Source: Sneathiella chungangensis (lineage in GTDB: Bacteria; Pseudomonadota; Alphaproteobacteria; Sneathiellales; Sneathiellaceae). From it: DNA of 64,000 bases. A program made the position numbers and the translations under genes. This document shows positions 1 to 64,000 of this stretch, in pieces; within the stretch, counting starts at the first letter, position 1, and each line of letters starts with the position of its first letter. The DNA lies in contig NZ_WTVA01000015.1 of assembly GCF_009882935.1 (NCBI RefSeq), positions 496,001-560,000 of the forward strand, in the 5' to 3' direction. The notes beneath the pieces are model-generated. The model worked only from the letters and a program-made list of their open reading frames with translations. It was not told the origin of the DNA and made no database searches.

Positions 1-78
1 GCAGACGTGACGTTCCATATTGTCGCCCGCCGGGACCTTGCGCTCAAACGCGTAATCATCTGGGTTTGTCGATGCCAA
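1..78 (-). CDS. Probable zinc-ribbon NUDIX hydrolase, N-terminal fragment (cut by the window edge)
   Basis: The minus strand stays open from just after the ccmI stop to base 1. It translates to a protein-like sequence ending FERKVPAGDNMERHVC. The run ERKVPAGD-x2-ER-x-VC resembles the start of NUDIX proteins that open with a zinc ribbon, where the final Cys would be the first metal ligand; this is recalled family resemblance, not a search. There is no in-frame ATG before that stretch. The candidate start is TTG at 78 (reads LASTNPDDYAFER), but the protein-like reading goes on upstream (IPILIGKALAST), so a rarer start such as ATA at 102 is possible. It would follow ccmI on the same strand. Only about 26-33 codons are visible. 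Confidence 0.4.
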   Translation of the reverse strand, partial: MASTNPDDYAFERKVPAGDNMERHVC

Positions 79-117
79 TGCTTTACCGATAAGGATGGGT
101 ATAAAAAAAAGACGGTA

Positions 118-1506
118 TCAATTTTTATCTGTCGCGGAAAGGCTCTTTATCGCCTCTTTCGCCGCCAGATGAACAGGGCTCCCCGCCTGGGTTACCTCCT
201 GAAGGCGCGTCCAGTATTCGATCGCGGCATCATTATCGCCGCCGGCCGCCGCCGCAACGCCAAGGTACCATAAGGCTCTCGGGTTATCTGGGTTTTCGGC
301 AATCACGTCGCGATAGAGTTCGACCGCGGTCTCAGGAGGAACACCGTCTGATCCGGCGGCCTGAATCCGGGCAAAGGCTTCCGCCTCGAGAGCTGCGAGA
401 TCCCCGGGTTTAAGCGCCCTCGCCCGGCCATAGGCGTCCGCCGATTTCTCGTAATTCCCGATTGTTCCGTAAACCTGACCAAGCCGCATCAGGCCGTCAT
501 ACTCCGGTGTCTCCTCCATGCGAGCCGCCAGTCGCTCGACCATCGAGGAGATCATCGCCTGACGCTCCTCGGCACTCATGTCGGCCGCCGCCGCAACATC
601 ATCACTGCTCGGCCCTGCGGACGCGGGCGGCACGTCTTTCCGTGCCCATAGACCGGCGAGGTCGGTGCCCGTCTCTTCCGCGGTCCGTTCAATGCGGCTT
701 GCCAGTACCGGCATAAAGGGAGCGTCCGCCGGGCTTTCATTATAGAGGGAAATCCATTTACGAAGCGCCCCCTGGACATCCCCTTCTTGCGCATCGCGAA
801 GCGCCAGGTAGTAGCGCACACCCGGATTTTGCGGATCAAGCTCGGCGGCCGTCTCAAACGCCCTCGCGGCATCCGCCGAAATATTTCCCTCCGCCGCAAA
901 GTAATAATTTTCGCCAGCGCCGACGTAAAGTTCCACGGCCGTCGGTGCGAGCACCGTTGCCTTCATGTAGGTTTCCGCCGCTTCCTCATATCGTTCCATG
1001 CGGCTGAGCGTCCGCGCCAGCAGCACCCAACCGTCGAGATTGTCCGGTTGCTCCTTCAGCGCATTAACAAGGCGCTGGATCAGGGAGGATACATCCTGCG
1101 CCTGCCGCGCCGCCTGTTCCGCGGCCAAATCGCGCACCGCCAGCGGCCGCGACGGCTTTTCCGGGGATCCGATGTCCGCATATAACGCAAAACTTATGGC
1201 GGGCAGAGCAATGGCGAGGATCAGCGCAACGGGCCAGTATTTGATCCCGCCGGCGCCCGTCCCTGTCGTATCCGCCGTTCGATGTAAACGGAGCACGCGT
1301 CGTTTGATCTCGGTCTCCATGCTTTCCGCATCGGCCCGGTTGATGGCGCCACGGTCAACATCAAGCGCGAGTTCTTCAAGTTGCCGCCGGTAGACCGCCA
1401 GCCCCTGGTCCGCGTGATCACGCGTCTCCTCGGCGGGCCGCAGAAACGGCCAGACAAGAACGACAACTGCAAAAAGCAGGATCAGCGATGCGACGACCCA
1501 GATCAT
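118..1506 (-). CDS. ccmI: Cytochrome c maturation protein CcmI (TPR haem lyase subunit)
   Basis: 462 aa. Last gene of the ccm operon. CcmI binds the C-terminus of apocytochrome c in the periplasm and hands it to the CcmF/CcmH haem lyase. Residues 1-20 form a membrane segment (MIWVVASLILLFAVVVLVWP), a cytoplasmic loop of about 70 residues with RRQLEELALDVDRG follows, and a second membrane segment lies near residue 95 (YWPVALILAIALPAISF). The rest is periplasmic and made of TPR-like repeats (for example WVLLARTLSRMERYEEAAETYMKA and GQVYGTIGNYEKSADAYGRA). This two-helix plus TPR layout is typical of the long alphaproteobacterial CcmI. The start overlaps the ccmH stop by 4 nt, which supports translational coupling. 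Confidence 0.93.
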   Translation of the reverse strand: MIWVVASLILLFAVVVLVWPFLRPAEETRDHADQGLAVYRRQLEELALDVDRGAINRADAESMETEIKRRVLRLHRTADTTGTGAGGIKYWPVALILAIALPAISFALYADIGSPEKPSRPLAVRDLAAEQAARQAQDVSSLIQRLVNALKEQPDNLDGWVLLARTLSRMERYEEAAETYMKATVLAPTAVELYVGAGENYYFAAEGNISADAARAFETAAELDPQNPGVRYYLALRDAQEGDVQGALRKWISLYNESPADAPFMPVLASRIERTAEETGTDLAGLWARKDVPPASAGPSSDDVAAAADMSAEERQAMISSMVERLAARMEETPEYDGLMRLGQVYGTIGNYEKSADAYGRARALKPGDLAALEAEAFARIQAAGSDGVPPETAVELYRDVIAENPDNPRALWYLGVAAAAGGDNDAAIEYWTRLQEVTQAGSPVHLAAKEAIKSLSATDKN

Positions 1507-2000
1507 GATTTCTGTTCATGCCCTTCCGGATCCAGAAGACGGTCGATTTCCGCTTCTTCCTGCGGACTAAGCCCGGCGCTCTCCGCGTCGTCCGGGCGGC
1601 GATTCCTCCCGAGGAGAAAGACAATCGCCGCAATTGCGCCCAGGATGAAGATGACGGCCGGCCCAAGCCAAAGAAGCAGCGTCGTCAATTTGAACGGAGG
1701 ATCGAGAAGAACCCAATCCCCGTAACGGGTCACCAGATAGCCGCGAACCTCAGTGTCGCTCTCACCAATGGCGACGCGTTCGCGCACAATCTGGCGCAGG
1801 TCTTTTGCAAGATCGGCGTTGCTGTCGAGAATTGACTGATTCTGGCAGACGAGGCACCGGATGCCGGCTGAAATGTCGCGGGCCCGCGCTTCCAACGTCG
1901 GATCATCGAGCTTTTCTTCAACGAACACGGCGACCGCAGGCGCGATCCATGCCGGCGCGAGCAAGAGGAGCAGCAGCAATGCCCGAAAAAGCGATCTCAC
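1503..2000 (-). CDS. ccmH: Cytochrome c maturation protein CcmH (CcmL-type thiol oxidoreductase)
   Basis: 165 aa. CcmH is a membrane-anchored periplasmic protein that keeps apocytochrome c cysteines reduced and takes part in the haem lyase. A signal/anchor (LFRALLLLLLLAPAWIAPAVA) is followed by the family motif RCLVCQNQSILDSNADLAKD with the redox CxxC, then a C-terminal membrane helix (LLLWLGPAVIFILGAIAAIVFLL). The reading frame is open further upstream, but GTG at 2000 is chosen because it directly precedes the signal sequence and overlaps the ccmG stop in GTGA. The length fits short CcmH proteins that work with a separate CcmI. Confidence 0.92.
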   Translation of the reverse strand: MRSLFRALLLLLLLAPAWIAPAVAVFVEEKLDDPTLEARARDISAGIRCLVCQNQSILDSNADLAKDLRQIVRERVAIGESDTEVRGYLVTRYGDWVLLDPPFKLTTLLLWLGPAVIFILGAIAAIVFLLGRNRRPDDAESAGLSPQEEAEIDRLLDPEGHEQKS

Positions 2001-2530
2001 GATCCCGCCCCGTTTAGCAGCGGCCGTATTCTTTCCTCGAACATTTCCCTGCTGACCGGCCCGATGATCTTGTCGAGTATTTTGCCGTCGGGGCTGATGA
2101 CGAAGGTTTCCGGCACGCCATAGACCCCGAAATCGATGCCGACCCGCCCCTTGATATCCATGCCCGTCCGCGAATAAGGATTGCCGTGGCGATCCAGCCA
2201 TTGCGCCGCCGCGTCGGGCGTGTCCTTGTAATTGAGGCCATAAATTTCGACGAGGTTCTGTTGCTTGATCTCCATGAAGAAAGGATGCTCCGCCAGGCAG
2301 GCAACGCACCAGGAGGCAAAGACATTGAGCAGAACCACTTTTCCGGTGGCAAGATCGGATTTGGACAGTTCCGGCCCGTATCCCGGAACGGCGTCAAGGG
2401 CGAATTCCGGGGCCGGCTTGCTGACAAGTTCCGACGGGATTTCCGTCGGATTGAGGTTGAACAGCGCATACCACATGACAATGGCAATCGCCGCGAATGT
2501 CAGCACCGGAATCAGAAAACGAAATCGCAT
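1997..2530 (-). CDS. ccmG: Thiol:disulfide interchange protein CcmG/DsbE
   Basis: 177 aa. Periplasmic, membrane-tethered thioredoxin-fold reductase that reduces apocytochrome c or CcmH during cytochrome c maturation. The N-terminus MRFRFLIPVLTFAAIAIVMW is a membrane anchor. The active site is FASWCVACLAEH (WCxxC), and the cis-Pro region is seen in YGVPETFVISPDGKI, typical of DsbE. The frame extends 30 codons further upstream with no signal-like sequence, so ATG 2530 is the likely start. It is 4 nt from the end of ccmF and overlaps ccmH by 4 nt. Confidence 0.94.
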   Translation of the reverse strand: MRFRFLIPVLTFAAIAIVMWYALFNLNPTEIPSELVSKPAPEFALDAVPGYGPELSKSDLATGKVVLLNVFASWCVACLAEHPFFMEIKQQNLVEIYGLNYKDTPDAAAQWLDRHGNPYSRTGMDIKGRVGIDFGVYGVPETFVISPDGKILDKIIGPVSREMFEERIRPLLNGAGS

Positions 2531-2534
2531 CGCG

Positions 2535-4532
2535 CTACCCTTTCGCGCCGGAGAGACCCGCGGCGGATGCGGCTTTTTTCTGCACTCGGCCGGGCGCGCC
2601 AAGGCGTAACCGCCGGTCACTCAGGCTGAGCGCGCCGCCCGCGAACATGACGAAGCATCCGATCCATATCCAGGAGATGAAGGGCTTGTGATAGATCCGG
2701 ATCGCATAGCCGCCCTTTCCGTCCGCCTCCCCGATGACCACATAGAGATCCGCGCTTAACATGGGGCGGATGGCCGCCTCTGTCGTGTCCATGGGCGGAT
2801 TGCTGTAGCGCCGTTGTTCAGGATAGAGGTAAAAGCCCTTTTCGGTACCGGTTGAAGCAAGGAAGGTGCCGCGGACCGCATCATAATTGGGACCGGCAAC
2901 ATTCTCCGCGCCATCGAAACGGAAATCATAGCCGCCAACCGTTACTCTCTCACCGGGCTTCATGACGCCAAGATGCTCGGACTGCCAGGCGCCCGACGCT
3001 GTTATCCCAAGGATCACAAGCGCGACACCGATATGGGCAACGGTCATGCCATGGGCGCTTCGTGGCAGCTGCACCATTCTTTTCCAGCTGTTCGACAGAG
3101 GAATCCGGAATAACCGGATACGATCCGCCCATTCGAGAAGCGTTCCAACCAATAGCCAGGCGAAAATTCCCATACCGACAAGCGCCATGACCGTTGTTCC
3201 CGTTTTCTGCCACCAGATCACGCCAACCAACACCAGGGCGAGCAGGAGCGCAAACTTTAGACGGGCGAGGACACCGGAAATATCACCCCGCTTCCATGCG
3301 AGAAACGGCCCGAATACCATCGCAATCACGAGCGGGATGGCCAGCGGCAGGAAAGTCGCCTCGAAATAGGGTGGCCCGACGGACACCTTTGCGCCCGAAA
3401 CGGCATCGAGAAAAATCGGATAGAGCGTGCCGAGCAGGATTGTCGCAGTGGCCGTCGAGAGGAGAAGGTTGTTGAGAACCAGCGCCCCTTCGCGGCTGAT
3501 CGGCGCGAAGAGGCCCCCGCCCTTCATCATCGGCGCGCGAATGCCATAGAGAAGGAGCGAGCCGCCGATGACCACAATCAGGAAAATCAGGATAAAGATG
3601 CCGCGCGCCGGGTCCGTGGCGAAGGCATGCACGGAATTCAGCACGCCCGAGCGCACGAGAAAGGTGCCCATCAGGCTCAGACTGAAGGCGATAATGGCCA
3701 GCAGAATGGTCCAGTTCTTGAGGGCGTCGCGCTTTTCGACAACAATCGCTGAATGAAGAAGCGCCGTTGCCGCCAGCCAGGGCATGAAGGAGGCATTCTC
3801 CACCGGATCCCAGAACCACCAGCCGCCCCATCCCAGCTCGTAATATGCCCACCAGGAACCAAGGGCGATGCCGATCGTGAGAAATCCCCAGGCGGCAAGG
3901 GTCCAGGGCCGAACCCAGCGGGCCCAGGCCGGATCCACCCGGCCTTCGATCAATGCGGCAATGGCGAAGGAGAAAGTAACGGAAAGCCCGACATAACCGA
4001 GATACAGAAACGGCGGATGAAAGGCGAGGCCCGGGTCCTGCAAAAGCGGGTTGAGTCCGGTCCCGTCAAGGGGCGCCGGGTCGAGTCGCTCAAATGGATT
4101 GGAGGTAAAAAGGATGAACAGGAGAAATCCGATGCCGATCAACCCCTGGACCGCCAGCACCCGCGATTTCAAGGTATCGGGCAGGCTTCTGCCGAAAAAG
4201 GCGACGGCAAGACCGAAAAGCGCGAGGATCCAGCTCCACAGAAGAAGCGATCCTTCATGGTTCCCCCAGACACCACTGATTTTATAAAGCATCGGTTTCA
4301 GGGAGTGGGAGTTATTGGCGACATTCAGGATCGAGAAATCGCTCGTCACATAGCCTATGGTCAGACAGATGAACGCGATCGTAATCGCGGCAAATTGAAC
4401 GAAAGCGGCGTTATTGGCGAAACGCATCATGGGCTGGCTGCCCCGCGCCGCGCCGAAAAGCGGTATGCCACCCTGAAAAACAGCCGTGACCAGAGCGAGG
4501 ATGAGTGCGAATTGTCCAACCTCCGCGACCAT
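2535..4532 (-). CDS. ccmF: Cytochrome c haem lyase subunit CcmF
   Basis: 665 aa, many membrane spans. CcmF is the core of the haem lyase that takes haem from holo-CcmE and attaches it to apocytochrome c. The tryptophan-rich haem-handling signature GGWWFWDPVENASFMPW is clear, and conserved periplasmic-loop sequence such as GIALGSWWAYYELGWGGWW precedes it. The length matches the family (about 630-670 aa). ATG 4532 is chosen because it overlaps the ccmE stop by one base (TGATG); an upstream in-frame ATG at 4556 lies inside ccmE. Confidence 0.96.
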   Translation of the reverse strand: MVAEVGQFALILALVTAVFQGGIPLFGAARGSQPMMRFANNAAFVQFAAITIAFICLTIGYVTSDFSILNVANNSHSLKPMLYKISGVWGNHEGSLLLWSWILALFGLAVAFFGRSLPDTLKSRVLAVQGLIGIGFLLFILFTSNPFERLDPAPLDGTGLNPLLQDPGLAFHPPFLYLGYVGLSVTFSFAIAALIEGRVDPAWARWVRPWTLAAWGFLTIGIALGSWWAYYELGWGGWWFWDPVENASFMPWLAATALLHSAIVVEKRDALKNWTILLAIIAFSLSLMGTFLVRSGVLNSVHAFATDPARGIFILIFLIVVIGGSLLLYGIRAPMMKGGGLFAPISREGALVLNNLLLSTATATILLGTLYPIFLDAVSGAKVSVGPPYFEATFLPLAIPLVIAMVFGPFLAWKRGDISGVLARLKFALLLALVLVGVIWWQKTGTTVMALVGMGIFAWLLVGTLLEWADRIRLFRIPLSNSWKRMVQLPRSAHGMTVAHIGVALVILGITASGAWQSEHLGVMKPGERVTVGGYDFRFDGAENVAGPNYDAVRGTFLASTGTEKGFYLYPEQRRYSNPPMDTTEAAIRPMLSADLYVVIGEADGKGGYAIRIYHKPFISWIWIGCFVMFAGGALSLSDRRLRLGAPGRVQKKAASAAGLSGAKG

Positions 4533-4972
4533 CAGTTTTTCGCCTCCGGTTTCCATTGGCCCGATTTCTTGAGGGCCTCTGCGACTTCCGGCGGCATATA
4601 GTTTTCATCATGCTTGGCCAGAACATTGGAGGCGACGAACACGCCATCGTCCGTGAACGCGCCTTCGGTCACCACGCCTTGTCCTTCCCGGAAGAGATCG
4701 GGCAGCAGGCCCTCAAAGGTGACCGGGACGCTTTCGTTGAGATCGGTCACGCGAAAGCGCGTGACGACGCCGTCCTTTTCGACGCTCCCTTCCTCCACCA
4801 GTCCGCCAAGGCGAAAATTGCGCCCCGCCGGCATCGGTTTTTCAACCAGATCGGAAGGGCTGCGGAAAAAGACAAGGCTATCCTCGAAGGAGGTCAGAAC
4901 GAGCGCGGCGGCAATGGCAAGAACACACATCCCGGACAGGACAAAATATAAGCGGCGCTTCTTCCGCGTCAT
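4532..4972 (-). CDS. ccmE: Haem chaperone CcmE
   Basis: 146 aa. Membrane-anchored periplasmic haem chaperone. An N-terminal helix (LYFVLSGMCVLAIAAALVL) is followed by the OB-fold domain with FRLGGLVEEGSV and VPVTFEGLLPDLFREGQGVV. The haem-binding motif LAKHDENYMPPEV places the covalent haem His within HDENY, close to the C-terminus. It overlaps the ccmD stop at its start by 4 nt and the ccmF start at its end by one base, so the genes appear translationally coupled. Confidence 0.95.
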   Translation of the reverse strand: MTRKKRRLYFVLSGMCVLAIAAALVLTSFEDSLVFFRSPSDLVEKPMPAGRNFRLGGLVEEGSVEKDGVVTRFRVTDLNESVPVTFEGLLPDLFREGQGVVTEGAFTDDGVFVASNVLAKHDENYMPPEVAEALKKSGQWKPEAKN

Positions 4973-5175
4973 GACATGGTTTCTCCCGCTGGCTCAGAAA
5001 TTCCGCCCTCGCGCCGCCGCTCACCGCGCCGGGACTCCATAACCGAAAGCTCGCGCTCAACCCTCTTCAGGCGCTGACGACTGAGAAAGTAGAGGGCGAG
5101 CAGCACAATCGCGGAAATCACGAAGCAGGGCCAGATAAACAGGCCGTAGCCGCCCATATCAAAGAATGTCGCCAT
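4969..5175 (-). CDS. ccmD: Haem exporter protein CcmD
   Basis: 68 aa from ATG 5175; an in-frame TTG at 5196 would give 75 aa. CcmD is a small single-helix membrane protein that helps release holo-CcmE from the CcmABC complex. The sequence has MGGYGLFIWPCFVISAIVLLALYFLSRQRLKRVERE: an aromatic-rich N-terminus, one helix and a basic cytoplasmic tail, which is the family pattern. It is recognised by position between ccmC and ccmE as much as by sequence. The tail is longer and more charged than in the shortest homologues. Confidence 0.85.
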   Translation of the reverse strand: MATFFDMGGYGLFIWPCFVISAIVLLALYFLSRQRLKRVERELSVMESRRGERRREGGISEPAGETMS

Positions 5176-5295
5176 CTGATCCAAATCGATCCTCAAAGCC
5201 TTTTGTTTCGCGCGAATATAGTGGTTTTGCCATCAAAATACACAAACGAACAGCCGTTATGCGTCACAATGCCGCGATCACTGTCCGGACCGGTC

Positions 5296-6030
5296 CTACC
5301 GCTCCCTCAATTCCGATACCTGCAGCACGCGAAGCCGCCTTTGCAATATTTCCGCCTTCACCCGGATAATCAGCACCATGACAAAGAACGCCGTATAGGC
5401 GAGGCCCATTACGAGAAGCGGGATCAGGATGGAACTATGTATTTTCGGCCCCGACATTGTGGCGACGCTCGCCGGTTGATGCAGCGTATTCCACCAGTCG
5501 ACCGAAAAACGGATGATCGGCACATTGACGACCCCGACCAGCGCAAGGATCGCCGCCGCCTTGGCCGCCTTGGCCGGATCATCGAAACTCTCCCAAACCG
5601 CCATATAACCAAGATAGAGGAAAAACAGGATCAGCATGCTGGTCAGCCGCGCGTCCCAGACCCAGAAGGTTCCCCACATCGGCTGCCCCCAGAGCGATCC
5701 CGTCACCAGGGCGAGAAAGGTGAAGCAGGCGCCGATCGGCGCCGCCGCCTTGGCCGTGAGATCGGCGACCGGGTGCTTCCAGATCAGTCCGACGGCGGAT
5801 GAAACTGCCATCATCGTGTAAATCATCAGCGCCATCCAGGCGGCCGGCACATGCACGAACATGATGCGGACGGTATCGCCCTGCTGATAATCAGGCGGCG
5901 CAACGAACAGGGACAGATAGAGGCCCGACACCAGGAGAAGGACGGTCAGCCAGACGCTCCAGGGGTAGATCGCCGCCGTAATGGCGAGAAATCGCTTCGG
6001 GTTGGCGTATTTGTGCAAGTCGATGGCCAT
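5296..6030 (-). CDS. ccmC: Haem exporter protein CcmC
   Basis: 244 aa, about six membrane helices. CcmC loads haem onto CcmE. The tryptophan-rich signature WGQPMWGTFWVWDARLTS is present near residues 115-135. The periplasmic sequence MFVHVPAAWMALMIY carries a conserved His that serves as haem ligand in the family. It is separated from ccmD by about 120 nt, in which no gene was seen, and from ccmB by 26 nt. Confidence 0.95.
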   Translation of the reverse strand: MAIDLHKYANPKRFLAITAAIYPWSVWLTVLLLVSGLYLSLFVAPPDYQQGDTVRIMFVHVPAAWMALMIYTMMAVSSAVGLIWKHPVADLTAKAAAPIGACFTFLALVTGSLWGQPMWGTFWVWDARLTSMLILFFLYLGYMAVWESFDDPAKAAKAAAILALVGVVNVPIIRFSVDWWNTLHQPASVATMSGPKIHSSILIPLLVMGLAYTAFFVMVLIIRVKAEILQRRLRVLQVSELRER

Positions 6031-6056
6031 GACCTAATTCTGTACCTCAAAGCCCC

Positions 6057-6722
6057 TCAGGATAGAGACAAACGTAATGCCGCGGCAGCGGCCACCGGCC
6101 CGACCACAAGCGCGCCGAGCGAGACGCCGCCAAGCAATAGAAGATGCGGCGTCATGGGCAGGAGCGCGATCGCGGCATCAACCGCGGCGACACCGAAAAT
6201 CAATACCGGTATATATAGCGGAAGTACCAGAAGTGACAACAAAACACCACCGCGGCGCATTCCCATCGTCAGGGCGGCACCGACGGCGCCAATCAGGCTG
6301 AGGGTGGGCGTGCCAACAAGGAGCGCTGTCGTCAGCGCCAATACACCGTCGCCCGGAATGCTGAGGGAAAGGGCCAGAATGGGCGCAATGACGATTAACG
6401 GCAAGATCGACGTCAGCCAATGGGCAATAACCTTGGCCAGAACAATCATTTCCGTCGGCAGCGGCCCAATCATCAGGAGATCCAGCGATCCATCCTCGAA
6501 ATCAGCCTGAAACATCCGATCGAGCGTGAGGAGACAGGAGAGCAAGGCCGCCACCCAGAGAACACCGGGCCCGATCCGGGCGAGGACGGAAAGTTCTGGT
6601 CCGACACCGAGAGGAAAAAGGACGACGACGATAACGAAGAACGACAGACTGAGCGTCACCGCGCTCCCCTGCCGGGCCGCAAGCGTTAAATCACGCAAGA
6701 TCAGACGGAAAAATCGCTTCAT
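6057..6722 (-). CDS. ccmB: Haem exporter membrane protein CcmB
   Basis: 221 aa integral membrane protein, the permease partner of the ATPase CcmA. Conserved sequence includes FFVIVVVLFPLGVGP near residue 30, the cytoplasmic coupling segment FQADFEDGSLDLLMIGPLP, and LPLYIPVLIFG in the C-terminal half. About six hydrophobic segments fit the family. The start overlaps the ccmA stop by 4 nt. The complex uses ATP to release holo-CcmE from CcmC and CcmD. Confidence 0.95.
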   Translation of the reverse strand: MKRFFRLILRDLTLAARQGSAVTLSLSFFVIVVVLFPLGVGPELSVLARIGPGVLWVAALLSCLLTLDRMFQADFEDGSLDLLMIGPLPTEMIVLAKVIAHWLTSILPLIVIAPILALSLSIPGDGVLALTTALLVGTPTLSLIGAVGAALTMGMRRGGVLLSLLVLPLYIPVLIFGVAAVDAAIALLPMTPHLLLLGGVSLGALVVGPVAAAAALRLSLS

Positions 6723-7330
6723 ACGGCAACCTCATCGAGGTTGAGCCGCCGGACTTGATCGATCCCGAGGTCCTGATGGGTGGCGAAAATCGCCATGCCG
6801 CCTCCCGCCAGATGCCGCAGGAGTTTTTCTTTGAAAAGCGCGATAAAATGTTTGTCGAGGGCACTGACCGGTTCATCGAGAATCCACAGTGGCGCCGAGG
6901 ACGCGGCAAGCCGCGCCAGATTCGTGCGTTTCTTCTGTCCTTGCGAAAGAATACCAGCCGGCGTGTCGCGAAGAGGCGCGAGTTCAAATTCCGCGAGCGC
7001 CGTTTCGATATCGGAATGGCCGTGGTAGGCAGCCCAGAATTTGATATTCTCGCTCACCGTGAGCGCCGGTTTCAGCGCGTCCTGATGGCCGACATAATGA
7101 AACGCGCCCTGATAGCGATCCGATTCTGTGAAAATATCTTCATCCGCCCAAGCAACTCCGCCGGCATGGGGGCGAAGAAGTCCGGCACAAATACGAAGAA
7201 GCGACGATTTGCCGGCGCCGTTCCGCCCCTGCACCCATATCGCTTCGCCGGGGCCAAGCGCGAATGACAGGCCTTCGAAAATCAGCTGATCGGCGCGCTG
7301 GCAGGCCAGGTTTTGGACGGAAAATCGCAT
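6719..7330 (-). CDS. ccmA: Haem exporter ATP-binding protein CcmA
   Basis: 203 aa ABC ATPase and first gene of the ccm operon. Walker A is VQGRNGAGKSSLLRI, the ABC signature is LSQGQKKRTNLARL, Walker B is LWILDEPVSALD, and the switch His is in ATHQDLG. With CcmB it powers release of haem-loaded CcmE. The 274-bp gap to the divergent acnA gene presumably carries both promoters, plus the repeat element described separately. Confidence 0.95.
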   Translation of the reverse strand: MRFSVQNLACQRADQLIFEGLSFALGPGEAIWVQGRNGAGKSSLLRICAGLLRPHAGGVAWADEDIFTESDRYQGAFHYVGHQDALKPALTVSENIKFWAAYHGHSDIETALAEFELAPLRDTPAGILSQGQKKRTNLARLAASSAPLWILDEPVSALDKHFIALFKEKLLRHLAGGGMAIFATHQDLGIDQVRRLNLDEVAV

Positions 7331-7397
7331 GTCGGCGGCATATCACTCCGGGGAGACAACGGCAAGGGCACGAGCCCCCTCACTGACTACAGGAAGA

Positions 7398-7432
7398 ATC
7401 CCGCTTTCGCAAATATTTGCATCCCGCTTTCG
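7398..7432. promoter_or_regulatory. 12-bp exact direct repeats flanking a perfect 12-bp palindrome (candidate operator)
   Basis: ATCCCGCTTTCG occurs twice, at 7398-7409 and 7421-7432. The copies frame the palindrome GCAAATATTTGC at 7409-7420. The repeat period is 23 bp, about two helical turns. It lies in the ccmA/acnA divergent intergenic region, about 70 bp upstream of ccmA and 170 bp upstream of acnA. I do not recognise the motif as a known regulator's site. Confidence 0.5.
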
Positions 7433-7604
7433 AGGGCCGCCAACGCAATTTCATATACAGGATTTACATTTTGGGGCTTCCGACGGCGCTGAACACACCT
7501 TAGCTCTTGAGAATTTTTCAAATTTAGGGCACATACGCACAGTATTTTAAACGGTGCCGCCAAACCGGCATTCCCCGTTCCCCCTACCTTCAAGGAGCGA
7601 AACG

Positions 7605-10298
7605 TTGACGACAACTGGTCACGACAGCCTGAACATTCGCCGCACACTCGATATCGACGGCGACAAATATGACTACTACAGCATCCCGGAAGCCGAAAAA
7701 GCCGGCCTTGGGGATGTCTCCCGCCTCCCCTTTTCCCTGAAAGTCCTGCTTGAAAACCTGCTGCGTCACGAAGATGGCCGCACCGTCACATCAGAAGATG
7801 TGAGCGCGATTGCCGGCTGGCTGAAAGACCGCAAGGCGGATCGCGAGATCGCCTATCGTCCGGCCCGCGTGCTGATGCAGGATTTTACGGGCGTGCCGGC
7901 TGTTGTCGACCTTGCCGCCATGCGCGATGCGATGGTGGCCCTCGGCGGGGATCCGGAAAAGATTAACCCGCTGGCCCAGTGCGATCTGGTGATTGACCAT
8001 TCGGTGATGGTTGACAAATTCGGTACCGCCGCCTCTTTCGGTCAGAACGTCGAGCTGGAAATGGAGCGGAACGGCGAGCGGTATGCCTTCCTCCGCTGGG
8101 GTCAGAAAGCCTTCAACAACTTCCGCGTTGTGCCGCCCGGAACCGGCATCTGCCATCAGGTGAACCTGGAATATCTTGCCCAGACCGTCTGGACGACAAA
8201 AGACCAGAACGGCAAGGAAGTCGCATATCCGGACACGCTTGTCGGCACGGACAGCCATACCACGATGGTGAACGGCCTTGCGGTGCTTGGCTGGGGTGTT
8301 GGCGGGATCGAGGCCGAGGCCGTTATGCTCGGCCAGCCGATCTCCATGCTGATCCCGGAAGTTGTCGGCTTCAAGCTGACCGGCAAACTCAAGGAAGGCA
8401 CGACGGCGACCGACCTCGTGCTGACGGTGACCCAGATGCTGCGCGCGCAGGGTGTTGTCGGCAAGTTCGTTGAATTCTATGGTCCCGGCATTGCCGAGCT
8501 CGGCCTCGCCGACCGCGCGACCATCTCCAACATGGCGCCGGAATATGGCGCGACCTGCGGTTTCTTCCCGATCGACGCCGAAACCATCAATTATCTCAAC
8601 TTCACGGCACGCGATCCGAAACGGGTCAAACTGGTAGAGGCTTACGCCAAGGCGCAGGGCATGTGGCGCGATAACAACACACCAGATCCGGAATTCACGG
8701 CAACGCTGGAACTGGATATCTCAACCGTCGAGCCGAGCCTCGCCGGTCCGAAACGCCCGCAGGACCGGGTGCTGCTGACCGAGGCCGCGAATGCTTTCAA
8801 GGGGGCACTTCCGGAACTTGCCGGCACGAGCAGTGATCTTGACAAGAAAATTCCGGTTGCGGGCAAGGACTTCGAGATCGGCCATGGCAAGGTGATCATT
8901 GCCGCCATTACCTCCTGCACCAACACCTCGAACCCGAACGTTATGCTCGCCGCCGGTCTGGTGGCACGCAATGCGCTGGCGAAAGGTCTTACCGTCAAGC
9001 CATGGGTGAAGACATCTCTCGCCCCGGGCTCCAAGGTGGTGACCGACTATCTGGAAAAAGCTGGCCTTCAGGACGATCTGGATGCGCTCGGCTTCAACCT
9101 GGTCGGATATGGTTGCACCACCTGCATCGGAAACTCTGGTCCGGTCGATCCGGCCATTGCCGATGCCATTGCCGAAGGTGAGCTCGTTGCCTGCTCCGTC
9201 CTTTCCGGTAACCGTAACTTCGAAGGCCGGGTCAGCCCGCAGGCGAAGGCGAACTATCTGGCATCTCCGCCACTGGTCGTTGCCTATGCCATCGCAGGCT
9301 CGCTCAATATCGATATCACGAAAGACGCGCTGGGCACCGATAAGGCTGGCAACCCGGTTTATCTGAAGGATATCTGGCCGAGCAATGCGGAAGTGCTTCA
9401 GACCGTGCGTGAGGCGGTCGCCCGCGATATGTTCGAAAAAGAATATGCGGACGTCTTCTCCGGCGATGATGCCTGGAAGTCAATCAAGACGGCGGAAGGG
9501 CAGACCTACACCTGGGACAGCACCTCGACCTATGTGCAGCATCCGCCCTATTTTGACGGAATGCAGAAAGAGCCCGGCGCGTTCGAGGATATCAGGGGCG
9601 CGCGCGTTCTCGCACTCCTTGGTGATTCGGTCACGACCGACCATATTTCACCTGCCGGTGCGATCAAGGCCGACGGTCCGGCCGGTGAATATCTGAAGGC
9701 ACATCAGGTTGCGCCGAAGGATTTCAACTCCTACGGCTCCCGGCGCGGGAACGATCAGGTCATGACCCGCGGCACCTTCGCCAATATCCGGCTGCGCAAC
9801 GAAGTCGCCCCGGGTACCGAAGGCGGCGTGACGAAACATATGCCGGATGGCACGCAGATGTGGATCTATGATGCCGCCGTCAAATATCGCGAAGAGGGAA
9901 CGCCGCTTGTCGTCTTTGCCGGCAAGGAATATGGCACGGGCTCCAGCCGCGACTGGGCGGCCAAGGGGACGTTGCTCCTTGGCATCAAGGCGGTTATTGC
10001 CGAGAGTTTCGAGCGTATTCACCGTTCCAACCTCGTCGGAATGGGCGTTCTCCCGCTCCAGTTTCCGGAAGGCGTGACCCGCAAGACGCTCAATCTCGAT
10101 GGCAGCGAGGTCATTGACCTGACCGGCATCGAGGAGGGGGTCACACCGCGGATGAAGGTTAGCTGCAAAATCACGCGGACTGACGGATCGTCACAGGAGA
10201 TCGATCTGCTCTGCCGGATCGATACGCTGGATGAAGTCGAGTATTACCGCCATGACGGCATCCTGCAGTATGTTCTCAGGAATCTCTCGGCAAGCTAG
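7605..10298 (+). CDS. acnA: Aconitate hydratase AcnA
   Basis: 897 aa, close to the usual 890-900 for AcnA/IRP-type aconitases. It converts citrate to isocitrate in the TCA cycle with a [4Fe-4S] cluster. The cluster cysteines are in [10 protein letters not shown] (about C438) and [13 protein letters not shown] (about C504 and C507). Other signatures are [23 protein letters not shown] and, in the C-terminal swivel domain, [19 protein letters not shown] and [13 protein letters not shown]. The frame is open to an ATG at 7554, but the TTG at 7605 has AAGGAG seven bases upstream and gives the normal N-terminus. It is divergent from ccmA and followed by a strong terminator. Confidence 0.97.
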
Positions 10299-10320
10299 CA
10301 TTGCCTGCGATCCAGAAACA

Positions 10321-10350
10321 AACGGCGGCCCAAAACGGCCGCCGTTTTTT
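10321..10350 (+). terminator. Rho-independent terminator of acnA
   Basis: AACGGCGGCC (10321-10330) pairs perfectly with GGCCGCCGTT (10337-10346) across a six-base loop, and the T run extends to 10350. It starts about 20 nt after the acnA stop. Confidence 0.9.
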
Positions 10351-10395
10351 ATTCACCGCGCTCTCACTGACAGGTGATTTGTCTGTGATGCCGGA

Positions 10396-11148
10396 ATGAG
10401 CTATTTAGGGAATATGAACATACGTATAGCGCCCATGATCGCCGTTTCAGCTTTTGTCGCCCTTATTGCCATGGGCGCCGTCAACTCGGCCGTCGCCGCG
10501 AGCGTGCATCAACCCTCCACCGTCGTCGAGCTTTATACCTCGCAAGGCTGCAGCTCCTGTCCGCCCGCCGATGAACTCCTCGGTGAACTAGTCAAAAACG
10601 ACGATGTTCTCGGCCTGTCCTTCGGGGTCACCTACTGGGATTACATCGGCTGGAAAGATATATTCGGAAGCAGCGACAATGACGCCCGGCAGGTCGAATA
10701 CCGGGGCCGGTTCAATTCACGCTACGTCTATACGCCGCAAATGGTCGTCGCCGGCACGGAACATATCGTTGGCTCGGACCGCAGCGGCGTTGAGGGCCTG
10801 ATTGCGAAACATGAGGGTCACGCCAAGAGCCTTCTGCTTGACTGGACATTGAACGGCGATGATCTGGATATCCGGCTGCCGGCCGGCACTGGCAAGGCGA
10901 CTGTTTGGGTTGTCGATATCGACCGGCAACGCGATGTGAATATCCGCCGGGGCGAGAATACCGGCCGGATCATTACCTATCATAACGTTGTGCGGAAAAT
11001 ACGGCCCCTCGGAGACTGGACCGGGGAGGCAAAATCGATCCAGGTTAATCTCGCGGACATGCGGGCGGAGGGTCGCGATGGCTGCGCCATAATCGTTCAG
11101 CAGGACGGCTATGGGCCCATCCTCGCGGCGCTGGAAGTTCTGCTTTAA
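10396..11148 (+). CDS. DUF1223 secreted thioredoxin-like protein
   Basis: 250 aa from ATG 10396. A second ATG at 10414 (MNIRIAPMI...) has AGGG only three bases upstream and would shorten the signal peptide. A cleavable signal sequence ends near SAVAA. The mature part begins with the DUF1223 hallmark VVELYTSQGCSSCPPADELL, which holds a CxxC, then VTYWDYIGWKDIFGS and YTPQMVVAGTEHIVGS. The fold is thioredoxin-like; the biochemical role of the family is not established to my knowledge. It sits directly behind acnA with its own gap, a placement also recalled from other alphaproteobacteria. Confidence 0.88.
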   Translation: MSYLGNMNIRIAPMIAVSAFVALIAMGAVNSAVAASVHQPSTVVELYTSQGCSSCPPADELLGELVKNDDVLGLSFGVTYWDYIGWKDIFGSSDNDARQVEYRGRFNSRYVYTPQMVVAGTEHIVGSDRSGVEGLIAKHEGHAKSLLLDWTLNGDDLDIRLPAGTGKATVWVVDIDRQRDVNIRRGENTGRIITYHNVVRKIRPLGDWTGEAKSIQVNLADMRAEGRDGCAIIVQQDGYGPILAALEVLL

Positions 11149-11218
11149 GTCCTATTTAGTTGATCCCCATTTCACTCTCGGGCACTATATCGTTCAAAAA
11201 GAACAATAATGGTGTTCC

Positions 11219-12028
11219 ATGACAGACAGACAAGTTCCCCTGAAGCCCGCCGCAACCGTTTTGCTGGTCCGCGACCACGTCAAGATTAACGACAAGATCG
11301 AAGTTTTCATGGTGGTCCGCCATCACCAGATCGACTTTGCCTCGGGCGCGCTCGTCTTTCCGGGAGGCAAGGTGGATGACGGCGATATGGATGCGGCGCT
11401 TATCGATTTCCTGCCCGAAAGCGAGCGGCGGGACGATCCGTTGCGCGCCTTTAAAATCGCCTCGATCCGCGAGAGTTTTGAGGAGGCCAATATCCTGCTT
11501 GCCCGCAACCGGCAGACCGGCCGGCTGGTGACGCATGAGCGGCTGGATGCACTCGCCGATAAGTACAGAATGCCGCTTCAGAATGGCGAATTGCCGATCC
11601 TCGATATGGTACGCGCCGAGAATCTCGAGCTCGCGACCGATCTTCTCGGGCATTTTGCCCATTGGATCACCCCGGCGCATATGCCCAAGCGCTTCGATAC
11701 CCATTTTTTCATTGCCGAGGCGCCGCCACACCAACTGGCGGCGCACGACGGCGAGGAATCCGTGGATTCCGTCTGGATCGGCCCCAATGAAGTTCTGACG
11801 GATGCGGATAAAGGCATCTATACGGTGATTTTCCCGACACGCATGAATGTCGAGGTTCTGAGCCGTTTCGATTCCAGTAAGGACGCCGTTGCCCATGCTC
11901 ATGGAACGGACACCTTCACGGTGCTTCCCGAGATGGAAGTGACGGACGACGGGAAGTTTCTCCTCATTCCGGAAGAAGCCGGTTACAGCGTGACCCGCCG
12001 CCGCATCGACGAGATCATGGATAAATAG
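11219..12028 (+). CDS. NUDIX hydrolase with an interrupted NUDIX box
   Basis: 269 aa. NUDIX enzymes hydrolyse nucleoside diphosphates linked to other groups; the substrate here is unknown. The N-terminus has AATVLLVRD and MVVRHHQIDFASGALVFPGGKVDDGD. The catalytic helix SIRESFEEANILLAR (REx2EE) comes about 40 residues after the GGK instead of directly. This insertion is a feature of NUDT19/CoA-pyrophosphatase-like members and is not evidence of damage. A later HWITPAHMPKRFDTHFFIAEAP stretch is also typical of that group. It converges on the lipoprotein unit, with its stop abutting the stop of that unit. Confidence 0.87.
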   Translation: MTDRQVPLKPAATVLLVRDHVKINDKIEVFMVVRHHQIDFASGALVFPGGKVDDGDMDAALIDFLPESERRDDPLRAFKIASIRESFEEANILLARNRQTGRLVTHERLDALADKYRMPLQNGELPILDMVRAENLELATDLLGHFAHWITPAHMPKRFDTHFFIAEAPPHQLAAHDGEESVDSVWIGPNEVLTDADKGIYTVIFPTRMNVEVLSRFDSSKDAVAHAHGTDTFTVLPEMEVTDDGKFLLIPEEAGYSVTRRRIDEIMDK

Positions 12029-12355
12029 CTATGCCAGCAGCGAAAGGGCGATACTGATCCCTTTCGTCAGCATGGTGAAAATCGCCTGGTCGCGCGCCTT
12101 CCGGCCGGTTACCCAGTCGGACAGGCGGGTAAGGTCCGATTTGCAGTCGCGAAAGCTGTCGGTCATGGCGGCATAGAGATCATCTCTATCTTCGATTGCC
12201 TTGGCCTGCAAAGCCTGTATCTCCCCATAGACCGCCGCCTTGGATTTCTCGAGATTGGCAAGTTGCGGTGCCGGCAATTGGGAAATGTCTTGCACATTAA
12301 GTGCGTCCTGCGCCTGCTGTAATTTTGAAAGCGCGTCCTGATAGCTATTTGTCAT
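12029..12355 (-). CDS. Unrecognised 108-aa helical protein
   Basis: MTNSYQDALSKLQQAQDALN... is predominantly helical and polar, with coiled-coil-like spacing in the first 60 residues (ANLEKSKAAVYGEIQALQAKAIEDRDDLY). A mildly hydrophobic C-terminus follows (AIFTMLTKGISIALSLLA). The ATG at 12355 is chosen over a longer open frame because upstream codons are a shadow of the lipoprotein gene. It overlaps the end of that gene by 11 nt, so the two are probably translated together. No family was recognised; the C-terminal segment may associate with the membrane. Confidence 0.65.
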   Translation of the reverse strand: MTNSYQDALSKLQQAQDALNVQDISQLPAPQLANLEKSKAAVYGEIQALQAKAIEDRDDLYAAMTDSFRDCKSDLTRLSDWVTGRKARDQAIFTMLTKGISIALSLLA

Positions 12356-13448
12356 CGCTGTCTCCCGATAGCAGATTTTGTTGCGGCGTTCCCTGAAAAT
12401 CCTGTGCCGTGATAGACGTGGCTGTAATGTCGGCGAGCGCCGTTTTGATATCGGCAGCAGTGCTTGCCAACGCCCGGACTTTTTCCGTGAAAATAAGATT
12501 TTTCGACGTTTCCGATAACGACAGGCTAAAGGATTTTTGCGTAGCGCCAAGCGTGCTCCCGATTGACTCATGAGCTGCCACCATCGCCGCCAAGGCCGAT
12601 TGCGTGTCGGCCAAAAGCCGGTCGAGGCTCTGGCCGAGTTTTTGCAGCCTGACGAGCCGGTTAATGGCAATGGCGCGGCCGCCGGAATTGCCCGATCCGC
12701 CGCCCTTCATATAGGCGAGCCGGTCCTTCCATATCCCGGTATCAAAGGCGATGGCGTTACTGACAATCGACCGCAGGCCCCCCTTGCACAGACGCAGTGT
12801 CGACATGGCCGCCGTGAGATCGTTGCCGGGATAGGTAAAGCTGCATTTGCTTGACTGGTCTTCTTTTGCGCCGATATCGAAATACAGAAGGATCGCCGTT
12901 TTCTTCACCGTATCGGCGCCTTTTTCCACAATCGGCAGCAGACGCTTGTCCCGTTCCGGTAAAATAAACAGCTCGTCAAAAAAACTGACGTCACTGACGA
13001 GGCGGTTGGATTCCAGAAAAGACAGGGAGTGCGAGAGATTGAAGCTGCCGCTGTTGAGCGATTTCAGATCGTTCGCCGTTCCGGCGAGACCGGCATAAAG
13101 CGCAGAAACAGATTCACCGCTGGCAACGGCCACGAGCATCTCGGCATATCCGCGCAGGGCCGAAAGCAGATTTTGACGCGCCGCGATGTCCGTCGCGCCA
13201 AAAAGCGGCTTGAGATCCGTCTCCGGGCTGCCGCCAAGCTCGAGTTGGAATTGCAGGTTGTCTGTGAATCCAAGGTTGTTGATTTCTTCCGCAATCTCGA
13301 ATTCTTCGGCGATAAGCGCCGTGACGGTCACGACTCCGCGGGCGAAATCATCCACCTCTTCGCTCAGCAATGTATCATCCACCGCGGTGCACGATGCCGC
13401 TGCAGTCAGGAAAAAAGCGAGAAGGATTATGTGTGGCAACTGGCGCAT
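12345..13448 (-). CDS. Unrecognised lipoprotein, 367 aa
   Basis: The N-terminus MRQLPHIILLAFFLTAAASCTAVDD has a short hydrophobic signal and a lipobox-like AASC, so Cys20 would be lipidated. The remainder is largely helical with few Trp or Cys residues. It has stretches such as DDFARGVVTVTALIAEEFEIAEEI, a Gly/Ser-rich linker GGGSGNSGG and INRLVRLQKLGQSLDRLLADTQ. The protein is probably periplasmic and anchored to a membrane. No family was recognised. It forms a two-gene unit with the small downstream protein and has its own AT-rich promoter region upstream, which also holds an inverted repeat and a parS-like site. Confidence 0.75.
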   Translation of the reverse strand: MRQLPHIILLAFFLTAAASCTAVDDTLLSEEVDDFARGVVTVTALIAEEFEIAEEINNLGFTDNLQFQLELGGSPETDLKPLFGATDIAARQNLLSALRGYAEMLVAVASGESVSALYAGLAGTANDLKSLNSGSFNLSHSLSFLESNRLVSDVSFFDELFILPERDKRLLPIVEKGADTVKKTAILLYFDIGAKEDQSSKCSFTYPGNDLTAAMSTLRLCKGGLRSIVSNAIAFDTGIWKDRLAYMKGGGSGNSGGRAIAINRLVRLQKLGQSLDRLLADTQSALAAMVAAHESIGSTLGATQKSFSLSLSETSKNLIFTEKVRALASTAADIKTALADITATSITAQDFQGTPQQNLLSGDSDDK

Positions 13449-13496
13449 ACGATAACAAGATGGATTAGAGAGAGCCCTCCGGGTTATTTGTATATT

Positions 13497-13515
13497 GATT
13501 GTATAAATTACAATC
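13497..13515. promoter_or_regulatory. Perfect inverted repeat upstream of the lipoprotein gene
   Basis: GATTGTA (13497-13503) and TACAATC (13509-13515) are exact inverted copies separated by TAAAT, about 50 bp upstream of the lipoprotein start at 13448. The size and place fit an operator for a dimeric regulator. The identity of the regulator is unknown. Confidence 0.4.
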
Positions 13516-13532
13516 TAAAAAATCATAAGTGG

Positions 13533-13548
13533 TGTTTCACATGAAACA
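13533..13548. other. parS-like ParB-binding site
   Basis: TGTTTCACATGAAACA matches the bacterial chromosomal parS consensus TGTTNCACGTGAAACA at every defined base but one (A in place of G at position 9). It lies in an intergenic stretch between the lipoprotein gene and htpG, where such sites can occur. No parA or parB gene is in the window, so function is inferred from sequence only. Confidence 0.5.
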
Positions 13549-13707
13549 ATAGCATACCGATGCATGCAATCGACGATGCGAACAGGAAATGGTGGGGATC
13601 GACGCCTTTGGGGCGGCAGGACGATCAGAGCGGGAGTCGCGCTGGGGATTGCCGCTAGCGGCGGATAGTCTTTCCGACCGTCCAACGGCAATTTTCCAGG
13701 CTATATC

Positions 13708-15585
13708 TCAAACAGCGATGCTTTCCGCCATGAAATCAGCCATCCGCTTGGAAAAGGCGACCGGGTCGGCAACGGGATCACCTTCGACAATATGCGCCTG
13801 ATCGAGCAGCAGGAGCGCCGCATCTTCCAGCGCATCTGATGCGCCATTTTTTGATGCGCTTGCCGCCAGCTTTTTGATCAGCATATGCTTGGGGTTGAGT
13901 TCGAGAATACGAAGGCTCGCGCCCCCGCCGAACTGTTTATGCGCCTTGAGGAGTTTTTCCAGGTGAATATCCATGTCGCCATCATCAGCGACGAGACAGA
14001 CGGGGCTTCCGGTCAGGCGGGAGGAGGCGCGAACATCCTTCACCTTGCCATCCAGCGCCGTTTTAAAAAGGGCAATCAGCCGATCCATTTCCCCCTCGTC
14101 CGCCTTGGGGGTCTCGTCTTTCGCCTCTTCCGCGCCCGTAATCTTTTCCAGATCGGCCGCGCCGCGGGTCACGGATTTGAAGGGTTTGCCGTCAAATTCA
14201 CTTATCCGGCTAAGCCAAAAGCTGTCCACGGCATCGCCAAGCAACAGAACCTCCACGCCTTTTGCCGCAAATCCCTCCAGTTGAGGGCTGGATTTCAGGG
14301 CGCCGAGATCGTCGCCGGAAATATAGAAGATGGCATCTTGCCCTTCCTTCATCCGCGAAACATACCCGGCGAGATCCGTTTGCGTATCCGACGCCGTGCT
14401 ATTGAACAGCGCCATTTTCAGAATACGCTCACCGTTGACGGCATCCTCGTAAATGCCCTCTTTTAGAACCGCGCCAAAGTTGCTCCAGAACTTCGCGAAG
14501 CTCTCCTTATCCTTCTCCGCTTTTTTCTCAAGCTCACCCAGGACCTTTTTTATCAGGCCGTTACGGATCTTCTGAAGGACCGGATTGTGCTGCAGCATCT
14601 CGCGGCTGACATTCAGCGGCAGGTCTTCGGAATCGACGATCCCGCGAAGGAACCGAAGATAGGCAGGGATCAGTTCTTCACAGTCGTCCGTGATAAAGAC
14701 GCGTTTTACATAAAGCTTGAGGCGCGACTTGCGTTCCGGATTGAAAAGATCAAACGGCGGCTGCTCGGGGATATACAGCAGCATCGTATATTCGATGCGC
14801 CCTTCGGCCCGGCTGTGAAGAGTGAGCCAGGGGCTGTCAAAAGCCTGCCCCACATGATGATAGAATTCGGTATATTGCTCTTCGGTGATTTCCGATTTCG
14901 GCCGGGTCCAGAGCGCACTCGCCGTATTGAGGGTCTGGTCTTCCTCCCCCTCCTTCGTTGCCTTGAGGACAACAGGGATCGCAATGTGATCGGCATAGGT
15001 CTTGATGATCTGCCGAAGACGCGCCGGTTCCAGATATTCCTTGGCGTCTTTGCGCATATGAAGGACGATCGACGTCCCCCGCTTATCCCGGCTTGCCGCC
15101 TCCGTGACAAAGGTGCCATGCCCCTCCGACGCCCAGAGGGTTGCGTTTTCCTCACCCGCGCGCCGGCTTGTGACCGTAACCTTATCGGCGACCATGAAGG
15201 CGGAATAAAAGCCGACACCGAACTGCCCGATCAATGTCACATCCTTGGCGGCATCTCCCGTCATCTGTTCGGAAAACCGCGACGTTCCGGATCGCGCGAT
15301 GGTTCCGAGGTTGTCGATCATATCCTGTTCGGACATGCCGATGCCATTGTCCTCAATGGTCAGGGTGCGGGCTTTTTCATCCACTGAAATGGTGATTTTA
15401 AAATCCGGGTCATCCTTGATCAGATCCGGGTTCGTCAACGCCTCGTAGCGCAGGCGATCGCACGCATCAGAGGCATTGGAGACAAGCTCCCTCAGGAAAA
15501 TTTCCTTTTCACTATAGAGGGAGTGAGTCACTATATCCAAAAGCTTGGCGACTTCGGCCTGAAATTCATGCGTATGTTCTGTCAT
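13708..15585 (-). CDS. htpG: Chaperone HtpG (bacterial Hsp90)
   Basis: 625 aa, the normal HtpG length. ATP-dependent cytosolic chaperone dimer. The GHKL ATPase domain shows FLRELVSNASDACDRLRYEAL, the ADP-binding DNGIGMS, and GQFGVGFYSAFMVAD. The middle domain has RVFITDDCEELIPAYLRF and GIVDSEDLPLNVSREMLQ, with the catalytic-loop Arg in NVSRE. The C-terminal dimerisation part contains ASSRLTGSPVCLVADDGDM. It is transcribed alone, away from a candidate heat-shock promoter. Confidence 0.97.
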   Translation of the reverse strand: MTEHTHEFQAEVAKLLDIVTHSLYSEKEIFLRELVSNASDACDRLRYEALTNPDLIKDDPDFKITISVDEKARTLTIEDNGIGMSEQDMIDNLGTIARSGTSRFSEQMTGDAAKDVTLIGQFGVGFYSAFMVADKVTVTSRRAGEENATLWASEGHGTFVTEAASRDKRGTSIVLHMRKDAKEYLEPARLRQIIKTYADHIAIPVVLKATKEGEEDQTLNTASALWTRPKSEITEEQYTEFYHHVGQAFDSPWLTLHSRAEGRIEYTMLLYIPEQPPFDLFNPERKSRLKLYVKRVFITDDCEELIPAYLRFLRGIVDSEDLPLNVSREMLQHNPVLQKIRNGLIKKVLGELEKKAEKDKESFAKFWSNFGAVLKEGIYEDAVNGERILKMALFNSTASDTQTDLAGYVSRMKEGQDAIFYISGDDLGALKSSPQLEGFAAKGVEVLLLGDAVDSFWLSRISEFDGKPFKSVTRGAADLEKITGAEEAKDETPKADEGEMDRLIALFKTALDGKVKDVRASSRLTGSPVCLVADDGDMDIHLEKLLKAHKQFGGGASLRILELNPKHMLIKKLAASASKNGASDALEDAALLLLDQAHIVEGDPVADPVAFSKRMADFMAESIAV

Positions 15586-15621
15586 TTCCGTCCTGTATTT
15601 CAGAATAAATTCCGTTGCAGT

Positions 15622-15652
15622 CTATATGACCAGTGAGGCAAATTCATTCAAG
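15622..15652 (-). promoter_or_regulatory. Candidate heat-shock (RpoH) promoter of htpG
   Basis: On the minus strand CTTGAA (15652-15647) is followed after 18 bp by CATATAG (15628-15622). That resembles the RpoH pattern CTTGAAA / CCCCATNT as relaxed in alphaproteobacteria. A start near 15615 would leave a leader of about 30 nt. Assigned partly because htpG is a classical heat-shock gene. Confidence 0.4.
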
Positions 15653-15688
15653 GATAAATCGACGGATTTTTAGGGGAGGAAGGAAGTA

Positions 15689-15725
15689 GGCCCACCCCGA
15701 GGGGCGCAGAAAATCGGGGCAGGCC
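15689..15725. other. GC-rich imperfect hairpin
   Basis: GGCCCACCCCGA (15689-15700) pairs with TCGGGGCAGGCC (15714-15725), ten base pairs plus a CA/CA internal mismatch, with a 13-base loop. Only a weak T run (TTT) follows on the plus strand. No gene ends nearby on that strand, so a terminator role is doubtful. Confidence 0.3.
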
Positions 15726-15908
15726 TTTCACGGATCATCATCAAATTTGCATAGATGGAGCTGATCAGTGTCCCTATCATATATTTAATTGGAATGATCG
15801 TTCAAGTATTATTTTTAGAAATTTCGTAAGTCCCGGATTATAGATTTCACATCCGGCGCCGTGGTGACGTCCTCCTGTATATGCCAACAGAGATGACGGA
15901 CTTCGCCG

Positions 15909-16637
15909 ATGCCCCATTTTAAACCGCAGAATGACGATCGCTCCTACGCGCCGCCGAAACCACTGTATGAACAGGTTAAATCCTATGTGCTGAAAAATAT
16001 GGAATCCGGCGAATGGCCGGCCTATTTCCAGCTTCCATCGGAGCATACCCTGGTGCGCGAAATGGGAATCTCGCGCATGACAATTCACCGGGCGTTGCGC
16101 GAACTGACGCAGGCCGGTTACCTTGAACGCATTCAAGGCGTCGGCACCTTTGTCGCCGCGCCTAAAAAACAGCCCAAAAAGCTGGAGCTTCAGGAAATCG
16201 ACGATATCATTCGCGCCCGCGGCGGACGGCACCAGTGCGAAGTTCATTTTCTGCAGGGCGAACCCGCCGAGAAGGACGCGGCAAACATGATGGGAATGGA
16301 AGTCGGAGCGGACGTGTACCGGTCCTATTTCGTTCATCGCGAAAACGGTCTGCCGGTAATGCTGGAAGACCGGTACGTCAATCCGGCGTTCATGCCGGAA
16401 TATCTTGATGCCGATTTCAGCCGCATCACCGCCGATACGCACCTCAGTCGCAAATTTGCGCTGTTGTCGCACGCCCATGTAATACAGGCGGCGGTCTCAA
16501 ACGCAGAAATCAATCATTTTCTGGAACTGGAGGCGACCACGGCCTGTATCGTCATCAACCGGAAAAGCTGGCTGGGCGAGGACATCGTGTCCGCCGCCCG
16601 GCTTGTCTTCCCCGGCAATCGCATTCAGCTCGGCTAA
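15909..16637 (+). CDS. GntR/HutC-family transcriptional regulator (UTRA domain)
   Basis: 242 aa. The N-terminal winged helix-turn-helix covers roughly residues 19-85: PLYEQVKSYVLKNMESGEW, LPSEHTLVREMGISRMTIHRALREL, GYLERIQGVGTFVA. A UTRA ligand domain follows, with IRARGGRHQCEVHFL and LPVMLEDRYVNPAFMPEYL. The ARGGRHQCEV and NPAFMPEYL segments match the histidine-utilisation repressor HutC (urocanate-binding). No hut genes are in the window, so its targets lie elsewhere or it binds another ligand. It converges with the MshEN-AAA+ gene, 21 bp apart. Confidence 0.85.
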   Translation: MPHFKPQNDDRSYAPPKPLYEQVKSYVLKNMESGEWPAYFQLPSEHTLVREMGISRMTIHRALRELTQAGYLERIQGVGTFVAAPKKQPKKLELQEIDDIIRARGGRHQCEVHFLQGEPAEKDAANMMGMEVGADVYRSYFVHRENGLPVMLEDRYVNPAFMPEYLDADFSRITADTHLSRKFALLSHAHVIQAAVSNAEINHFLELEATTACIVINRKSWLGEDIVSAARLVFPGNRIQLG

Positions 16638-16658
16638 ACTGCCGGGCCGACAGGGATA

Positions 16659-18164
16659 TCAGACAGCCGCCACCGCGGGTTTCACGGGATCGCTGCTGCT
16701 ATGCGCCTTGGCCGCCGTTTTGCCCGCGCCCTTCGCGGACGAGGTGTACAGATTCTTGAGGGCGTCAACGACCAGCTCTTTGCTGACATACGGATCCGTG
16801 CCCTGATACTTGCAGGCGGCGATGATCTGTTCGACGATGAATTTCGGCTGGTAGCAGGCAAGATCGAAGCTGTTGTTCACCTGCAATTCCTCAATAACGG
16901 TATCGAGAACGTCTTCCGTGATCTCCAGACCGCGGGCCGCGCCGACCATCTTGAAAATTTCGAAATATTGTTCGCGTGATGGACCGACGGTTTCAAGCTT
17001 GTAGGGAATACGGCGGAGAAAGGCCGGGTCCATCAGATCGTCCGGCGAAAGGTTTGTCGAAAAGATCACGAGTTCATCGAACGGCAGGGAAAAACTCTTG
17101 CCGGTGTGAAGCTTGAGATAATCGATACGGCTTTCCAGCGGAACGATCCAGCGATTGAGAAGATCTTCCGGACTCACCAGCTGACGGCCGAAGTCATCGA
17201 TGATGAAGGTGCCGTTGGAGGCTTTGACATGCAGCGGCGCCTCGTAATATTTCGCATGCGCATTGAAGCTGAGGTCAAGCATTTCGAGCGTCAATTCACC
17301 GCCCGTAATGACGACAGGACGTTCGCAGGGAACCCAGCGGCCATCAAATTCTTCACGGCGGAGGCCCGAATTCTTTGTCTTTTCATGCGACCTGCCGAAT
17401 TTTTGCTTGTGGATCGCAGGGTCAAAGACCTTGATGATCTGACCATCCACCTCGAAGCAATAGGGGATATAGATGACATTGGCGAAGATCTCGGCAACCT
17501 TTTCGGCGACCGTGGTTTTACCGTTACCGGGCGGGCCATATAACAGAATGCTCTTGCCGGCGTTGACACCAGGGCCGAGGCGACGCACGAAGTCTTCGGT
17601 AATCACCAGGTTCTTGAAACTTTCGTGGATTTTTTCCTGCTCAACCCGCTCGTTCGTGATTTTCTGCTGGTTGATCCGCGCCTGATAAGCCGCGAGCGAC
17701 ACCGGCGCGGGCCCGACATACTGATTCTGCTCCAGCGACTCGATGGCATAACGCTTACCGGATTCCGTCATCACATAGCGGGTTTCGGAGAACGTGGATT
17801 GATCCGTGTTACCCAGAGATTCCAGAAACTTGCGGTCTCCGGCTTCCTGAATGAGGCGATTGACAACGCCGAGGGGAAGTTTGATGGCGCCGGACATCTC
17901 CGACGCCGTCTCAAGACTGTTCACATACATGAGCTTGAGGAGAATACGCAACAGGTTGGTGCTGGGAATGCCCGTGTCTTCAATGGTTTTCGGCGCCCGC
18001 GGCGCCTCGTAAATTGCGCGGTCCAGCTGTTCCTGCGTCAATGCGCCAAGCGCAACGAGGTTCTCGCCAAGGCGACCGCCATTCTCCTTCTGCCGATGGA
18101 GCGCAATTTTTATATCCTCAGGCGTCACCAAATTCTGCGCCACCAAGATATCACCGATGAGCAT
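16659..18164 (-). CDS. AAA+ ATPase with N-terminal MshEN (c-di-GMP-type) domain
   Basis: 501 aa. Residues 1-52 are two tandem MshEN-like motifs: IGDILVAQNLVTPEDIKIAL and RLGENLVALGALTQEQLDRA. In type II secretion/pilus ATPases these bind cyclic di-GMP. The C-terminal half is not a GspE ATPase but a AAA+ module: Walker A ILLYGPPGNGKTTVAEK, Walker B GTFIIDDFGRQL, sensor 1 VIFSTNLSPDDL and arginine-finger-like AFLRRIPYKL. The middle (residues about 60-190) has a winged-helix-like stretch and ARINQQKITNERVEQEK. The Ala-rich tail ends AHSSSDPVKPAVAAV. No secretion or pilus genes flank it. A nucleotide-second-messenger-controlled remodelling ATPase is inferred; the substrate is unknown. Confidence 0.8.
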   Translation of the reverse strand: MLIGDILVAQNLVTPEDIKIALHRQKENGGRLGENLVALGALTQEQLDRAIYEAPRAPKTIEDTGIPSTNLLRILLKLMYVNSLETASEMSGAIKLPLGVVNRLIQEAGDRKFLESLGNTDQSTFSETRYVMTESGKRYAIESLEQNQYVGPAPVSLAAYQARINQQKITNERVEQEKIHESFKNLVITEDFVRRLGPGVNAGKSILLYGPPGNGKTTVAEKVAEIFANVIYIPYCFEVDGQIIKVFDPAIHKQKFGRSHEKTKNSGLRREEFDGRWVPCERPVVITGGELTLEMLDLSFNAHAKYYEAPLHVKASNGTFIIDDFGRQLVSPEDLLNRWIVPLESRIDYLKLHTGKSFSLPFDELVIFSTNLSPDDLMDPAFLRRIPYKLETVGPSREQYFEIFKMVGAARGLEITEDVLDTVIEELQVNNSFDLACYQPKFIVEQIIAACKYQGTDPYVSKELVVDALKNLYTSSAKGAGKTAAKAHSSSDPVKPAVAAV

Positions 18165-18447
18165 TCATATTCTCCAGTTTTGTTCCCGACAATTCATACC
18201 CGACAGCAAAAAATCGCCGAAATCCGGCGGACTTTCCGCCAATTCACGCCTGAGTCTTACACGCATTTCGTTAACGTCAGGTTATCTATGGGGGAAAAAG
18301 CAGAATTTGGCGCAATATCTCGCCATCCCGCCTTTTCCGGTTTGCCTTGTCGTCCGATCAAGAATGCGGCAAATTTGTTGTTGAATTGATCCGAAGGTAG
18401 TATTGCTTCTTCCCAACTCAATTAAAACCGGCTTCAGGGGAACCGCC

Positions 18448-18984
18448 ATGGCAGAATATAAAGCGTTATTGTCCGTCTTTTCGAAGGATCGCGTCGGACT
18501 GATTTCCCTCGTCACCGGCTTTTTGTTCGACAAGGGCGTCAACCTCGGTGACACATCTTTTGCGGTTCTCGACAAGGGCGGCGAATTCACGAGCGTGATC
18601 GAAGTTCCGGCCGACATAGCGGAAGCGGAGCTGGTTGACGGCCTGCGCTCGCTTGAGGGAATGGAGGATGCGGATATCGATGTCCGTCGCTTCGCCTTTG
18701 AAGATGCAAATACGCCACCGACGGAAATCACCCATCGCATCCGCTGCGAGGGACAGGACCAGCCTGGCGTCCTGGCGCGCCTGTCAGAGGTGTTTATCAA
18801 TTTCGATGCGAATATCGTCTATCTCCGGTCCGACCAGGTTGAAATCGGCGGTGAGAAAAAATTCATCACCCTCTTTTCCGTCTATATTCCAGCCGGACGA
18901 ACAGATAACTGCCTCGCGGCGCTCGACAATACGGCGAGCGCGCTCGGCCAGACATTGACCTCGGAAACGTCGGATCTGATCTAG
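18448..18984 (+). CDS. Tandem ACT-domain protein (GcvR-like)
   Basis: 178 aa. Two ACT domains: residues 1-80 (KALLSVFSKDRVGLISLVTGFLFDKGVNLGDTSFAVL) and 88-175 (HRIRCEGQDQPGVLARLSEVFINFDANIVYLRSDQV). ACT domains bind amino acids. The pair without a catalytic partner resembles GcvR, the regulator of the glycine cleavage operon, but the function here is not proven. ATG 18448 is chosen because AGGGG lies seven bases upstream; the open frame begins at 18403. It is divergent from the AAA+ gene across about 280 bp and ends just before the convergent peptidase gene. Confidence 0.85.
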   Translation: MAEYKALLSVFSKDRVGLISLVTGFLFDKGVNLGDTSFAVLDKGGEFTSVIEVPADIAEAELVDGLRSLEGMEDADIDVRRFAFEDANTPPTEITHRIRCEGQDQPGVLARLSEVFINFDANIVYLRSDQVEIGGEKKFITLFSVYIPAGRTDNCLAALDNTASALGQTLTSETSDLI

Positions 18985-18997
18985 CGTTCAGGCGCTG

Positions 18998-20167
18998 TCA
19001 ATCAATGCTGTTTGACGGGGCGGTTGCCGCCGTTGTTCCGACCAGACGATCGAATAACCGGTAGACGACATCGATTACCGACTTTCCGAGCTTCTGCGCC
19101 CGTTGCGGCGACCAGCCGAATTCTAGGTCGGGCCGGTCCGCCGTATCCTTGAACGGCATCTCGAGCGTCATGGCGAGGCAACCGAAATATTCGCTGACAT
19201 GATTGACGCAGATCGTCATGTTTGCTGCGCCTTTTTTTGCGATGGGATAGCCGTGACGGGTTTGAAAGTCGGGATTAATCTGCTGCCAGGTCCGTTTGAA
19301 ATCGGTGAGCAACATATCGCGCTGGGCATTCCAGCCGGGAATTCCCTGCGCGCCCGCGATGAAATTATGAGGCAAGGCCTCATCTCCATGGACGTCGATA
19401 CAGAGGTCAACACCCGTTTCCCGCATCCGTTCCCGCACCAGATAGACCTCGGGGCTCCGGCTCATATCGGGATCGCTCCATTCTCGATTGAGGTTGGCGC
19501 CCGCGGCATTGGTGCGCAGATGACCACTGCGGCTCCCGTCGGGGTTCATGTTCGGGACAACGTGGAAAACCGACCTGTCCAGCAAGGCGTTTGACACCGC
19601 GTCAGAGGGATCGAGCAGGCGGTCAAGAAATCCGTCCATCCACCATTCCGCCATGGTTTCACCCGGATGCTGGCGCGCGATCAGCCAGAAATTCCGTTTA
19701 TTCGTTCGCGGCTCGCCGATGGTCAGAAGGTCAATGTCCTGTCCCTCAACCGTCTGGCCCAAAACATTATGGACAACCCGGGGCGACTGGCCGGCGCGGG
19801 CGATCAGACTGGCATGGCGATCCATTGAATAGGGGGCGAAATACGCATAATAGACCGTATCAAGCTCCGGCCGGTGACGGAGAAGCAGTTCCCCGTCCCG
19901 ATATTCTGTGTCGATCCTGAACCAGTTTTCCCAATCATAGGAGGCAACGGCGCGGTACCCATCCCATCCCGCCGTATAGGAGCAATCCTTCGCATTTGTC
20001 AGGCGCATTGTGCATTCGGTGTCCCGTGCACCGTTCAGCCGGAAATAAAACCACTGAAGAAATTCCGCCTTGGTATCGGGGCGGATGCGCAATCGGATAT
20101 CCGCGGGATCAGCGCAGGCATCGCAGATAATATTCCCCCCGTCAAAGGCGCTGTTTATATGGATCAT
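18998..20167 (-). CDS. M14-family zinc carboxypeptidase
   Basis: 389 aa. An N-terminal beta-sandwich-like domain (residues 1-110, FRLNGARDTECTMRLTNAKDC) precedes the peptidase domain. That layout is typical of the cytosolic-carboxypeptidase-like M14 branch. Zinc ligands are in ARQHPGETMAEWWMDG (HxxE) and CIDVHGDE (His). The catalytic Glu is in MTLEMPFKD. NMNPDGSRSGHLRTNAAGANLNREW provides substrate-binding residues. ATG 20167 overlaps the stop of the upstream gene (ATGA), so I prefer it to the longer frame from 20218. No signal peptide is seen, so it should be cytoplasmic. The substrate is unknown. Confidence 0.88.
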   Translation of the reverse strand: MIHINSAFDGGNIICDACADPADIRLRIRPDTKAEFLQWFYFRLNGARDTECTMRLTNAKDCSYTAGWDGYRAVASYDWENWFRIDTEYRDGELLLRHRPELDTVYYAYFAPYSMDRHASLIARAGQSPRVVHNVLGQTVEGQDIDLLTIGEPRTNKRNFWLIARQHPGETMAEWWMDGFLDRLLDPSDAVSNALLDRSVFHVVPNMNPDGSRSGHLRTNAAGANLNREWSDPDMSRSPEVYLVRERMRETGVDLCIDVHGDEALPHNFIAGAQGIPGWNAQRDMLLTDFKRTWQQINPDFQTRHGYPIAKKGAANMTICVNHVSEYFGCLAMTLEMPFKDTADRPDLEFGWSPQRAQKLGKSVIDVVYRLFDRLVGTTAATAPSNSID

Positions 20168-20571
20168 GAAGACGGCCCGGCGGTTGCCGTTTGACGATCC
20201 GCCCAATAGGCCCGCCAACCGCCATATTCCGTTATCTCGCGCTTCCCTTCGCAGAGAGTGGCCTCCCCAAGTACACCCAGAACCCAGTCGCCATCCGAAA
20301 GTTCAATCTTGCCGATGCAGAGGCCCGGGGGTTCCTGCAGGAGAACGGTGGCAACGCCATCGGCCGGCACGTCCCATATCTCCAGATCGACCGAGACACC
20401 GCCCGCCGTTACCCGCTGCATTGCTGGGTGCACGTCGTTAATGGACCAGAGCCGATAGGCTGGCGATGTTTTCGCCTCTTTCACAAACTCGGCGCCGACG
20501 GCAAGAAGATTGCCATTCAACTCCAACCCCCGCATGAGGGTTCCATTAACCGCCAAAAACAATGAACTCAC
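20164..20571 (-). CDS. Allophanate hydrolase C-terminal domain-like protein (gamma-glutamylcyclotransferase fold)
   Basis: 135 aa. The motifs LFLAVNGTLMRGLELNGNLL, YRLWSINDVHPAMQRV and KREITEYGGWRAYWADRQ match the C-terminal domain of allophanate hydrolase (AtzF/DUR1,2 type) as found in free-standing proteins, often near amidases. In allophanate hydrolase this domain decarboxylates the intermediate; a stand-alone copy has no established reaction. It is coupled to the M14 peptidase by an ATGA overlap. Whether it helps urea metabolism (urease lies 3 kb away) cannot be said from sequence. Confidence 0.75.
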   Translation of the reverse strand: MSSLFLAVNGTLMRGLELNGNLLAVGAEFVKEAKTSPAYRLWSINDVHPAMQRVTAGGVSVDLEIWDVPADGVATVLLQEPPGLCIGKIELSDGDWVLGVLGEATLCEGKREITEYGGWRAYWADRQTATAGPSS

Positions 20572-20609
20572 GATCGCGCCCCTAAAATTTCCTCAGATGG
20601 TTCCTGCCG

Positions 20610-21581
20610 TCAAAACCATTTCAATTTTTTAAACAGCAGTATCTGAATTATCACAAGAATAATCAACATTCCGCAAAAGACGAAAAAGGCATATGGATCC
20701 TCACTTCCCGGTATGCCGCCGACATTTATGCCGAGCAGCCCGGTAAGGAATCCGAGCGGCAGAAAAATCGCGGCGATCACCGAAAGCACGTAAAGATTTC
20801 TGTTGAGCCGATCCGCAATGATATTTGCCAATTCATCCTTTACGATTTGCGCGCGCTCCCGGATGGCATCGAGATCCTCGACATAGCGCATCGAATGATC
20901 GTAATTTTCCTGAAGATGCCGCTTTTGCCCGGGATCAAGCCACGTGAATTCGGCGAGGCGCAGCTGGCCTATCGCATCCTTTTGCGGCGCCATATACCGT
21001 CGCAGGATGATCGCTTCCTTGCGAATATCGATAATCTTCTCGCGGAATGCGGTATCGGGATTGTCGAGAATCTGTTCCTCGACATCATCAGTCGCTTCAT
21101 CCAGTTCCAGCAATACCGGCGCCATCCGGTCGGAAAGGCAGGAAAGCAGCATATTGAGAAACTGGCCGGAATTTCTCGGCCCCTTGCCGGCCTTGAGCCT
21201 GTCCTCCAGATCCAGTACGGCTTGCAGCTTTCGTCGCTGAACGCTGATAATCCGTTCGTTGTCAACCCACATGCGGATAGACACCATGTCTTCCGGGTCC
21301 GCATTTTCATTCAGGTTGACGCCGCGCAGAATAATGATTGCACCATCGCCAATCTCGGCGATGCGCGGCCGCGTCTCATCCGCCAGAAGCGCGTCGACGA
21401 CGAACGGATCAAGATAGGATATCTCCCGGTCCAGCCATTCTTTGGTATCCGGATGGTTCAGGTCGAGATGCACCCACGCAAGATTTTTCTTTTTCAGTTC
21501 GCGGGCGATTGCCTTGTCGCTGACGGACTTGCCGCCGCCCTCTCCATCGAAATCATACGCCAGCAGGATGGGGCTGCTCAT
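20610..21581 (-). CDS. zntB: CorA-family metal transporter, ZntB-like
   Basis: 323 aa. A soluble N-terminal funnel domain of about 260 residues is followed by two membrane helices (YVLSVIAAIFLPLGFLTGLLG and FFVFCGMLIILVIIQILLF) and a short basic end (KKLKWF). The selectivity motif between them reads GLLGINVGGIPG. The GxN with GGIPG is the ZntB pattern rather than the GMN of magnesium CorA. ZntB proteins move zinc, probably with protons. It overlaps the start of mscS by 4 nt (ATGA), so both are likely co-transcribed. Confidence 0.85.
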   Translation of the reverse strand: MSSPILLAYDFDGEGGGKSVSDKAIARELKKKNLAWVHLDLNHPDTKEWLDREISYLDPFVVDALLADETRPRIAEIGDGAIIILRGVNLNENADPEDMVSIRMWVDNERIISVQRRKLQAVLDLEDRLKAGKGPRNSGQFLNMLLSCLSDRMAPVLLELDEATDDVEEQILDNPDTAFREKIIDIRKEAIILRRYMAPQKDAIGQLRLAEFTWLDPGQKRHLQENYDHSMRYVEDLDAIRERAQIVKDELANIIADRLNRNLYVLSVIAAIFLPLGFLTGLLGINVGGIPGSEDPYAFFVFCGMLIILVIIQILLFKKLKWF

Positions 21582-22540
21582 TTCAACGCCTCCGGATTTT
21601 TGATATGCAGATCCCGCTGCGGGAAGGGTATCTCGATCTGGTTTTCGCCAAACTTCCGCCAGATCGCAAAAAGAACGTCGCTGCGCGGGCGGATGCGTCC
21701 CTGGGAGACATCCTCGATCCAGAAATAGAGGGTGAAGTTCACCGAGCTATCGCCAAAGTCCACGAGATAGCATTCCGCCGGAGGGTCCGCCATACAGCGC
21801 GGATGCTCCTTTGCCGCCTCGGTAATCAGTTTTGCGGCAAGCTCGAGATCGGTTCCATAGGCGACGCCAATGTTGACATCAACGCGGGTCCGCGAATTGC
21901 TGTAGGTCCAGTTGGTGACCCTGTTGGTGATGAAATCTTCGTTGGGCACCATGGTTTCATGACCCTGAAAGGTTTCAATCCGTGTATAACGCGCGCCGGT
22001 CTCGCGGACAAATCCGGTGATGCCATCGTTGAGTTCGATCAGATCGCCCTCCTCGACGGATTTCTCGAAAAGAAGAATAATGCCGCTGATGAAATTGGAC
22101 GCAATCTTCTGAAGGCCGAAACCGACACCAATACCAACTGCCCCGCTGAATACGGTGAGCGCCGTCAGGTCAATCCCGAGAACTCCCAGAATGAACAGAA
22201 ATGCAAGGAAGTAAATGACGATCTGGATCGCCTTGATGATCAGCGCCTTGTTGCTCGACTTGATCCGATGGATCGACTTGATCCGGTTTTCGAGAACTTC
22301 TGACAGGATGCCGACCAGCCAGAACAAAAGAATGACAAGGATGACCGCCTTAACCAGCAAATAGGCGGAAAAGCGCATCTCGCCAATGTTGAAGGCGAAA
22401 TTGTCAGAATCGAGAAACTCCCTGACCGGGTCAAGATACCCCAGATACCCGAACACCGCGAAACCAACAATCGCCACGACCAGCAGCAGCTTGGCGACCC
22501 AGGCGCGGGGTTTAAACAAGGAGGTCCAGAATTTAGCCAT
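21578..22540 (-). CDS. MscS-family mechanosensitive ion channel
   Basis: 320 aa. Four hydrophobic segments are seen. The pore-lining helix is in LTALTVFSGAVGIGVGFGLQKIASNFISGIILL (Gly/Ala-rich TM3), followed by the beta domain EEGDLIELNDGITGFVRETGARYTRIE and ETMVPNEDFITNRVTNWTYSNS. These are hallmarks of MscS channels that open under membrane tension. The two to three extra N-terminal segments fit longer MscS variants. It is first of a two-gene unit with the ZntB-like gene. Confidence 0.93.
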   Translation of the reverse strand: MAKFWTSLFKPRAWVAKLLLVVAIVGFAVFGYLGYLDPVREFLDSDNFAFNIGEMRFSAYLLVKAVILVILLFWLVGILSEVLENRIKSIHRIKSSNKALIIKAIQIVIYFLAFLFILGVLGIDLTALTVFSGAVGIGVGFGLQKIASNFISGIILLFEKSVEEGDLIELNDGITGFVRETGARYTRIETFQGHETMVPNEDFITNRVTNWTYSNSRTRVDVNIGVAYGTDLELAAKLITEAAKEHPRCMADPPAECYLVDFGDSSVNFTLYFWIEDVSQGRIRPRSDVLFAIWRKFGENQIEIPFPQRDLHIKNPEALK

Positions 22541-22644
22541 ACGAAACGCGTTACTCCCGTATTTTCTAACAGGAATAATACTGTAGATGCGTATTTTGGC
22601 TATTTTTTTCTGTTATGGCCGCCGACATCGACGCCATCGACGCA

Positions 22645-23067
22645 TCAGCGCTGCAACTCGACCATCAATTCCGGATATTTGGCAACCAGACGCAGCAGAT
22701 TGTTCATCGGCTGGGAAATCGTGACCTTGCCATTCTCATATTTTTGAAAGGCATTGGGGCCGCCGCCGAAAATCTGCCCGGCGCGGCGTTGGGAGAGCTT
22801 GAGATGCGTCCGTACCTCGCGGATTTTTTCCGGCGTCATCACACCGAGATATTCCGCTTTCAGTTCCGCCTTGATCCGTTCGACGTCATCCCACGCCGCT
22901 TCCTCGACCATTCCTTCCCCGCAGTCAGTATTTACGCAATATAACCCCGGAAGATCGACATAGCTTTGTAAATGCTTGTAATTGATTGCATAGGTGCGGA
23001 TTTGACGTTCAACGTCACCGCCACATAACGGACAGGCCATACTCATCCTCAACTGAAAAAACGACAA
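22645..23067 (-). CDS. MqsA-family antitoxin-like protein, no MqsR partner
   Basis: 140 aa. The N-terminal zinc domain has CPLCGGDVERQ and YCVNTDCGEGM (two pairs of Cys). The C-terminal helix-turn-helix reads LKLSQRRAGQIFGGGPNAFQKYENGKVTI and SQPMNNLLRLVAKYPELM, a close match in pattern to E. coli MqsA (GGG-NAF-YE-G, LL-KHPEL). MqsA binds DNA and neutralises the MqsR ribonuclease. No MqsR-like gene lies on either side: the neighbours are ureG and mscS. It may act only as a transcription factor. A shorter start at MACPLC (aa 10) is possible. Confidence 0.82.
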   Translation of the reverse strand: MSFFQLRMSMACPLCGGDVERQIRTYAINYKHLQSYVDLPGLYCVNTDCGEGMVEEAAWDDVERIKAELKAEYLGVMTPEKIREVRTHLKLSQRRAGQIFGGGPNAFQKYENGKVTISQPMNNLLRLVAKYPELMVELQR

Positions 23068-23103
23068 TAAAATATCAAAGGAAGGCAGTCACTAACAGCA
23101 GAC

Positions 23104-23125
23104 TATGGCACCATTATGGCGCCAT
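23104..23125. promoter_or_regulatory. Tandem 11-bp repeat, candidate operator of the MqsA-like gene
   Basis: TATGGCACCAT (23104-23114) is followed immediately by TATGGCGCCAT (23115-23125). The copies differ at one base. The second contains the perfect palindrome ATGGCGCCAT. The period of 11 bp is one helical turn. The element lies 37-58 bp upstream of the MqsA-like start, just beyond the ureG stop. Confidence 0.45.
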
Positions 23126-23129
23126 GATG

Positions 23130-23771
23130 TCAAATCGACCTTTCCGCCGGCATTTGCCGGAGCCCACCCTTGTCGATAATGAAGCCGGCCACTTCCGCGA
23201 CGCCATTGCCGGCCTTGAAATTAGTGAAGACGAAGGGCCGGTCACCGCGCATTTTCCTTGAATCCCGGTCCATCACGTCAAGATCGGCGCCGACATAAGG
23301 GGCAAGATCGATTTTATTGATCACAAGAAGATCGGATCGGGTAATCCCCGGTCCGCCTTTCCGCGGGATTTTATCCCCCGCCGACACATCGATGACATAG
23401 ATCGTGATATCGGCAAGTTCCGGGCTGAAGGTTGCCGCAAGGTTATCGCCACCGGATTCGATCAGGATCAACTCCAGCCCCTCGAATTTTTCGGATATAT
23501 CCGCGACCGCCGCGAGATTGATCGATGCATCCTCGCGAATGGCCGTATGCGGGCAGCCGCCGGTCTCGACCCCGACAATCCGCTCAGGCGCAAGCGCGCC
23601 CGAACGCGTCAGAAACTCGGCGTCTTCGCGCGTATAGATATCGTTGGTGATGACCGCAATATTATAATGGTCCCGCATATATTTGCAGAGCGCGTCGGTA
23701 AGCGCCGTTTTTCCCGACCCCACCGGCCCGCCGATACCTACACGCAAGGGTCCGTTCGTTGCTGACGTCAT
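23130..23771 (-). CDS. ureG: Urease accessory GTPase UreG
   Basis: 213 aa SIMIBI-class GTPase that delivers nickel to urease with UreE, UreF and UreD. P-loop [18 protein letters not shown], nickel-binding motif [17 protein letters not shown] (Cys-Pro-His), [19 protein letters not shown], and the guanine-specificity motif [15 protein letters not shown]. Normal length. The start overlaps the ureF stop (ATGA). It is the last gene of the urea operon. Confidence 0.96.
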
Positions 23772-24451
23772 GATCTGAATAACCTCGTATATTGCGTTTC
23801 ATGAGAAGCGGAGCACCAGTCAACCATCAGGGTCGCTGAGCCCAAATCATTGATGCGGCTGTCCAAAGCCTGCTTGGCGACGCGCCGGACGTCGCCGGAA
23901 AGGGCGGCGATTGCCCGCTGACCATCTGTCTGGCCAAGCGGAACAAGGCGGACGGCGGCGGAGACAAGATTGGAAACAAATCCATGAAGATAGGCGGTCA
24001 GGGTTTCGGCAAGCGGCACCTCATGATCCGCGGCGACGATCCCGACGGCAACCGAATGGATCAGCTGGCCCGGCCAGATCTTCTGAAGTGCGCTCAGCGT
24101 CGGAACTTCGGGGCTGACATCCTTGATCACATTCACGAAGGCGCGGCCCTGCTGGGTTGTTTCGAGGGCGATTTCCTTCGTCGGGGAAAAGGCATGGCCG
24201 ATTTCCGCAATCTCCCTCAAGGCCTCGATATCCTTTTCCTGCGCCGCGCCATAGGCCGCCGCCAGCAGGATACTGTCCGATGTGCCGCCGCCAAACGCGA
24301 GAATATCGGCAATCCAGGGCACCAGATCGTCAAGACTGGTGACCAACCCTTCCTCCACCGCAAATTCGATCCCGTGGCTATAGGTATAGGCGCCAATCGG
24401 GTAGGACGGTGACATCCAGGACATCAGGTGAAAAAGCGCCGTGTTATCCAT
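23768..24451 (-). CDS. ureF: Urease accessory protein UreF
   Basis: 227 aa helical protein that bridges UreD and UreG in the nickel-insertion complex. Signature sequence is [28 protein letters not shown] near the N-terminus and [24 protein letters not shown]-like helices in the centre. The frame stays open upstream into ureE, but ATG 24451 gives the family N-terminus ([10 protein letters not shown]). It overlaps the His-rich tail of ureE by 8 nt. Confidence 0.94.
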
Positions 24452-24938
24452 GATGGGAATGCCCGTGGCTATGTCCATCCCCGTGGCTGTGCCCTGCCGT
24501 CTCCCCATGGCCATAGGCGCCGCCTTCCGGATTGAACGGCGCATCGAGCCGTGTGACCGTGGCGCCAAGCTTGGTGACCATTTCCTCGATGACATGGTCC
24601 TGACGAATGCGAAGCCGGTTTCCCATCAGCTCGGTCGGCAGGTGGCGGTTGCCAAGGTGCCAGGCGATGCGCACGAGATGCAGCGTATCCTTGCAGCTGA
24701 TATCCGCAACCGGTTCATTGCGGGCCCTTACGCCAATTCCGGAGCCGTCATCAAGCAAGAGGACATCGCCATCGCGCAAGGTTTTCAATTCCGGCAGGTC
24801 GAGAAGGAAAGATTCCCCACCATCCGTTTCGAGCTTCAGCCGACGCCGGCGGCGATGATCAAAATCCAAAGTGACCGTATCACCGATCACGCCGTCAAAT
24901 GGCGTTCCGGATGTATATATGGCATGGGCATGTTTCAT
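24444..24938 (-). CDS. ureE: Urease accessory nickel chaperone UreE
   Basis: 164 aa. An N-terminal peptide-binding domain (DTVTLDFDHRRRRRLKLETDGGESFLLDLPE) is followed by the metal-binding domain (LVRIAWHLGNRHLPTEL, IRQDHVIEEMV). The tail GHGETAGHSHGDGHSHGHSH is His-rich and would store or deliver nickel. It starts 4 nt after ureC and overlaps ureF. Confidence 0.94.
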   Translation of the reverse strand: MKHAHAIYTSGTPFDGVIGDTVTLDFDHRRRRRLKLETDGGESFLLDLPELKTLRDGDVLLLDDGSGIGVRARNEPVADISCKDTLHLVRIAWHLGNRHLPTELMGNRLRIRQDHVIEEMVTKLGATVTRLDAPFNPEGGAYGHGETAGHSHGDGHSHGHSHHG

Positions 24939-24941
24939 GGC

Positions 24942-26654
24942 TTAATACATGAAATAGCGTTGCGCCATGGGAAGTTCGGATGCCGGTTCGCAGGTCAGCA
25001 ATTCCCCATCTGCATGGACAAGATAGGTTTCCGGATCAACGTCGATTTTTGGTGTTGCACTGTTATGGATCATCGACGCCTTGCTGATGCCGGAGCGGGT
25101 ATTCTTGACCGGCAGCAGATCCCGATCCAGCCCCAGTTCCCCTTTCAAATCATATTGAAGTGACGCTTCGCTCACGAAGGTGACCGAGCTTGCTGTCAGG
25201 CTTTTCCCGAACGCACCGAACATGGGACGGTAATGGACCGGCTGCGGCGTCGGGATGGAGGCGTTCGGATCGCCCATGGGGGCGGCAACAATTGTTCCGG
25301 ACTTCAAGACGAGATCCGGTTTTACGCCGAAAAAGGCTGGCGACCAGAGCACCAGATCGGCAAGTTTTCCTGTCTCGACAGAGCCAACGTAAGTATCTAC
25401 GCCCTGCGCAATGGCCGGATTGATCGTGTATTTCGCGATATAGCGCTTAACGCGGAAGTTATCGTTATCCCCCGTCTCTTCTACGAGGCGGCCGCGCTGC
25501 TTCTTCATCTTGTCGGCTGTTTGCCAGGTGCGGATCAGGACTTCGCCGACCCGACCCATCGCCTGACTGTCGGAGGCAATGATGGAAAACGCTCCCATGT
25601 CATGCAGGATATCTTCGGCGGCAATCGTCTCTTTGCGGATACGGCTCTCTGCGAAAGCTACGTCTTCGGGGATATTCGGATCAAGATGATGGCAGACCAT
25701 CAACATATCGAGATGCTCGTCAATTGTATTGACCGTGAAGGGCCGCGTCGGGTTGGTGGAGGAGGGAAGCACATTCGGCTCCCCCGCCACCTTGATGATA
25801 TCCGGTGCGTGACCGCCCCCCGCGCCTTCCGTATGAAAGGCATGGATCGTCCGCTTCTTGAAGGCCGCGACGGTGTTTTCGACAAAACCGGATTCATTCA
25901 AGGTGTCCGTATGGATCAGCACCTGCACATCCATATCGTCGGCAACGGCAAGGCAGCAATCGATGGCGGCGGGTGTGGTGCCCCAGTCCTCATGGAGCTT
26001 GAGGCCGCAGGCGCCGGCCTGTACCTGCTCCACCAGCGCGTCGGGAAGGCTTGCGTTGCCTTTTCCAAAAAACCCGAGGTTCATGGGAAATGCTTCCGCC
26101 GCCTGCATCATCCGCGCAAGATGGAAGGCCCCGGGCGTACATGTCGTCGCGTTCGTCCCGGTCGCCGGGCCCGTGCCGCCGCCCATCATGGTCGTCACAC
26201 CACTATAGAGCGCGTCATCAATCTGCTGCGGGCAGATGAAATGGATATGCACATCGAGCGCACCCGCCGTGAGGATTTTCCCCTCCCCCGCGATCACTTC
26301 GGTCGACGGGCCGATGATGATATTGACGCCCGACTGGATATCCGGATTTCCGGCCTTGCCGATCGCCTGTATTTTCCCATCGCGGAGGCCGACGTCGGCT
26401 TTCACAATCCCCCAGTGATCGACGATCAACGCATTGGTGATGACCGTGTCGACAGCGCCGCCCGCGCGTGTGACCTGCGATTGGCCCATGCCGTCGCGAA
26501 TGACCTTGCCGCCGCCGAATTTGACTTCCTCGCCGTAGGTCGTGAAATCCTTCTCGACCTCGATGAAAAGCTCGGTATCGGCAAGGCGAACCTTATCCCC
26601 CGTTGTCGGACCGAACATGCCCGCGTAGGCGCCCCGTGAAAAGGTTACCGCCAT
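24942..26654 (-). CDS. ureC: Urease alpha subunit UreC
   Basis: 570 aa, the standard length. Catalytic subunit that hydrolyses urea to ammonia and carbamate at a di-nickel centre. Metal ligands: HIHF in [12 protein letters not shown], the carbamylated Lys in [13 protein letters not shown], His in [13 protein letters not shown] and [18 protein letters not shown]. The flap His lies in [15 protein letters not shown], and the remaining Asp ligand is in [17 protein letters not shown] 26654 is chosen for the family N-terminus [20 protein letters not shown]; the frame runs on to 26702 through the end of ureB. Separate ureA, ureB and ureC genes are the usual bacterial layout. Confidence 0.97.
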
Positions 26655-26655
26655 T

Positions 26656-26973
26656 TTATTCTCCCTTATCCAGCGGGCCCATGACGGCCTGATTAAATCC
26701 ATAAATTGTGCGCGTACCCGAAATCGCGACGAGATTTACATCCCGTGTCTGCCCGGGCTCGAACCGGATGGCGGTGCCCGACGGAATATCGAGACGAAAT
26801 CCTTTCGCAGCCTCCCGATCGAAATCAAGTCCGCTGTTGGCTTCGGCAAAATGAAAATGGCTGCCCACCTGAACGGGCCGGTCCCCGGTGTTGGAGACGG
26901 TCAGGGTCATGGACTGGCGACCGGCATTCAGCTCGATTTCGCCCGTGGCGGGGATAATCTCTCCTGGCTTCAT
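26656..26973 (-). CDS. ureB: Urease beta subunit UreB
   Basis: 105 aa. Structural subunit of the (UreABC)3 urease. Family sequence [40 protein letters not shown] and [23 protein letters not shown] is complete. ATG 26973 gives the canonical start, preceded by GAGGGCGAG; the frame extends further upstream only as read-through from ureA. It lies one base from ureC. Confidence 0.96.
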
Positions 26974-26983
26974 CTCGCCCTCC

Positions 26984-27286
26984 TTATCGTATGGGATCAT
27001 GTACGGTGACCAGCTTGGTCCCGTCGGGGAACGTCGCCTCGACCTGAACCTCATGGATCATCTCGGCAATGCCATCCATGACCTGGTCCCGGGTGACGAC
27101 CGTGCCGCCCTCACTCATCAGGGTCGCCACGGACTTCCCGTCGCGCGCGCCCTCGATGACAAAATCCGTAATGAGCGCAATGGATTCCGGGTAATTCAGC
27201 TTCACCCCTCTCGCGAGCCGCTCGCGCGCCACCATCGCCGCCAGCGAGACCAGCAATTTGTCCTTCTCCCTCGGTGTAAACTGCAT
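26984..27286 (-). CDS. ureA: Urease gamma subunit UreA
   Basis: 100 aa, the family length. Family sequence [39 protein letters not shown], followed by [24 protein letters not shown] at the C-terminus, is complete. It forms the enzyme with UreB and UreC. It lies 12 nt after ureD and 10 nt before ureB. Confidence 0.96.
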
Positions 27287-27298
27287 CTTCCGCCCTTC

Positions 27299-28147
27299 TT
27301 ATTGATTTTCCCATACTTTTGGCAGCGCCACAGGATGACCCGCCAGTTCCGACCGCATGCCATTCAAAATCCGCGCGAGGCTTTTTCTAAGTTCATAACC
27401 GCTCTCCGCCAGCAGTCGGAGGATCAACAGCTCATCCCGACAGGTGGCCGCCGCGCGACCATCGCATTCCCGGCACAAATTTCGGGCAACCTCAAGATAG
27501 CTCTCGGCCTGATCATCCGCGATCAGGATCGTCGCCATCCCCTTCGCGCCATCCAGAACGGCACGCCGCTGAGATTGGCCATGAATATCACCCTCCAGCG
27601 CGAAATTATCGAACCAGAGGAGCTTGCCGTCCCGCCAGATTTTCCAGCCATCACGAACGCTGGCGGATCGTAGCGTCTCGCCATGTGCCGTGCGGCCAAA
27701 CAGGGTCGCCTCAAGGGCAAGCAACCGGCTTCCCTTTTCCAGATTCACCTTATTCATCCGGCGCAGGCGGCTATTGTCAAACAGGATCGTCTCCTGTGGC
27801 AACCATTCAAGAACCGCCCCGGCGGCCACATGCATCTCGGCCTCAATCACCGCTGTCGAACCGATCGAGCGGTATATTTTCTCCGCCGCCTGCCCGGATA
27901 TCGTGAGCCCGGCCCCGGCCTCCAGCGTGACCTGATACGACATATGATCGCCGCCTGTCAGCCCTCCCGCCGTGTTGATCAGCACCGCTTCGGGATATTC
28001 TGCATGATCGACGGTGGGGAACCGGACCCGCCCGCAGCCACGCTGATAGAGATGGGCGAGCGAGGAGATAGCCTCCCTCTGACGATACCTCAGTTCGACG
28101 CGCCCTTCCGAACGGGCAAGCGCCGCCGGCTCCTTGCGCGTTGTCAT
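27299..28147 (-). CDS. ureD: Urease accessory protein UreD
   Basis: 282 aa. UreD recruits UreF and UreG to apo-urease and forms part of the nickel channel. Conserved runs are HLYQRGCGRVRFP, LINTAGGLTGGDHMSYQVTLEAGAGLTISGQAAEKIYRS, LEWLPQETILFDNSRLRR and FDNFALEGDI. ATG 28147 follows the urtE stop by 22 nt. An in-frame GTG at 28198 with AGGAAA just upstream would add 17 residues and overlap urtE, so the start is not settled. Confidence 0.93.
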   Translation of the reverse strand: MTTRKEPAALARSEGRVELRYRQREAISSLAHLYQRGCGRVRFPTVDHAEYPEAVLINTAGGLTGGDHMSYQVTLEAGAGLTISGQAAEKIYRSIGSTAVIEAEMHVAAGAVLEWLPQETILFDNSRLRRMNKVNLEKGSRLLALEATLFGRTAHGETLRSASVRDGWKIWRDGKLLWFDNFALEGDIHGQSQRRAVLDGAKGMATILIADDQAESYLEVARNLCRECDGRAAATCRDELLILRLLAESGYELRKSLARILNGMRSELAGHPVALPKVWENQ

Positions 28148-28169
28148 TGATGTCACTGTCGGCGCGGCA

Positions 28170-28865
28170 TCAGACGGTAAGGTATTTTCGAACGTCACTT
28201 TCCTGCATATCCCCCTTCGCGCCGGCCAGAACGACCTCCCCGCGATCCATGACCGCGAAACGGTCCGCGAGATCGCGGGCGAATTCGAAATACTGCTCCA
28301 CCAGCAAAATGGCCATATCGCCGCGTTCGCGCAGTATCTCGATAACGTTGCCGATATCCTTGATGATGGACGGCTGGATTCCCTCCGTCGGTTCATCAAG
28401 TACAAGAAGCTTTGGTCGCATGACCAACGCCCGGCCGATTGCCAGCTGCTGTTGCTGTCCGCCGGAAAGATCCCCGCCCCGCCTTTTTAGCATATCCTTG
28501 AGGATGGGAAACAGATCAAAGATTTCAGACGGGATATATCTTTCCTTCAGGGGGAGTGCGGCAAATCCGGTTTTGAGGTTCTCATGCACAGTCAACAGCG
28601 GAAAAATCTCCCGCCCCTGCGGGATAACGGCAATGCCTTCCCGGGCGCGCTGATGCGCACTCATGGTGGTGATGTCCTTTCCCTCCCAGGTGATTTTACC
28701 GCCTGAGACCGGATGCTGCCCGACAATGGCGCGGAGCGTGCTGGTTTTTCCGACTCCGTTCCGCCCGAGCAGGGAAGTCACTTCCCCCTTCCTGACCGTC
28801 AGCGAGACATGGCGCAACGCCTGGCTCGCCCCATAGAAAAGATCGACATTTTCGACGGTCAGCAT
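28170..28865 (-). CDS. urtE: Urea ABC transporter ATP-binding protein UrtE
   Basis: 231 aa, LivF-type ATPase. Walker A SLLGRNGVGKTSTLRAI, signature DLSGGQQQQLAIGRAL, Walker B LLVLDEPTEGIQPSII. The EGIQPSII wording is typical of UrtE. It pairs with UrtD to drive the UrtBC permease. It is two bases from the end of urtD and precedes ureD in the same operon. Confidence 0.94.
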   Translation of the reverse strand: MLTVENVDLFYGASQALRHVSLTVRKGEVTSLLGRNGVGKTSTLRAIVGQHPVSGGKITWEGKDITTMSAHQRAREGIAVIPQGREIFPLLTVHENLKTGFAALPLKERYIPSEIFDLFPILKDMLKRRGGDLSGGQQQQLAIGRALVMRPKLLVLDEPTEGIQPSIIKDIGNVIEILRERGDMAILLVEQYFEFARDLADRFAVMDRGEVVLAGAKGDMQESDVRKYLTV

Positions 28866-28867
28866 GA

Positions 28868-29644
28868 TCAGCGCCCCAGATAGACTTCGATAACGCGTTG
28901 GTTATTCTGCACGGTATCCAGGCTGCCTTCGGCGAGCACAGATCCTTCATGCAGCACCGTCACCTTTGAATTGAGCGCCCGGACAAACTCCATGTCATGT
29001 TCGACAACCACGACCGAATGGGTTTTGGAGATATCGCGCAGAAGATCAGCGGTCTGTTCCGTTTCCGCATCGGTCATTCCCGCGACAGGCTCATCCACCA
29101 GAAGGAGATCCGGGTCCTGCATCAGCAACATCCCGATTTCCAGCCATTGCTTCTGCCCGTGAGACAGGCTTCCCGCCAGATCGCCCGCCTTTTCTGTCAA
29201 CCGGATGACACCGAGTATTTCCATGATCCGCGCCACTTCCGCATCGTTGAGCGCCGCGAAAAGGGTCGTCATGACCCCCTTCTCCCCCTTCAGCGAGAGT
29301 TCGAGATTATGAAAGACGGTCTGGCTTTCAAACACCGTCGGCTTCTGGAATTTGCGGCCGATACCAAGATTGGCAATAAACGCCTCGTCATGCTTAGTGA
29401 GATCGATGCCGCCCTTGAAAAACACTTCGCCGGTATCCGGCTTCGTCTTGCCGGTGATCACATCCATCATCGTTGTCTTGCCGGCGCCATTCGGGCCGAT
29501 GATCGCCCGCATCTCGCCCGGCTCCACGACGAAGCTGAGATTATTGAGCGCCTTGAAGCCATCAAAGCTGACGCTGACTCCGTCGAGATATAGGATCGAC
29601 GTCAAATCCTGTTTTTTTGACTCTTTTACTTGCGTTGACATCAT
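28868..29644 (-). CDS. urtD: Urea ABC transporter ATP-binding protein UrtD
   Basis: 258 aa, LivG-type ATPase. Walker A AIIGPNGAGKTTMMDVITGKT, followed by KPDTGEVFFKGGIDLTKHDE and the long LivG-like helix region. Signature SLSHGQKQWLEIGMLL, Walker B LLLVDEPVAGMTDAE. The sequence GRKFQKPTVFESQTVFHNLELSL is characteristic of UrtD. The start overlaps the urtC stop by 4 nt. Confidence 0.94.
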   Translation of the reverse strand: MMSTQVKESKKQDLTSILYLDGVSVSFDGFKALNNLSFVVEPGEMRAIIGPNGAGKTTMMDVITGKTKPDTGEVFFKGGIDLTKHDEAFIANLGIGRKFQKPTVFESQTVFHNLELSLKGEKGVMTTLFAALNDAEVARIMEILGVIRLTEKAGDLAGSLSHGQKQWLEIGMLLMQDPDLLLVDEPVAGMTDAETEQTADLLRDISKTHSVVVVEHDMEFVRALNSKVTVLHEGSVLAEGSLDTVQNNQRVIEVYLGR

Positions 29645-30819
29645 TCTTCTTTCACAGCCGCCGCAGGGGCGAGCTCAGGGCTTCCCCGCCGCCTTTCCTT
29701 GAATTTTTCGATCCATGTGCCTGACGTCCCGACGATACCCTTGGGAAGGAACAAGGTCGTAAAGACAAACAATCCGCCCAGCATGTAGAGCCAGGCCTCC
29801 GGGAAGCTGCCCGTAAAATAGCTTTTACCCCAATTGACGAGGAAGGCCCCGAGAACAGCGCCCCAAAGGGTGCCGCGGCCCCCAACCGCCACCCAGATCA
29901 CGACCTCAATGGAGTTCGCCGGGGAGAATTCCGATGGATTGATGATTCCGACCTGCGGCACATAGAGCGCGCCGGCGATCCCGGCAAGCACCGCCGAAAC
30001 GACAAAGACAAAAAGCTTGTAATATTCCACCCGATAGCCGGAAAAGCGGGTTCGGCTTTCGGCATCGCGAATGGCGATGAGAACGCGCCCGAGCTTCGAT
30101 TGGGTGATGAAGCAGCACACCAGATACCCAAGGGCCAGAGCGATCAGGGAGGCAACGAAGAGCCCAAGCCGTGTTCCCGTCGCCTGCAGATCGAAGCCGA
30201 GAATATCCTTGAAATCCGTGAGGCCATTATTGCCGCCGAAGCCCATGTCATTCCTGAAAAAGGCAAGGAGCAGCGCATAGGTCATCGCCTGCGTGATGAT
30301 CGAGAGATATACGCCGGTCACGCGGGAGCGGAACGCAAACCAGCCGAAGACGAAGGCAAGCACACCCGGCACCAGCATGACCATCAGTATGGCAAAGGGA
30401 AACATATCGAACCCGTACCAGTACCAGGGCAGCTCCGTCCAGTTGAGGAACACCATGAAATCCGGCAGGATCGGATGGCCATAGACACCGCGATCGCCGA
30501 TCTGCCGCATTAGATACATGCCCATCGAATATCCGCCAAGCGCGAAGAAGGCACCATGCCCGAGGCTGAGAATGCCGGCAAATCCCCAGATTAGATCGAC
30601 ACTGAGCGCCAGCAACGCGAAGCAGACATATTTTCCCATCAGGCTGACCAGATAGGTCGGCACATGGAAGGGCGAGCTTGCCGGGAGCAGAAGGTTGCTC
30701 AACGGAACGAGGAGGGCGGCAACAAGAAGAATCCCCAAAAACGTCTTGCCACCGCCCGGAAGACCCGTCATGAGGGAAACGAACGGGCCTTTATTGGTCT
30801 TGTACATCGCATCAGCCAT
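29641..30819 (-). CDS. urtC: Urea ABC transporter permease UrtC
   Basis: 392 aa LivM-type permease with about nine to ten hydrophobic segments. Conserved sequences include CFALLALSVDLIWGFAGILSLGHGAFFALGGYSMGMYLM and the coupling segment IRDAESRTRFSGYRVEYYKL. Near the end VIWVAVGGRGTLWGAVLGAF is the usual LivM/UrtC signature. It starts 3 nt after urtB. Confidence 0.94.
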   Translation of the reverse strand: MADAMYKTNKGPFVSLMTGLPGGGKTFLGILLVAALLVPLSNLLLPASSPFHVPTYLVSLMGKYVCFALLALSVDLIWGFAGILSLGHGAFFALGGYSMGMYLMRQIGDRGVYGHPILPDFMVFLNWTELPWYWYGFDMFPFAILMVMLVPGVLAFVFGWFAFRSRVTGVYLSIITQAMTYALLLAFFRNDMGFGGNNGLTDFKDILGFDLQATGTRLGLFVASLIALALGYLVCCFITQSKLGRVLIAIRDAESRTRFSGYRVEYYKLFVFVVSAVLAGIAGALYVPQVGIINPSEFSPANSIEVVIWVAVGGRGTLWGAVLGAFLVNWGKSYFTGSFPEAWLYMLGGLFVFTTLFLPKGIVGTSGTWIEKFKERRRGSPELAPAAAVKEE

Positions 30820-30822
30820 GGC

Positions 30823-32460
30823 TCAATTCTCCACAGCTCGGCCCTTCAGGGCGAACAGCCCCCTGGGTCGTTTCTGGATAAACAAAATGATGAATATCAG
30901 AATGCAAATCTTGGCGAGAACTGCACCGGTATAGGGTTCAAGGAACTTGTTGGTCACGCCGAGGCTGAGGGCGCCGACCAGCGTGCCCCAGAGATTGCCG
31001 ACCCCGCCGAAGACAACAACCATGAAACTGTCGACGATATAGGCCTGTCCGAGATTGGGGCTGACATTATCTATCTGGCTTAGGGCGACGCCCGCCATCC
31101 CGGCAACGCCGGAGCCAAGGCCAAAGGTCATGGCATCGACCCAGCCGGTGCGAATGCCCATTGAGGCGGCCATCTTGCGGTTCTGGGTGACGGCCCGCAT
31201 CTGCAGGCCGAATGATGTCTTGCGCAACACCAGCATCAGCATGAAGAGCACCGCCGCCGCAAAGAGAATGATGGCGATCCGGTTATAGGTAAGCGCGAGG
31301 CCGCCCGTGATTTCCCAGGCGCCGCTCAACCATTCGGGAGAGGAAACTTCCTTGTTCGTCGGGCCGAAAATTGTCCGGACGAATTGTTGCAGGATAAGGC
31401 TCAACCCCCAAGTTGCGAGAAGGGTCTCAAGCGGCCGGCCATAGAGAAACCGGATAATGCTGCGCTCGATGGCGATACCGCAAAGCCCAGCCACAATAAA
31501 GGCCGCCGGTATCGCAGCAATCAGAGAATAAACAAGCAGGTCCGGCGCAAAGTTGCGACAGAGCTCCTGCACCACATAGGTCGTATAGGCGCCGATCATC
31601 ACCATCTCCCCATGCGCCATATTGATAACCCCCATCACCCCGAAGGTAATGGCAAGACCAATGGCCGCGAGAAGCAGGACGGACCCCAGAGAAATGCCCT
31701 GAAACACATTCTCGACGAGGCCCAGCATCTCGAGTTTTTCCTCGACCTTGGCGAGCGCCTTGCTAACCGCGGTCGCGAGCACTTGAATTTCCGGTGACGG
31801 ATCCTGAATGGCGGCGAGCCTGTTCGCCTCCGCGCTTAAAAGCGATCTAACATCCGGATTTGCCTGCTCCTCCAATATCAGGAGCGCGTCTGCCTGTACC
31901 TCTGTCGTATCGCCGTGAACGAAATTCAACGCGGCAAGCGCCCGGCGCATCGCGGCGGCCACCGACGCATCCTCCTCCGCGGCCAGCGCATCGGTCAGGG
32001 GAACAATCATTTCCTTTGGGCGGCTTTTGAAAACCGAATTCGCGGCCTTTAACCGCAGCGCGGGATCTTCGTTAAGAAGCGTCAACCGCCCCAGCAGATC
32101 CTTGATGAGGCCGCGCATCCGGTTGTTGATCCTGATCTTGATGATATCGCCGCTTTTTACAACGCCGAGATCCTCGTCCGTGACAATATCCCTGATTTGA
32201 TAGCCGCCACCGGTCTTTTCCCGGTAAACCAGTCGGTCGTCCGACTTCGTTGCATAGAGATCGCCGGACAGCAGGGTCTCCAGAAGGAGGGCAGCCTGCG
32301 CGTCGCCCGTTGCGGCAATTGCCTCTGTCGCCGCGATTTTCTCATTGTAGCTTTTTGAGAGCAGGCCTTTCGCCGCATCCGCCAGGTCCGCATATGCGGT
32401 GGCTTGGGTCGCCAACAGATACATCAAGGCCGCAATGATGGTTTTTATTGTAATCCGCAT
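30823..32460 (-). CDS. urtB: Urea ABC transporter permease UrtB
   Basis: 545 aa. UrtB proteins carry a secreted N-terminal helical domain of about 240 residues ahead of a LivH-type permease, and this one does. The signal-like start is MRITIKTIIAALMYLLATQATAYA. The repeat-like helices include LLETLLSGDLYATKSDDRLV and VPLTDALAAEEDASVAAAMRRAL. The permease part has QGISLGSVLLLAAIGLAITFGVMGVINMAHGEMVMIGAYTTYVVQ. ATG 32460 is chosen because the frame further upstream is read-through across the hairpin behind urtA. Confidence 0.93.
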   Translation of the reverse strand: MRITIKTIIAALMYLLATQATAYADLADAAKGLLSKSYNEKIAATEAIAATGDAQAALLLETLLSGDLYATKSDDRLVYREKTGGGYQIRDIVTDEDLGVVKSGDIIKIRINNRMRGLIKDLLGRLTLLNEDPALRLKAANSVFKSRPKEMIVPLTDALAAEEDASVAAAMRRALAALNFVHGDTTEVQADALLILEEQANPDVRSLLSAEANRLAAIQDPSPEIQVLATAVSKALAKVEEKLEMLGLVENVFQGISLGSVLLLAAIGLAITFGVMGVINMAHGEMVMIGAYTTYVVQELCRNFAPDLLVYSLIAAIPAAFIVAGLCGIAIERSIIRFLYGRPLETLLATWGLSLILQQFVRTIFGPTNKEVSSPEWLSGAWEITGGLALTYNRIAIILFAAAVLFMLMLVLRKTSFGLQMRAVTQNRKMAASMGIRTGWVDAMTFGLGSGVAGMAGVALSQIDNVSPNLGQAYIVDSFMVVVFGGVGNLWGTLVGALSLGVTNKFLEPYTGAVLAKICILIFIILFIQKRPRGLFALKGRAVEN

Positions 32461-32501
32461 GGGGGTAACCGGATTCTCGCGAAGTTGGGTGGAAGGAAAG
32501 A

Positions 32502-32524
32502 AGGGCCGGCCAGTTGCCGGCCCT
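32502..32524 (-). terminator. Hairpin between urtA and urtB (partial terminator or mRNA stabiliser)
   Basis: AGGGCCGGC (32502-32510) and GCCGGCCCT (32516-32524) form a perfect nine-pair stem with a five-base loop, 17 nt after the urtA stop. Behind it on the minus strand the sequence is pyrimidine-rich (CTTTCTTTCC) without a true T run. Such hairpins behind binding-protein genes often raise the level of the binding protein relative to the permease. Confidence 0.6.
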
Positions 32525-32540
32525 CCGGGTTTGATGCCGA

Positions 32541-33827
32541 TTAGTACATCGGCTTTTCGCAACCACCGCAGACGACAGGATAGGTCCAGTCTGCGATCAG
32601 CTTGGCGCTTTCCGGGATGAAGTCGCTCCAGGCATCGCCAACAACGACGTCTTCGGTCCGCCATACGGTTTCAATCTGGCCATCGTCCTGAATTTCACCG
32701 ATCAGAACGGGCTTGGACAGATGGTGGTTGGTGTTCATGACTGCCGTACCGCCGGTAAGGTTCTTGACCTTCTGGCCGTACATTGCCTGACGAACTGCGT
32801 CCACGTTGGTGGTGCCGGCCTGCTTGACAGCCTGCGTCCACATCTTGAAGCCGATATAGGTTGCTTCCATCGGATCGTTGGTGACGCGCTTGTCATCGCC
32901 GATGAAGGCTTTCCACTGCTTGATGAAAGCGTCGTTCTCTTCACTTTCAACGCTCATGAAATAGTTCCAGGCGGCGAGATGCCCAACCAGCGGAGCCGTA
33001 TCAAGACCGGCAAGCTCTTCTTCACCCACCGAAAATGCGACCACGGGAATATCCGCCGCGTCGATGCCCTGGTTACCCAGTTCCTTATAGAAAGGAACAT
33101 TGGCGTCACCGTTAATGGTGGAGACCACGGCGGTTTTCTTGCCTTCGGAGCCGAACTTCTTGATGTCGGAAACGATCGTCTGCCAGTCGGAATGACCGAA
33201 GGGCGTGTAATTGATCATGATATCCTCTTCGGCGACACCTTTCGATTTCAGGAATGCCTCGAGGATTTTGTTCGTCGTGCGCGGGTAGACATAGTCGGTG
33301 CCGGCAAGGACCCAGCGTTTGACGTTGCCGCCCTCTTCACTCATCAGATACTCAACGGCCGGGATTGCCTGCTGGTTCGGCGCCGCGCCGGTGTAAAATA
33401 CATTGCGGGAGCTTTCTTCACCCTCATACTGGACCGGGTAGAAAAGCATGCTGTTCAGCTCTTCAAATACCGGCAGAACCGATTTCCGGGAAACCGACGT
33501 CCAGCAGCCGAACACAACGTCTACCTTCTCGACCTCGATCAACTCGCGCGCTTTTTCCGCGAATAACGGCCAGTCTGACGCGGGGTCGACGACAACCGCC
33601 TCAACCTTTTTGCCCAAAAGACCGCCATTTTTATTAAGATCGTCCACCATCATCAGGACCGCGTCCTTCAAAGTGGTTTCGGAAATTGCCATCGTGCCGG
33701 AAAGGGAGTGCAGGACCCCCACCTTGATCACGTCATCGGCCGCCTGGGCGGACCCCAGACCGAAAGCGCTTGTCGCCAACATGGCCGCGCCGGTAATCGC
33801 ACCTGCGACTTTGCGTAGTCCTAACAT
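32541..33827 (-). CDS. urtA: Urea ABC transporter substrate-binding protein UrtA
   Basis: 428 aa periplasmic binding protein, Leu/Ile/Val-type fold. A signal peptide ends near GLGSAQA. Typical UrtA sequence: IKVGVLHSLSGTMAISETTLKDAVLMMVDDLNKNGG, FGCWTSVSRKSVLPVFEELNSMLFYPVQYEGEE and CGGCEKPMY at the end. First gene of a twelve-gene unit (urtABCDE-ureDABCEFG). A consensus sigma-54 promoter lies about 50 bp upstream. Confidence 0.95.
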   Translation of the reverse strand: MLGLRKVAGAITGAAMLATSAFGLGSAQAADDVIKVGVLHSLSGTMAISETTLKDAVLMMVDDLNKNGGLLGKKVEAVVVDPASDWPLFAEKARELIEVEKVDVVFGCWTSVSRKSVLPVFEELNSMLFYPVQYEGEESSRNVFYTGAAPNQQAIPAVEYLMSEEGGNVKRWVLAGTDYVYPRTTNKILEAFLKSKGVAEEDIMINYTPFGHSDWQTIVSDIKKFGSEGKKTAVVSTINGDANVPFYKELGNQGIDAADIPVVAFSVGEEELAGLDTAPLVGHLAAWNYFMSVESEENDAFIKQWKAFIGDDKRVTNDPMEATYIGFKMWTQAVKQAGTTNVDAVRQAMYGQKVKNLTGGTAVMNTNHHLSKPVLIGEIQDDGQIETVWRTEDVVVGDAWSDFIPESAKLIADWTYPVVCGGCEKPMY

Positions 33828-33878
33828 TTTAATGATGCCTCCATTAGCCCATTGTTATTTTTGCAGTGCAATACAAAA

Positions 33879-33894
33879 AGCAAAGGTCGTGCCA
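33879..33894 (-). promoter_or_regulatory. Sigma-54 promoter of the urt-ure operon
   Basis: On the minus strand TGGCACGACCTTTGCT matches the RpoN consensus TGGCACG-N4-TTGCW at every defined position (GG at -24, GC at -12). The predicted start, near 33868, leaves a leader of about 40 nt before the urtA ATG. RpoN promoters need an enhancer-binding activator. The dyads upstream suggest NtrC. Confidence 0.8.
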
Positions 33895-34012
33895 GAAGGA
33901 TCGATTAGATGGTAAGAAAAATTTAACCTTTTGATAAAGCGTGGTTTTTAAGGAAGTTGCGACTTGTCGGCCGGATTTCACCTTATTTAAGAAGTGAGCA
34001 AAAAAGGAAATT

Positions 34013-34029
34013 TGAGTATTTTTTAGGCA
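34013..34029. promoter_or_regulatory. NtrC-type 17-bp dyad, urtA site 1
   Basis: TGAGTATTTTTTAGGCA: half-sites TGAGTA and TAGGCA around five T residues, about 120-135 bp upstream of the urtA sigma-54 element. It shares its layout with dyads ahead of glnK. Confidence 0.5.
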
Positions 34030-34063
34030 CAAATGGCGATTTTCCCATATGAGGCCGATCTTT

Positions 34064-34080
34064 TGTCTAATTTTTGAGCA
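34064..34080. promoter_or_regulatory. NtrC-type 17-bp dyad, urtA site 2
   Basis: TGTCTAATTTTTGAGCA: half-sites TGTCTA and TGAGCA around ATTTT, about 170-185 bp upstream of the urtA sigma-54 element and 51 bp from site 1 (about five helical turns). Confidence 0.5.
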
Positions 34081-34181
34081 TTTCAACTAAATCCATCCGC
34101 TTTTTCGTGATGGTTTTTCCCCTGTCGTCATGAAACAATGCAAACCTCTAAGGGACGGTTATTTCAGACTGGGAGGAAGAA

Positions 34182-35492
34182 ATGAAAAAAATAGTTCCTA
34201 TGCTAATGATGGGGGTACTGATGGTCGGAACGGCTTGGGCGGCGGACAACAGGGTCGATGGACTCCGCCCGGATGCACCTGAACTTGCCGCGCCTGGCGC
34301 AAGCGCAATTGGTGTCCGGACAATTCAACTCCTTCACAAGGACCAGGTGGACATATTGAAGGTGGAAGCCGACAAGCCGCTTCCCAAATATGACCGGCCT
34401 CTGACGGTTGAGGTCTGGTACCCCTCCGATGGCGCAAAAAGAGGCGGCCAATATAAGAATGTATTTATCCGGGACGGCAAAACACAGGTAACGCTCTACG
34501 GGCAGGCGGTCCGCGATGCGGCCCCGGCAAAAGCCGAAACACCCTATCCGCTGGTCATCATCTCGCACGGCTATCCGGGAAACCGTTTCCTGCTAAGCCA
34601 TCTTGCTGAAAATCTGGCGTCCAAAGGCTACGTGGTTGCGTCGATCGACCATACGGACAGCATGTATCATGACAAGGCGGCATTCGGCAGCACATTGGTC
34701 AATCGGCCGCTGGATCAGAAATTCGTTCTCGACGAGATGGATCGCCTTGGCAAGGATCCCGGCAGCTTTCTGAACGGCCTTGTAAATGCGAACGATACCG
34801 GATTGATTGGTTATTCTATGGGCGCCTATGGATCGGTCATTACAGCCGGAGGCGGTGTCACACAGGCCGCGACGGAACTGGCATGGGGCGCCCCCGCCGG
34901 CACATTGAAAAGGATGATGGCGGGAAGTCCCGAGCATGAGGCCCTGATGGATGACCGCTTCAAAGCCATCGTCTCGATCGCCCCCTGGGGAATGACATAC
35001 GGCTTCTGGGATGCGGCCGGACTTGCCGGAGTAAAAGTACCCATGTTCTTTATCGCGGGCAGCGTTGATGACGTCTCCGGATATGAAAAAGGCACGAAAG
35101 CGATTTTCGAAAATGCAGTAAATACCGATCGCTATCTCCTGACATTCGAAAATGCCAACCATAACGCAGCGGCGCCTATTCCCGCTCCCGTTGAATCCTG
35201 GAAGCCGGTGGATAACCTCGATTTCGTCCCATTCGAGCATTATGCGGATGCCGTGTGGGATACCCTTCGCATGAACAATATCACCCAGCATTTCGTCACC
35301 GCCTATTTTGCGGTTCACCTGAAGGGCGATGATAGCATGCAAAGCTATCTCGATATTATCCCGGTGGCCAATGAAGGGGTATTCGCAGTTGAAAAGGATG
35401 GCACGCCGAAGGCTGAGCACAGCTATTGGAAAGGTTTTCCCAAAAGAACCGCCAAAGGCCTGAAACTGGAACATATGACCAAAGCGAACTAG
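34182..35492 (+). CDS. Secreted alpha/beta-hydrolase (dienelactone hydrolase/PAF-acetylhydrolase-like)
   Basis: 436 aa. Signal peptide MKKIVPMLMMGVLMVGTAWA. An oxyanion-type HGYPGNR follows the first beta strands (YPLVIISHGYPGNRFLLSHL), and the nucleophile elbow is GYSMGAYG (Ser). Candidate acid and base lie in FFIAGSVDDVSGYEKG (Asp) and FENANHNAAAP (His). The protein begins with a beta-rich region (RTIQLLHKDQVDIL, RPLTVEVWYPSDG) common to predicted dienelactone hydrolase-type secreted enzymes. The substrate is not known. It is divergent from urtA and has a strong terminator behind it. Confidence 0.82.
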   Translation: MKKIVPMLMMGVLMVGTAWAADNRVDGLRPDAPELAAPGASAIGVRTIQLLHKDQVDILKVEADKPLPKYDRPLTVEVWYPSDGAKRGGQYKNVFIRDGKTQVTLYGQAVRDAAPAKAETPYPLVIISHGYPGNRFLLSHLAENLASKGYVVASIDHTDSMYHDKAAFGSTLVNRPLDQKFVLDEMDRLGKDPGSFLNGLVNANDTGLIGYSMGAYGSVITAGGGVTQAATELAWGAPAGTLKRMMAGSPEHEALMDDRFKAIVSIAPWGMTYGFWDAAGLAGVKVPMFFIAGSVDDVSGYEKGTKAIFENAVNTDRYLLTFENANHNAAAPIPAPVESWKPVDNLDFVPFEHYADAVWDTLRMNNITQHFVTAYFAVHLKGDDSMQSYLDIIPVANEGVFAVEKDGTPKAEHSYWKGFPKRTAKGLKLEHMTKAN

Positions 35493-35542
35493 GTGCCTGA
35501 CTAGCAATCTAACGGCGGTGGCCGTTATTGAGTTCCTACACA

Positions 35543-35590
35543 GCCGCTCATCTGTTTCGCAGATGAGCGGCCTGATTATTTGATTTTTGA
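35543..35590 (+). terminator. Rho-independent terminator behind the secreted hydrolase gene
   Basis: GCCGCTCATCTG (35543-35554) pairs perfectly over twelve bases with CAGATGAGCGGC (35560-35571), loop TTTCG, followed by a T-rich stretch (TGATTATTTGATTTTT). Confidence 0.85.
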
Positions 35591-35672
35591 TTTCTTAAGT
35601 TTTCCGTGATACTGCTCATCCACGTTATTATTATGTTGACCGCCACATTCATGAGTAGCATTTAGAAACACC

Positions 35673-36422
35673 ATGTACATTCGATTCAGCATCACGAAGA
35701 TTATTTTTGTTCTCACGGCAATTGCACTGCTTTTAATCGCCGCGGATTTGGCTGTTATCACAATTAAGTTCAAATTTGGGATCCATATCGTCACCGTATT
35801 CGAGAAATTCATCCTTGATGATGAAGGGAATGTTCCCGCCTTTTTCTCATCTTCGATTTTATTGCTGACGTTCTACATATTACTGGCGATCACATTAATT
35901 CATCGCAAGGAGAAGTCGCGCGAATTTTTATACTGGCTCGGATTAACTCTTATCTTTCTATTTCTCGCCTTTGATGAAGCGGCGGCCCTTCATGAATCAT
36001 TGGTAAAAATCTTCTGGCGCGTGCATGAACCCTCCGGTTTTGACAACTACGTCTGGCCCACAGTCTACGGCGTCCTGTTTCTTCTGCTGGCGGCAATTTA
36101 CTTCAAATTCGTTTTATCATTGCCGAGAAAAGTCATGATCCTGTTTGTTCTCGCGGCCATCTTGTATGTCGGCGGTGCAATTGGCCTTGAATTCATTGGA
36201 AGCATGTATATCGGCCAGTCCTGGTATCAGCCACTCGATTGGGAAAAATTGGCCGATGGCAGTTACTACTTAATTGCAACGATTGAGGAGGTAGGTGAAA
36301 TCTTCGGCGTACTGACCTTTATCTTTGCCCTTCTCACCTATATCGAAATGAAATGGCAGGGGCTCTATCTTTACGTCGGGGAAACGCCGACCGATAAGGA
36401 AACCAACCAGCTTCCCCGTTAG
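35673..36422 (+). CDS. Polytopic membrane protein with conserved acidic/His residues
   Basis: 249 aa with about six hydrophobic segments: IIFVLTAIALLLIAADLAVI, SSILLLTFYILLAITLI, FLYWLGLTLIFLFLAF, WPTVYGVLFLLLAAIYF, VMILFVLAAILYVGGAIG and IFGVLTFIFALLTYIEM. Polar residues sit next to or inside the membrane: FDEAAALHE, GLEFIGS and ATIEEVGEIFG. A similar D/E-rich pattern occurs in intramembrane hydrolases, but no family was firmly recognised, and a transporter or sensor cannot be excluded. Base composition looks more AT-rich than its neighbours. It is transcribed alone between two terminated units. Confidence 0.7.
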   Translation: MYIRFSITKIIFVLTAIALLLIAADLAVITIKFKFGIHIVTVFEKFILDDEGNVPAFFSSSILLLTFYILLAITLIHRKEKSREFLYWLGLTLIFLFLAFDEAAALHESLVKIFWRVHEPSGFDNYVWPTVYGVLFLLLAAIYFKFVLSLPRKVMILFVLAAILYVGGAIGLEFIGSMYIGQSWYQPLDWEKLADGSYYLIATIEEVGEIFGVLTFIFALLTYIEMKWQGLYLYVGETPTDKETNQLPR

Positions 36423-36514
36423 GTCTTTATGGGTCCCGGGTATTTTGCCCATGTCCAAGCTGCGCGATTGACCGGATTCCGCAGCATCGACCATCCCGAC
36501 ACCTGGTTGCCGTC

Positions 36515-38140
36515 TTAAAATCCGAGTTCCTTGAGCGCCTTTTGCACGATGCGTCTTGTTTTCTCTTCACGAAGCGGAAAGCCCCGGAAAAACAGTTCCT
36601 GATAATTCCCGAGTTTCCGCTTTTTGACAATGTCGGCCCAGGCGGATGCGGCAACGGCGTTGCCCGCCAGATGATTAGTAACCGCCGCCATCGCGTGAAT
36701 ATGGATATGGGCGTTCGGCTCAAGCGCGCCTTGCGTACAGTAAAAGCTGGCGTCCTTATACTCCCCGATCGCCATATGCGCCATTCCGCGCGCGCAGAGC
36801 ATCGCATATTTCAGAGGATCCAGAGGGCTAAGCAACATGGCCGAGCACACATTCTCATTGCAGGACTCTGCATTGTCACAAAGCATATTCACGAAGGCGA
36901 GATTGTATTTGGCGAAGGCGTAGTTGGGCGACAGCGCAATACTGCGCTCAAACCAATGCTGCGCCGTCTCGACATTTCCCTGAAGCATGCTCGCGCGGCC
37001 CATCGTCAGATTGGTGAACGGGTCAAGGGAATCTATCTCGAACCCCTTCTCCGCCGTACGATGGGCGAGCACCCTCTCCTCCCGGGTATTCGGAACGAAG
37101 TTAAGGAAAGAGTTCTGGAAATGCGTAAAAGAGAGCCCCGCATAAGCCCGCGCAAAGTTGGGGTCAGCCTCGATCGCCCGCTTGAAGAGCGCCGCGGCAA
37201 CGGCGTTGTCATGGCTGTTGAACCGATACATATGACTAAGCCCTCGATGGTAGGCAGCCCAGGCGCCAAGATTCTCCGTCGCGAATGTCGCGGCACGCGC
37301 CGCTTCCTCCATCGGGACGCGCACTTCAATTGCCGAAACAACTTGCGCGGCCAATGTTTGCCGAACCCCGATCAGCTCATCCGACCGTTCCTTGTATCGG
37401 TCGGCCCAGATAATCCGCCCATCCTCGGCGCCGTAGAGTTCGACATTGATGAAACTCTCGTTCCCCATGATGTCGACCGCGCCCGTTAGAATATAATCCG
37501 CGCCGAGAGATTTACGGATGACCTCGGGATCGTAGTTCGCACCGTTAAATCGAAAGGAGGACCCGCGCGCGATCACATATAACCAGCGAAGGCGCGACAG
37601 CTCCTGGATCAGCTCATGGGAAATCGCCTTGGCAAAGCCCCTGACAGCAATTTCCCCGCCCAACTGCTCAAACGGCAATACCGCAATGGTCGGCCGGTCA
37701 CGGACATAGTGGCTGCCCTGGTCCGCCGTCCCCGGTTGCAGGGGCGTAAACGGCTCGGCATGAGCGGGATTATAGAGGGTTTGCTGCGCCGCCGCCGACA
37801 GCTCCGTCTTCGCAGCGCCGGGAATTACTTCCACTGTTTCCGGCTCACCAAGAAACCGAAAGCCGCGGTTATGCACCGTTTTGATCAATCGCTGGTCATT
37901 TCCGTTATCGTTTAGCGCCTTACGGGCTAGCTTGACCCGACTGCTGAGCGCGGATTCCGAGACGAACCGCCCACCCCAGACAATCTCGTTGATTTCATCT
38001 TTGCTGACCACCCGATCATGCGCTGTGATCAACAGCTCCAGCAATGAAAAGACCTGGGGTTCAATGGCAATAACCTCACCATCCCGCCGTAACTCCATGC
38101 GATAGGTATCAAATTCGAAATTCTCAAATCGGTAAATCAT
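36515..38140 (-). CDS. Winged-helix (OmpR/CadC-type) transcriptional regulator with TPR repeats
   Basis: 541 aa. Residues 1-97 are a ToxR/CadC-like DNA-binding domain: YRFENFEFDTYRMELRRDGEVIAIEPQVFSLLELL, GRFVSESALSSRVKLARKAL, IKTVHNRGFRFLG. Residues about 150-270 resemble the TolB-like/FlgO segment seen in such regulators (RPTIAVLPFEQLGG, GADYILTGAVDIMGNE). The rest is TPR repeats (AYAGLSFTHFQNSFLNFVP, ALFKRAIEADPNFARAYAGL, WFERSIALSPNYAFAKYNLA). No membrane helix is present, so it is cytosolic, unlike CadC. ATG 38140 gives the usual N-terminus. The divergent methyltransferase gene may be a target. Confidence 0.85.
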   Translation of the reverse strand: MIYRFENFEFDTYRMELRRDGEVIAIEPQVFSLLELLITAHDRVVSKDEINEIVWGGRFVSESALSSRVKLARKALNDNGNDQRLIKTVHNRGFRFLGEPETVEVIPGAAKTELSAAAQQTLYNPAHAEPFTPLQPGTADQGSHYVRDRPTIAVLPFEQLGGEIAVRGFAKAISHELIQELSRLRWLYVIARGSSFRFNGANYDPEVIRKSLGADYILTGAVDIMGNESFINVELYGAEDGRIIWADRYKERSDELIGVRQTLAAQVVSAIEVRVPMEEAARAATFATENLGAWAAYHRGLSHMYRFNSHDNAVAAALFKRAIEADPNFARAYAGLSFTHFQNSFLNFVPNTREERVLAHRTAEKGFEIDSLDPFTNLTMGRASMLQGNVETAQHWFERSIALSPNYAFAKYNLAFVNMLCDNAESCNENVCSAMLLSPLDPLKYAMLCARGMAHMAIGEYKDASFYCTQGALEPNAHIHIHAMAAVTNHLAGNAVAASAWADIVKKRKLGNYQELFFRGFPLREEKTRRIVQKALKELGF

Positions 38141-38299
38141 GAAGTTCTCTTCCGGCGCGGCTGGTGCGAAAAATATCACAACCACCTGTTACTGTCACGG
38201 ACCTGCCAGGTTTCCGCCAGATTAATTCACAGGATCGTCAGGAAATCTCCAGATATCCTTCAAGCAATCAAGCGAAGCCTCCGCCATATTCCCTTCATC

Positions 38300-38357
38300 A
38301 CCGCAGCTTGTGCGGTTCTTGATTAGTCGAATTGCCGCAACGACCGAATGCCGGTCG
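38300..38357 (+). other. Two small perfect hairpins in the leader of the methyltransferase gene
   Basis: ACCGCA-GCTTG-TGCGGT at 38300-38316 and CGACCG-AATGC-CGGTCG at 38341-38357 each form a six-pair stem with a five-base loop. The second ends about 13 nt ahead of the ribosome binding site GAAGGAG. They may influence mRNA stability or translation, or be chance. Confidence 0.3.
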
Positions 38358-38382
38358 CGGCGAAAACTGAAGGAGAAAAAAA

Positions 38383-39213
38383 ATGGCAATCGCATTGGAA
38401 ATGGACACGACACCGAATTTCGACGCCATCAAAGCGAAGCAGAATGCGACCTGGGCGTCGGGGAATTATTCCCTCATCGGCGCCACGCTGCAGATAACAG
38501 GCGAATCCCTTGCCGAGGCAATGGATCTCCGAGGGGGACAGAAAGTGCTGGATGTCGCCGCCGGAAACGGTAATTTTACCTTAGCCGCCGCCCGGCGCTG
38601 GACTGACGTCACATCGACGGACTATGTTCAGAGCCTGTTGAAACAGAGCCAGGCGCGCGCCGAAGCGGACGGTGTCAATGTGGAATATAAAATTGCCGAC
38701 GCCGAAGACCTGCCCTTCGCGGACGACAGCTTTGATGCCGTCGCGTCGACCTTCGGGGTCATGTTCACACCGAACCAGCGCAAAGCGGCCAATGAAATGG
38801 ATCGCGTGTGCCGCAGCGGCGGAAAAATCGGCCTCGCAAACTGGACGCCGGAAGGGTTCATCGGCGCATTGTTCAAAATCATCGGCCGTTACGTACCGCC
38901 GCCCGCCGGCGTCAATTCACCGGCGCTATGGGGTACGGAAGACCGGATCGAAGATTTCTTTGGCGCGACCGCGCAGAAAATAGACATCACGCGGCGGCAT
39001 TATGCGTTCCGCTACCGCTCTGCCCAGCATTGGCTGGAGGTTTTCAGAAACTATTACGGGCCGGTTCTAAAAGCGTTCGGTGCGCTTGGCTCTTCCCAGC
39101 AGGCCGAACTCAGCGAAGATATTCTATATCTCCTGGAGAGCTTCAATACGTCCGGTGATGAAACTCTGGTCGTTCCGTCCGAGTATCTGGAAATCGTGAT
39201 CACCCGCAAATAG
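38383..39213 (+). CDS. Class I SAM-dependent methyltransferase
   Basis: 276 aa. Motif I is VLDVAAGNGNFTLAAARR, motif II region VEYKIADAEDLPFADDSFDAVASTFGVMF and motif III RVCRSGGKIGLANWTPEG, the Methyltransf_11/UbiE-like type. The C-terminal part (HYAFRYRSAQHWLEVFRNYYG) is the lid region, and the substrate cannot be deduced. A strong ribosome binding site (GAAGGAG) precedes the ATG. It is divergent from the winged-helix/TPR regulator and shares a bidirectional terminator with the cold-shock gene. Confidence 0.88.
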   Translation: MAIALEMDTTPNFDAIKAKQNATWASGNYSLIGATLQITGESLAEAMDLRGGQKVLDVAAGNGNFTLAAARRWTDVTSTDYVQSLLKQSQARAEADGVNVEYKIADAEDLPFADDSFDAVASTFGVMFTPNQRKAANEMDRVCRSGGKIGLANWTPEGFIGALFKIIGRYVPPPAGVNSPALWGTEDRIEDFFGATAQKIDITRRHYAFRYRSAQHWLEVFRNYYGPVLKAFGALGSSQQAELSEDILYLLESFNTSGDETLVVPSEYLEIVITRK

Positions 39214-39243
39214 GAAAAACACGACGCTGTTTGCAGCGGACAT

Positions 39244-39286
39244 AAAAAAGCCGCCGTCAGAATTCACTGACGGCGGCGTTTATTTT
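39244..39286. terminator. Bidirectional Rho-independent terminator
   Basis: AAAAAA, then GCCGCCGTCAG (39250-39260) pairing over eleven bases with CTGACGGCGGC (39267-39277), then GTTTATTTT. T runs exist in both directions, so it can end both the methyltransferase (plus) and the cold-shock (minus) transcripts. Confidence 0.9.
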
Positions 39287-39291
39287 GCCGG

Positions 39292-39501
39292 TTATTTTAC
39301 CAGCGTAATATTTTCAGCTGACGATTTGCCGTTTTTGCCAGCTTCAAGTTCATAAGAAACTTTCTGACCTTCGTTCAAGCTCCGAAGTCCGGCGCGCTCG
39401 ACGGCAGAAATATGAACGAAAGCATCGCTTGATCCGTCTTCAGGCTCAATAAATCCAAAGCCTTTTGTCGGGTTAAACCATTTTACAGTACCAGTAGCCA
39501 T
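39292..39501 (-). CDS. Cold-shock protein (CspA family)
   Basis: 69 aa. Single cold-shock domain with both RNA-binding motifs: KGFGFIEP (RNP1) and DAFVHISAV (RNP2), plus the usual start [18 protein letters not shown]. It acts as an RNA chaperone or as a growth-phase protein; which cannot be told from sequence. A leader of more than 100 nt with a stem-loop precedes it, as in many csp genes. Confidence 0.96.
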
Positions 39502-39588
39502 AGTATTTTCCTCTTATAGCAACATGAAACGCGCCACCCACACCGTGCAGGTCTGCGGTTTTCTAACGATCACATTGTCAGGGGATAA

Positions 39589-39617
39589 CTAAGGTAACCG
39601 GTAAGCCGGTTAGTTAG
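39589..39617 (-). other. Stem-loop in the long leader of the cold-shock gene
   Basis: TAACCGG (39595-39601) pairs with CCGGTTA (39606-39612) around a four-base loop. The outer CTAA (39589-39592) and TTAG (39614-39617) extend it. It lies about 90-115 nt upstream of the cold-shock ATG, in the region expected to be 5' leader. Confidence 0.45.
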
Positions 39618-39772
39618 GCAAGTCGATAACGAATGTAACACGTAGCGACTACTTATAGATTATTTTTGATAAGTCAACGATTTAAAGAAAATATAAATAG
39701 GGAAACTCGGCCAGGCACGTTGGTCGGATGGCGGTATATCGACCCCAAGCCGCGCCGAAAAACGTCCTTGAG

Positions 39773-40198
39773 TTAATCGTCGGTCACTCTGCCGCGGCTC
39801 TTTTTAAGATGGCCGCGTTTTTGCTTTTTCTCCAGTCGCCGGAGCTTGGACGCGTGGGTGGGCCTGGTCGGACGCCGATATTTCGGGACAACCGCCGCGT
39901 CGCGTATCAGATCAACCAGACGGCTCAGCGCGGCTTTGCGATTTCTGTCCTGCGACCGGTATTCACTTGCCGTAAGAACAAGGACGCCGTCCTTCGTCAT
40001 ACGCTGTCCCGCCAGTTTCCGCAGGCGTTCGAAAACCGCCGGCGTCAGGTTGACGCTGTTCTTCGCATCGAATCGCAGTTGAACGGCGGTCTCGACCTTA
40101 TTGACATTTTGTCCGCCGGGGCCGGGCGCGCGCAGAAAGCTTTCCGTAATTTCCGATTCCGCAAGGGAAATATCGCTGTTGATCCTGATCATAGTCAT
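39773..40198 (-). CDS. arfB: Ribosome rescue hydrolase ArfB (YaeJ)
   Basis: 141 aa. It releases peptides from stalled ribosomes without a stop codon. The catalytic GGQ motif is in RAPGPGGQNVNKVETAVQLRFD. The basic tail THASKLRRLEKKQKRGHLKKSRGR would enter the mRNA channel, which distinguishes ArfB from RF1 and RF2. The length is as expected. ATG 40198 or 40192 are equally possible starts. Confidence 0.94.
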   Translation of the reverse strand: MTMIRINSDISLAESEITESFLRAPGPGGQNVNKVETAVQLRFDAKNSVNLTPAVFERLRKLAGQRMTKDGVLVLTASEYRSQDRNRKAALSRLVDLIRDAAVVPKYRRPTRPTHASKLRRLEKKQKRGHLKKSRGRVTDD

Positions 40199-40305
40199 TC
40201 CGTTAAGCAGAAAGCCGGTGCAATTGCAAGAATATGCGAAGACTATTCTTTGCCCGTGCCATCAGCTAGACTGGCCCTCTCCTTCTTCGACCGCGGTGAA
40301 TTGAG

Positions 40306-41109
40306 ATGCCAAATACGCCTATCGATCTTGGAATCGATGCCTTCAGCCCAAAAGAGATGGCCGAGAAGGTCGAGACGGCCGGCGTCACGAAAGCCCATCT
40401 CGGTTTCACGCAAACGCTGATGCTCGCGATTTTGGCCGGGGCATTTATCTCATTCGGGGCCGCTTTTTATACATTGGTGATCACGGGGAGCGAGCTTGGA
40501 TTTGGCACGACCCGTTTCCTGGGTGGTATCGCCTTTTCCCTTGGCCTTGTCCTCGTGATCGTCGGCGGGGCGGAGTTATTTACCGGCAACAATCTCATCG
40601 TCATGGCATGGGCGAGCCGCAAGATATCCAGCCGCGAACTCCTTCGAAACTGGCTGATCGTCTATGCGGGAAATTTTATCGGTGCGCTTGGCACCGCTCT
40701 TTTGGTCAACCTGTCGGGCGTTCTCAACTTTAATGGCGGCGCCGTTGGCGACGCCGCAGCAACCATCGCCAACGCCAAAATCGCGCTGCCCCTGGTAAAC
40801 GCCTTCTTTCTCGCGGTTCTCTGCAACACACTCGTCTGTCTTGCGGTTTGGCTTTGCTTTGCCGCGCGGAACGTTAGCGGAAAGATTCTGGCAATCCTCT
40901 TTCCCGTATCCGCTTTCGTCGCCCTCGGCTTCGAGCATTCGATTGCGAATATGTACCTGATCCCGGTTGCCTATTTCCACGGCGTTGACACCATCCCTAT
41001 TGGCGGGTTCTTTTTGAACCTGCTGGTGGTTACGGCCGGAAATATATTAGGCGGGAGCGCCCTTGTCGCACTTGTCTACTGGATCATCTACTTGCGAAAG
41101 AGCGCATAA
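40306..41109 (+). CDS. Formate/nitrite transporter family channel (FNT)
   Basis: 267 aa with six membrane helices. FNT signatures: AILAGAFISFGAAFYTLVITG, GGIAFSLGLVLVIVGGAELFTGNN, RNWLIVYAGNFIGALG, NTLVCLAVWLCFAARNVSGKI and FEHSIANMYLIPVAYF (GFEHSIANM is the family hallmark with the central His region). It moves formate, nitrite or related small anions; the sequence does not decide which. It is transcribed alone, convergent with the YdcH gene. Confidence 0.93.
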   Translation: MPNTPIDLGIDAFSPKEMAEKVETAGVTKAHLGFTQTLMLAILAGAFISFGAAFYTLVITGSELGFGTTRFLGGIAFSLGLVLVIVGGAELFTGNNLIVMAWASRKISSRELLRNWLIVYAGNFIGALGTALLVNLSGVLNFNGGAVGDAAATIANAKIALPLVNAFFLAVLCNTLVCLAVWLCFAARNVSGKILAILFPVSAFVALGFEHSIANMYLIPVAYFHGVDTIPIGGFFLNLLVVTAGNILGGSALVALVYWIIYLRKSA

Positions 41110-41115
41110 GGCCGT

Positions 41116-41349
41116 TCAGCTCAAATATGTGCTGATCTGGTCCTTGAGCGCCAATCGCTGACGGCGGAGCTGTTTCTCATAGCCTTCGTCCGCCGGAGCC
41201 ACATTCGTCTCAATCCTGTGAATTTCCCGATTGACCGTATGATATTCATCGGCAAGCTTCACAAAATGCGCGTCCGACTGCGTCAATTCATGAATCTGGT
41301 CCTTGGCGTCGGGAAATTCTTCGGCGAGTTCGTGGGGGACATGTGACAT
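41116..41349 (-). CDS. YdcH/DUF465 small helical protein
   Basis: 77 aa, rich in charged helices: HELAEEFPDAKDQIHELTQSDAHFVKLADEYHTVNREIHRIE and RRQRLALKDQISTYL. This is the DUF465 pattern (a helical hairpin ending in a K/R-rich helix with LKD). The role of the family is not known to me. A FixK/FNR-like box lies about 85-100 bp upstream. Confidence 0.9.
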   Translation of the reverse strand: MSHVPHELAEEFPDAKDQIHELTQSDAHFVKLADEYHTVNREIHRIETNVAPADEGYEKQLRRQRLALKDQISTYLS

Positions 41350-41434
41350 GGTCTTGCTCTTCTCCCTGAGTTGTTGGTTACGATGCTATGTAATGCAGCT
41401 AAGACGTTTAAAGTTCGATACAAGATCTTGCGCA

Positions 41435-41448
41435 TTGATTTCGCGCAA
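41435..41448. promoter_or_regulatory. Candidate FNR/FixK-type box
   Basis: TTGATTTCGCGCAA fits TTG[AC]-N6-[TG]CAA, the relaxed FixK/FNR pattern of alphaproteobacteria, and matches eight of ten bases of TTGAT-N4-ATCAA. It lies between the divergent YdcH and DoxX genes, about 135 bp before the DoxX start. Confidence 0.3.
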
Positions 41449-41581
41449 TATGTTACGGGTTTTCTCAAGGGCGGCAGGCGGCGGCCGGCTCACGCAATAG
41501 TGAGACTTCGTGTGCGGGATCGCCGACGGATTTCTGATATCACCGGAAAATAGTCCGCTCTATTTGACGAGGAGATTGCCG

Positions 41582-42037
41582 ATGAAAAACCCGGAGACGA
41601 GAGAGGCGCTTGCCCTGTTGATCCTTCGCACCGGCCTTGCCTGGTTTCTTTTTGTCTGGGCGGTCAACAAGATCATAGAACCGGGACAATATGTCCGCAT
41701 CTGGGGTTACTTTCACGGGGTGGAGATCGGCCAAACAATGCCTTACCTGATGGGAGGCGCGCAGATCGCGATTTGTCTACTGGCCGCGCTGGGTCTCTGG
41801 CGCGTGGTTTCCTACGGTCTTTTGTTCTTGATGCATCTGGTGACCGTGATTGTCATTTTCCCGAGCCTTGTCTCTCCGTTCGTTATTGAAGACGGTTTTC
41901 CTATCAACCGGAACAATGCCATCGCATTAGCCGCTCTCGCGGGTTTCACGGCGCTCTGGCTCCTCCGGCACCGGGATCACTGGTCGCTTGACGTCTGGAT
42001 GCAGCGACGCAAAAACGCGGCGACGGCGTCGGATTAG
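41582..42037 (+). CDS. DoxX-like membrane protein
   Basis: 151 aa with four hydrophobic segments (ALALLILRTGLAWFLFVWAV, MPYLMGGAQIAICLLAALGLW, VVSYGLLFLMHLVTVIVIF, NNAIALAALAGFTALWLL). The pattern, with NKIIEPGQY after the first helix, fits DoxX/DoxD-like quinone-associated proteins. The specific role is not known. ATG 41582 has GAGGAG upstream; the longer frame from 41510 is not supported. Its end overlaps the convergent oxidoreductase gene by 4 nt. Confidence 0.82.
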   Translation: MKNPETREALALLILRTGLAWFLFVWAVNKIIEPGQYVRIWGYFHGVEIGQTMPYLMGGAQIAICLLAALGLWRVVSYGLLFLMHLVTVIVIFPSLVSPFVIEDGFPINRNNAIALAALAGFTALWLLRHRDHWSLDVWMQRRKNAATASD

Positions 42038-43008
42038 CCGACATGTACCAGGGTTTTCCCGATCGCCTGCTGATTTTCAAGGCGAGCGAGGGCGGCCCGC
42101 GCGTGATGAAGCGGAAAAACCTTGTCGATGACGGGACGCACGAGACCTCGTTCACACAGATCAAAGAGGTCCGCCATGACAAGGTTTGATATCTCGGGCC
42201 GCCGCCATGCGGTCAGCGACCAGTTCACGCCGAGGACGCCGTAAGACTTGATAAGCGGCATGTTCATGCGAAGGTCCGGTATCGTGCCGGATGCAAATCC
42301 AACGATCAGCAACCGACCACCGATCGCAAGTCTGCGGGAGCATATATCGAAAAGTTCGCCGCCAACCGGATCATAAATGACGTCGACCCCGCGATTGTCG
42401 GTTAGTTCCTTGAGCCGTTCCGCCAAATCTTCCTGACGGTAATTTATGGCAATATCGGCGCCGACTTCTCTGGCCGATTGCATCTTTTCCTCGCTGGAGC
42501 AGACGGCGATCACCCGGGCACCGAGGGCCTTGCCGATCTGGACGGCATAATTGCCGGTACCGCCGGCCGCGCCCAGAACGACAAGCGTCTCGCCTTCGCG
42601 GAGCCGGCCGCAGTATTTCAGGCCATACATCGCTGTCCCTCCGGCAAGCGGGACCGCGGCGCCGAGATCGTGGGACAGATTTTCCGGAAGCAAGAAGCAC
42701 ATTTGTTCGCGAACCGAACTGAACTGGCCAAGCGCGCCCTGTCCCATGCCAACGACCCGATCCCCGACTTTGAGGCGTTTGCAATCCTCGCCGGCCTCCC
42801 GAACGATACCGGAAAATTCCAGACCGAGAACAAAGGGCGGCTCCGGCTGGTCCTGATAAAGTCCTTTTGGCTGCAGTATATCCGGGAAATTGAGCGCAGC
42901 CGTCTTGATCTCAACGATCAGGCCGCGTGGCCGAACGGTGGGTTTCGGGAATTCACAAAGTTGCAGGCCATCAAGGCCCGCGGTGCCGTTAACAACAATC
43001 GCTTTCAT
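42034..43008 (-). CDS. NADPH:quinone oxidoreductase-like MDR dehydrogenase
   Basis: 324 aa, zinc-free medium-chain dehydrogenase. N-terminus MKAIVVNGTAGLDGLQLCEF, PDILQPKGLYQDQPEPPFVLGLEFSGIV, and the Rossmann motif LVVLGAAGGTGNYAVQIGKALGARVIAV. DVIYDPVGGELFD is the conserved quinone-oxidoreductase signature. No zinc-binding Cys cluster is present. ATG 43008 is preferred over a frame from 43053. It is divergent from the tandem HxlR regulator, and repeated operator-like elements lie between them. Confidence 0.9.
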   Translation of the reverse strand: MKAIVVNGTAGLDGLQLCEFPKPTVRPRGLIVEIKTAALNFPDILQPKGLYQDQPEPPFVLGLEFSGIVREAGEDCKRLKVGDRVVGMGQGALGQFSSVREQMCFLLPENLSHDLGAAVPLAGGTAMYGLKYCGRLREGETLVVLGAAGGTGNYAVQIGKALGARVIAVCSSEEKMQSAREVGADIAINYRQEDLAERLKELTDNRGVDVIYDPVGGELFDICSRRLAIGGRLLIVGFASGTIPDLRMNMPLIKSYGVLGVNWSLTAWRRPEISNLVMADLFDLCERGLVRPVIDKVFPLHHARAALARLENQQAIGKTLVHVG

Positions 43009-43052
43009 TCTTTTTATTCCGTCTTGTTGTCTTAGATCATGAGAATATCGCA

Positions 43053-43072
43053 AAAAGTCTCATATCGCAAGT
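43053..43072 (+). promoter_or_regulatory. Candidate HxlR-regulator element 1
   Basis: AAAAGTCTCATATCGCAAGT. It matches the right arm of the dyad at 46604-46623 at 17 of 20 positions. It lies 45 bp upstream of the tandem HxlR gene and 45 bp upstream of the oxidoreductase gene, so it could act on both. Confidence 0.6.
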
Positions 43073-43075
43073 AGA

Positions 43076-43095
43076 AATAGTCTCGTACTGAAAGC
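43076..43095 (+). promoter_or_regulatory. Candidate HxlR-regulator element 2 (weaker copy)
   Basis: AATAGTCTCGTACTGAAAGC. It matches 14 of 20 positions of element 1 and begins 23 bp after it (about two helical turns). Confidence 0.4.
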
Positions 43096-43117
43096 ATGAA
43101 AATGTTATACAGGCAGA

Positions 43118-44053
43118 ATGTTACAGGAAGAAATCTTGCCGGAAAGCAGCTGTTCCGTTGAGCGATCCTTCGAGATCCTTGGCGGCGCCTGGACCTTCCT
43201 CGTACTTCGGGAGGCATTGTTTCACGACGTCGTTCAGTTCGACAGTTTCCAGGCCAATCTCGGAATCGCACGTGAATCGCTCAAACGTGTCCTCAAGCGC
43301 CTTGTGCGTCACGGCGTGCTGGAGCAAAAGGCGCTCGTCCCCGGGGGTTTACGCAAAGGATATTTCCTGACCGAACGGGGCCGCGATCTGCTGCCGGCAC
43401 TTGTAGCGGCGCTCAACTGGGGCGAAGACTGGGTCGGAGAGGGCCCCAGCCCAGAAAGCCTCATTCACAAGAAATGCGGCCATCCCCTTAAGCGCGCCAT
43501 TGTCTGCTCTCACTGCCATCAGACAGTCGACGCGCGGGAGGTCAGCTTTGAAAGCCGGATCAAGAACCGGAGCAAGGGCCGCGCGAAATTTGCGAAAATG
43601 CGATATGTCGAGCAGGAGCTTCTGGAGCGTCAGCGGCCCTGCTCGATTGCCCGGACCATGGCGGCCATAGGCGACCCCTGGAGTTTTCTGATCATTCGCG
43701 AGTGCTTTTATGGTGTCAGGCGTTTCGATGCCTTCCAGCGGCGCCTGTCCATTGCGAGCAACATCCTGACAGCGCGTCTCAAACGGCTTGTCGCGGCAGG
43801 TGTGCTCCGGACGCAGCCGATTGCCGACCAGCCGCATCTTTCAGAATACAGAATGACGGAGAAGGGGCTGGCGCTTTATGCCGTGCCGCTCGCCATCATT
43901 GCCTGGGGTGACAAATGGCTTGCCGATGCAAAGGGGCCGCCGCTTATTCTCACGCATAAGGCGTGCGGTCATCAGTTTGCCGCGGAACTTCGTTGTCGGA
44001 CTTGCGACAGCCTGGTGACCCTCGACGATGTGGCATATCAGGCCCCTTCTTGA
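43118..44053 (+). CDS. Transcriptional regulator with two fused HxlR domains and zinc-ribbon-like segments
   Basis: 311 aa, about twice the size of an ordinary HxlR protein. First wHTH: CSVERSFEILGGAWTFLVLREALFHDVVQFDSFQANLGIARESLKRVL, residues 12-95. Second: CSIARTMAAIGDPWSFLIIRECFYGVRRFDAFQRRLSIASNILTARL, residues 175-260. Each is followed by a possible zinc ribbon: KKCGHPLKRAIVCSHCHQ and KACGHQFAAELRCRTCDS. HxlR proteins normally bind DNA as dimers with the first Cys as a redox or aldehyde sensor; both units here keep a Cys at that place. The fusion would give a built-in dimer. The repeats upstream suggest self-regulation. Confidence 0.88.
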   Translation: MLQEEILPESSCSVERSFEILGGAWTFLVLREALFHDVVQFDSFQANLGIARESLKRVLKRLVRHGVLEQKALVPGGLRKGYFLTERGRDLLPALVAALNWGEDWVGEGPSPESLIHKKCGHPLKRAIVCSHCHQTVDAREVSFESRIKNRSKGRAKFAKMRYVEQELLERQRPCSIARTMAAIGDPWSFLIIRECFYGVRRFDAFQRRLSIASNILTARLKRLVAAGVLRTQPIADQPHLSEYRMTEKGLALYAVPLAIIAWGDKWLADAKGPPLILTHKACGHQFAAELRCRTCDSLVTLDDVAYQAPS

Positions 44054-45684
44054 ACCTTTTGCCCCTTCACGTAGGCGGCCGCCCATCGATAATCCGGCTT
44101 GCCATTGGCGTGCCGAACGATTTCCGGCACGAAGAAGATCTGCTTGGGTAACTTATACCGGGCGATATGCCGGGAAGATTCTTCATGAATAGCCGTTTCT
44201 TGCGCCTCGGTATCAGGATGTAGCTGGACGACGGCGACAGCTTCCTGTCCCCAGCGGGCGCTTTCCCGGCCGACAACCAGCGCATCCTTTACGGCAGCAT
44301 GTTTTTTCAGCGCTTCTTCCACTTCCTCGACGAATATTTTTTCACCGCCGCTATTGATCACGAGGGAATCCCGACCGAAGAGCCGGACCAGATCCCCGCC
44401 CAACAACTGCGCGCGATCACCGGCAATGGCAAAGCGTTCCCCGTCGATCCTGACGAAGGTTTTTTTCGTCGCCACCTCGTCATTCAGATAACCGATGGGA
44501 ACATATTTGCGACGAGCCCACCAACCGAGCCCATCATGTCCTTCTTCAAGCAACGCCGTGCGATCCTCGCTCAGAACGGCGCTGCTCGGCGACATTTTGA
44601 AGGTCCCGGACGGATGCCCCTCGATATCCTCGACATGCTGCCCCTGATTGCCGCCTTCGGTCGACCCCAGGAAATCGAGAATTCTTGTTTTCGGCAACAA
44701 GCGGGTAAGTTCCTTCTTCGTGCGCGCCGACAAATGGGCTCCGCTGTTCAGAAAAAAGCGAAGCGTTCCAAGATCACGGCTTCCCATTTTGATTTCCTCA
44801 ATCAATGGAATGGCAAAGGCATCTCCGACGATGGAGAGCATCACGACTTTTTCGCGTTCGATGGTATCGAGAATATCCGCCGCGTCAAAATGCGCGACCT
44901 GATCCTGAATAACGACCGTGTTCCCGGCGAACAGGCCCATGATGGCATTCCATTGCCCCGCCGCATGCATAAAGGGGGGCGCGGGCATCACCGGCATTGT
45001 TCCCTCCCGAGCGATGGCGGCGACTTCGTCGAGGCTTTCGATAATGCCCTTGTCCGATAGTCGCCGCCCGCCCAGAACCGAGATCCAGATATCCCCCTGC
45101 CGCCAGAGCACGCCCTTCGGCTTACCGGTGGTGCCTCCGGTATAGAGGATATAAAGATCGTCCGGGCTGTAAGGAAGCATCACAGTATCCGGCGTGGCTG
45201 CTTCCAGGAGAAACTCGTAATCGATCGCGTCATCAATATAGGAAGGGCCGCCATCGTCGATCTCGATAAAGATTTGGAGGTCGGGAAGGCGATCCCTGAT
45301 CGCCGCAAGCTTTTCGCCGAAGCTCCGTTGGTAGACAATCGCCCTTGCTTTCGCGTTATTGAGAAGATAGGCAAGCTCCTGCTCAACATAGCGGTAATTC
45401 ACATTGAACGGGGCGACGCGCGCCTTGAACGCCCCGAACATGGTTTCGAGATATTCATTGCCGTTATGCAGATAGATCGCAATCAGGTCCTGTCCCGACT
45501 GCCAATCCTCCACTGTTTCCCGCTCCTGATGGCAACCGAGCTTCAGCGCGCCAAGCGCATTGGCGAGGCGGCTGGAGCGATCCGCAAAATCCGCGAATGT
45601 CCATCTTTTTCCACGGCAGACAATCGCCTCCCGCTCAGGGACGGCATTGCATACACAATCGAGGACTTGCGTTAGATGAAACAT
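44038..45684 (-). CDS. AMP-dependent acyl-CoA synthetase
   Basis: 548 aa. It activates a carboxylic acid to the acyl-CoA through an acyl-adenylate. ATP/AMP motif LYTGGTTGKPKGVLWR, GSTEGG, the hinge GYLNDEV with GERFAIAGDRAQLLGGDLVRLFGRDSLVINSGGEKIFVEEVEEAL, and the catalytic Lys near the end in RYKLPKQIFFVPEI. The N-terminal half (VCRGKRWTFADFADRSSRLANAL) is normal. The acid substrate (fatty, aromatic or steroid side chain) is not determined by sequence. It is 52 nt downstream of the enoyl-CoA hydratase gene and likely in its operon. Its 3' end overlaps the convergent hxlR gene end. Confidence 0.92.
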   Translation of the reverse strand: MFHLTQVLDCVCNAVPEREAIVCRGKRWTFADFADRSSRLANALGALKLGCHQERETVEDWQSGQDLIAIYLHNGNEYLETMFGAFKARVAPFNVNYRYVEQELAYLLNNAKARAIVYQRSFGEKLAAIRDRLPDLQIFIEIDDGGPSYIDDAIDYEFLLEAATPDTVMLPYSPDDLYILYTGGTTGKPKGVLWRQGDIWISVLGGRRLSDKGIIESLDEVAAIAREGTMPVMPAPPFMHAAGQWNAIMGLFAGNTVVIQDQVAHFDAADILDTIEREKVVMLSIVGDAFAIPLIEEIKMGSRDLGTLRFFLNSGAHLSARTKKELTRLLPKTRILDFLGSTEGGNQGQHVEDIEGHPSGTFKMSPSSAVLSEDRTALLEEGHDGLGWWARRKYVPIGYLNDEVATKKTFVRIDGERFAIAGDRAQLLGGDLVRLFGRDSLVINSGGEKIFVEEVEEALKKHAAVKDALVVGRESARWGQEAVAVVQLHPDTEAQETAIHEESSRHIARYKLPKQIFFVPEIVRHANGKPDYRWAAAYVKGQKVQEGA

Positions 45685-45736
45685 TCTTCGGGCACCAGTT
45701 CGGGACCGCGCTCAGGCGCTCCCCTTAAATAATGTA

Positions 45737-46531
45737 TCAGTCAGACCAGAAATCCTTGGACAATTCCCGCCGCTTCTTGCGGCTTTCCGCTTTCGTGAAA
45801 TCCTTGAGCCCAGATGAGCCGCGCGCATAGGGCATGATGGGAACCTCGAACGCGAGCGCCCCCTGTACCGACAGGTCGGCGCTCTTGTTAAGGGCGAATT
45901 TCGTCCGGCGTACCGTCATTGGATGCTTCTGCAGCATGATTTCCGTCAGCTTGGCGACCTCACTGGTAAGCTTTTCCGGTGAGACAACCCGGTTGACAAG
46001 GTCATAGCGCTCGGCCTTCTCCGCCGAGAACAACATGCCGATCAGGTTCCATTCCTTCGCCTTGCGCCGTCCCGCGAACCGGGGAATTCTGGAAAGACCA
46101 CCCCAACCCGGCGTGATGTCCCAGTCGATTTCCGGCATTCCCCAACGGGAGCGGTTAGTCGCGACAACAAAATCACAAACAAGCGTAAGCTCGAGCCCGC
46201 CACCCGTGCAGACGCCATCGACGGCGGCAATGGTGACAGGCGTCAGATCTTCTATCAGTTGTACGGTTTCCTGATAAAGGCGGACCTGCCAGTAGGCTTC
46301 GTCGCCTTTCCATTCATTGAATTCTTTTATGTCGTCGCCTGCGCAGAAGGTATCTCCGGCGCCGCGAAGGATCATGACGCGGCATTCCCTGTCGGCCCGA
46401 ACGGCGAGAATGGCGTCTTTTAGCTCCGCCGATAATTCCCGGTCGAGCGCATTATGCACTTCCGGCCGGTTCAAGGTGATCGTCGTGACTTCGTCCTTGC
46501 GCTCGAAAATCAATTTCTTGTAATCGCTCAT
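45737..46531 (-). CDS. Enoyl-CoA hydratase/isomerase (crotonase family)
   Basis: 264 aa. Oxyanion-hole and substrate segments: ILRGAGDTFCAGDDIKEF and VDGVCTGGGLELTLVCDFVVA. The two catalytic Glu positions are filled: GGGLEL and WGMPEIDWDITPGWGG. The enzyme hydrates trans-2-enoyl-CoA or isomerises related acyl-CoAs. First gene of an operon with the acyl-CoA ligase, divergent from the thioesterase across a long dyad. Confidence 0.91.
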   Translation of the reverse strand: MSDYKKLIFERKDEVTTITLNRPEVHNALDRELSAELKDAILAVRADRECRVMILRGAGDTFCAGDDIKEFNEWKGDEAYWQVRLYQETVQLIEDLTPVTIAAVDGVCTGGGLELTLVCDFVVATNRSRWGMPEIDWDITPGWGGLSRIPRFAGRRKAKEWNLIGMLFSAEKAERYDLVNRVVSPEKLTSEVAKLTEIMLQKHPMTVRRTKFALNKSADLSVQGALAFEVPIMPYARGSSGLKDFTKAESRKKRRELSKDFWSD

Positions 46532-46582
46532 TCTTTTTCCTTCCCTGTTCGGTTCTTCTTGTTTAGCGATTTTCTCAATGCT

Positions 46583-46623
46583 ACTTTCGTTATAAGATTT
46601 ATAAAAAGTCTAATAACGAAAGT
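46583..46623. promoter_or_regulatory. Long inverted repeat, candidate HxlR-regulator operator
   Basis: ACTTTCGTTATAAGA (46583-46597) and TCTAATAACGAAAGT (46609-46623) are inverted copies with one mismatch in fifteen, separated by 11 bp. It lies 52-92 bp upstream of the enoyl-CoA hydratase and 36-76 bp upstream of the thioesterase. Both arms carry the same 20-bp element as the region ahead of the tandem HxlR gene. Confidence 0.7.
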
Positions 46624-46658
46624 CAACCGCAAAAATTGTGGAAGGGAAATTGTCGAAA

Positions 46659-47084
46659 ATGACACGCAAACCACTGCCCGGTGACATTCCGCCAGGGTTC
46701 GTCGAAAGCCGGACGCGCGGCCCCTTTTCAACCCATAACGGGCCGTTCTTTCACAAAGTGGAGGGAGACCGTTTCTGGCATGGTCTCTTTGTAACCGCGC
46801 GTCATTGCAACTCGCGCGGGCGTCTTCATGGCGGCATGATGACGACCTTCGCCGACGGCCTGATGGCCACCGCCGTAGCCCGCGCCAACAAGGTTACCGC
46901 CGTGACCATCAATCTCAACTGCAATATCTGCGCGGCCGCCGATATCGGTGACTGGCTGGAGGGGACTGCGCATCAGACAGGGCTAAACGACGGATTCGCC
47001 TTCGTCGAGGCCGAAGCCCGGGTCGGCGAGAATATCATTTTTAATGCGAGCGGGGTGTTTCGGCTCTTGGAAGAGAGAGGATAG
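46659..47084 (+). CDS. PaaI-type acyl-CoA thioesterase (hotdog fold)
   Basis: 141 aa. The hotdog helix reads SRGRLHGGMMTTFADGLMATAVARA, with the HGG and the acidic Asp of the PaaI group, followed by TVAVTINLNCNICAAADIGDWLEG-like strands. It would hydrolyse an acyl-CoA, perhaps relieving CoA trapping. An in-frame GTG at 46638 is possible; ATG 46659 is preferred, with GAAGGGA about 11 bases upstream. It is divergent from the enoyl-CoA hydratase and followed by a terminator. Confidence 0.88.
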   Translation: MTRKPLPGDIPPGFVESRTRGPFSTHNGPFFHKVEGDRFWHGLFVTARHCNSRGRLHGGMMTTFADGLMATAVARANKVTAVTINLNCNICAAADIGDWLEGTAHQTGLNDGFAFVEAEARVGENIIFNASGVFRLLEERG

Positions 47085-47088
47085 ACAC

Positions 47089-47122
47089 AAAAAAGCCCCG
47101 CGTTTCCGGCAGGGCTTTTTTT
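47089..47122. terminator. Bidirectional terminator between the thioesterase and tRNA-Gly genes
   Basis: AAAAAAGCCC (47089-47098) pairs with GGGCTTTTTT (47112-47121), extended inward by two more pairs after one mismatch. A T run on each strand lets it serve the thioesterase (plus) and the tRNA (minus). Confidence 0.85.
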
Positions 47123-47128
47123 GATAAA

Positions 47129-47203
47129 TGGAGCGGGCGATGAGATTCGAACTCACGACCCTAACCTTGGCAAGGTTATGCTCTACCCCTGAGCTACGCC
47201 CGC
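47129..47203 (-). tRNA. tRNA-Gly (anticodon GCC)
   Basis: 75 nt with an encoded CCA end. Acceptor stem GCGGGCG/CGCCCGC, D arm GCTCAGGGGTAGAGC, anticodon loop TTGCCAA (GCC), T arm GTGAGTTCGAATCTCAT with TTCGAAT. All parts fold as expected. Discriminator base U as in other tRNA-Gly. Confidence 0.97.
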
Positions 47204-47233
47204 TCGAGCGCGCAAACTGCGTTGCGAGGCGGG

Positions 47234-47261
47234 ATAATACGTAAATGGGCTCCGAATGCAA
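47234..47261 (-). promoter_or_regulatory. Promoter of the tRNA-Gly gene
   Basis: TTGCAT (47261-47256), 16 bp, TATTAT (47239-47234), then a GC-rich discriminator (CCCGCC). The tRNA would start about 24 nt after the transcription start. Confidence 0.5.
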
Positions 47262-47362
47262 GCGCGTTTTCCGAAAAAATTCCGCTTTTGACAATTCTTT
47301 ATTTCCCCAAACGGATGGAGCCGCTAATTTCCTCCTTCGCGAGGGGAGAGAAAGGACGGCCA

Positions 47363-47866
47363 ATGCCGGCAACACCAGAGGATTTGTTTGAAAAACTCGA
47401 TGCGTTGGGAATCACCTATGAAACCCATCACCATGCGCCGGTTTTCACGGTCGAGGAGGCGCAGGAACATACCGGTGACATTCCGGGCGGGCATTGCAAG
47501 AATCTGTTTCTGAAAGACAAGACGGGAGACCTTTACCTGGTTGTCTGCCTGCAGGAAACCGCCGTCGATCTCAAGGCGTTCAGAAAACTGGTGGGCGCCA
47601 AGAATCTGAGCTTTGGCAAGCCCGACCTTCTTTACGAAACACTTGGCGTCGAACCCGGATCGGTCACCCCCTTCTCGCTGATCAATGATGCGGAACGAAA
47701 GGTTTCAGTGGTTTTGGAGAAGCGGATGATGGAGCACGAATTCCTCAACTACCATCCGCTTCGCAACACCATGACGACGCAGCTGGCCGCGAGAGATCTT
47801 GAAAAATTCATCCGCCATTGCGGTCATGAGGTCCGCCTTCTCGAGCTGCCGGAGCGGGACGGATAA
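47363..47866 (+). CDS. Prolyl-tRNA editing deacylase-like protein (YbaK/ProXp-ala, PrdX)
   Basis: 167 aa. The sequence LFEKLDALGITYETHHHAPVFTVEEAQEHTGDIPGGHCKNLFLKDK fits the free-standing editing domain that removes mischarged Ala (or another amino acid) from tRNA-Pro. KNLFLKDK holds the conserved catalytic Lys, and GSVTPFSLIND is the family GxxxPF motif. ATG 47363 has AAAGGA upstream; the frame further 5' runs into the tRNA promoter and is not coding. Confidence 0.9.
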   Translation: MPATPEDLFEKLDALGITYETHHHAPVFTVEEAQEHTGDIPGGHCKNLFLKDKTGDLYLVVCLQETAVDLKAFRKLVGAKNLSFGKPDLLYETLGVEPGSVTPFSLINDAERKVSVVLEKRMMEHEFLNYHPLRNTMTTQLAARDLEKFIRHCGHEVRLLELPERDG

Positions 47867-48022
47867 ATCATTCGCGGCTTGATTGTCTATCGCCCTGGCC
47901 TAAATCATCGACAGGACCTCTTAACAAAGCGGGTTTATGGTGCTATCCCATTGAGCGGACAACAAACGGCACTTGCGGTTTGCTCTTCTTTGATAACGAA
48001 CAGATATTGGTAAAATAAGCTT

Positions 48023-48928
48023 ATGGAAACTCTGATTGGCGAAAGCGCCGGTACGGCCGATAACTTGATCACAGACGGCTCCACCCAGACTTTCATGCAA
48101 GATGTCGTTGAAGCCAGCAAGGATACCCTCGTGTTGGTCGACCTCTGGGCCCCCTGGTGCGGCCCCTGCAAGCAGCTCGGGCCCTTGATTGAAAAGGTGG
48201 TGAAGGATGCGAAAGGCGCGGTCCGGCTGGTCAAGATCGACATTGATCAGCATCCGCAGATCGCCCAGAGCCTTCAGGTGCAATCCATCCCCGCCGTTTT
48301 CGCCTTCAAGGACGGACGCCCCATCGACGGATTCATGGGCGCCCTGCCGGAAAGCAAAATCAAGGAATTCGTTGAGCGGCATGCCGGACCTATCGGCCCC
48401 TCTCCGGTCGAGGAGGCCTATCAATCGGGCAGCGAGGCGCTGGAAGCGGGGAATACGGAAGTCGCCCTCGCCGCATTCGCAAAAATCCTGGAAATTGAAC
48501 CCGAGCATACGGACGCCAAGGCGCAGCTTGCCCGCGTCTATGTCAAGCTTGGCGAGGTAGAGGCGGCCAAAAGCCTGATGGAAACCATTCCCGAAAGCCC
48601 CAAGAAATCGCCAGCCGTCTCGGCGGCGCTCGCAGCCATTTCGATTGCCGAAAACGCCGCGAATGCAGGGGAACTCGAACCCCTTCGCGCCAAGGTCGAG
48701 GAAAATCCGGACGATCTTGACGCCCGCTTGGAGTATGCAAAAGCCCTCGTGGGCAATGGCGACTACGAAACCGGCGGCGGAGAGTTTCTTGAAATCATCC
48801 GCCGCGATCGTGACTGGAACGAGGCGGCCGGGCGACAAGAACTGTTGAAACTTCTGGAAATGATGGGGCCGACGAACCCGCTCACCAAATCCCTGCGCCG
48901 GCAACTGTCATCGATCCTCTTCTCATGA
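48023..48928 (+). CDS. Thioredoxin-TPR chaperone, CnoX/YbbN-like
   Basis: 301 aa. Residues 15-115 are a thioredoxin domain with WAPWCGPCKQLGPLIEKVV (active site WCGPC, both Cys present; E. coli CnoX lacks one). The C-terminal part is TPR-like: AYQSGSEALEAGNTEVALAAFAKILEIEPEHTDAKAQLARVYVKLGEVEAA. CnoX proteins protect substrates of GroEL and DnaK during oxidative stress. It overlaps the LonN gene by 4 nt (ATGA). Confidence 0.9.
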   Translation: METLIGESAGTADNLITDGSTQTFMQDVVEASKDTLVLVDLWAPWCGPCKQLGPLIEKVVKDAKGAVRLVKIDIDQHPQIAQSLQVQSIPAVFAFKDGRPIDGFMGALPESKIKEFVERHAGPIGPSPVEEAYQSGSEALEAGNTEVALAAFAKILEIEPEHTDAKAQLARVYVKLGEVEAAKSLMETIPESPKKSPAVSAALAAISIAENAANAGELEPLRAKVEENPDDLDARLEYAKALVGNGDYETGGGEFLEIIRRDRDWNEAAGRQELLKLLEMMGPTNPLTKSLRRQLSSILFS

Positions 48929-49584
48929 CGGATACGGTCGCGAATACGGGACTGGAGGAACTTCCACCCGTTCTCCCGATCTTCCCGCTGACCGGCGCGC
49001 TGTTGTTGACCAATGGACATCTGCCCCTGAATATATTCGAGCCGAGGTATCTTGCGATGGTGCAGGACGCCCTGGCGACGCATCGCCTGATCGGCATGAT
49101 CCAGCCGCGCGATCCGGACTCCAACCAGATGACGCCGGAAATTTACCAGATCGGCTGCGCCGGGAAAATCTGCGAATATGGCGAACTGCCGAACGGGATG
49201 CTGCGCATTACCCTTGAAGGGCTTTGCCGCTTCGAAGTGGTCGAGGAACTGGACGTCGCGACGCCATACCGCCAAGTAAAGGCCGGCTACAGCAGATTCA
49301 TGCATGATCTGGAACCGGCGCATCGCAATGGCGTCGACCGCGGCGCCCTCCATGACGCACTCCATCATTTTCTGGAATTCGAGGACGGCGCGAGCGACTG
49401 GCAGACGCTCGATCATCTGGAAGACGACAGTCTTGTTAATTCCCTCTCGATGATCTGCCCGTTTTCGCCGGTGGAGAAACAGGCGTTGCTCGAAGCGGAA
49501 GACGTCACCGCACGGTGCAACCTGCTGATCTGCCTCTTGCAGATGATGCTGCAGCAAGTGGAAACTCACCGTACCGTGCAGTAA
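48925..49584 (+). CDS. Lon N-terminal (substrate-binding) domain protein
   Basis: 219 aa. LPPVLPIFPLTGALLLTNGHLPLNIFEPRYLAMVQDAL is the LonN/PUA-like start, and RLIGMIQPRD and GCAGKICEYGELPNGMLRITLEGLCRF follow. The ATPase and protease parts of Lon are absent, as in the stand-alone family. Its function is unknown. It is in one unit with the CnoX-like gene and Trm112. Confidence 0.9.
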   Translation: MTDTVANTGLEELPPVLPIFPLTGALLLTNGHLPLNIFEPRYLAMVQDALATHRLIGMIQPRDPDSNQMTPEIYQIGCAGKICEYGELPNGMLRITLEGLCRFEVVEELDVATPYRQVKAGYSRFMHDLEPAHRNGVDRGALHDALHHFLEFEDGASDWQTLDHLEDDSLVNSLSMICPFSPVEKQALLEAEDVTARCNLLICLLQMMLQQVETHRTVQ

Positions 49585-49605
49585 TCCTAATTTGAGAGAT
49601 CCCTC

Positions 49606-49806
49606 ATGACCGATAACAAGACCCTCGCCGTTGATCCGAAACTTCTTGAAATCCTTGTTTGTCCCTTGACTAAAGGGCCGCTTATTTTTGATCGTGAGAA
49701 TAACGAGCTGGTGAGCAAATCGGCCGGGCTTGCCTTTCCGATAAGAAACGGTATTCCCATCATGCTGATGGATGAGGCCCGCGAAATCGACGAGACCCAA
49801 GGGTAA
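49606..49806 (+). CDS. Trm112-family zinc-binding protein
   Basis: 66 aa. [52 protein letters not shown] is the Trm112/YcaR pattern. Only the first Cys of the usual metal site is present (CPLTKGPL in place of CPxC), so zinc binding is doubtful. Trm112 proteins activate methyltransferases in archaea and eukaryotes; the bacterial role is less clear. The stop overlaps the next ATG by one base (TAATG). Confidence 0.9.
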
Positions 49807-50189
49807 TGAGCGGCGAAATTTATGACCGTGCGGGGCGGCCGAAGCCGACGGAAATCCGCTTGAAGAAAGCCGAAAAGGCGCTTGTCGTTTCCTTTGACGA
49901 CGGGCATTCTTTTCAGTTCCCTGCGGAGCTGTTGCGCGTCGAGAGCCCGTCCGCCGAAGTACAGGGACATGGCGCAAGTCAAAAGCAGCTCGTCGCCGGG
50001 CGGCGGCATGTGGGGATAATGGGGCTGGAGCCGGTCGGAAACTACGCGGTTCGCATCAGCTTCGATGACCTGCACGATACCGGCCTGTTCTCATGGGCCT
50101 ACCTTTACGAGCTTGGCCTGAACCAGGAGAACATATGGGAAACCTATCTCGATAACCTGGCGAAGAAGGGTCTCAGCCGAGACCCGTAA
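49806..50189 (+). CDS. DUF971 protein (gamma-butyrobetaine hydroxylase-like N-terminal domain)
   Basis: 127 aa. PTEIRLKKAEKALVVSFDDGHSFQFPAELLRVESPSAEVQGHG and GNYAVRISFDDLHDTGLFSWAYLYELG are the DUF971 signature. Stand-alone members are often found near Fe-S or Mrp genes; the function is not settled. It is coupled to trm112 by a one-base overlap and converges with ubiH. Confidence 0.9.
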   Translation: MSGEIYDRAGRPKPTEIRLKKAEKALVVSFDDGHSFQFPAELLRVESPSAEVQGHGASQKQLVAGRRHVGIMGLEPVGNYAVRISFDDLHDTGLFSWAYLYELGLNQENIWETYLDNLAKKGLSRDP

Positions 50190-50195
50190 GTTCCG

Positions 50196-51413
50196 TCACA
50201 GGGCCTCGCCGCGCAGCAGCCGTGGCATTTTTCCGACCGTGCCGCGCGCATGCTCCATGAAGAAGCCCTTGAGTTTCGGCATCTTGTTTACCGCCGCGAG
50301 CCCCAGATCACGCGCCAGCCGGATCGGCGGGATATCATTCGTAAAGAGACGGTTCAGCCCGTCGGTGATCGCCAGTAGTACAATGCTGTCGAACCGCCGC
50401 CAGCGCTGATAATCCTCAAGGACTGTGGCGCCGCCAATATCCTGACCCAGCCGTGCCGCGTCGATCACCACTTCCGCAAGGGCCGCCACATCGCGCAGGC
50501 CGAGGTTCAGGCCCTGCCCGGCGATGGGGTGCATGCCGTGCGCCGCATCGCCTATCAGGGCAAGCCGCTGGTCGACATAGCGCTCCGACTGATGCAAGGT
50601 CAGCGGATAGCTCCAGCGTGGCCCGACGACTTTCAACTCGCCAAGGTAATCACCGAAGCGTTTCGCCATTTCACGGTGAAACTCCGCGTCCGGCAAGGCC
50701 ATGATGACTTTTGCCCTGTCCGTGGGCTCGGTCCAGACGAGGGAAGACCGGTTGCCGGTCATCGGGAGGATAGCGAAAGGACCGAGTTTCAGGAACCGCT
50801 CCTGCGCCACGCCGTGATGGGGGATTTCATGGGCGATCGTGCAGACGACGCCCATCTGGTCATAGGACCAGCCGACCGTCTTGATTCCGGCAAGCTTGCG
50901 CAATGGGGAATTGCGGCCATCCGCCGCGACCAGAAGACGCGCCGTTACCCTCTCGCCGCCAGCAAGCTCGGCCGTGACACCCGCCGCATCCCGGGTCACA
51001 GTTTTATATTCTGCCGGCGCCATGATGGTCAGAGTCGGGATTTCAGCGGCCCGGCGGTAGAGCGCCTCGCGCAAATGCCGGTTCTCCACCATATGTCCGA
51101 AGGGTTCGTCACCAAGCTGGCGATGGTCGTAATGCAGGAAAAATTTTGACGGGCCATCCGTGATACGGATATCGAGCATGGGCTCCTTGGCCTTTACATG
51201 CTCCCACACGCCGCAGGACCGCAGCAGGTTTCGCGATGCATGGGCAATTGCCGACACGCGGCCATCGAACGTGGCATCGACAAGATGCGTCGGCTCTTCC
51301 CGCTCGAGAACCAGCACGCGCATCCCGGCGTCCGCAACGGCTATGGCGAACGGGAGGCCATTTAACCCGCCTCCGACGACCAGAAGGTCCATATCAATCC
51401 CTTGTTCCGGCAT
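50196..51413 (-). CDS. UbiH/UbiF/VisC/Coq6-family ubiquinone biosynthesis hydroxylase
   Basis: 405 aa flavoprotein monooxygenase. FAD motif MDLLVVGGGLNGLPFAIAVADAGMRVLVLERE, the DG-like region RLLVAADGRNSPLRKLAGI, and LALIGDAAHGMHPIAGQGLNLGLRDVAALAE (GD motif and UbiH signature). It hydroxylates a ring position of the ubiquinone precursor. The exact carbon cannot be told from sequence. ATG 51413 has GGGAA upstream; ATG 51425 would add four residues. It is divergent from the amidase gene, 71 bp apart. Confidence 0.9.
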   Translation of the reverse strand: MPEQGIDMDLLVVGGGLNGLPFAIAVADAGMRVLVLEREEPTHLVDATFDGRVSAIAHASRNLLRSCGVWEHVKAKEPMLDIRITDGPSKFFLHYDHRQLGDEPFGHMVENRHLREALYRRAAEIPTLTIMAPAEYKTVTRDAAGVTAELAGGERVTARLLVAADGRNSPLRKLAGIKTVGWSYDQMGVVCTIAHEIPHHGVAQERFLKLGPFAILPMTGNRSSLVWTEPTDRAKVIMALPDAEFHREMAKRFGDYLGELKVVGPRWSYPLTLHQSERYVDQRLALIGDAAHGMHPIAGQGLNLGLRDVAALAEVVIDAARLGQDIGGATVLEDYQRWRRFDSIVLLAITDGLNRLFTNDIPPIRLARDLGLAAVNKMPKLKGFFMEHARGTVGKMPRLLRGEAL

Positions 51414-51484
51414 TTTTCCCACCATCGCTTTTATTCTGTTCAGCCTCTCTTGCCACTTTATGGATATAGCCCTAATCTGGCCCC

Positions 51485-52852
51485 ATGGCAAAACCCTGGC
51501 ACGATATGACGGCCCTTGAACTTGGGCATCTTATAGGCGAACGGTCGATTAATCCAATTGATCTGGCGCAATATTTTCTGGGACGGATCAAGAAATTTGA
51601 TCCGGAGCGGCGCATTTATGTCCGCCTTACCGAAGATCGAGCTTTGAAGGAAGCAGAAGCCGCCGCGATCCGCGCTGAGAGGGGGAGCCGCCTCAGCCCG
51701 CTCGATGGTGTGCCGATTTCCTGGAAAGACCTTTTTGACACGGCGGGCGTCGCAACGGAAGCGGGCACCCGGCTTTATGAAGGGCGGATCCCGACCGCAG
51801 ATGCGGAATGTCTCACGCGGGCGAGCCGCGCCGGACTTGTCTGCCTGGGCAAAACGAATATGCCGGACATCGCGTTTTCCGGCATCGGCGTCAATCCCTG
51901 GACCGGGACCGGCCCGAATCCCTTCGACCGGGAGGTCGACAGGGTGCCCGGCGGATCATCCGCGGGCGCCGCGCTCTCCATCGCCGAAGGTCTTGCGCCC
52001 GCTGCCATTGGATCGGACACCGCCGGGTCCGTCCGAATTCCGGCGGCATGGTGCGGTATCACCGGCCTTAAAACCACGCATGGCCAGATTTCCTTGGAGG
52101 GCGTCATTCCGCTCTCCTATTCGCAGGATACCATCGGGCCGCTGACCCGGGATGTCGCCGATGCCAATATCCTCTACAGCATTCTGTCCGGCAGACCCGC
52201 CGCGGATCTTTCGGGCGTATCGCTGAAGGGCGTTCGCATCCTGCGTGCAACCAGCCAGTTCGATGAGCTGACCGATCCCGCCATCACGACAAAAATTAAA
52301 GAAGGCCTCGTGCTTCTGGAAGCCGCGGGCGCCGAAATCACCGAGGGGCCGGTTCCGGCCTTTGATGAGGTGGGTGCGCTTTCCACCAAGCACGGCAGCC
52401 CTGCCGCCATTGAAGCCTGCATGATGTATGGCGACCAGATCCGCGCAAATCGGGGCTGTATGTATGAACCCATCGAAGAACGCATACTGGCCGCGGAAAA
52501 ATACACCGCCGTTGATGCCGCCGCGCTTTACCGTGGGATGGAACGGCTCGGAGCGGAATATATAAAGCAGACGGCTGGCTATGATCTGGTTGTCGGCACG
52601 ACGCAGCCAGAGCATCCGCCGGCCATCGGACCCCTCTTGCAAAGCGTCGATGCCTATTTACGCGCGACAATGATGTCCATCAGCCTGACGCGGCTCGCCA
52701 ATTTGCTGCGTCTTTGCGCCACCACTTTGCCCTGCGGCATGGAAAGCGGATTTCCGGTGGGCCTGATGCTGATGGCGCCGGGCGATTGCGAGGGCAAACT
52801 GCTCCGCCTGTCAGCAGCGGTTGAGAAGACTCTCAAGCCGTTGAATGGCTAA
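51485..52852 (+). CDS. Amidase (amidase-signature family)
   Basis: 455 aa. Complete Ser-cisSer-Lys triad: Lys in GVPISWKDLFDTAG, cis-Ser in VPGGSSAGAALSIAEGLAPAAIGSDTAGSVRIP, where the second motif holds the nucleophile Ser. The substrate is not predictable. In this family the enzymes range from amide hydrolases to transamidosome subunits; the context of nitrogen genes suggests an ammonia-releasing amidase. Its stop overlaps the first NtrC-type dyad of the glnK promoter region. Confidence 0.88.
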   Translation: MAKPWHDMTALELGHLIGERSINPIDLAQYFLGRIKKFDPERRIYVRLTEDRALKEAEAAAIRAERGSRLSPLDGVPISWKDLFDTAGVATEAGTRLYEGRIPTADAECLTRASRAGLVCLGKTNMPDIAFSGIGVNPWTGTGPNPFDREVDRVPGGSSAGAALSIAEGLAPAAIGSDTAGSVRIPAAWCGITGLKTTHGQISLEGVIPLSYSQDTIGPLTRDVADANILYSILSGRPAADLSGVSLKGVRILRATSQFDELTDPAITTKIKEGLVLLEAAGAEITEGPVPAFDEVGALSTKHGSPAAIEACMMYGDQIRANRGCMYEPIEERILAAEKYTAVDAAALYRGMERLGAEYIKQTAGYDLVVGTTQPEHPPAIGPLLQSVDAYLRATMMSISLTRLANLLRLCATTLPCGMESGFPVGLMLMAPGDCEGKLLRLSAAVEKTLKPLNG

Positions 52853-52862
52853 TTTTTAGGCA
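52846..52862. promoter_or_regulatory. NtrC-type 17-bp dyad, glnK site 1
   Basis: TGGCTAATTTTTAGGCA: half-sites TGGCTA and TAGGCA around ATTTT. It covers the amidase stop codon, about 115-130 bp upstream of the glnK sigma-54 element. Confidence 0.5.
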
Positions 52863-52874
52863 ATACGTCCTATT

Positions 52875-52891
52875 TGCCTATTTTTTGAGCA
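52875..52891. promoter_or_regulatory. NtrC-type 17-bp dyad, glnK site 2
   Basis: TGCCTATTTTTTGAGCA: half-sites TGCCTA and TGAGCA around TTTTT, 29 bp after site 1, about 85-100 bp upstream of the sigma-54 element. Confidence 0.55.
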
Positions 52892-52976
52892 AAATTTCCA
52901 CCCTTTTGCGCATAAATTTTCGGCACCCCTCCCATAACCCATTGAATACAAACCAGAAAGAAATCTGAACCTCAAC

Positions 52977-53393
<417 letters not shown>

Positions 53394-53403
53394 GAGATAA
53401 TCG

Positions 53404-54729
53404 ATGCGTAATTTGACATACCTAAAAACCGCCGCCGCAACCGCCGCGGCCTTTGCTCTGATTGGCGCCGCTCCTGCTTTTGCGGCCGTCGACAGTGAAA
53501 CAGCCTATGTGCTGAACACTTTCTCCTTCCTGGTGAACGGCGCGCTCGTCATGTGGATGGCCGCCGGCTTCGCCATGCTGGAAAGCGGCCTCGTCCGTTC
53601 CAAGAACACCGCGACGATCTGCCTGAAGAACATTGCCCTTTATGCCCTTTCGGGCCTGACTTTTTACCTCGTCGGTTACAATCTTATGTATATGGACGTG
53701 ACCGGCTATATCGGCAGCTTCAGCCCGTTCTGGGGCCCGGATGACGCTGAGGCTCTCGCCGGGACCTTCTCGGATGGCGGCTACTCCGCCTCCTCCGACT
53801 GGTTCTTCCAGATGGTTTTCGTCGCCACCGCCGCGTCGATTGTTTCCGGAACCCTGGCCGAACGGACAAAGCTCTGGTCATTTCTGGCCTTCGTCGTTCT
53901 GCTGACAGCGATCATCTATCCGATCCAGGGTTCCTGGGTATGGGGTGGCGGCTGGCTGTCCGAGATGGGCTTCTCCGACTACGCGGGTTCGACCCTCGTG
54001 CATTCCGTCGGTGGCTGGGCGGCATTGACAGGCGCCATCATCCTCGGCGCGCGTAAAGGCAAATATACCGCAGAAGGCAGGGTCAACCCGCTTCCGGGCG
54101 CAAATCTGCCACTTGCAACACTCGGCACGTTCATTCTCTGGCTCGGCTGGTTCGGCTTTAACGGCGGCTCCGTCCTTGCACTGGGTTCAGCGGCCAGCGC
54201 GATCGAAATGGCGAATGTTTTTGCCAACACGAACATGGCGGCAGCCGGTGGCGTACTCGCGGCGATGATCGTTACCCAGATCATCTATAAGAAGGTTGAC
54301 CTTACACTGGCGCTCAACGGCGCGATTGGCGGCCTTGTCTCCATCACGGCGGAACCTGCTGATCCGACGATCGGTCTGGCTATTCTGATCGGCGCAGTTG
54401 GCGGTGTGATCGTTGTCTTCGCGGTGCCGCTTCTTGACAAGCTCAAGATCGACGACGTTGTCGGCGCAATCCCCGCCCATCTGTTCTGCGGCATCTGGGG
54501 GACGCTCGCCGTTGCGATTTCCGATCCGGAGGCGACGTTCGTCACGCAGTTGACCGGCGTCGTGTCAATCGGTCTCTTCGTACTCGTCTTGAGCTCGATC
54601 TTCTGGCTGATCCTGAAATACACGATTGGTATCCGGGCCAGCGTCGAAGACGAGATCGAGGGCCTCGACAAAGCGGAACTCGGTCTGGAAGCCTATCCGG
54701 AATTCGGGCAAGGTTCCCAGTCGTTCTAA
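53404..54729 (+). CDS. amtB: Ammonium transporter AmtB (first copy)
   Basis: 441 aa. A cleavable signal peptide (MRNLTYLKTAAATAAAFALIGAAPAFA) precedes eleven membrane segments. Amt signatures: LVMWMAAGFAMLESGLVRSKNT, AGSTLVHSVGGWAALTGAIILGARKGKY (His of the twin-His pore), FGFNGGS and GAIPAHLFCGIWGTLAVAI (second His). It starts 11 nt after glnK. Together they form the usual ammonium uptake and blocking pair. Confidence 0.95.
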   Translation: MRNLTYLKTAAATAAAFALIGAAPAFAAVDSETAYVLNTFSFLVNGALVMWMAAGFAMLESGLVRSKNTATICLKNIALYALSGLTFYLVGYNLMYMDVTGYIGSFSPFWGPDDAEALAGTFSDGGYSASSDWFFQMVFVATAASIVSGTLAERTKLWSFLAFVVLLTAIIYPIQGSWVWGGGWLSEMGFSDYAGSTLVHSVGGWAALTGAIILGARKGKYTAEGRVNPLPGANLPLATLGTFILWLGWFGFNGGSVLALGSAASAIEMANVFANTNMAAAGGVLAAMIVTQIIYKKVDLTLALNGAIGGLVSITAEPADPTIGLAILIGAVGGVIVVFAVPLLDKLKIDDVVGAIPAHLFCGIWGTLAVAISDPEATFVTQLTGVVSIGLFVLVLSSIFWLILKYTIGIRASVEDEIEGLDKAELGLEAYPEFGQGSQSF

Positions 54730-54738
54730 ACCCGTAAC

Positions 54739-54755
54739 AAGCGGCCTGGCCGCTT
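54739..54755 (+). terminator. Weak hairpin behind amtB
   Basis: AAGCGGCC (54739-54746) and GGCCGCTT (54748-54755) are perfect inverted copies separated by one base. No T run follows (AGCAAAAAGG), so termination would be weak or Rho-dependent. Confidence 0.35.
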
Positions 54756-54769
54756 AGCAAAAAGGCATT

Positions 54770-54786
54770 TGCCCAGTTTTTGATCA
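54770..54786. promoter_or_regulatory. NtrC-type 17-bp dyad, second amtB site 1
   Basis: TGCCCAGTTTTTGATCA: half-sites TGCCCA and TGATCA around GTTTT. With site 2 it forms a larger inverted arrangement around TTAATT. Confidence 0.45.
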
Positions 54787-54792
54787 TTAATT

Positions 54793-54809
54793 TGATCAGA
54801 AATTGGGCA
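54793..54809. promoter_or_regulatory. NtrC-type 17-bp dyad, second amtB site 2
   Basis: TGATCAGAAATTGGGCA: half-sites TGATCA and TGGGCA around GAAAT, 23 bp after site 1. Confidence 0.45.
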
Positions 54810-54844
54810 AATTCTATTGTTTCTCCGCGAATGCCCTCCAAAAA

Positions 54845-54861
54845 GCGCCAAAAATTGGGCA
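54845..54861. promoter_or_regulatory. NtrC-type 17-bp dyad, second amtB site 3 (promoter-proximal)
   Basis: GCGCCAAAAATTGGGCA: half-sites GCGCCA and TGGGCA around AAAAT. It ends 10 bp before the -24 element, closer than an enhancer usually sits, so it might instead act negatively. Confidence 0.4.
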
Positions 54862-54870
54862 ATTCCGAGC

Positions 54871-54886
54871 TGGCACGCTCCTTGAT
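54871..54886 (+). promoter_or_regulatory. Sigma-54 promoter of the second amtB gene
   Basis: TGGCACGCTCCTTGAT matches TGGCACG-N4-TTGCW except TTGA at -12, the same change as at glnK. It lies about 60 bp upstream of the ATG at 54945. Confidence 0.65.
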
Positions 54887-54944
54887 AACAATATAGTCAA
54901 TCCGCGCCCCAACGCGGTCTTTGATTATGAGGGAGCTAAGCTGA

Positions 54945-56174
54945 ATGTCTGAGGGAATTACGGGCACAGACGTCCTGTTTGTGCTGTTAGGCGCCATTCT
55001 TGTCTTCGCCATGCATGCCGGTTTTGCATTTCTGGAAGTCGGTACTGTCCGCCGGAAAAACCAGGTCAACGCGCTGATCAAAATCATCACCGATTTCGGC
55101 GTCTCCACGATCAGTTACTTTTTTATCGGTTATGCCGTCGCCTATGGCGTCGATTTTCTGGTCAACGCCGCGGTATTGTCTGGCCAGATGGAGGCGGAAG
55201 GATATGCTTTTGCGAGCAACGGATATGACCTCGTCAAATTTTTCTTTCTCCTGACCTTCGCCGCGGCAATCCCCGCCATTATATCCGGCGGTATCGCCGA
55301 ACGGGCCAAATTCTGGCCGCAGCTGATCGCAACGGCAATATTGACGGCGCTGATTTATCCCTTTTTCGAGGGGCTTGTCTGGAACGGCAATTTCGGCCTT
55401 CAGGAAACGGTCGAAACCCTGACCGGCGCAAGCTTCCATGACTTCGCGGGCTCCATTGTCGTGCATGCGATCGGCGGATGGATTGCCCTCGGCGCCGTCC
55501 TGCTTCTCGGCGCGCGAAAGGGCCGCTATGCAAAGGACGGCCGGGTAAATGGCATTCCGCCGTCGAATATCCCCTTCCTTGCGCTCGGCTCCTGGATCCT
55601 CTGTATCGGCTGGTTCGGATTTAACGTGATGAGCGCCCAGTCGATCGGCGGCATCTCCGGCCTTGTCGCGATGAATTCCCTTATGGCCATGGTCGGCGGC
55701 ATCATCGCGGCGCTCGTTGCCGGGCGAAATGACCCGGGCTTCGTACATAACGGCGCCCTCGCCGGGCTTGTCGCCGTCTGCGCGGGCTCCGATATCATGC
55801 ACCCCATCGGCGCGCTGGCGACAGGCGCCGTTGCGGGCACCCTTTTCGTCTTCGCCTTCACCTACTGCCAGAGCCGGCTCAAGATCGATGACGTCCTCGG
55901 CGTCTGGCCATTGCACGGCCTTTGCGGACTTTGGGGCGGTATTGCCGCAGGTATTTTCGGACTTGAAGCCCTCGGCGGGCTTGGCGGGGTGAGCTTCATT
56001 GCGCAGGTCGTGGTGAGCCTCCTCGGCTGTGCTTATGCGCTGATTGCCGGGTTCATCGTTTACGGTCTTCTGAAAATGGTGAGCGGCATCCGCCTGTCGG
56101 AAGAGGACGAGTTCATCGGTGCCGATCTCAGCATTCATAAAATTGGCGCCTATCCGGAAGAGGATCTGCGCTGA
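54945..56174 (+). CDS. Ammonium transporter, second copy (Amt family)
   Basis: 409 aa. It lacks a cleavable signal peptide, starting at once with TM1 (TGTDVLFVLLGAILVFAMHAGFAFLEVGTVRRKNQVNALIKI). Signatures: DFAGSIVVHAIGGWIALGAVLLLGARKGRY (first pore His), WFGFNVMSA and GVWPLHGLCGLWGGIAAGIF (second pore His). Low identity to the first copy and the FLEVGTVR variant suggest a separate Amt branch, not a recent duplication. It has no glnK of its own but carries its own sigma-54 promoter. The C-terminus ends ADLSIHKIGAYPEEDLR, comparable to the GlnK-contacting tail. Confidence 0.93.
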   Translation: MSEGITGTDVLFVLLGAILVFAMHAGFAFLEVGTVRRKNQVNALIKIITDFGVSTISYFFIGYAVAYGVDFLVNAAVLSGQMEAEGYAFASNGYDLVKFFFLLTFAAAIPAIISGGIAERAKFWPQLIATAILTALIYPFFEGLVWNGNFGLQETVETLTGASFHDFAGSIVVHAIGGWIALGAVLLLGARKGRYAKDGRVNGIPPSNIPFLALGSWILCIGWFGFNVMSAQSIGGISGLVAMNSLMAMVGGIIAALVAGRNDPGFVHNGALAGLVAVCAGSDIMHPIGALATGAVAGTLFVFAFTYCQSRLKIDDVLGVWPLHGLCGLWGGIAAGIFGLEALGGLGGVSFIAQVVVSLLGCAYALIAGFIVYGLLKMVSGIRLSEEDEFIGADLSIHKIGAYPEEDLR

Positions 56175-56212
56175 CCGAGGTCTTTTCACCAAAAGAGTGA
56201 TACAAAAACAAG

Positions 56213-56249
56213 GCCGCACCAAATAACGCGTCTATTCGGATGGTGCGGC
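56213..56249 (+). terminator. Hairpin behind the second amtB gene
   Basis: GCCGCACCA (56213-56221) pairs with TGGTGCGGC (56241-56249) across a 19-base loop. The T run is poor (TTGTATCCCTT), so it is only a candidate. Confidence 0.4.
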
Positions 56250-56319
56250 TTGTATCCCTTGGACGATTTATCTAAATTCGAAGCCCGTTAATTCCGTATT
56301 ATTTCGGTATCCAGGGCAT

Positions 56320-57513
56320 ATGATCAATTCCGAACTGTCCCACTTACGCGGCTCCCCTTTTGGCGAGCTTCGAAACCTTCTCGACCCCCTGGCGCCGCCA
56401 CAGGGTCTCGATCCCGTTATATTGACTGTCGGCGAGCCGCAACATAAGCCGCCGCAGTTGATGATTGATGCGCTGCGTGCGAACGAGCATCTTTATGGGA
56501 AATATCCGCCGATCGACGGCACGCCGGAATTGCGGACGGCAATCACGGATTGGCTTGGCCGGCGCTACAAACTTCCGCCAGGCATGATCGATGGCGAGCG
56601 GAATATAGCCCCCGTGAACGGCACCAAGGAGGCGCTGTATATGATCGCCTCCGTCATTACGGAGCGGGCCGGCCATAATCAGCCGAAACCCGTCATTCTG
56701 TTGCCGACCCCCTATTACCATGTCTATCATGCCGCCGCCGTCATGGCCGGAGCTGAGCCTGTGTTTCTGCCCGCCGGACGGGAGACGAACTTTTTCCCCG
56801 ACCTTGAGGCAATTGACGTGGAAATGCTGGAGCGGGCCTCCGCTTTCTACCTTTGCACCCCGTCCAACCCGCAAGGAACCGTCGCCAGCAGGGAATATCT
56901 GAAGGCGGCGCTCGCCCTCGCCCGCAAGCATGATTTCATGCTGGTTGTCGATGAATGCTATTCGGAGATTTATGATCGCGTGCCGCCCACCGGGATTCTT
57001 GAAGTATGCGCGGAAGAAGGCGGCGATATCGACCATATACTCGCCTTTCATTCCCTCTCGAAACGATCGAGCGCGGCGGGCCTTCGCTCCGGTTTCTGCG
57101 TCGGGGAAGCAACGACTATCAAGGCGTTTCTGAATTTACGCGGTTTTGCGGGGGCGGCGTCACCCCTACCGGTTTACGCGGCGGCGACGGCGCTTTGGAA
57201 TGATGACGACCATGTCGAGGAAAACCGTAATCTTTACCGGCAGAAATTCGATATGGCGGCGGATATTTTCGGCTCTCGTTTCGGCTTTTATCGCCCGGAA
57301 GGCGGCTTTTTTCTCTGGCTCGATGTTGGCGACGGCGTGGAGGCGGCAAAAAGGCTCTGGATGAACGCGGCAATCCGGGTTTTGCCCGGCCGTTATTTAA
57401 GCGTTGCCGGCCCCGACGGCGTCAATCCCGGAGATCCCTACATCCGTGTTGCCCTGGTCGCGACACCGGAGAATAGCAAAGAGGCTTTATCTAGATTGGC
57501 CAATAGCTTATAG
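56320..57513 (+). CDS. Class I/II aminotransferase, DapC-like (succinyldiaminopimelate aminotransferase)
   Basis: 397 aa PLP enzyme. N-terminus SPFGELRNLLDPLAPPQGLDPVILTVGEPQHKPPQLMIDAL, then VNGTKEALYMIASVI, VDECYSEIYDR and the PLP Lys in FHSLSKRSSAAGLRSGFCVG. This matches the alphaproteobacterial DapC type that acts in lysine/peptidoglycan synthesis, but related aminotransferases cannot be excluded. It lies 9 nt before ftsK. Confidence 0.85.
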   Translation: MINSELSHLRGSPFGELRNLLDPLAPPQGLDPVILTVGEPQHKPPQLMIDALRANEHLYGKYPPIDGTPELRTAITDWLGRRYKLPPGMIDGERNIAPVNGTKEALYMIASVITERAGHNQPKPVILLPTPYYHVYHAAAVMAGAEPVFLPAGRETNFFPDLEAIDVEMLERASAFYLCTPSNPQGTVASREYLKAALALARKHDFMLVVDECYSEIYDRVPPTGILEVCAEEGGDIDHILAFHSLSKRSSAAGLRSGFCVGEATTIKAFLNLRGFAGAASPLPVYAAATALWNDDDHVEENRNLYRQKFDMAADIFGSRFGFYRPEGGFFLWLDVGDGVEAAKRLWMNAAIRVLPGRYLSVAGPDGVNPGDPYIRVALVATPENSKEALSRLANSL

Positions 57514-57522
57514 AATACCCGT

Positions 57523-59901
57523 ATGATGTTTAAATCCAAAGGCTCTAAATCGATTTCCCTTTTGCCAAGCGGAAGTGTTGATTTTATTCACAGACGGCTT
57601 GTCGAATTGGGTGGGTTGGCGCTTCTTCTGCTCGCGTTGGTCTGCGTCCTGTCGCTTGTGTCCTATTCTCCGGACGATCCCAACTTCAATCATGCAACGG
57701 CAAATCCGGCGAGCAACCTGCTGGGCCGCGGCGGGGCACATCTAGCCGATCTGTTATTGCAGACCATTGGGTTTGGCTCTGTCGCCCTCATCCTCGGCCT
57801 GATCGCCTGGTCATGGCGGGTTGTTTCGCATCGGGGGTTACGATGGGGCTGGATCCACCTTGCCGTGCTGCCCTTCGGCGTATGTTTTGCATCGGCGGCC
57901 CTTGCGGCCCTTCCAGTTTCGGAAGGCTGGCCTCTCAATTCAGGCTACGGCGGCATCGTCGGCGAGGTGATTTTCAACTCGATCATCGTGGCCGGTCAGC
58001 AGGTCGGCCTCGATATTCATTTCGCCATTCTTGGCCCCATCCTGCTCATCATCGCGCTCGCGCTGCTCCTCGTTTCCTTTGGCGTGTCTACCCAGGAATG
58101 GCGGGTGATAGGCCTGTCCGTGAAAGCCGTCGTCCAGACGCTGCTGCTCGCGCCCGGCTACCTTCGCGACTTCCGTTTCCGCCGCGAGCGGGACGAGGAG
58201 GGCGATGCGGAGCTTGATACTTCAGACGACGCCCCGAAAAAGAAACGAAAGAGCCGTCTGAAAAAAGAAAAGCCGCCTGTCATTCGCAAAACGGCCGAAC
58301 CGCAGATCGAACAACGCAAAGTCGGCGCCGCCGTCGGCAAACGGGTGGCGGCCGAGAAGCAGCCCGCGCTCGACCTTGGTCCCGCCGGCGAATATCAGTT
58401 ACCGCCCCTTGATCTGTTGGCGCTTCCCGACGCAAAACTTGTCTCCAAACCGGTAAGCGAGGAGGCTCTCTCCAAGAATGCACGCCTGCTTGAATCCGTT
58501 CTTGATGACTACGGCATCAAGGGGGAGATCAGCCGGGTCCGGCCGGGGCCGGTGGTCACTCTCTATGAACTGGAGCCCGCACCAGGCCTTAAAAGTTCCC
58601 GCGTGATCGGGCTTGCCGATGATATCGCGCGGTCGATGAGCGCAATATCAACCCGAATTGCCGTCATTCCGGGGCGCAACGCCATCGGGATCGAGCTTCC
58701 CAATCAGCGGCGGGAAACCGTGTTCCTGCGCGAGCTTCTCTCCGCCGCGGCGTATGAGAGCACGAATTCCAAGCTCACCCTCGCGCTTGGCAAGGACATC
58801 GGCGGCGACCTGGTGGTTGCCGACCTGGCGCGGATGCCGCATCTCCTGATCGCAGGTACCACAGGTTCGGGCAAGTCAGTTGCCGTCAATACGATGATCC
58901 TCTCGCTTCTTTACCGCCTGTCGCCGGAAGAATGCCGCTTTATCATGATCGACCCGAAGATGCTGGAACTGTCTGTCTATGACGGCATTCCGCACCTGCT
59001 GGCGCCGGTTGTCACGGAGCCCGGAAAGGCAATCGTTGCCCTGAAATGGGCCGTCAAGGAAATGGAGGACCGCTACCGCAAAATGGCGGAACTCGGCGTT
59101 CGGAATGTCGATGGGTACAACCAGCGCATCCGCGACGCCCAGAAAAAAGGCGAAGTACTCAAACGAACGGTCCAAACGGGCTTTGATGCGGCGACCGGAG
59201 AGCCCGTCTTCGAAGAACGGGCGCTTGATACGGCGCCGCTGCCGATGATCGTGATCATCGTCGATGAGATGGCAGATCTGATGATGGTCGCGGGCAAGGA
59301 AATTGAAGTGGCGGTACAGCGGCTCGCCCAGATGGCGCGCGCGGCCGGCCTGCATGTGATCATGGCAACTCAACGCCCGTCGGTCGACGTCATCACCGGT
59401 ACAATCAAGGCCAATTTCCCGACCCGGATCAGCTTCCAGGTGACGTCGAAGATCGACAGCCGAACAGTATTGGGCGAACAAGGGGCTGAACAACTTCTCG
59501 GGCAGGGCGACATGCTCTATATGCCGGGCGCCGGGCGCGTCCAGCGTGTCCATGGCCCCTTCGTTTCCGACGAAGAAGTCGAACAGGTCGTCAGCTTCCT
59601 CAAAGCGCAGGGCGAACCCGATTACAAGGAAGAAGTGACAGAGGAAGACCAGGGCGACTTCGATGGTATGATGGGTGGCAGCGGGGGCGGCTCGGGAGAT
59701 GAACTCTACGACAGGGCCGTCGAGTTGGTCTGCCGGGAGAGAAAAGCCTCCACCAGTTTTGTACAGCGCCACCTGCAGATAGGATATAACCGCGCCGCCC
59801 GCATCATCGACCAGATGGAGAAGGAAGGCGTGATCGGCGCCGCCAACCATGTCGGCAAGCGCGAAGTGCTTGCCCGAGACATTGACGACCGGGAACGCTA
59901 A
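57523..59901 (+). CDS. ftsK: DNA translocase FtsK
   Basis: 792 aa. Four membrane helices (residues about 20-190, for example LALLLLALVCVLSLVSYSPDDPNFNHA) anchor it at the septum. A charged linker of about 120 residues, shorter than in E. coli, leads to the motor: ELEPAPGLKSSRVIGLADDIARSMSA, Walker A LIAGTTGSGKSVAVNTMILSLLYR, Walker B MIVIIVDEMADLMM and QRPSVDVITGTIKANFPTRISF. The C-terminal gamma winged helix reads ASTSFVQRHLQIGYNRAARIIDQMEKEGV, which recognises KOPS. It pumps DNA at division and works with Xer recombinases. Confidence 0.96.
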   Translation: MMFKSKGSKSISLLPSGSVDFIHRRLVELGGLALLLLALVCVLSLVSYSPDDPNFNHATANPASNLLGRGGAHLADLLLQTIGFGSVALILGLIAWSWRVVSHRGLRWGWIHLAVLPFGVCFASAALAALPVSEGWPLNSGYGGIVGEVIFNSIIVAGQQVGLDIHFAILGPILLIIALALLLVSFGVSTQEWRVIGLSVKAVVQTLLLAPGYLRDFRFRRERDEEGDAELDTSDDAPKKKRKSRLKKEKPPVIRKTAEPQIEQRKVGAAVGKRVAAEKQPALDLGPAGEYQLPPLDLLALPDAKLVSKPVSEEALSKNARLLESVLDDYGIKGEISRVRPGPVVTLYELEPAPGLKSSRVIGLADDIARSMSAISTRIAVIPGRNAIGIELPNQRRETVFLRELLSAAAYESTNSKLTLALGKDIGGDLVVADLARMPHLLIAGTTGSGKSVAVNTMILSLLYRLSPEECRFIMIDPKMLELSVYDGIPHLLAPVVTEPGKAIVALKWAVKEMEDRYRKMAELGVRNVDGYNQRIRDAQKKGEVLKRTVQTGFDAATGEPVFEERALDTAPLPMIVIIVDEMADLMMVAGKEIEVAVQRLAQMARAAGLHVIMATQRPSVDVITGTIKANFPTRISFQVTSKIDSRTVLGEQGAEQLLGQGDMLYMPGAGRVQRVHGPFVSDEEVEQVVSFLKAQGEPDYKEEVTEEDQGDFDGMMGGSGGGSGDELYDRAVELVCRERKASTSFVQRHLQIGYNRAARIIDQMEKEGVIGAANHVGKREVLARDIDDRER

Positions 59902-59981
59902 GTTTAGTGAAATAGGTGGCAATTTTATCCTATCTCGCCCATATCAGTGCAAATGACCCGTCAAAAATAGAGTGAGGCTTG

Positions 59982-60599
59982 ATGCGTTCTTTCTCGAAAT
60001 CCGTCTGTTTGTTGCTTGCGCTGTTCTTAACGGTGGCAGGTGTCACCCCCTCCGTCGCGGCGCCGAGTGACGCCGACCGGGAACAAATCGCCCGCGTCGA
60101 AGCCTATCTCGATACGCTGAAGACGCTGAAGGCCGATTTTCTGCAAATCGACTCCCTCGGAGGCATCGCGGAAGGCGAAGTTTACTTGCGCAAGCCCGGC
60201 CGCATGCGCTTTGAATACAAGCCGCCGGCGCAGATTCTGGTCGTCGCGGACGGTCTATGGCTCGTCTTTCACGACAAGGAACTGAAGGAGACCACGCGAC
60301 TTCCGCTTTCGGCGACTCCCGTCAACATTCTGTTGAAAGAGAATGTGAAATTGAGCGGCGACGTGACGGTAACCAAGGTCGATCATGAAGCCAATACGCT
60401 CCGAATTACGATCGTTGATACGGCCAATCCGGATGAGGGCAACATCGTGCTGATCTTCAGCGACAATCCGCTTCAACTCCGGCAATGGCTGGTGACCGAC
60501 GCGCAAGGTCAAGTAACCAGCATCAGTCTTGGCAAGCTTGAGAAGAATATTAAACTCAAGCCGGAACTTTTCACCTTCTTCGACAGCGACTACGAATAA
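59982..60599 (+). CDS. lolA: Outer-membrane lipoprotein carrier protein LolA
   Basis: 205 aa. Signal peptide MRSFSKSVCLLLALFLTVAGVTPSVAA. The conserved core is LKADFLQIDSLGGIAEGEVYLRKPGRMRFEYKPP, with DGLWLVFHDKELKETTRLPLSATPVNILL and LFSDNPLQLRQWLVTDAQGQ-like strands. It carries lipoproteins through the periplasm. ATG 59982 has GTGAGG upstream; a TTG at 59979 is in frame. Placement behind ftsK is the common alphaproteobacterial order. Confidence 0.9.
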   Translation: MRSFSKSVCLLLALFLTVAGVTPSVAAPSDADREQIARVEAYLDTLKTLKADFLQIDSLGGIAEGEVYLRKPGRMRFEYKPPAQILVVADGLWLVFHDKELKETTRLPLSATPVNILLKENVKLSGDVTVTKVDHEANTLRITIVDTANPDEGNIVLIFSDNPLQLRQWLVTDAQGQVTSISLGKLEKNIKLKPELFTFFDSDYE

Positions 60600-60656
60600 G
60601 CATGAATTGACATGCGCATCCGTGTTAGATAATTGGGCATGTTAACAGGCCGGGAC

Positions 60657-61256
60657 ATGACCATGGATTATGATGACGATTTCGACGAAGATCTCCCGGA
60701 TATCGACGATTATCCGACGCTGGTTTCCGTCGTCCGCTTTAATAAACTGATCCCGTCGATTCCCTGGTTTTCCTCCGTCGGTGACCCCTTAAAGATAAAG
60801 GAACTTCAGGCGGCGCGGGACTACATGGACATGCTGGGTTTTCCCGATGCCTTCGTGGCCGAAGTGGAGGATTGGGAAGATGCCGCCTATGCCGCCGCCA
60901 ATCCGGAGTTCAATAGCGAATGGTGGGAGGCGGAGGAACAGCTCCGTATGGGACTGACCGCCAATGCGCTTGAATTGATGGGCGAGGAGGATCTCAATCT
61001 CGCCCTCACGCACGTATCGGCAACCGCCTCGGAATTTATTACGCAAGCCATGGAAGAAATAACCGAGGATGTCGGCATCGAGGATCAGGAGCTTATCCGC
61101 GCCGCCATCGGATCCGCAGTGCAAAGCTGCCACCAGGCCGCGCTCGTCCTCGCCGCAGGTGAAGAAGACAGCCATCCCTTTGCCCTTAAATACAAACTGT
61201 TCGAGCAGGGCCACTGGCCAATCGCCATCACAGGCAGCAGTTTCAATATATTTTGA
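60657..61256 (+). CDS. Unrecognised acidic 199-aa protein
   Basis: The N-terminus is very acidic (MDYDDDFDEDLPDIDDYPTL), followed by VVRFNKLIPSIPWFSSVGDPL. Central helices are rich in Trp and Glu (FVAEVEDWEDAAYAAANPEFNSEWWEAEEQ). The C-terminal half contains FITQAMEEITEDVGIEDQEL, SCHQAALVLAAGEEDSHPF and YKLFEQGHWPIAITGSSFNIF. No signal peptide or membrane helix is seen. No family was recognised. The start is uncertain: an upstream TTG at 60633 and ATG at 60639 are in frame. It ends just before the PhyH gene, whose ribosome binding site follows within 15 nt, so the two may be one unit. Confidence 0.7.
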   Translation: MTMDYDDDFDEDLPDIDDYPTLVSVVRFNKLIPSIPWFSSVGDPLKIKELQAARDYMDMLGFPDAFVAEVEDWEDAAYAAANPEFNSEWWEAEEQLRMGLTANALELMGEEDLNLALTHVSATASEFITQAMEEITEDVGIEDQELIRAAIGSAVQSCHQAALVLAAGEEDSHPFALKYKLFEQGHWPIAITGSSFNIF

Positions 61257-61287
61257 TGACGAGGGTATTCGCAGGAGGAAATTTGCG

Positions 61288-62115
61288 ATGAGCCAACGCA
61301 ACACACCACCCAGTACGTCTTACGGCATTCTCAGACAGGATCAATTCTCGTCCGAACTTGAAGAGACCGCGGGACAGGTCCGCCGACTCGGATTTGCCAT
61401 TGTGGACTCCGGATATACCCGGGTGGAACTTTCTGAAATTTCCGAAGAATTTGAACGGACACGCAAAAGATACGTGGAAAAATGGGGTGAAACGGACCTC
61501 AAACAGGCGAACGAAATTCATACCATACGAGCGCCGATATCGCATGGAGGACCGGCGTTTCTAAAGCTCGTGATGAATGAGAACCTGCAGGCGGTCTTAA
61601 AATTGCTTATCGAGGGAAAATATATCCTCAATCAGCAAAATGGCATTATCAATCCGCCAAACGAGACTTATAATCAGGCGTTCTGGCATCGCGACCTGCC
61701 CTACCAGCACTTTGTGTCGAGCACCCCGCTGGCCATCAACGCGCTTTTCTGTATTGATGATTTTACGTTAGAAAATGGCGCAACTTTTGTTCTGCCGGCC
61801 TCGCATAAAGATAAAGCCTTTCCTTCCGACACCTACATTCAGAAAAATGCCCTGCAAGTCGAAGCGAAGGCCGGACAGTATATCCTGCTGGATTGCATGC
61901 TGTTTCATAGTGGCGGATTCAATCGCACCGAAAAAGAACGTCGGGCGGTCAATCATGTTTTCAACATTCCCTATTTCAAACAACAGATCAATTTGCCCCG
62001 TAATATGAAAGCTGACGGCCTGACTGTTGGAGAAAAGGAAATTCTCGGTTTTTACTATGAAGAACCGGCGTCCATCGAGAGTTATCTTAAATCACGCTTG
62101 CCGAAAAAGGATTGA
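61288..62115 (+). CDS. Phytanoyl-CoA dioxygenase (PhyH) family protein
   Basis: 275 aa, Fe(II)/2-oxoglutarate oxygenase fold. The HxD pair of the iron site is in QAFWHRDLPYQHF. The distal His and the 2-oxoglutarate-binding Arg fit LLDCMLFHSGGFNRTEKERRAVNHVFN. NGATFVLPASHKDKAFPS is the usual PhyH loop. The oxidised substrate is unknown. ATG 61288 has the strong site GCAGGAGG upstream; a longer open frame overlapping the previous gene is not used. It sits between lolA and xth, where this block is not usual. Confidence 0.88.
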   Translation: MSQRNTPPSTSYGILRQDQFSSELEETAGQVRRLGFAIVDSGYTRVELSEISEEFERTRKRYVEKWGETDLKQANEIHTIRAPISHGGPAFLKLVMNENLQAVLKLLIEGKYILNQQNGIINPPNETYNQAFWHRDLPYQHFVSSTPLAINALFCIDDFTLENGATFVLPASHKDKAFPSDTYIQKNALQVEAKAGQYILLDCMLFHSGGFNRTEKERRAVNHVFNIPYFKQQINLPRNMKADGLTVGEKEILGFYYEEPASIESYLKSRLPKKD

Positions 62116-62302
62116 TGATTTGGATCAGCCGCCAACAGGGAGTTTCATGGTTTTTCTTGGAATATCCAGACAGGCAACTACAAACAAGGTCACACCGGAG
62201 GCAGAATCAAGATAGAAGGATGGTTCAAAGTCTTTATCAATGGCCATCAAAAGTGCTAAAAAATTTAACAGTATCTGAATTTTATCAAAGATTGGAATCC
62301 CT

Positions 62303-63106
62303 TTGCGATTAGCTACTTGGAACGTCAATTCCGTTCGCGCCCGTCTCTCCCATGTCGAGCAATTTGTGACAGAAATTCAGCCTGACATCCTCTGTCTTCA
62401 GGAAACCAAGGTGACGGACAACGAATTTCCGGTCAAGGCATTCAGGAACCTCGGCTATGAGCATCATGTCATCGCCGGACAGAAAAGCTACAACGGCGTC
62501 GCCATCTTCTCAAAACTTCCGTTTTCGACAACAGACTCGAAAATCTGGTGTGGAAAGGATGATAAGCGTCATCTCGCCGTTACATTGGAAAACGGGGTGG
62601 AACTCCATAATTTTTACGTTCCGGCAGGGGGTGATATCCCGGACGTTACTGTGAACGACAAATTTGCCCATAAGCTCGAATTCATGTCCGAGATGACGGA
62701 CTGGTTTGCAAAGCGACGGGCCGACGACAACAAGCTGATCCTGGTTGGCGATCTTAATGTTGCGCCCCTTGAAACCGACGTATGGAACCATAAACAACTC
62801 CTGAAAGTTGTCAGCCACACGCCTATAGAGGTCGACCATATGGCGCGAATTTACGGCTCGCATGATTGGATCGACGCGATGCGCCATTTCGTTCCGGAAC
62901 CTGAACCGTTATTTTCCTGGTGGAGCTACCGATCCCCTGACTGGAAAGCCGCAAACAAGGGCCGCCGGCTCGATCACGTCTGGGTGACGCCCGCCTTAAA
63001 GCCGTATCTTAAATCCATGAATATTCACCTGGAACCGCGCGGTTGGGAAAAGCCGTCAGATCACGCGCCGATTGCCGTCGATTTTGATTTCAGCGGATTG
63101 ACGTGA
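62303..63106 (+). CDS. xthA: Exodeoxyribonuclease III (XthA)
   Basis: 267 aa. TTG start giving MRLATWNVNSVRARLSHVEQFV, the canonical ExoIII N-terminus; there is no ATG nearby. Catalytic sites: IQPDILCLQETKV (Glu), YNGVAIFSK, LVGDLNVAP (Asp and Asn) and the C-terminal LDHVWVTPALKPYL and WEKPSDHAPIAVDF (DH). It repairs abasic sites and trims 3' ends. Confidence 0.94.
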   Translation: MRLATWNVNSVRARLSHVEQFVTEIQPDILCLQETKVTDNEFPVKAFRNLGYEHHVIAGQKSYNGVAIFSKLPFSTTDSKIWCGKDDKRHLAVTLENGVELHNFYVPAGGDIPDVTVNDKFAHKLEFMSEMTDWFAKRRADDNKLILVGDLNVAPLETDVWNHKQLLKVVSHTPIEVDHMARIYGSHDWIDAMRHFVPEPEPLFSWWSYRSPDWKAANKGRRLDHVWVTPALKPYLKSMNIHLEPRGWEKPSDHAPIAVDFDFSGLT

Positions 63107-63175
63107 GGAACGCATCGGCTGTTATTATAGCTTGCCCGCACCGCAGAGCCGGCGACAATCGGATCAGCGATAGCC

Positions 63176-64000
63176 ATGCAACGTCAACTGGAAACGCCTT
63201 TGAAGAAATCGCCCCCGGAACCGTCTGAAAATACGGACCTGTCGCATCGGCTTCTTGTATTATCCGCCCTGATGATGGCTATCGCGGCGGTCTTCTGGGG
63301 GGGATTATATGCCTATTTCGGGGAATTCAGAGCCGCCGCAATTCCCTGGGGTTATTCGGTAATCTCCTTCATTTTCCTGCTCCTGTTTCGTCACGAGCAT
63401 GGCTTCGTCCTTCTTCGCACCAGCCAGCTTTTGCTCTCCCTCTTGCTGCCCTTCCTATTGATGTGGGAATTGGGCGGATTTATTAACTCCTCAGCCGTCG
63501 TCATCTGGTCCCTTACCAGCCCGATGGGCGCCCTCGTTTTTGCCAACCGCCGGGTCGCCACCTGGTGGTTTATCGCGTTTATCCTGCTGGTTATCATCGG
63601 CGCCGCGATCAGCTTTGGTGACGGGACAATCGACAATAGGCTGCCCCCCGCCCTGATCGTTATTTTGTTCGTCATGAATTTAAGCGGCGTCTCTATCGTT
63701 GCCTTTGTCCTGCTTGTCTATTTCGTCGGCCAGAAGGACCAGACGTTCAATTTGCTAGCGATTGAACGTCAGCGTTCGGAGGATCTTATTTGCAATATGC
63801 TCCCCGAGGCGATCGGCGAGCGATTGAAGCGGGAGAAAAGCCCAATTGCCGACAGGCTTGAAAATGTCACCATCCTGTTCGCCGACATCTCCGGTTTCAC
63901 GAATTATTCGATGAACCGGACGCCGGAAGAAATCGTGACATTGCTCGATCAGGTTTTCTCGGCGTTCGATGAAATGGCCTCGCGATACGGGCTTGAGAAG
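63176..64000 (+). CDS. Class III adenylate/guanylate cyclase with membrane domain, N-terminal part (runs off the window)
   Basis: 275 codons visible with no stop before the window end. Residues 1-205 hold about six hydrophobic segments (for example LLVLSALMMAIAAVFWGGLYAYF, SLTSPMGALVFANRR, VILFVMNLSGVSIVAFVLLVYFV). A linker with MLPEAIGERLKREKSPIADRLENVTILFADISGFTNYSMN follows, the start of the class III cyclase catalytic domain. The metal-binding Asp is in FADISGFT. The catalytic part after about residue 275 is missing, so ATP or GTP specificity cannot be read. ATG 63176 follows xthA by 70 nt. Confidence 0.87.
   Translation, partial: MQRQLETPLKKSPPEPSENTDLSHRLLVLSALMMAIAAVFWGGLYAYFGEFRAAAIPWGYSVISFIFLLLFRHEHGFVLLRTSQLLLSLLLPFLLMWELGGFINSSAVVIWSLTSPMGALVFANRRVATWWFIAFILLVIIGAAISFGDGTIDNRLPPALIVILFVMNLSGVSIVAFVLLVYFVGQKDQTFNLLAIERQRSEDLICNMLPEAIGERLKREKSPIADRLENVTILFADISGFTNYSMNRTPEEIVTLLDQVFSAFDEMASRYGLEK

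Follow-up and report, generated by a model that had tools for sequence, protein, structure and literature searches.

A lopsided candidate operator shared by a tandem-HxlR gene and its neighbouring acyl-CoA module in Sneathiella, and a possible one-residue setting of HxlR half-sites

Two intergenic gaps in a 64,000-nucleotide window of Sneathiella chungangensis (contig NZ_WTVA01000015.1, positions 496,001 to 560,000; coordinates below are those of the window) carry near-identical short sequences, one beside a gene for a protein with two fused HxlR domains and the other between genes of an acyl-CoA module, which raises the question of what reads these sequences and how far the resulting regulon extends. 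Judged from sequence comparison, the element is probably the operator of the adjacent tandem-HxlR protein, which would act as a local, autoregulated pseudo-dimer repressor of the module. The original prediction described 20-bp copies, and its observations hold: AAAAGTCTCATATCGCAAGT (43053-43072) and AAAAGTCTAATAACGAAAGT (46604-46623) are identical at 17 of 20 bases, the reverse complement of 46583-46602 matches that second copy at 17 of 20, and a weaker copy can be seen by eye at 43076-43095. The core of the element is 17-18 bp rather than 20, and a single copy reads as one lopsided operator, AGTCT-N7-MAAGY. Mismatches to the 18-bp core AAGTCTNRTANYGMAAGY and occurrence in the eight genus loci that carry the regulator gene are given with each copy below; promoters were read by eye.

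42034..43008, minus strand: medium-chain dehydrogenase / quinone oxidoreductase gene (mdr), Pfam ADH_N and ADH_zinc_N
43042..43070, minus strand: putative weak oxidoreductase promoter, TTGCGA (43070-43065), 17 bp, TATTCT (43047-43042)
43055..43072, plus strand: candidate operator copy 1, AAGTCTCATATCGCAAGT, 0 mismatches, found in 7 of 8 loci (missing in G020)
43078..43095, plus strand: candidate operator copy 2, TAGTCTCGTACTGAAAGC, 1 mismatch, 8 of 8 loci
43103..43111, plus strand: hxlR extended -10-like element TGTTATACA, 6 bp before the ATG
43118..44053, plus strand: tandem HxlR regulator gene, 311 aa, Pfam HxlR in two stretches (E 1.9e-31)
44038..45684, minus strand: acyl-CoA synthetase gene downstream of the hydratase gene, PRK07798 subfamily (626 bits against a cut-off of 543)
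45737..46531, minus strand: enoyl-CoA hydratase / crotonase family gene, under the cut-offs of NCBIfam models among the matches listed
46583..46600, minus strand: candidate operator copy 3, the inverted arm, AAATCTTATAACGAAAGT, 1 mismatch, 8 of 8 loci with 0-2 mismatches
46598..46626, minus strand: putative hydratase promoter, TTGACT (46626-46621), 17 bp, TATAAA (46603-46598)
46606..46623, plus strand: candidate operator copy 4, AAGTCTAATAACGAAAGT, 0 mismatches, and 0 mismatches in 8 of 8 loci
46659..47084, plus strand: hotdog-fold thioesterase (4HBT) gene, with an alternative GTG start possible at 46638

The copies form a direct pair in the oxidoreductase-hxlR gap and an inverted pair in the hydratase-thioesterase gap, and in the Sneathiella loci the distance within a pair is 22-23 bp whichever the orientation. 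The sites appear to span the promoter regions of the regulator gene and the acyl-CoA module, as had been proposed; for the synthetase gene, the genome scan shows no separate match at one mismatch or fewer, and this gene follows the hydratase gene at a distance of 52 bp and is probably transcribed from the hydratase promoter. The oxidoreductase start was placed at the ATG at 43008, from which the orthologs align, the open reading frame list giving a longer TTG form. As to substrate, only the ligase passes a cut-off (PRK07798) among the NCBIfam matches listed, the other enzymes falling below theirs; the best model for the oxidoreductase among those matches is PIG3-like, with a score under its cut-off.

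By eye, copy 4 occupies the spacer of the hydratase promoter and extends into its -35, and copy 2, a direct repeat of copy 1 at 23 bp, sits at the -35 position of the hxlR promoter. The hydratase hexamers are identical in six of the eight loci (the -10 differs in two), TGNTAT of the hxlR -10-like element is preserved in all eight, and the oxidoreductase promoter is similar but variable in the orthologs. A consensus promoter scan, with a stricter rule than the reading by eye, listed no promoter in either gap, so the direction of control is uncertain. The protein might thus bind these sites and activate the module, as Bacillus HxlR does on hxlAB; HxlR is presented in PMC7835342 as a formaldehyde-responsive activator, and promoters too weak for the scan's rule would suit such a role. 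We nevertheless regard activation as rather unlikely, since copies 4 and 2 take positions usual for repression, whereas an activator site would be expected upstream of the -35.

The regulator itself matches the HxlR family profile PF01638 at 108 bits against a cut-off of 20.8, with the domain duplicated in one chain: a first HxlR domain, a ribbon-like HxxC-x9-CxxC segment, a second HxlR domain and a second HxxC-x9-CxxC segment. The recognition helix of the first domain spans residues 52-64 and begins with Arg52, while that of the second spans 214-226 and begins with Ser214. An AlphaFold2 model has a pLDDT of 81 and a pTM of 0.82. The residues H117, C120, C130 and C133 and their counterparts H280, C283, C293 and C296 are invariant in all nine aligned proteins (eight Sneathiella-type and one from Dehalococcoidia), as is Cys12; DUF24 thiol sensors such as HxlR and YodB have a conserved N-terminal sensing Cys in helix 1, and the N-terminal domain of several rhizobial tandem proteins has Ser at this place. 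Members of the HxlR family act as homodimers of single-domain subunits on inverted-repeat operators. The candidate site of the tandem regulator resembles a pseudo-palindrome with unlike halves, in a 17-bp register shared with the palindromes of single-domain homologues.

Those palindromes were detected in 42 of 98 upstream regions of single-domain homologues, compared with 3.8% in shuffles, once the finder was left free at half-site position 2; in 50 such upstreams, rigid palindromes made from one or the other half showed no clear excess over permuted patterns. The base at position 2 follows the first residue of the recognition helix. With Arg or Lys it is G in 16 clusters and C in one, and with Ser, Thr or Pro it is C in four and G in none (Fisher p 0.0008 for this contrast), as illustrated by the near-identical helices GIARNILSARL (L229, AGTTGCATCATGCAACT) and GIASNILSARL (L231, GCTTGCATGATGCAAGT). 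This rule was spotted by eye, noted and then tested; the 48 upstreams obtained after the noting give 11 to 0 (Arg/Lys, G) and 3 to 0 (Ser/Thr/Pro, C), with p 0.003, though residue and operator are both inherited and the clusters are therefore not fully independent. In an earlier form of the test, anchored more strictly by requiring A and T at the ends, p was 0.045 and 0.003. When only clusters entirely new after the idea are counted, Ser/Thr/Pro yields one C and one A case (p 0.1), and a stricter palindrome threshold leaves 10 of the 98 upstreams, with cluster counts of 4 to 0 and 0 to 2 (p 0.07). Exceptions comprise four Arg/Lys clusters with T and one with C (L138, a tie with a G palindrome), two Ser/Thr/Pro clusters with A, and one half of the second copy in L226 and L230, which is AGTTGC despite a Ser residue.

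Tandem HxlR genes of other genera were searched over 330 bp upstream. With the pattern fixed on Sneathiella beforehand, the site is found in clusters with Arg followed by Ser, Thr or Pro at up to two mismatches in 6 of 10 and at up to one in 1 of 10; 300 permuted patterns in this test gave a mean of 0.04 and a maximum of 2. Of the 13 non-Sneathiella tandem clusters that combine a basic helix residue in the N-terminal domain with a small one in the C-terminal domain, seven have the site upstream. With the two discriminating bases freed, all seven matching basic/small clusters show G on the left and C on the right (on the other strand), and in the single basic/basic cluster that matches, both sides have G. 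Within 330 bp upstream there is no site at the other six basic/small clusters, at two of three basic/basic clusters or at the one Gln/Thr cluster, and no site at up to two mismatches lies near the gene in the Cupriavidus, Dehalococcoidia and G357 loci. A Tistrella plasmid locus (L167) also has no site and was left out of the counts because its gene is not established as tandem. Across the tandem proteins the first helix residue is basic or Gln in the first domain and small in the second in 15 of 18 clusters.

Plasmid loci carry the pattern repeatedly: 100 kb from seven loci, several of them close relatives, contain 6 perfect matches, 9 with one mismatch and 12 with two, compared with 0, 0 and 0.35 for 40 permuted patterns. 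The perfect and near copies are placed either between genes of the xanthine-dehydrogenase type and coxG or between the ABC genes adjacent to the regulator. We lean, somewhat cautiously, towards a common explanation, in which HxlR proteins carry a one-residue switch (Arg/Lys for G and Ser/Thr/Pro for C at position 2) and tandem proteins are covalent heterodimers that combine both settings, reading a lopsided, direction-bearing operator closed to single-domain paralogues and insulating local catabolic regulons.

How the two domains share the DNA is a separate matter. The original prediction took two fused domains to fit long, paired sites, and a related reading makes the pair the recognition unit, in which the two 20-bp copies would be shared out between the fused domains or between the two molecules of a dimer. 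The constant 22-23 bp between Sneathiella copies in any orientation and a 23-bp pair in Bradyrhizobium elkanii speak for such pairing, but single copies precede the regulator gene in the G020 ortholog and in the rhizobial loci examined other than B. elkanii. Moreover, within every copy two half-sites can be made out in the same register as the single-domain palindromes, and the difference between the halves parallels that between the two helices. Recognition by pairs is thus improbable, and the fit to paired sites is not supported: with two half-sites in a 17-bp register per copy, it is more likely that each domain reads one half of a copy, with the pairing of copies adding a further level.

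The reach of the element is narrow. In the 3.81-Mb genome the core gives four matches at zero or one mismatch, all of them the four copies at the locus, so random recurrence across the genome was not seen. Seven further matches occur at exactly two mismatches. At up to three mismatches there are 121 matches, compared with 270 for a reversed control pattern, which marks the looser matches as background. Six of the seven two-mismatch places fall inside stop-to-stop frames of 156-554 codons, although an open frame does not establish a gene, and the seventh (L048), which by eye lies before a putative aldehyde dehydrogenase gene, is not conserved in four aligned relatives. A wider regulon in this genome was accordingly rejected. 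The regulon that had been predicted stands as a shared local operator, but no further member was found in the genome, and it is better described as narrow and local.

Across the genus, the element and the regulator are inherited together. Among 24 genomes surveyed, 17 of them at least 90% complete with at most 5% contamination, the tandem-HxlR gene is present in eight, and the same eight carry the hydratase gene and three to four sites, all at the locus; no orthologous locus that keeps the regulator lacks both elements. All 29 matches at up to one mismatch in these genomes lie at the locus (21 are perfect), whereas the 16 genomes without the regulator have eight one-mismatch matches scattered over five genomes (0-2 each), none of them perfect; with the reversed control pattern the counts are 6 in the eight and 40 in the 16. 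In the mdr-hxlR gap of seven orthologous loci (G020, a 69% ortholog, was left out), 30 of 36 columns are invariant inside the sites and 31 of 74 outside them; in the hydratase-thioesterase gap the numbers are 34 of 36 inside and 23 of 91 outside.

It could still be supposed that the element belongs to another regulator and was co-inherited with the locus by happenstance, the site being known here from sequence alone. We consider this very improbable, because the site recurs beside tandem-HxlR genes with different neighbours in other families, the lopsided form lies beside none of the 98 single-domain HxlR genes, and no perfect match occurs in the 16 genus genomes without the regulator. Chance or mere promoter resemblance, for which it can be said that short A+T-rich repeats are common near promoters, is virtually dismissed by the exclusivity in its own genome, the genus and other-genera tests and the column conservation.

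Repression by the tandem protein could then proceed as follows. One molecule, a covalent pseudo-dimer, would set its winged helices in two successive major grooves of one 17-bp site. The AGTCT half would fall to the N-terminal domain (Arg52) and the RCTTKC half to the C-terminal domain (Ser214). Each divergent promoter pair has two such sites at a distance of 22-23 bp, or roughly two turns of the helix, which would place two molecules on the same face, where they may mask the -35 and spacer regions and hold down the oxidoreductase, CoA ligase, crotonase and thioesterase genes. Release of the repressor may come from a ligand of the pathway, with an acyl-CoA or enoyl-CoA as the simplest candidate; alternatively, the signal may be a thiol or metal sensed at the Cys/His segments.

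Bacteria commonly carry HxlR genes, most of which are uncharacterised. If the residue rule is true, one could predict the operators of many HxlR regulators from sequence, and the tandem proteins would illustrate clearly how, in nature, gene fusion can lead to an asymmetric site without paralogue cross-talk. Engineered HxlR-based sensors are described in PMC7835342. In the open-licence literature searched, we found no paper on tandem HxlR proteins, their operators or the residue rule by title or abstract start.

Close counterparts are tandem HxlR proteins of rhizobial plasmids, annotated as helix-turn-helix domain-containing proteins, which share about 40-44% identity over nearly the full length and the same operator; their genes neighbour xanthine-dehydrogenase-type, lactonase-family, coxG and branched-chain ABC genes, and the Sneathiella module is not there. 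SarS-type regulators of Staphylococcus (1p4x), from another branch of the MarR superfamily, also have two fused winged-helix domains, so that one molecule replaces a dimer. The whole chain matches 1p4x weakly in Foldseek (E 0.007, TM 0.22), and we know of no lopsided operator of this kind for that group. Solved structures matched the whole model chiefly over one domain, and the closest structures to one half are PA1607 (2f2e, E 2e-27) and PA1374 (4gcv, E 5e-26) of Pseudomonas aeruginosa, which have the unit once where the tandem regulator has it twice; one half superposes on 2f2e with Z 13.3 and an rmsd of 2.0 over 142 residues. HxlR is described in PMC7835342 as binding DNA as a dimer. As in the HxlR / MarR-DUF24 regulators (Bacillus HxlR 7bzg, YodB 5hs7 and HypR 4a5m, Staphylococcus QsrR 4hqe), each half of the tandem protein is an HxlR winged-helix domain; unlike them, it holds two domains with unlike recognition helices in one chain, bears HxxC-x9-CxxC after each domain and has a candidate operator that is lopsided, not palindromic.

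The original prediction's four element copies, in their positions and mutual match, were borne out on checking the sequence, and the element is shared as proposed, although aligning both gaps across eight orthologous loci narrows it from 20 bp to a core of 18 bp, AAGTCTNRTANYGMAAGY. Random recurrence was looked for across the 3,809,925-base genome, where matches to the core at ≤1 mismatch numbered four, exactly the four copies. At ≤3 mismatches the core gave 121 matches versus 270 for the reversed pattern, so matches looser than the four copies are regarded as background. Copies 1 and 2 on the regulator side are direct repeats with a spacing of 22 or 23 bp in seven loci, with a single copy in the ortholog at 69% identity (G020). 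Copies 3 and 4 on the hydratase side are inverted and 23 bp apart in all eight loci, and in G020 this dyad is almost perfect (CTTTCGTTATAAGACTT and its mirror).

Features of the two gaps, with promoter hexamers assigned by eye
43055-43072: copy 1, overlapping a weak oxidoreductase-strand TTGCGA...TATTCT
43078-43095: copy 2, at the expected hxlR -35, upstream of TGNTAT (8/8 loci)
43118-44053 (+): tandem-HxlR regulator gene, 311 aa
46583-46600: copy 3
46606-46623: copy 4, occupying the 17-bp spacer of TATAAA/TTGACT and extending into TTGACT

A consensus promoter scan returned none in either gap. The layout fits a repressor that would cover the promoters of each divergent pair, being consistent with this rather than proof of it.

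Tandem-HxlR orthologs were found in 7 of 23 other genomes of the genus (identity 69-83%), and the full block of oxidoreductase, regulator, CoA ligase, hydratase, and thioesterase is intact in six of these; in G020, the thioesterase was not found within 6.6 kb beyond the hydratase. A search for orthologous loci lacking the element found the sites kept in all eight genomes with the regulator, which carry three or four each at ≤1 mismatch, a total of 29, all at the locus and 21 of them perfect. The 16 regulator-less genomes yielded eight matches at this threshold, in five genomes and none perfect, while the reversed pattern gave six matches in the former set and 40 in the latter; seven of the 24 genomes are <90% complete or >5% contaminated, so single absences there count less. 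The hydratase gene (E up to 1e-60) is confined to the same eight genomes among the 24, and because these have hydratase, regulator, and locus sites alike, regulator, genes, and sites travel together. Excluding G020, invariant columns across seven loci made up 30/36 within sites versus 31/74 outside them in the regulator-side gap, and 34/36 versus 23/91 in the hydratase-side gap: the sites are the conserved part of both gaps. Two further genes lie upstream: 39773-40198 encodes a small basic protein that we take to resemble rescue proteins of the release-factor type, and 40306-41109 a membrane transporter, presumably of the formate/nitrite type; they have matches in 6/7 and 4/7 orthologous stretches, respectively.

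The regulator comprises two HxlR domains. Behind each lies an HxxC-x9-CxxC segment, and all nine aligned proteins keep the residues of both segments unchanged. These ribbon-like segments span residues 114-147 and 276-308, the first also drawing a probably spurious Pfam CDC24_OB3 match. An AlphaFold2 model (pLDDT 81, pTM 0.82) begins the recognition helices at Arg52 and Ser214. Many single-domain homologues have upstream palindromes in the same 17-bp register as the element, such as TAGTCC-N7-GGACTA and AGTTCC-N5-GGAACT. A finder that fixed R1, T3, A15, and Y17, allowed any complementary bases at positions 2/16, and required at least three of the next four pairs recovered them in 42 of 98 single-domain upstreams versus 3.8% of shuffled sequences. 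Among homologues whose recognition helix begins with Arg or Lys, 29 sequences had G at position 2, four had T and one had C; among those beginning with Ser, Thr, or Pro, six had C and two had A. By cluster, G versus C stood at 16 to 1 for Arg/Lys and at 0 to 4 for Ser/Thr/Pro (Fisher p 0.0008), on data of which about half had first revealed the rule and with clusters that share ancestry. Requiring 4/4 pairs left 10 upstreams (4 to 0 for Arg/Lys, 0 to 2 for Ser/Thr/Pro; p 0.07). For the 48 upstreams obtained after the rule was noted, the corresponding counts were 11 to 0 versus 0 to 3 (p 0.003); clusters made up wholly of such later sequences gave 9 to 0 versus 0 to 1, plus one Ser/Thr/Pro case of A (p 0.1).

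L229 (GIARNILSARL, AGTTGCATCATGCAACT) and L231 (GIASNILSARL, GCTTGCATGATGCAAGT) provide a near single-residue comparison; as an exception, L226 and L230 share all eleven helix residues with L231 and have one AGTTGC half in the second of their copies. Upstream of the single-domain genes of L226, L230, and L231 are closely spaced paired palindromes of the CTTGCAT-ATGCAAG type. A cluster with the Lys helix GISKKVL (L193, L198-L201) has several AGTYTC/GGTTTC-type near-palindromes in a row upstream, which suggests arrays of candidate HxlR sites.

Tandem relatives with ~40-44% identity over near-full length occur on plasmids of Rhizobium, Agrobacterium, Sinorhizobium, Aminobacter, and Bradyrhizobium. 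With the pattern fixed in advance, the rhizobial loci examined had a site 70-240 bp upstream of the regulator gene, and several had a further, often perfect site between xanthine-dehydrogenase-type and coxG genes or between ABC genes. In five rhizobial plasmid loci (L142, L143, L146, L163, L165), the tandem gene adjoins a recurring set made up of subunits of the xanthine-dehydrogenase type and a protein of the N-acyl homoserine lactonase family, and longer stretches add coxG and branched-chain ABC genes to this uncharacterised plasmid-borne cluster. The tandem set, drawn from the class and phylum, comprised 35 distinct proteins in 18 clusters (single linkage, 70% identity), whose N- and C-terminal helix residues were basic/small in 14, Gln/Thr in one, and basic/basic in three. 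Among non-Sneathiella Arg-then-Ser/Thr/Pro clusters, 6/10 had the site ≤330 bp upstream at ≤2 mismatches (1/10 at ≤1), against a mean of 0.04 and a maximum of 2 for 300 column-permuted patterns; a Lys/Ser cluster brings this to 7/13 non-Sneathiella basic/small clusters. No site was found in the 98 single-domain upstreams, nor at ≤2 mismatches near the gene in the Cupriavidus, Dehalococcoidia, and G357 loci and several other tandem clusters. With the discriminating bases left free, matching non-Sneathiella basic/small clusters had G left and C right (other strand) in 7/7, and the sole matching basic/basic cluster (G087) had G in both halves, as expected if each domain reads one half. Searches of an open-licence library turned up no publication dealing with tandem HxlR proteins or with the helix-residue rule.

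We take one copy as one operator because its half-sites and the residue pattern fit one domain per half; a single molecule would bind it as a pseudo-dimer, and by the residue rule AGTCT would be read by the N-terminal domain and RCTTKC by the C-terminal one. Paired sites had been proposed to match the two fused domains: the pairing stands, at 22-23 bp, but the pair is unlikely to be the recognition unit, and pairing would then be a second level at which two molecules probably cooperate on one face. The enzymes of the block suggest an acyl-CoA intermediate as the signal, and the Cys and His segments suggest a metal or thiol as an alternative. The nearest solved relatives of one regulator half are PA1607 and PA1374. 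Bacillus HxlR is reported to bind DNA as a dimer whose recognition helices are separated by 34.8 angstrom (PMC7835342), a spacing in keeping with a 17-bp site.
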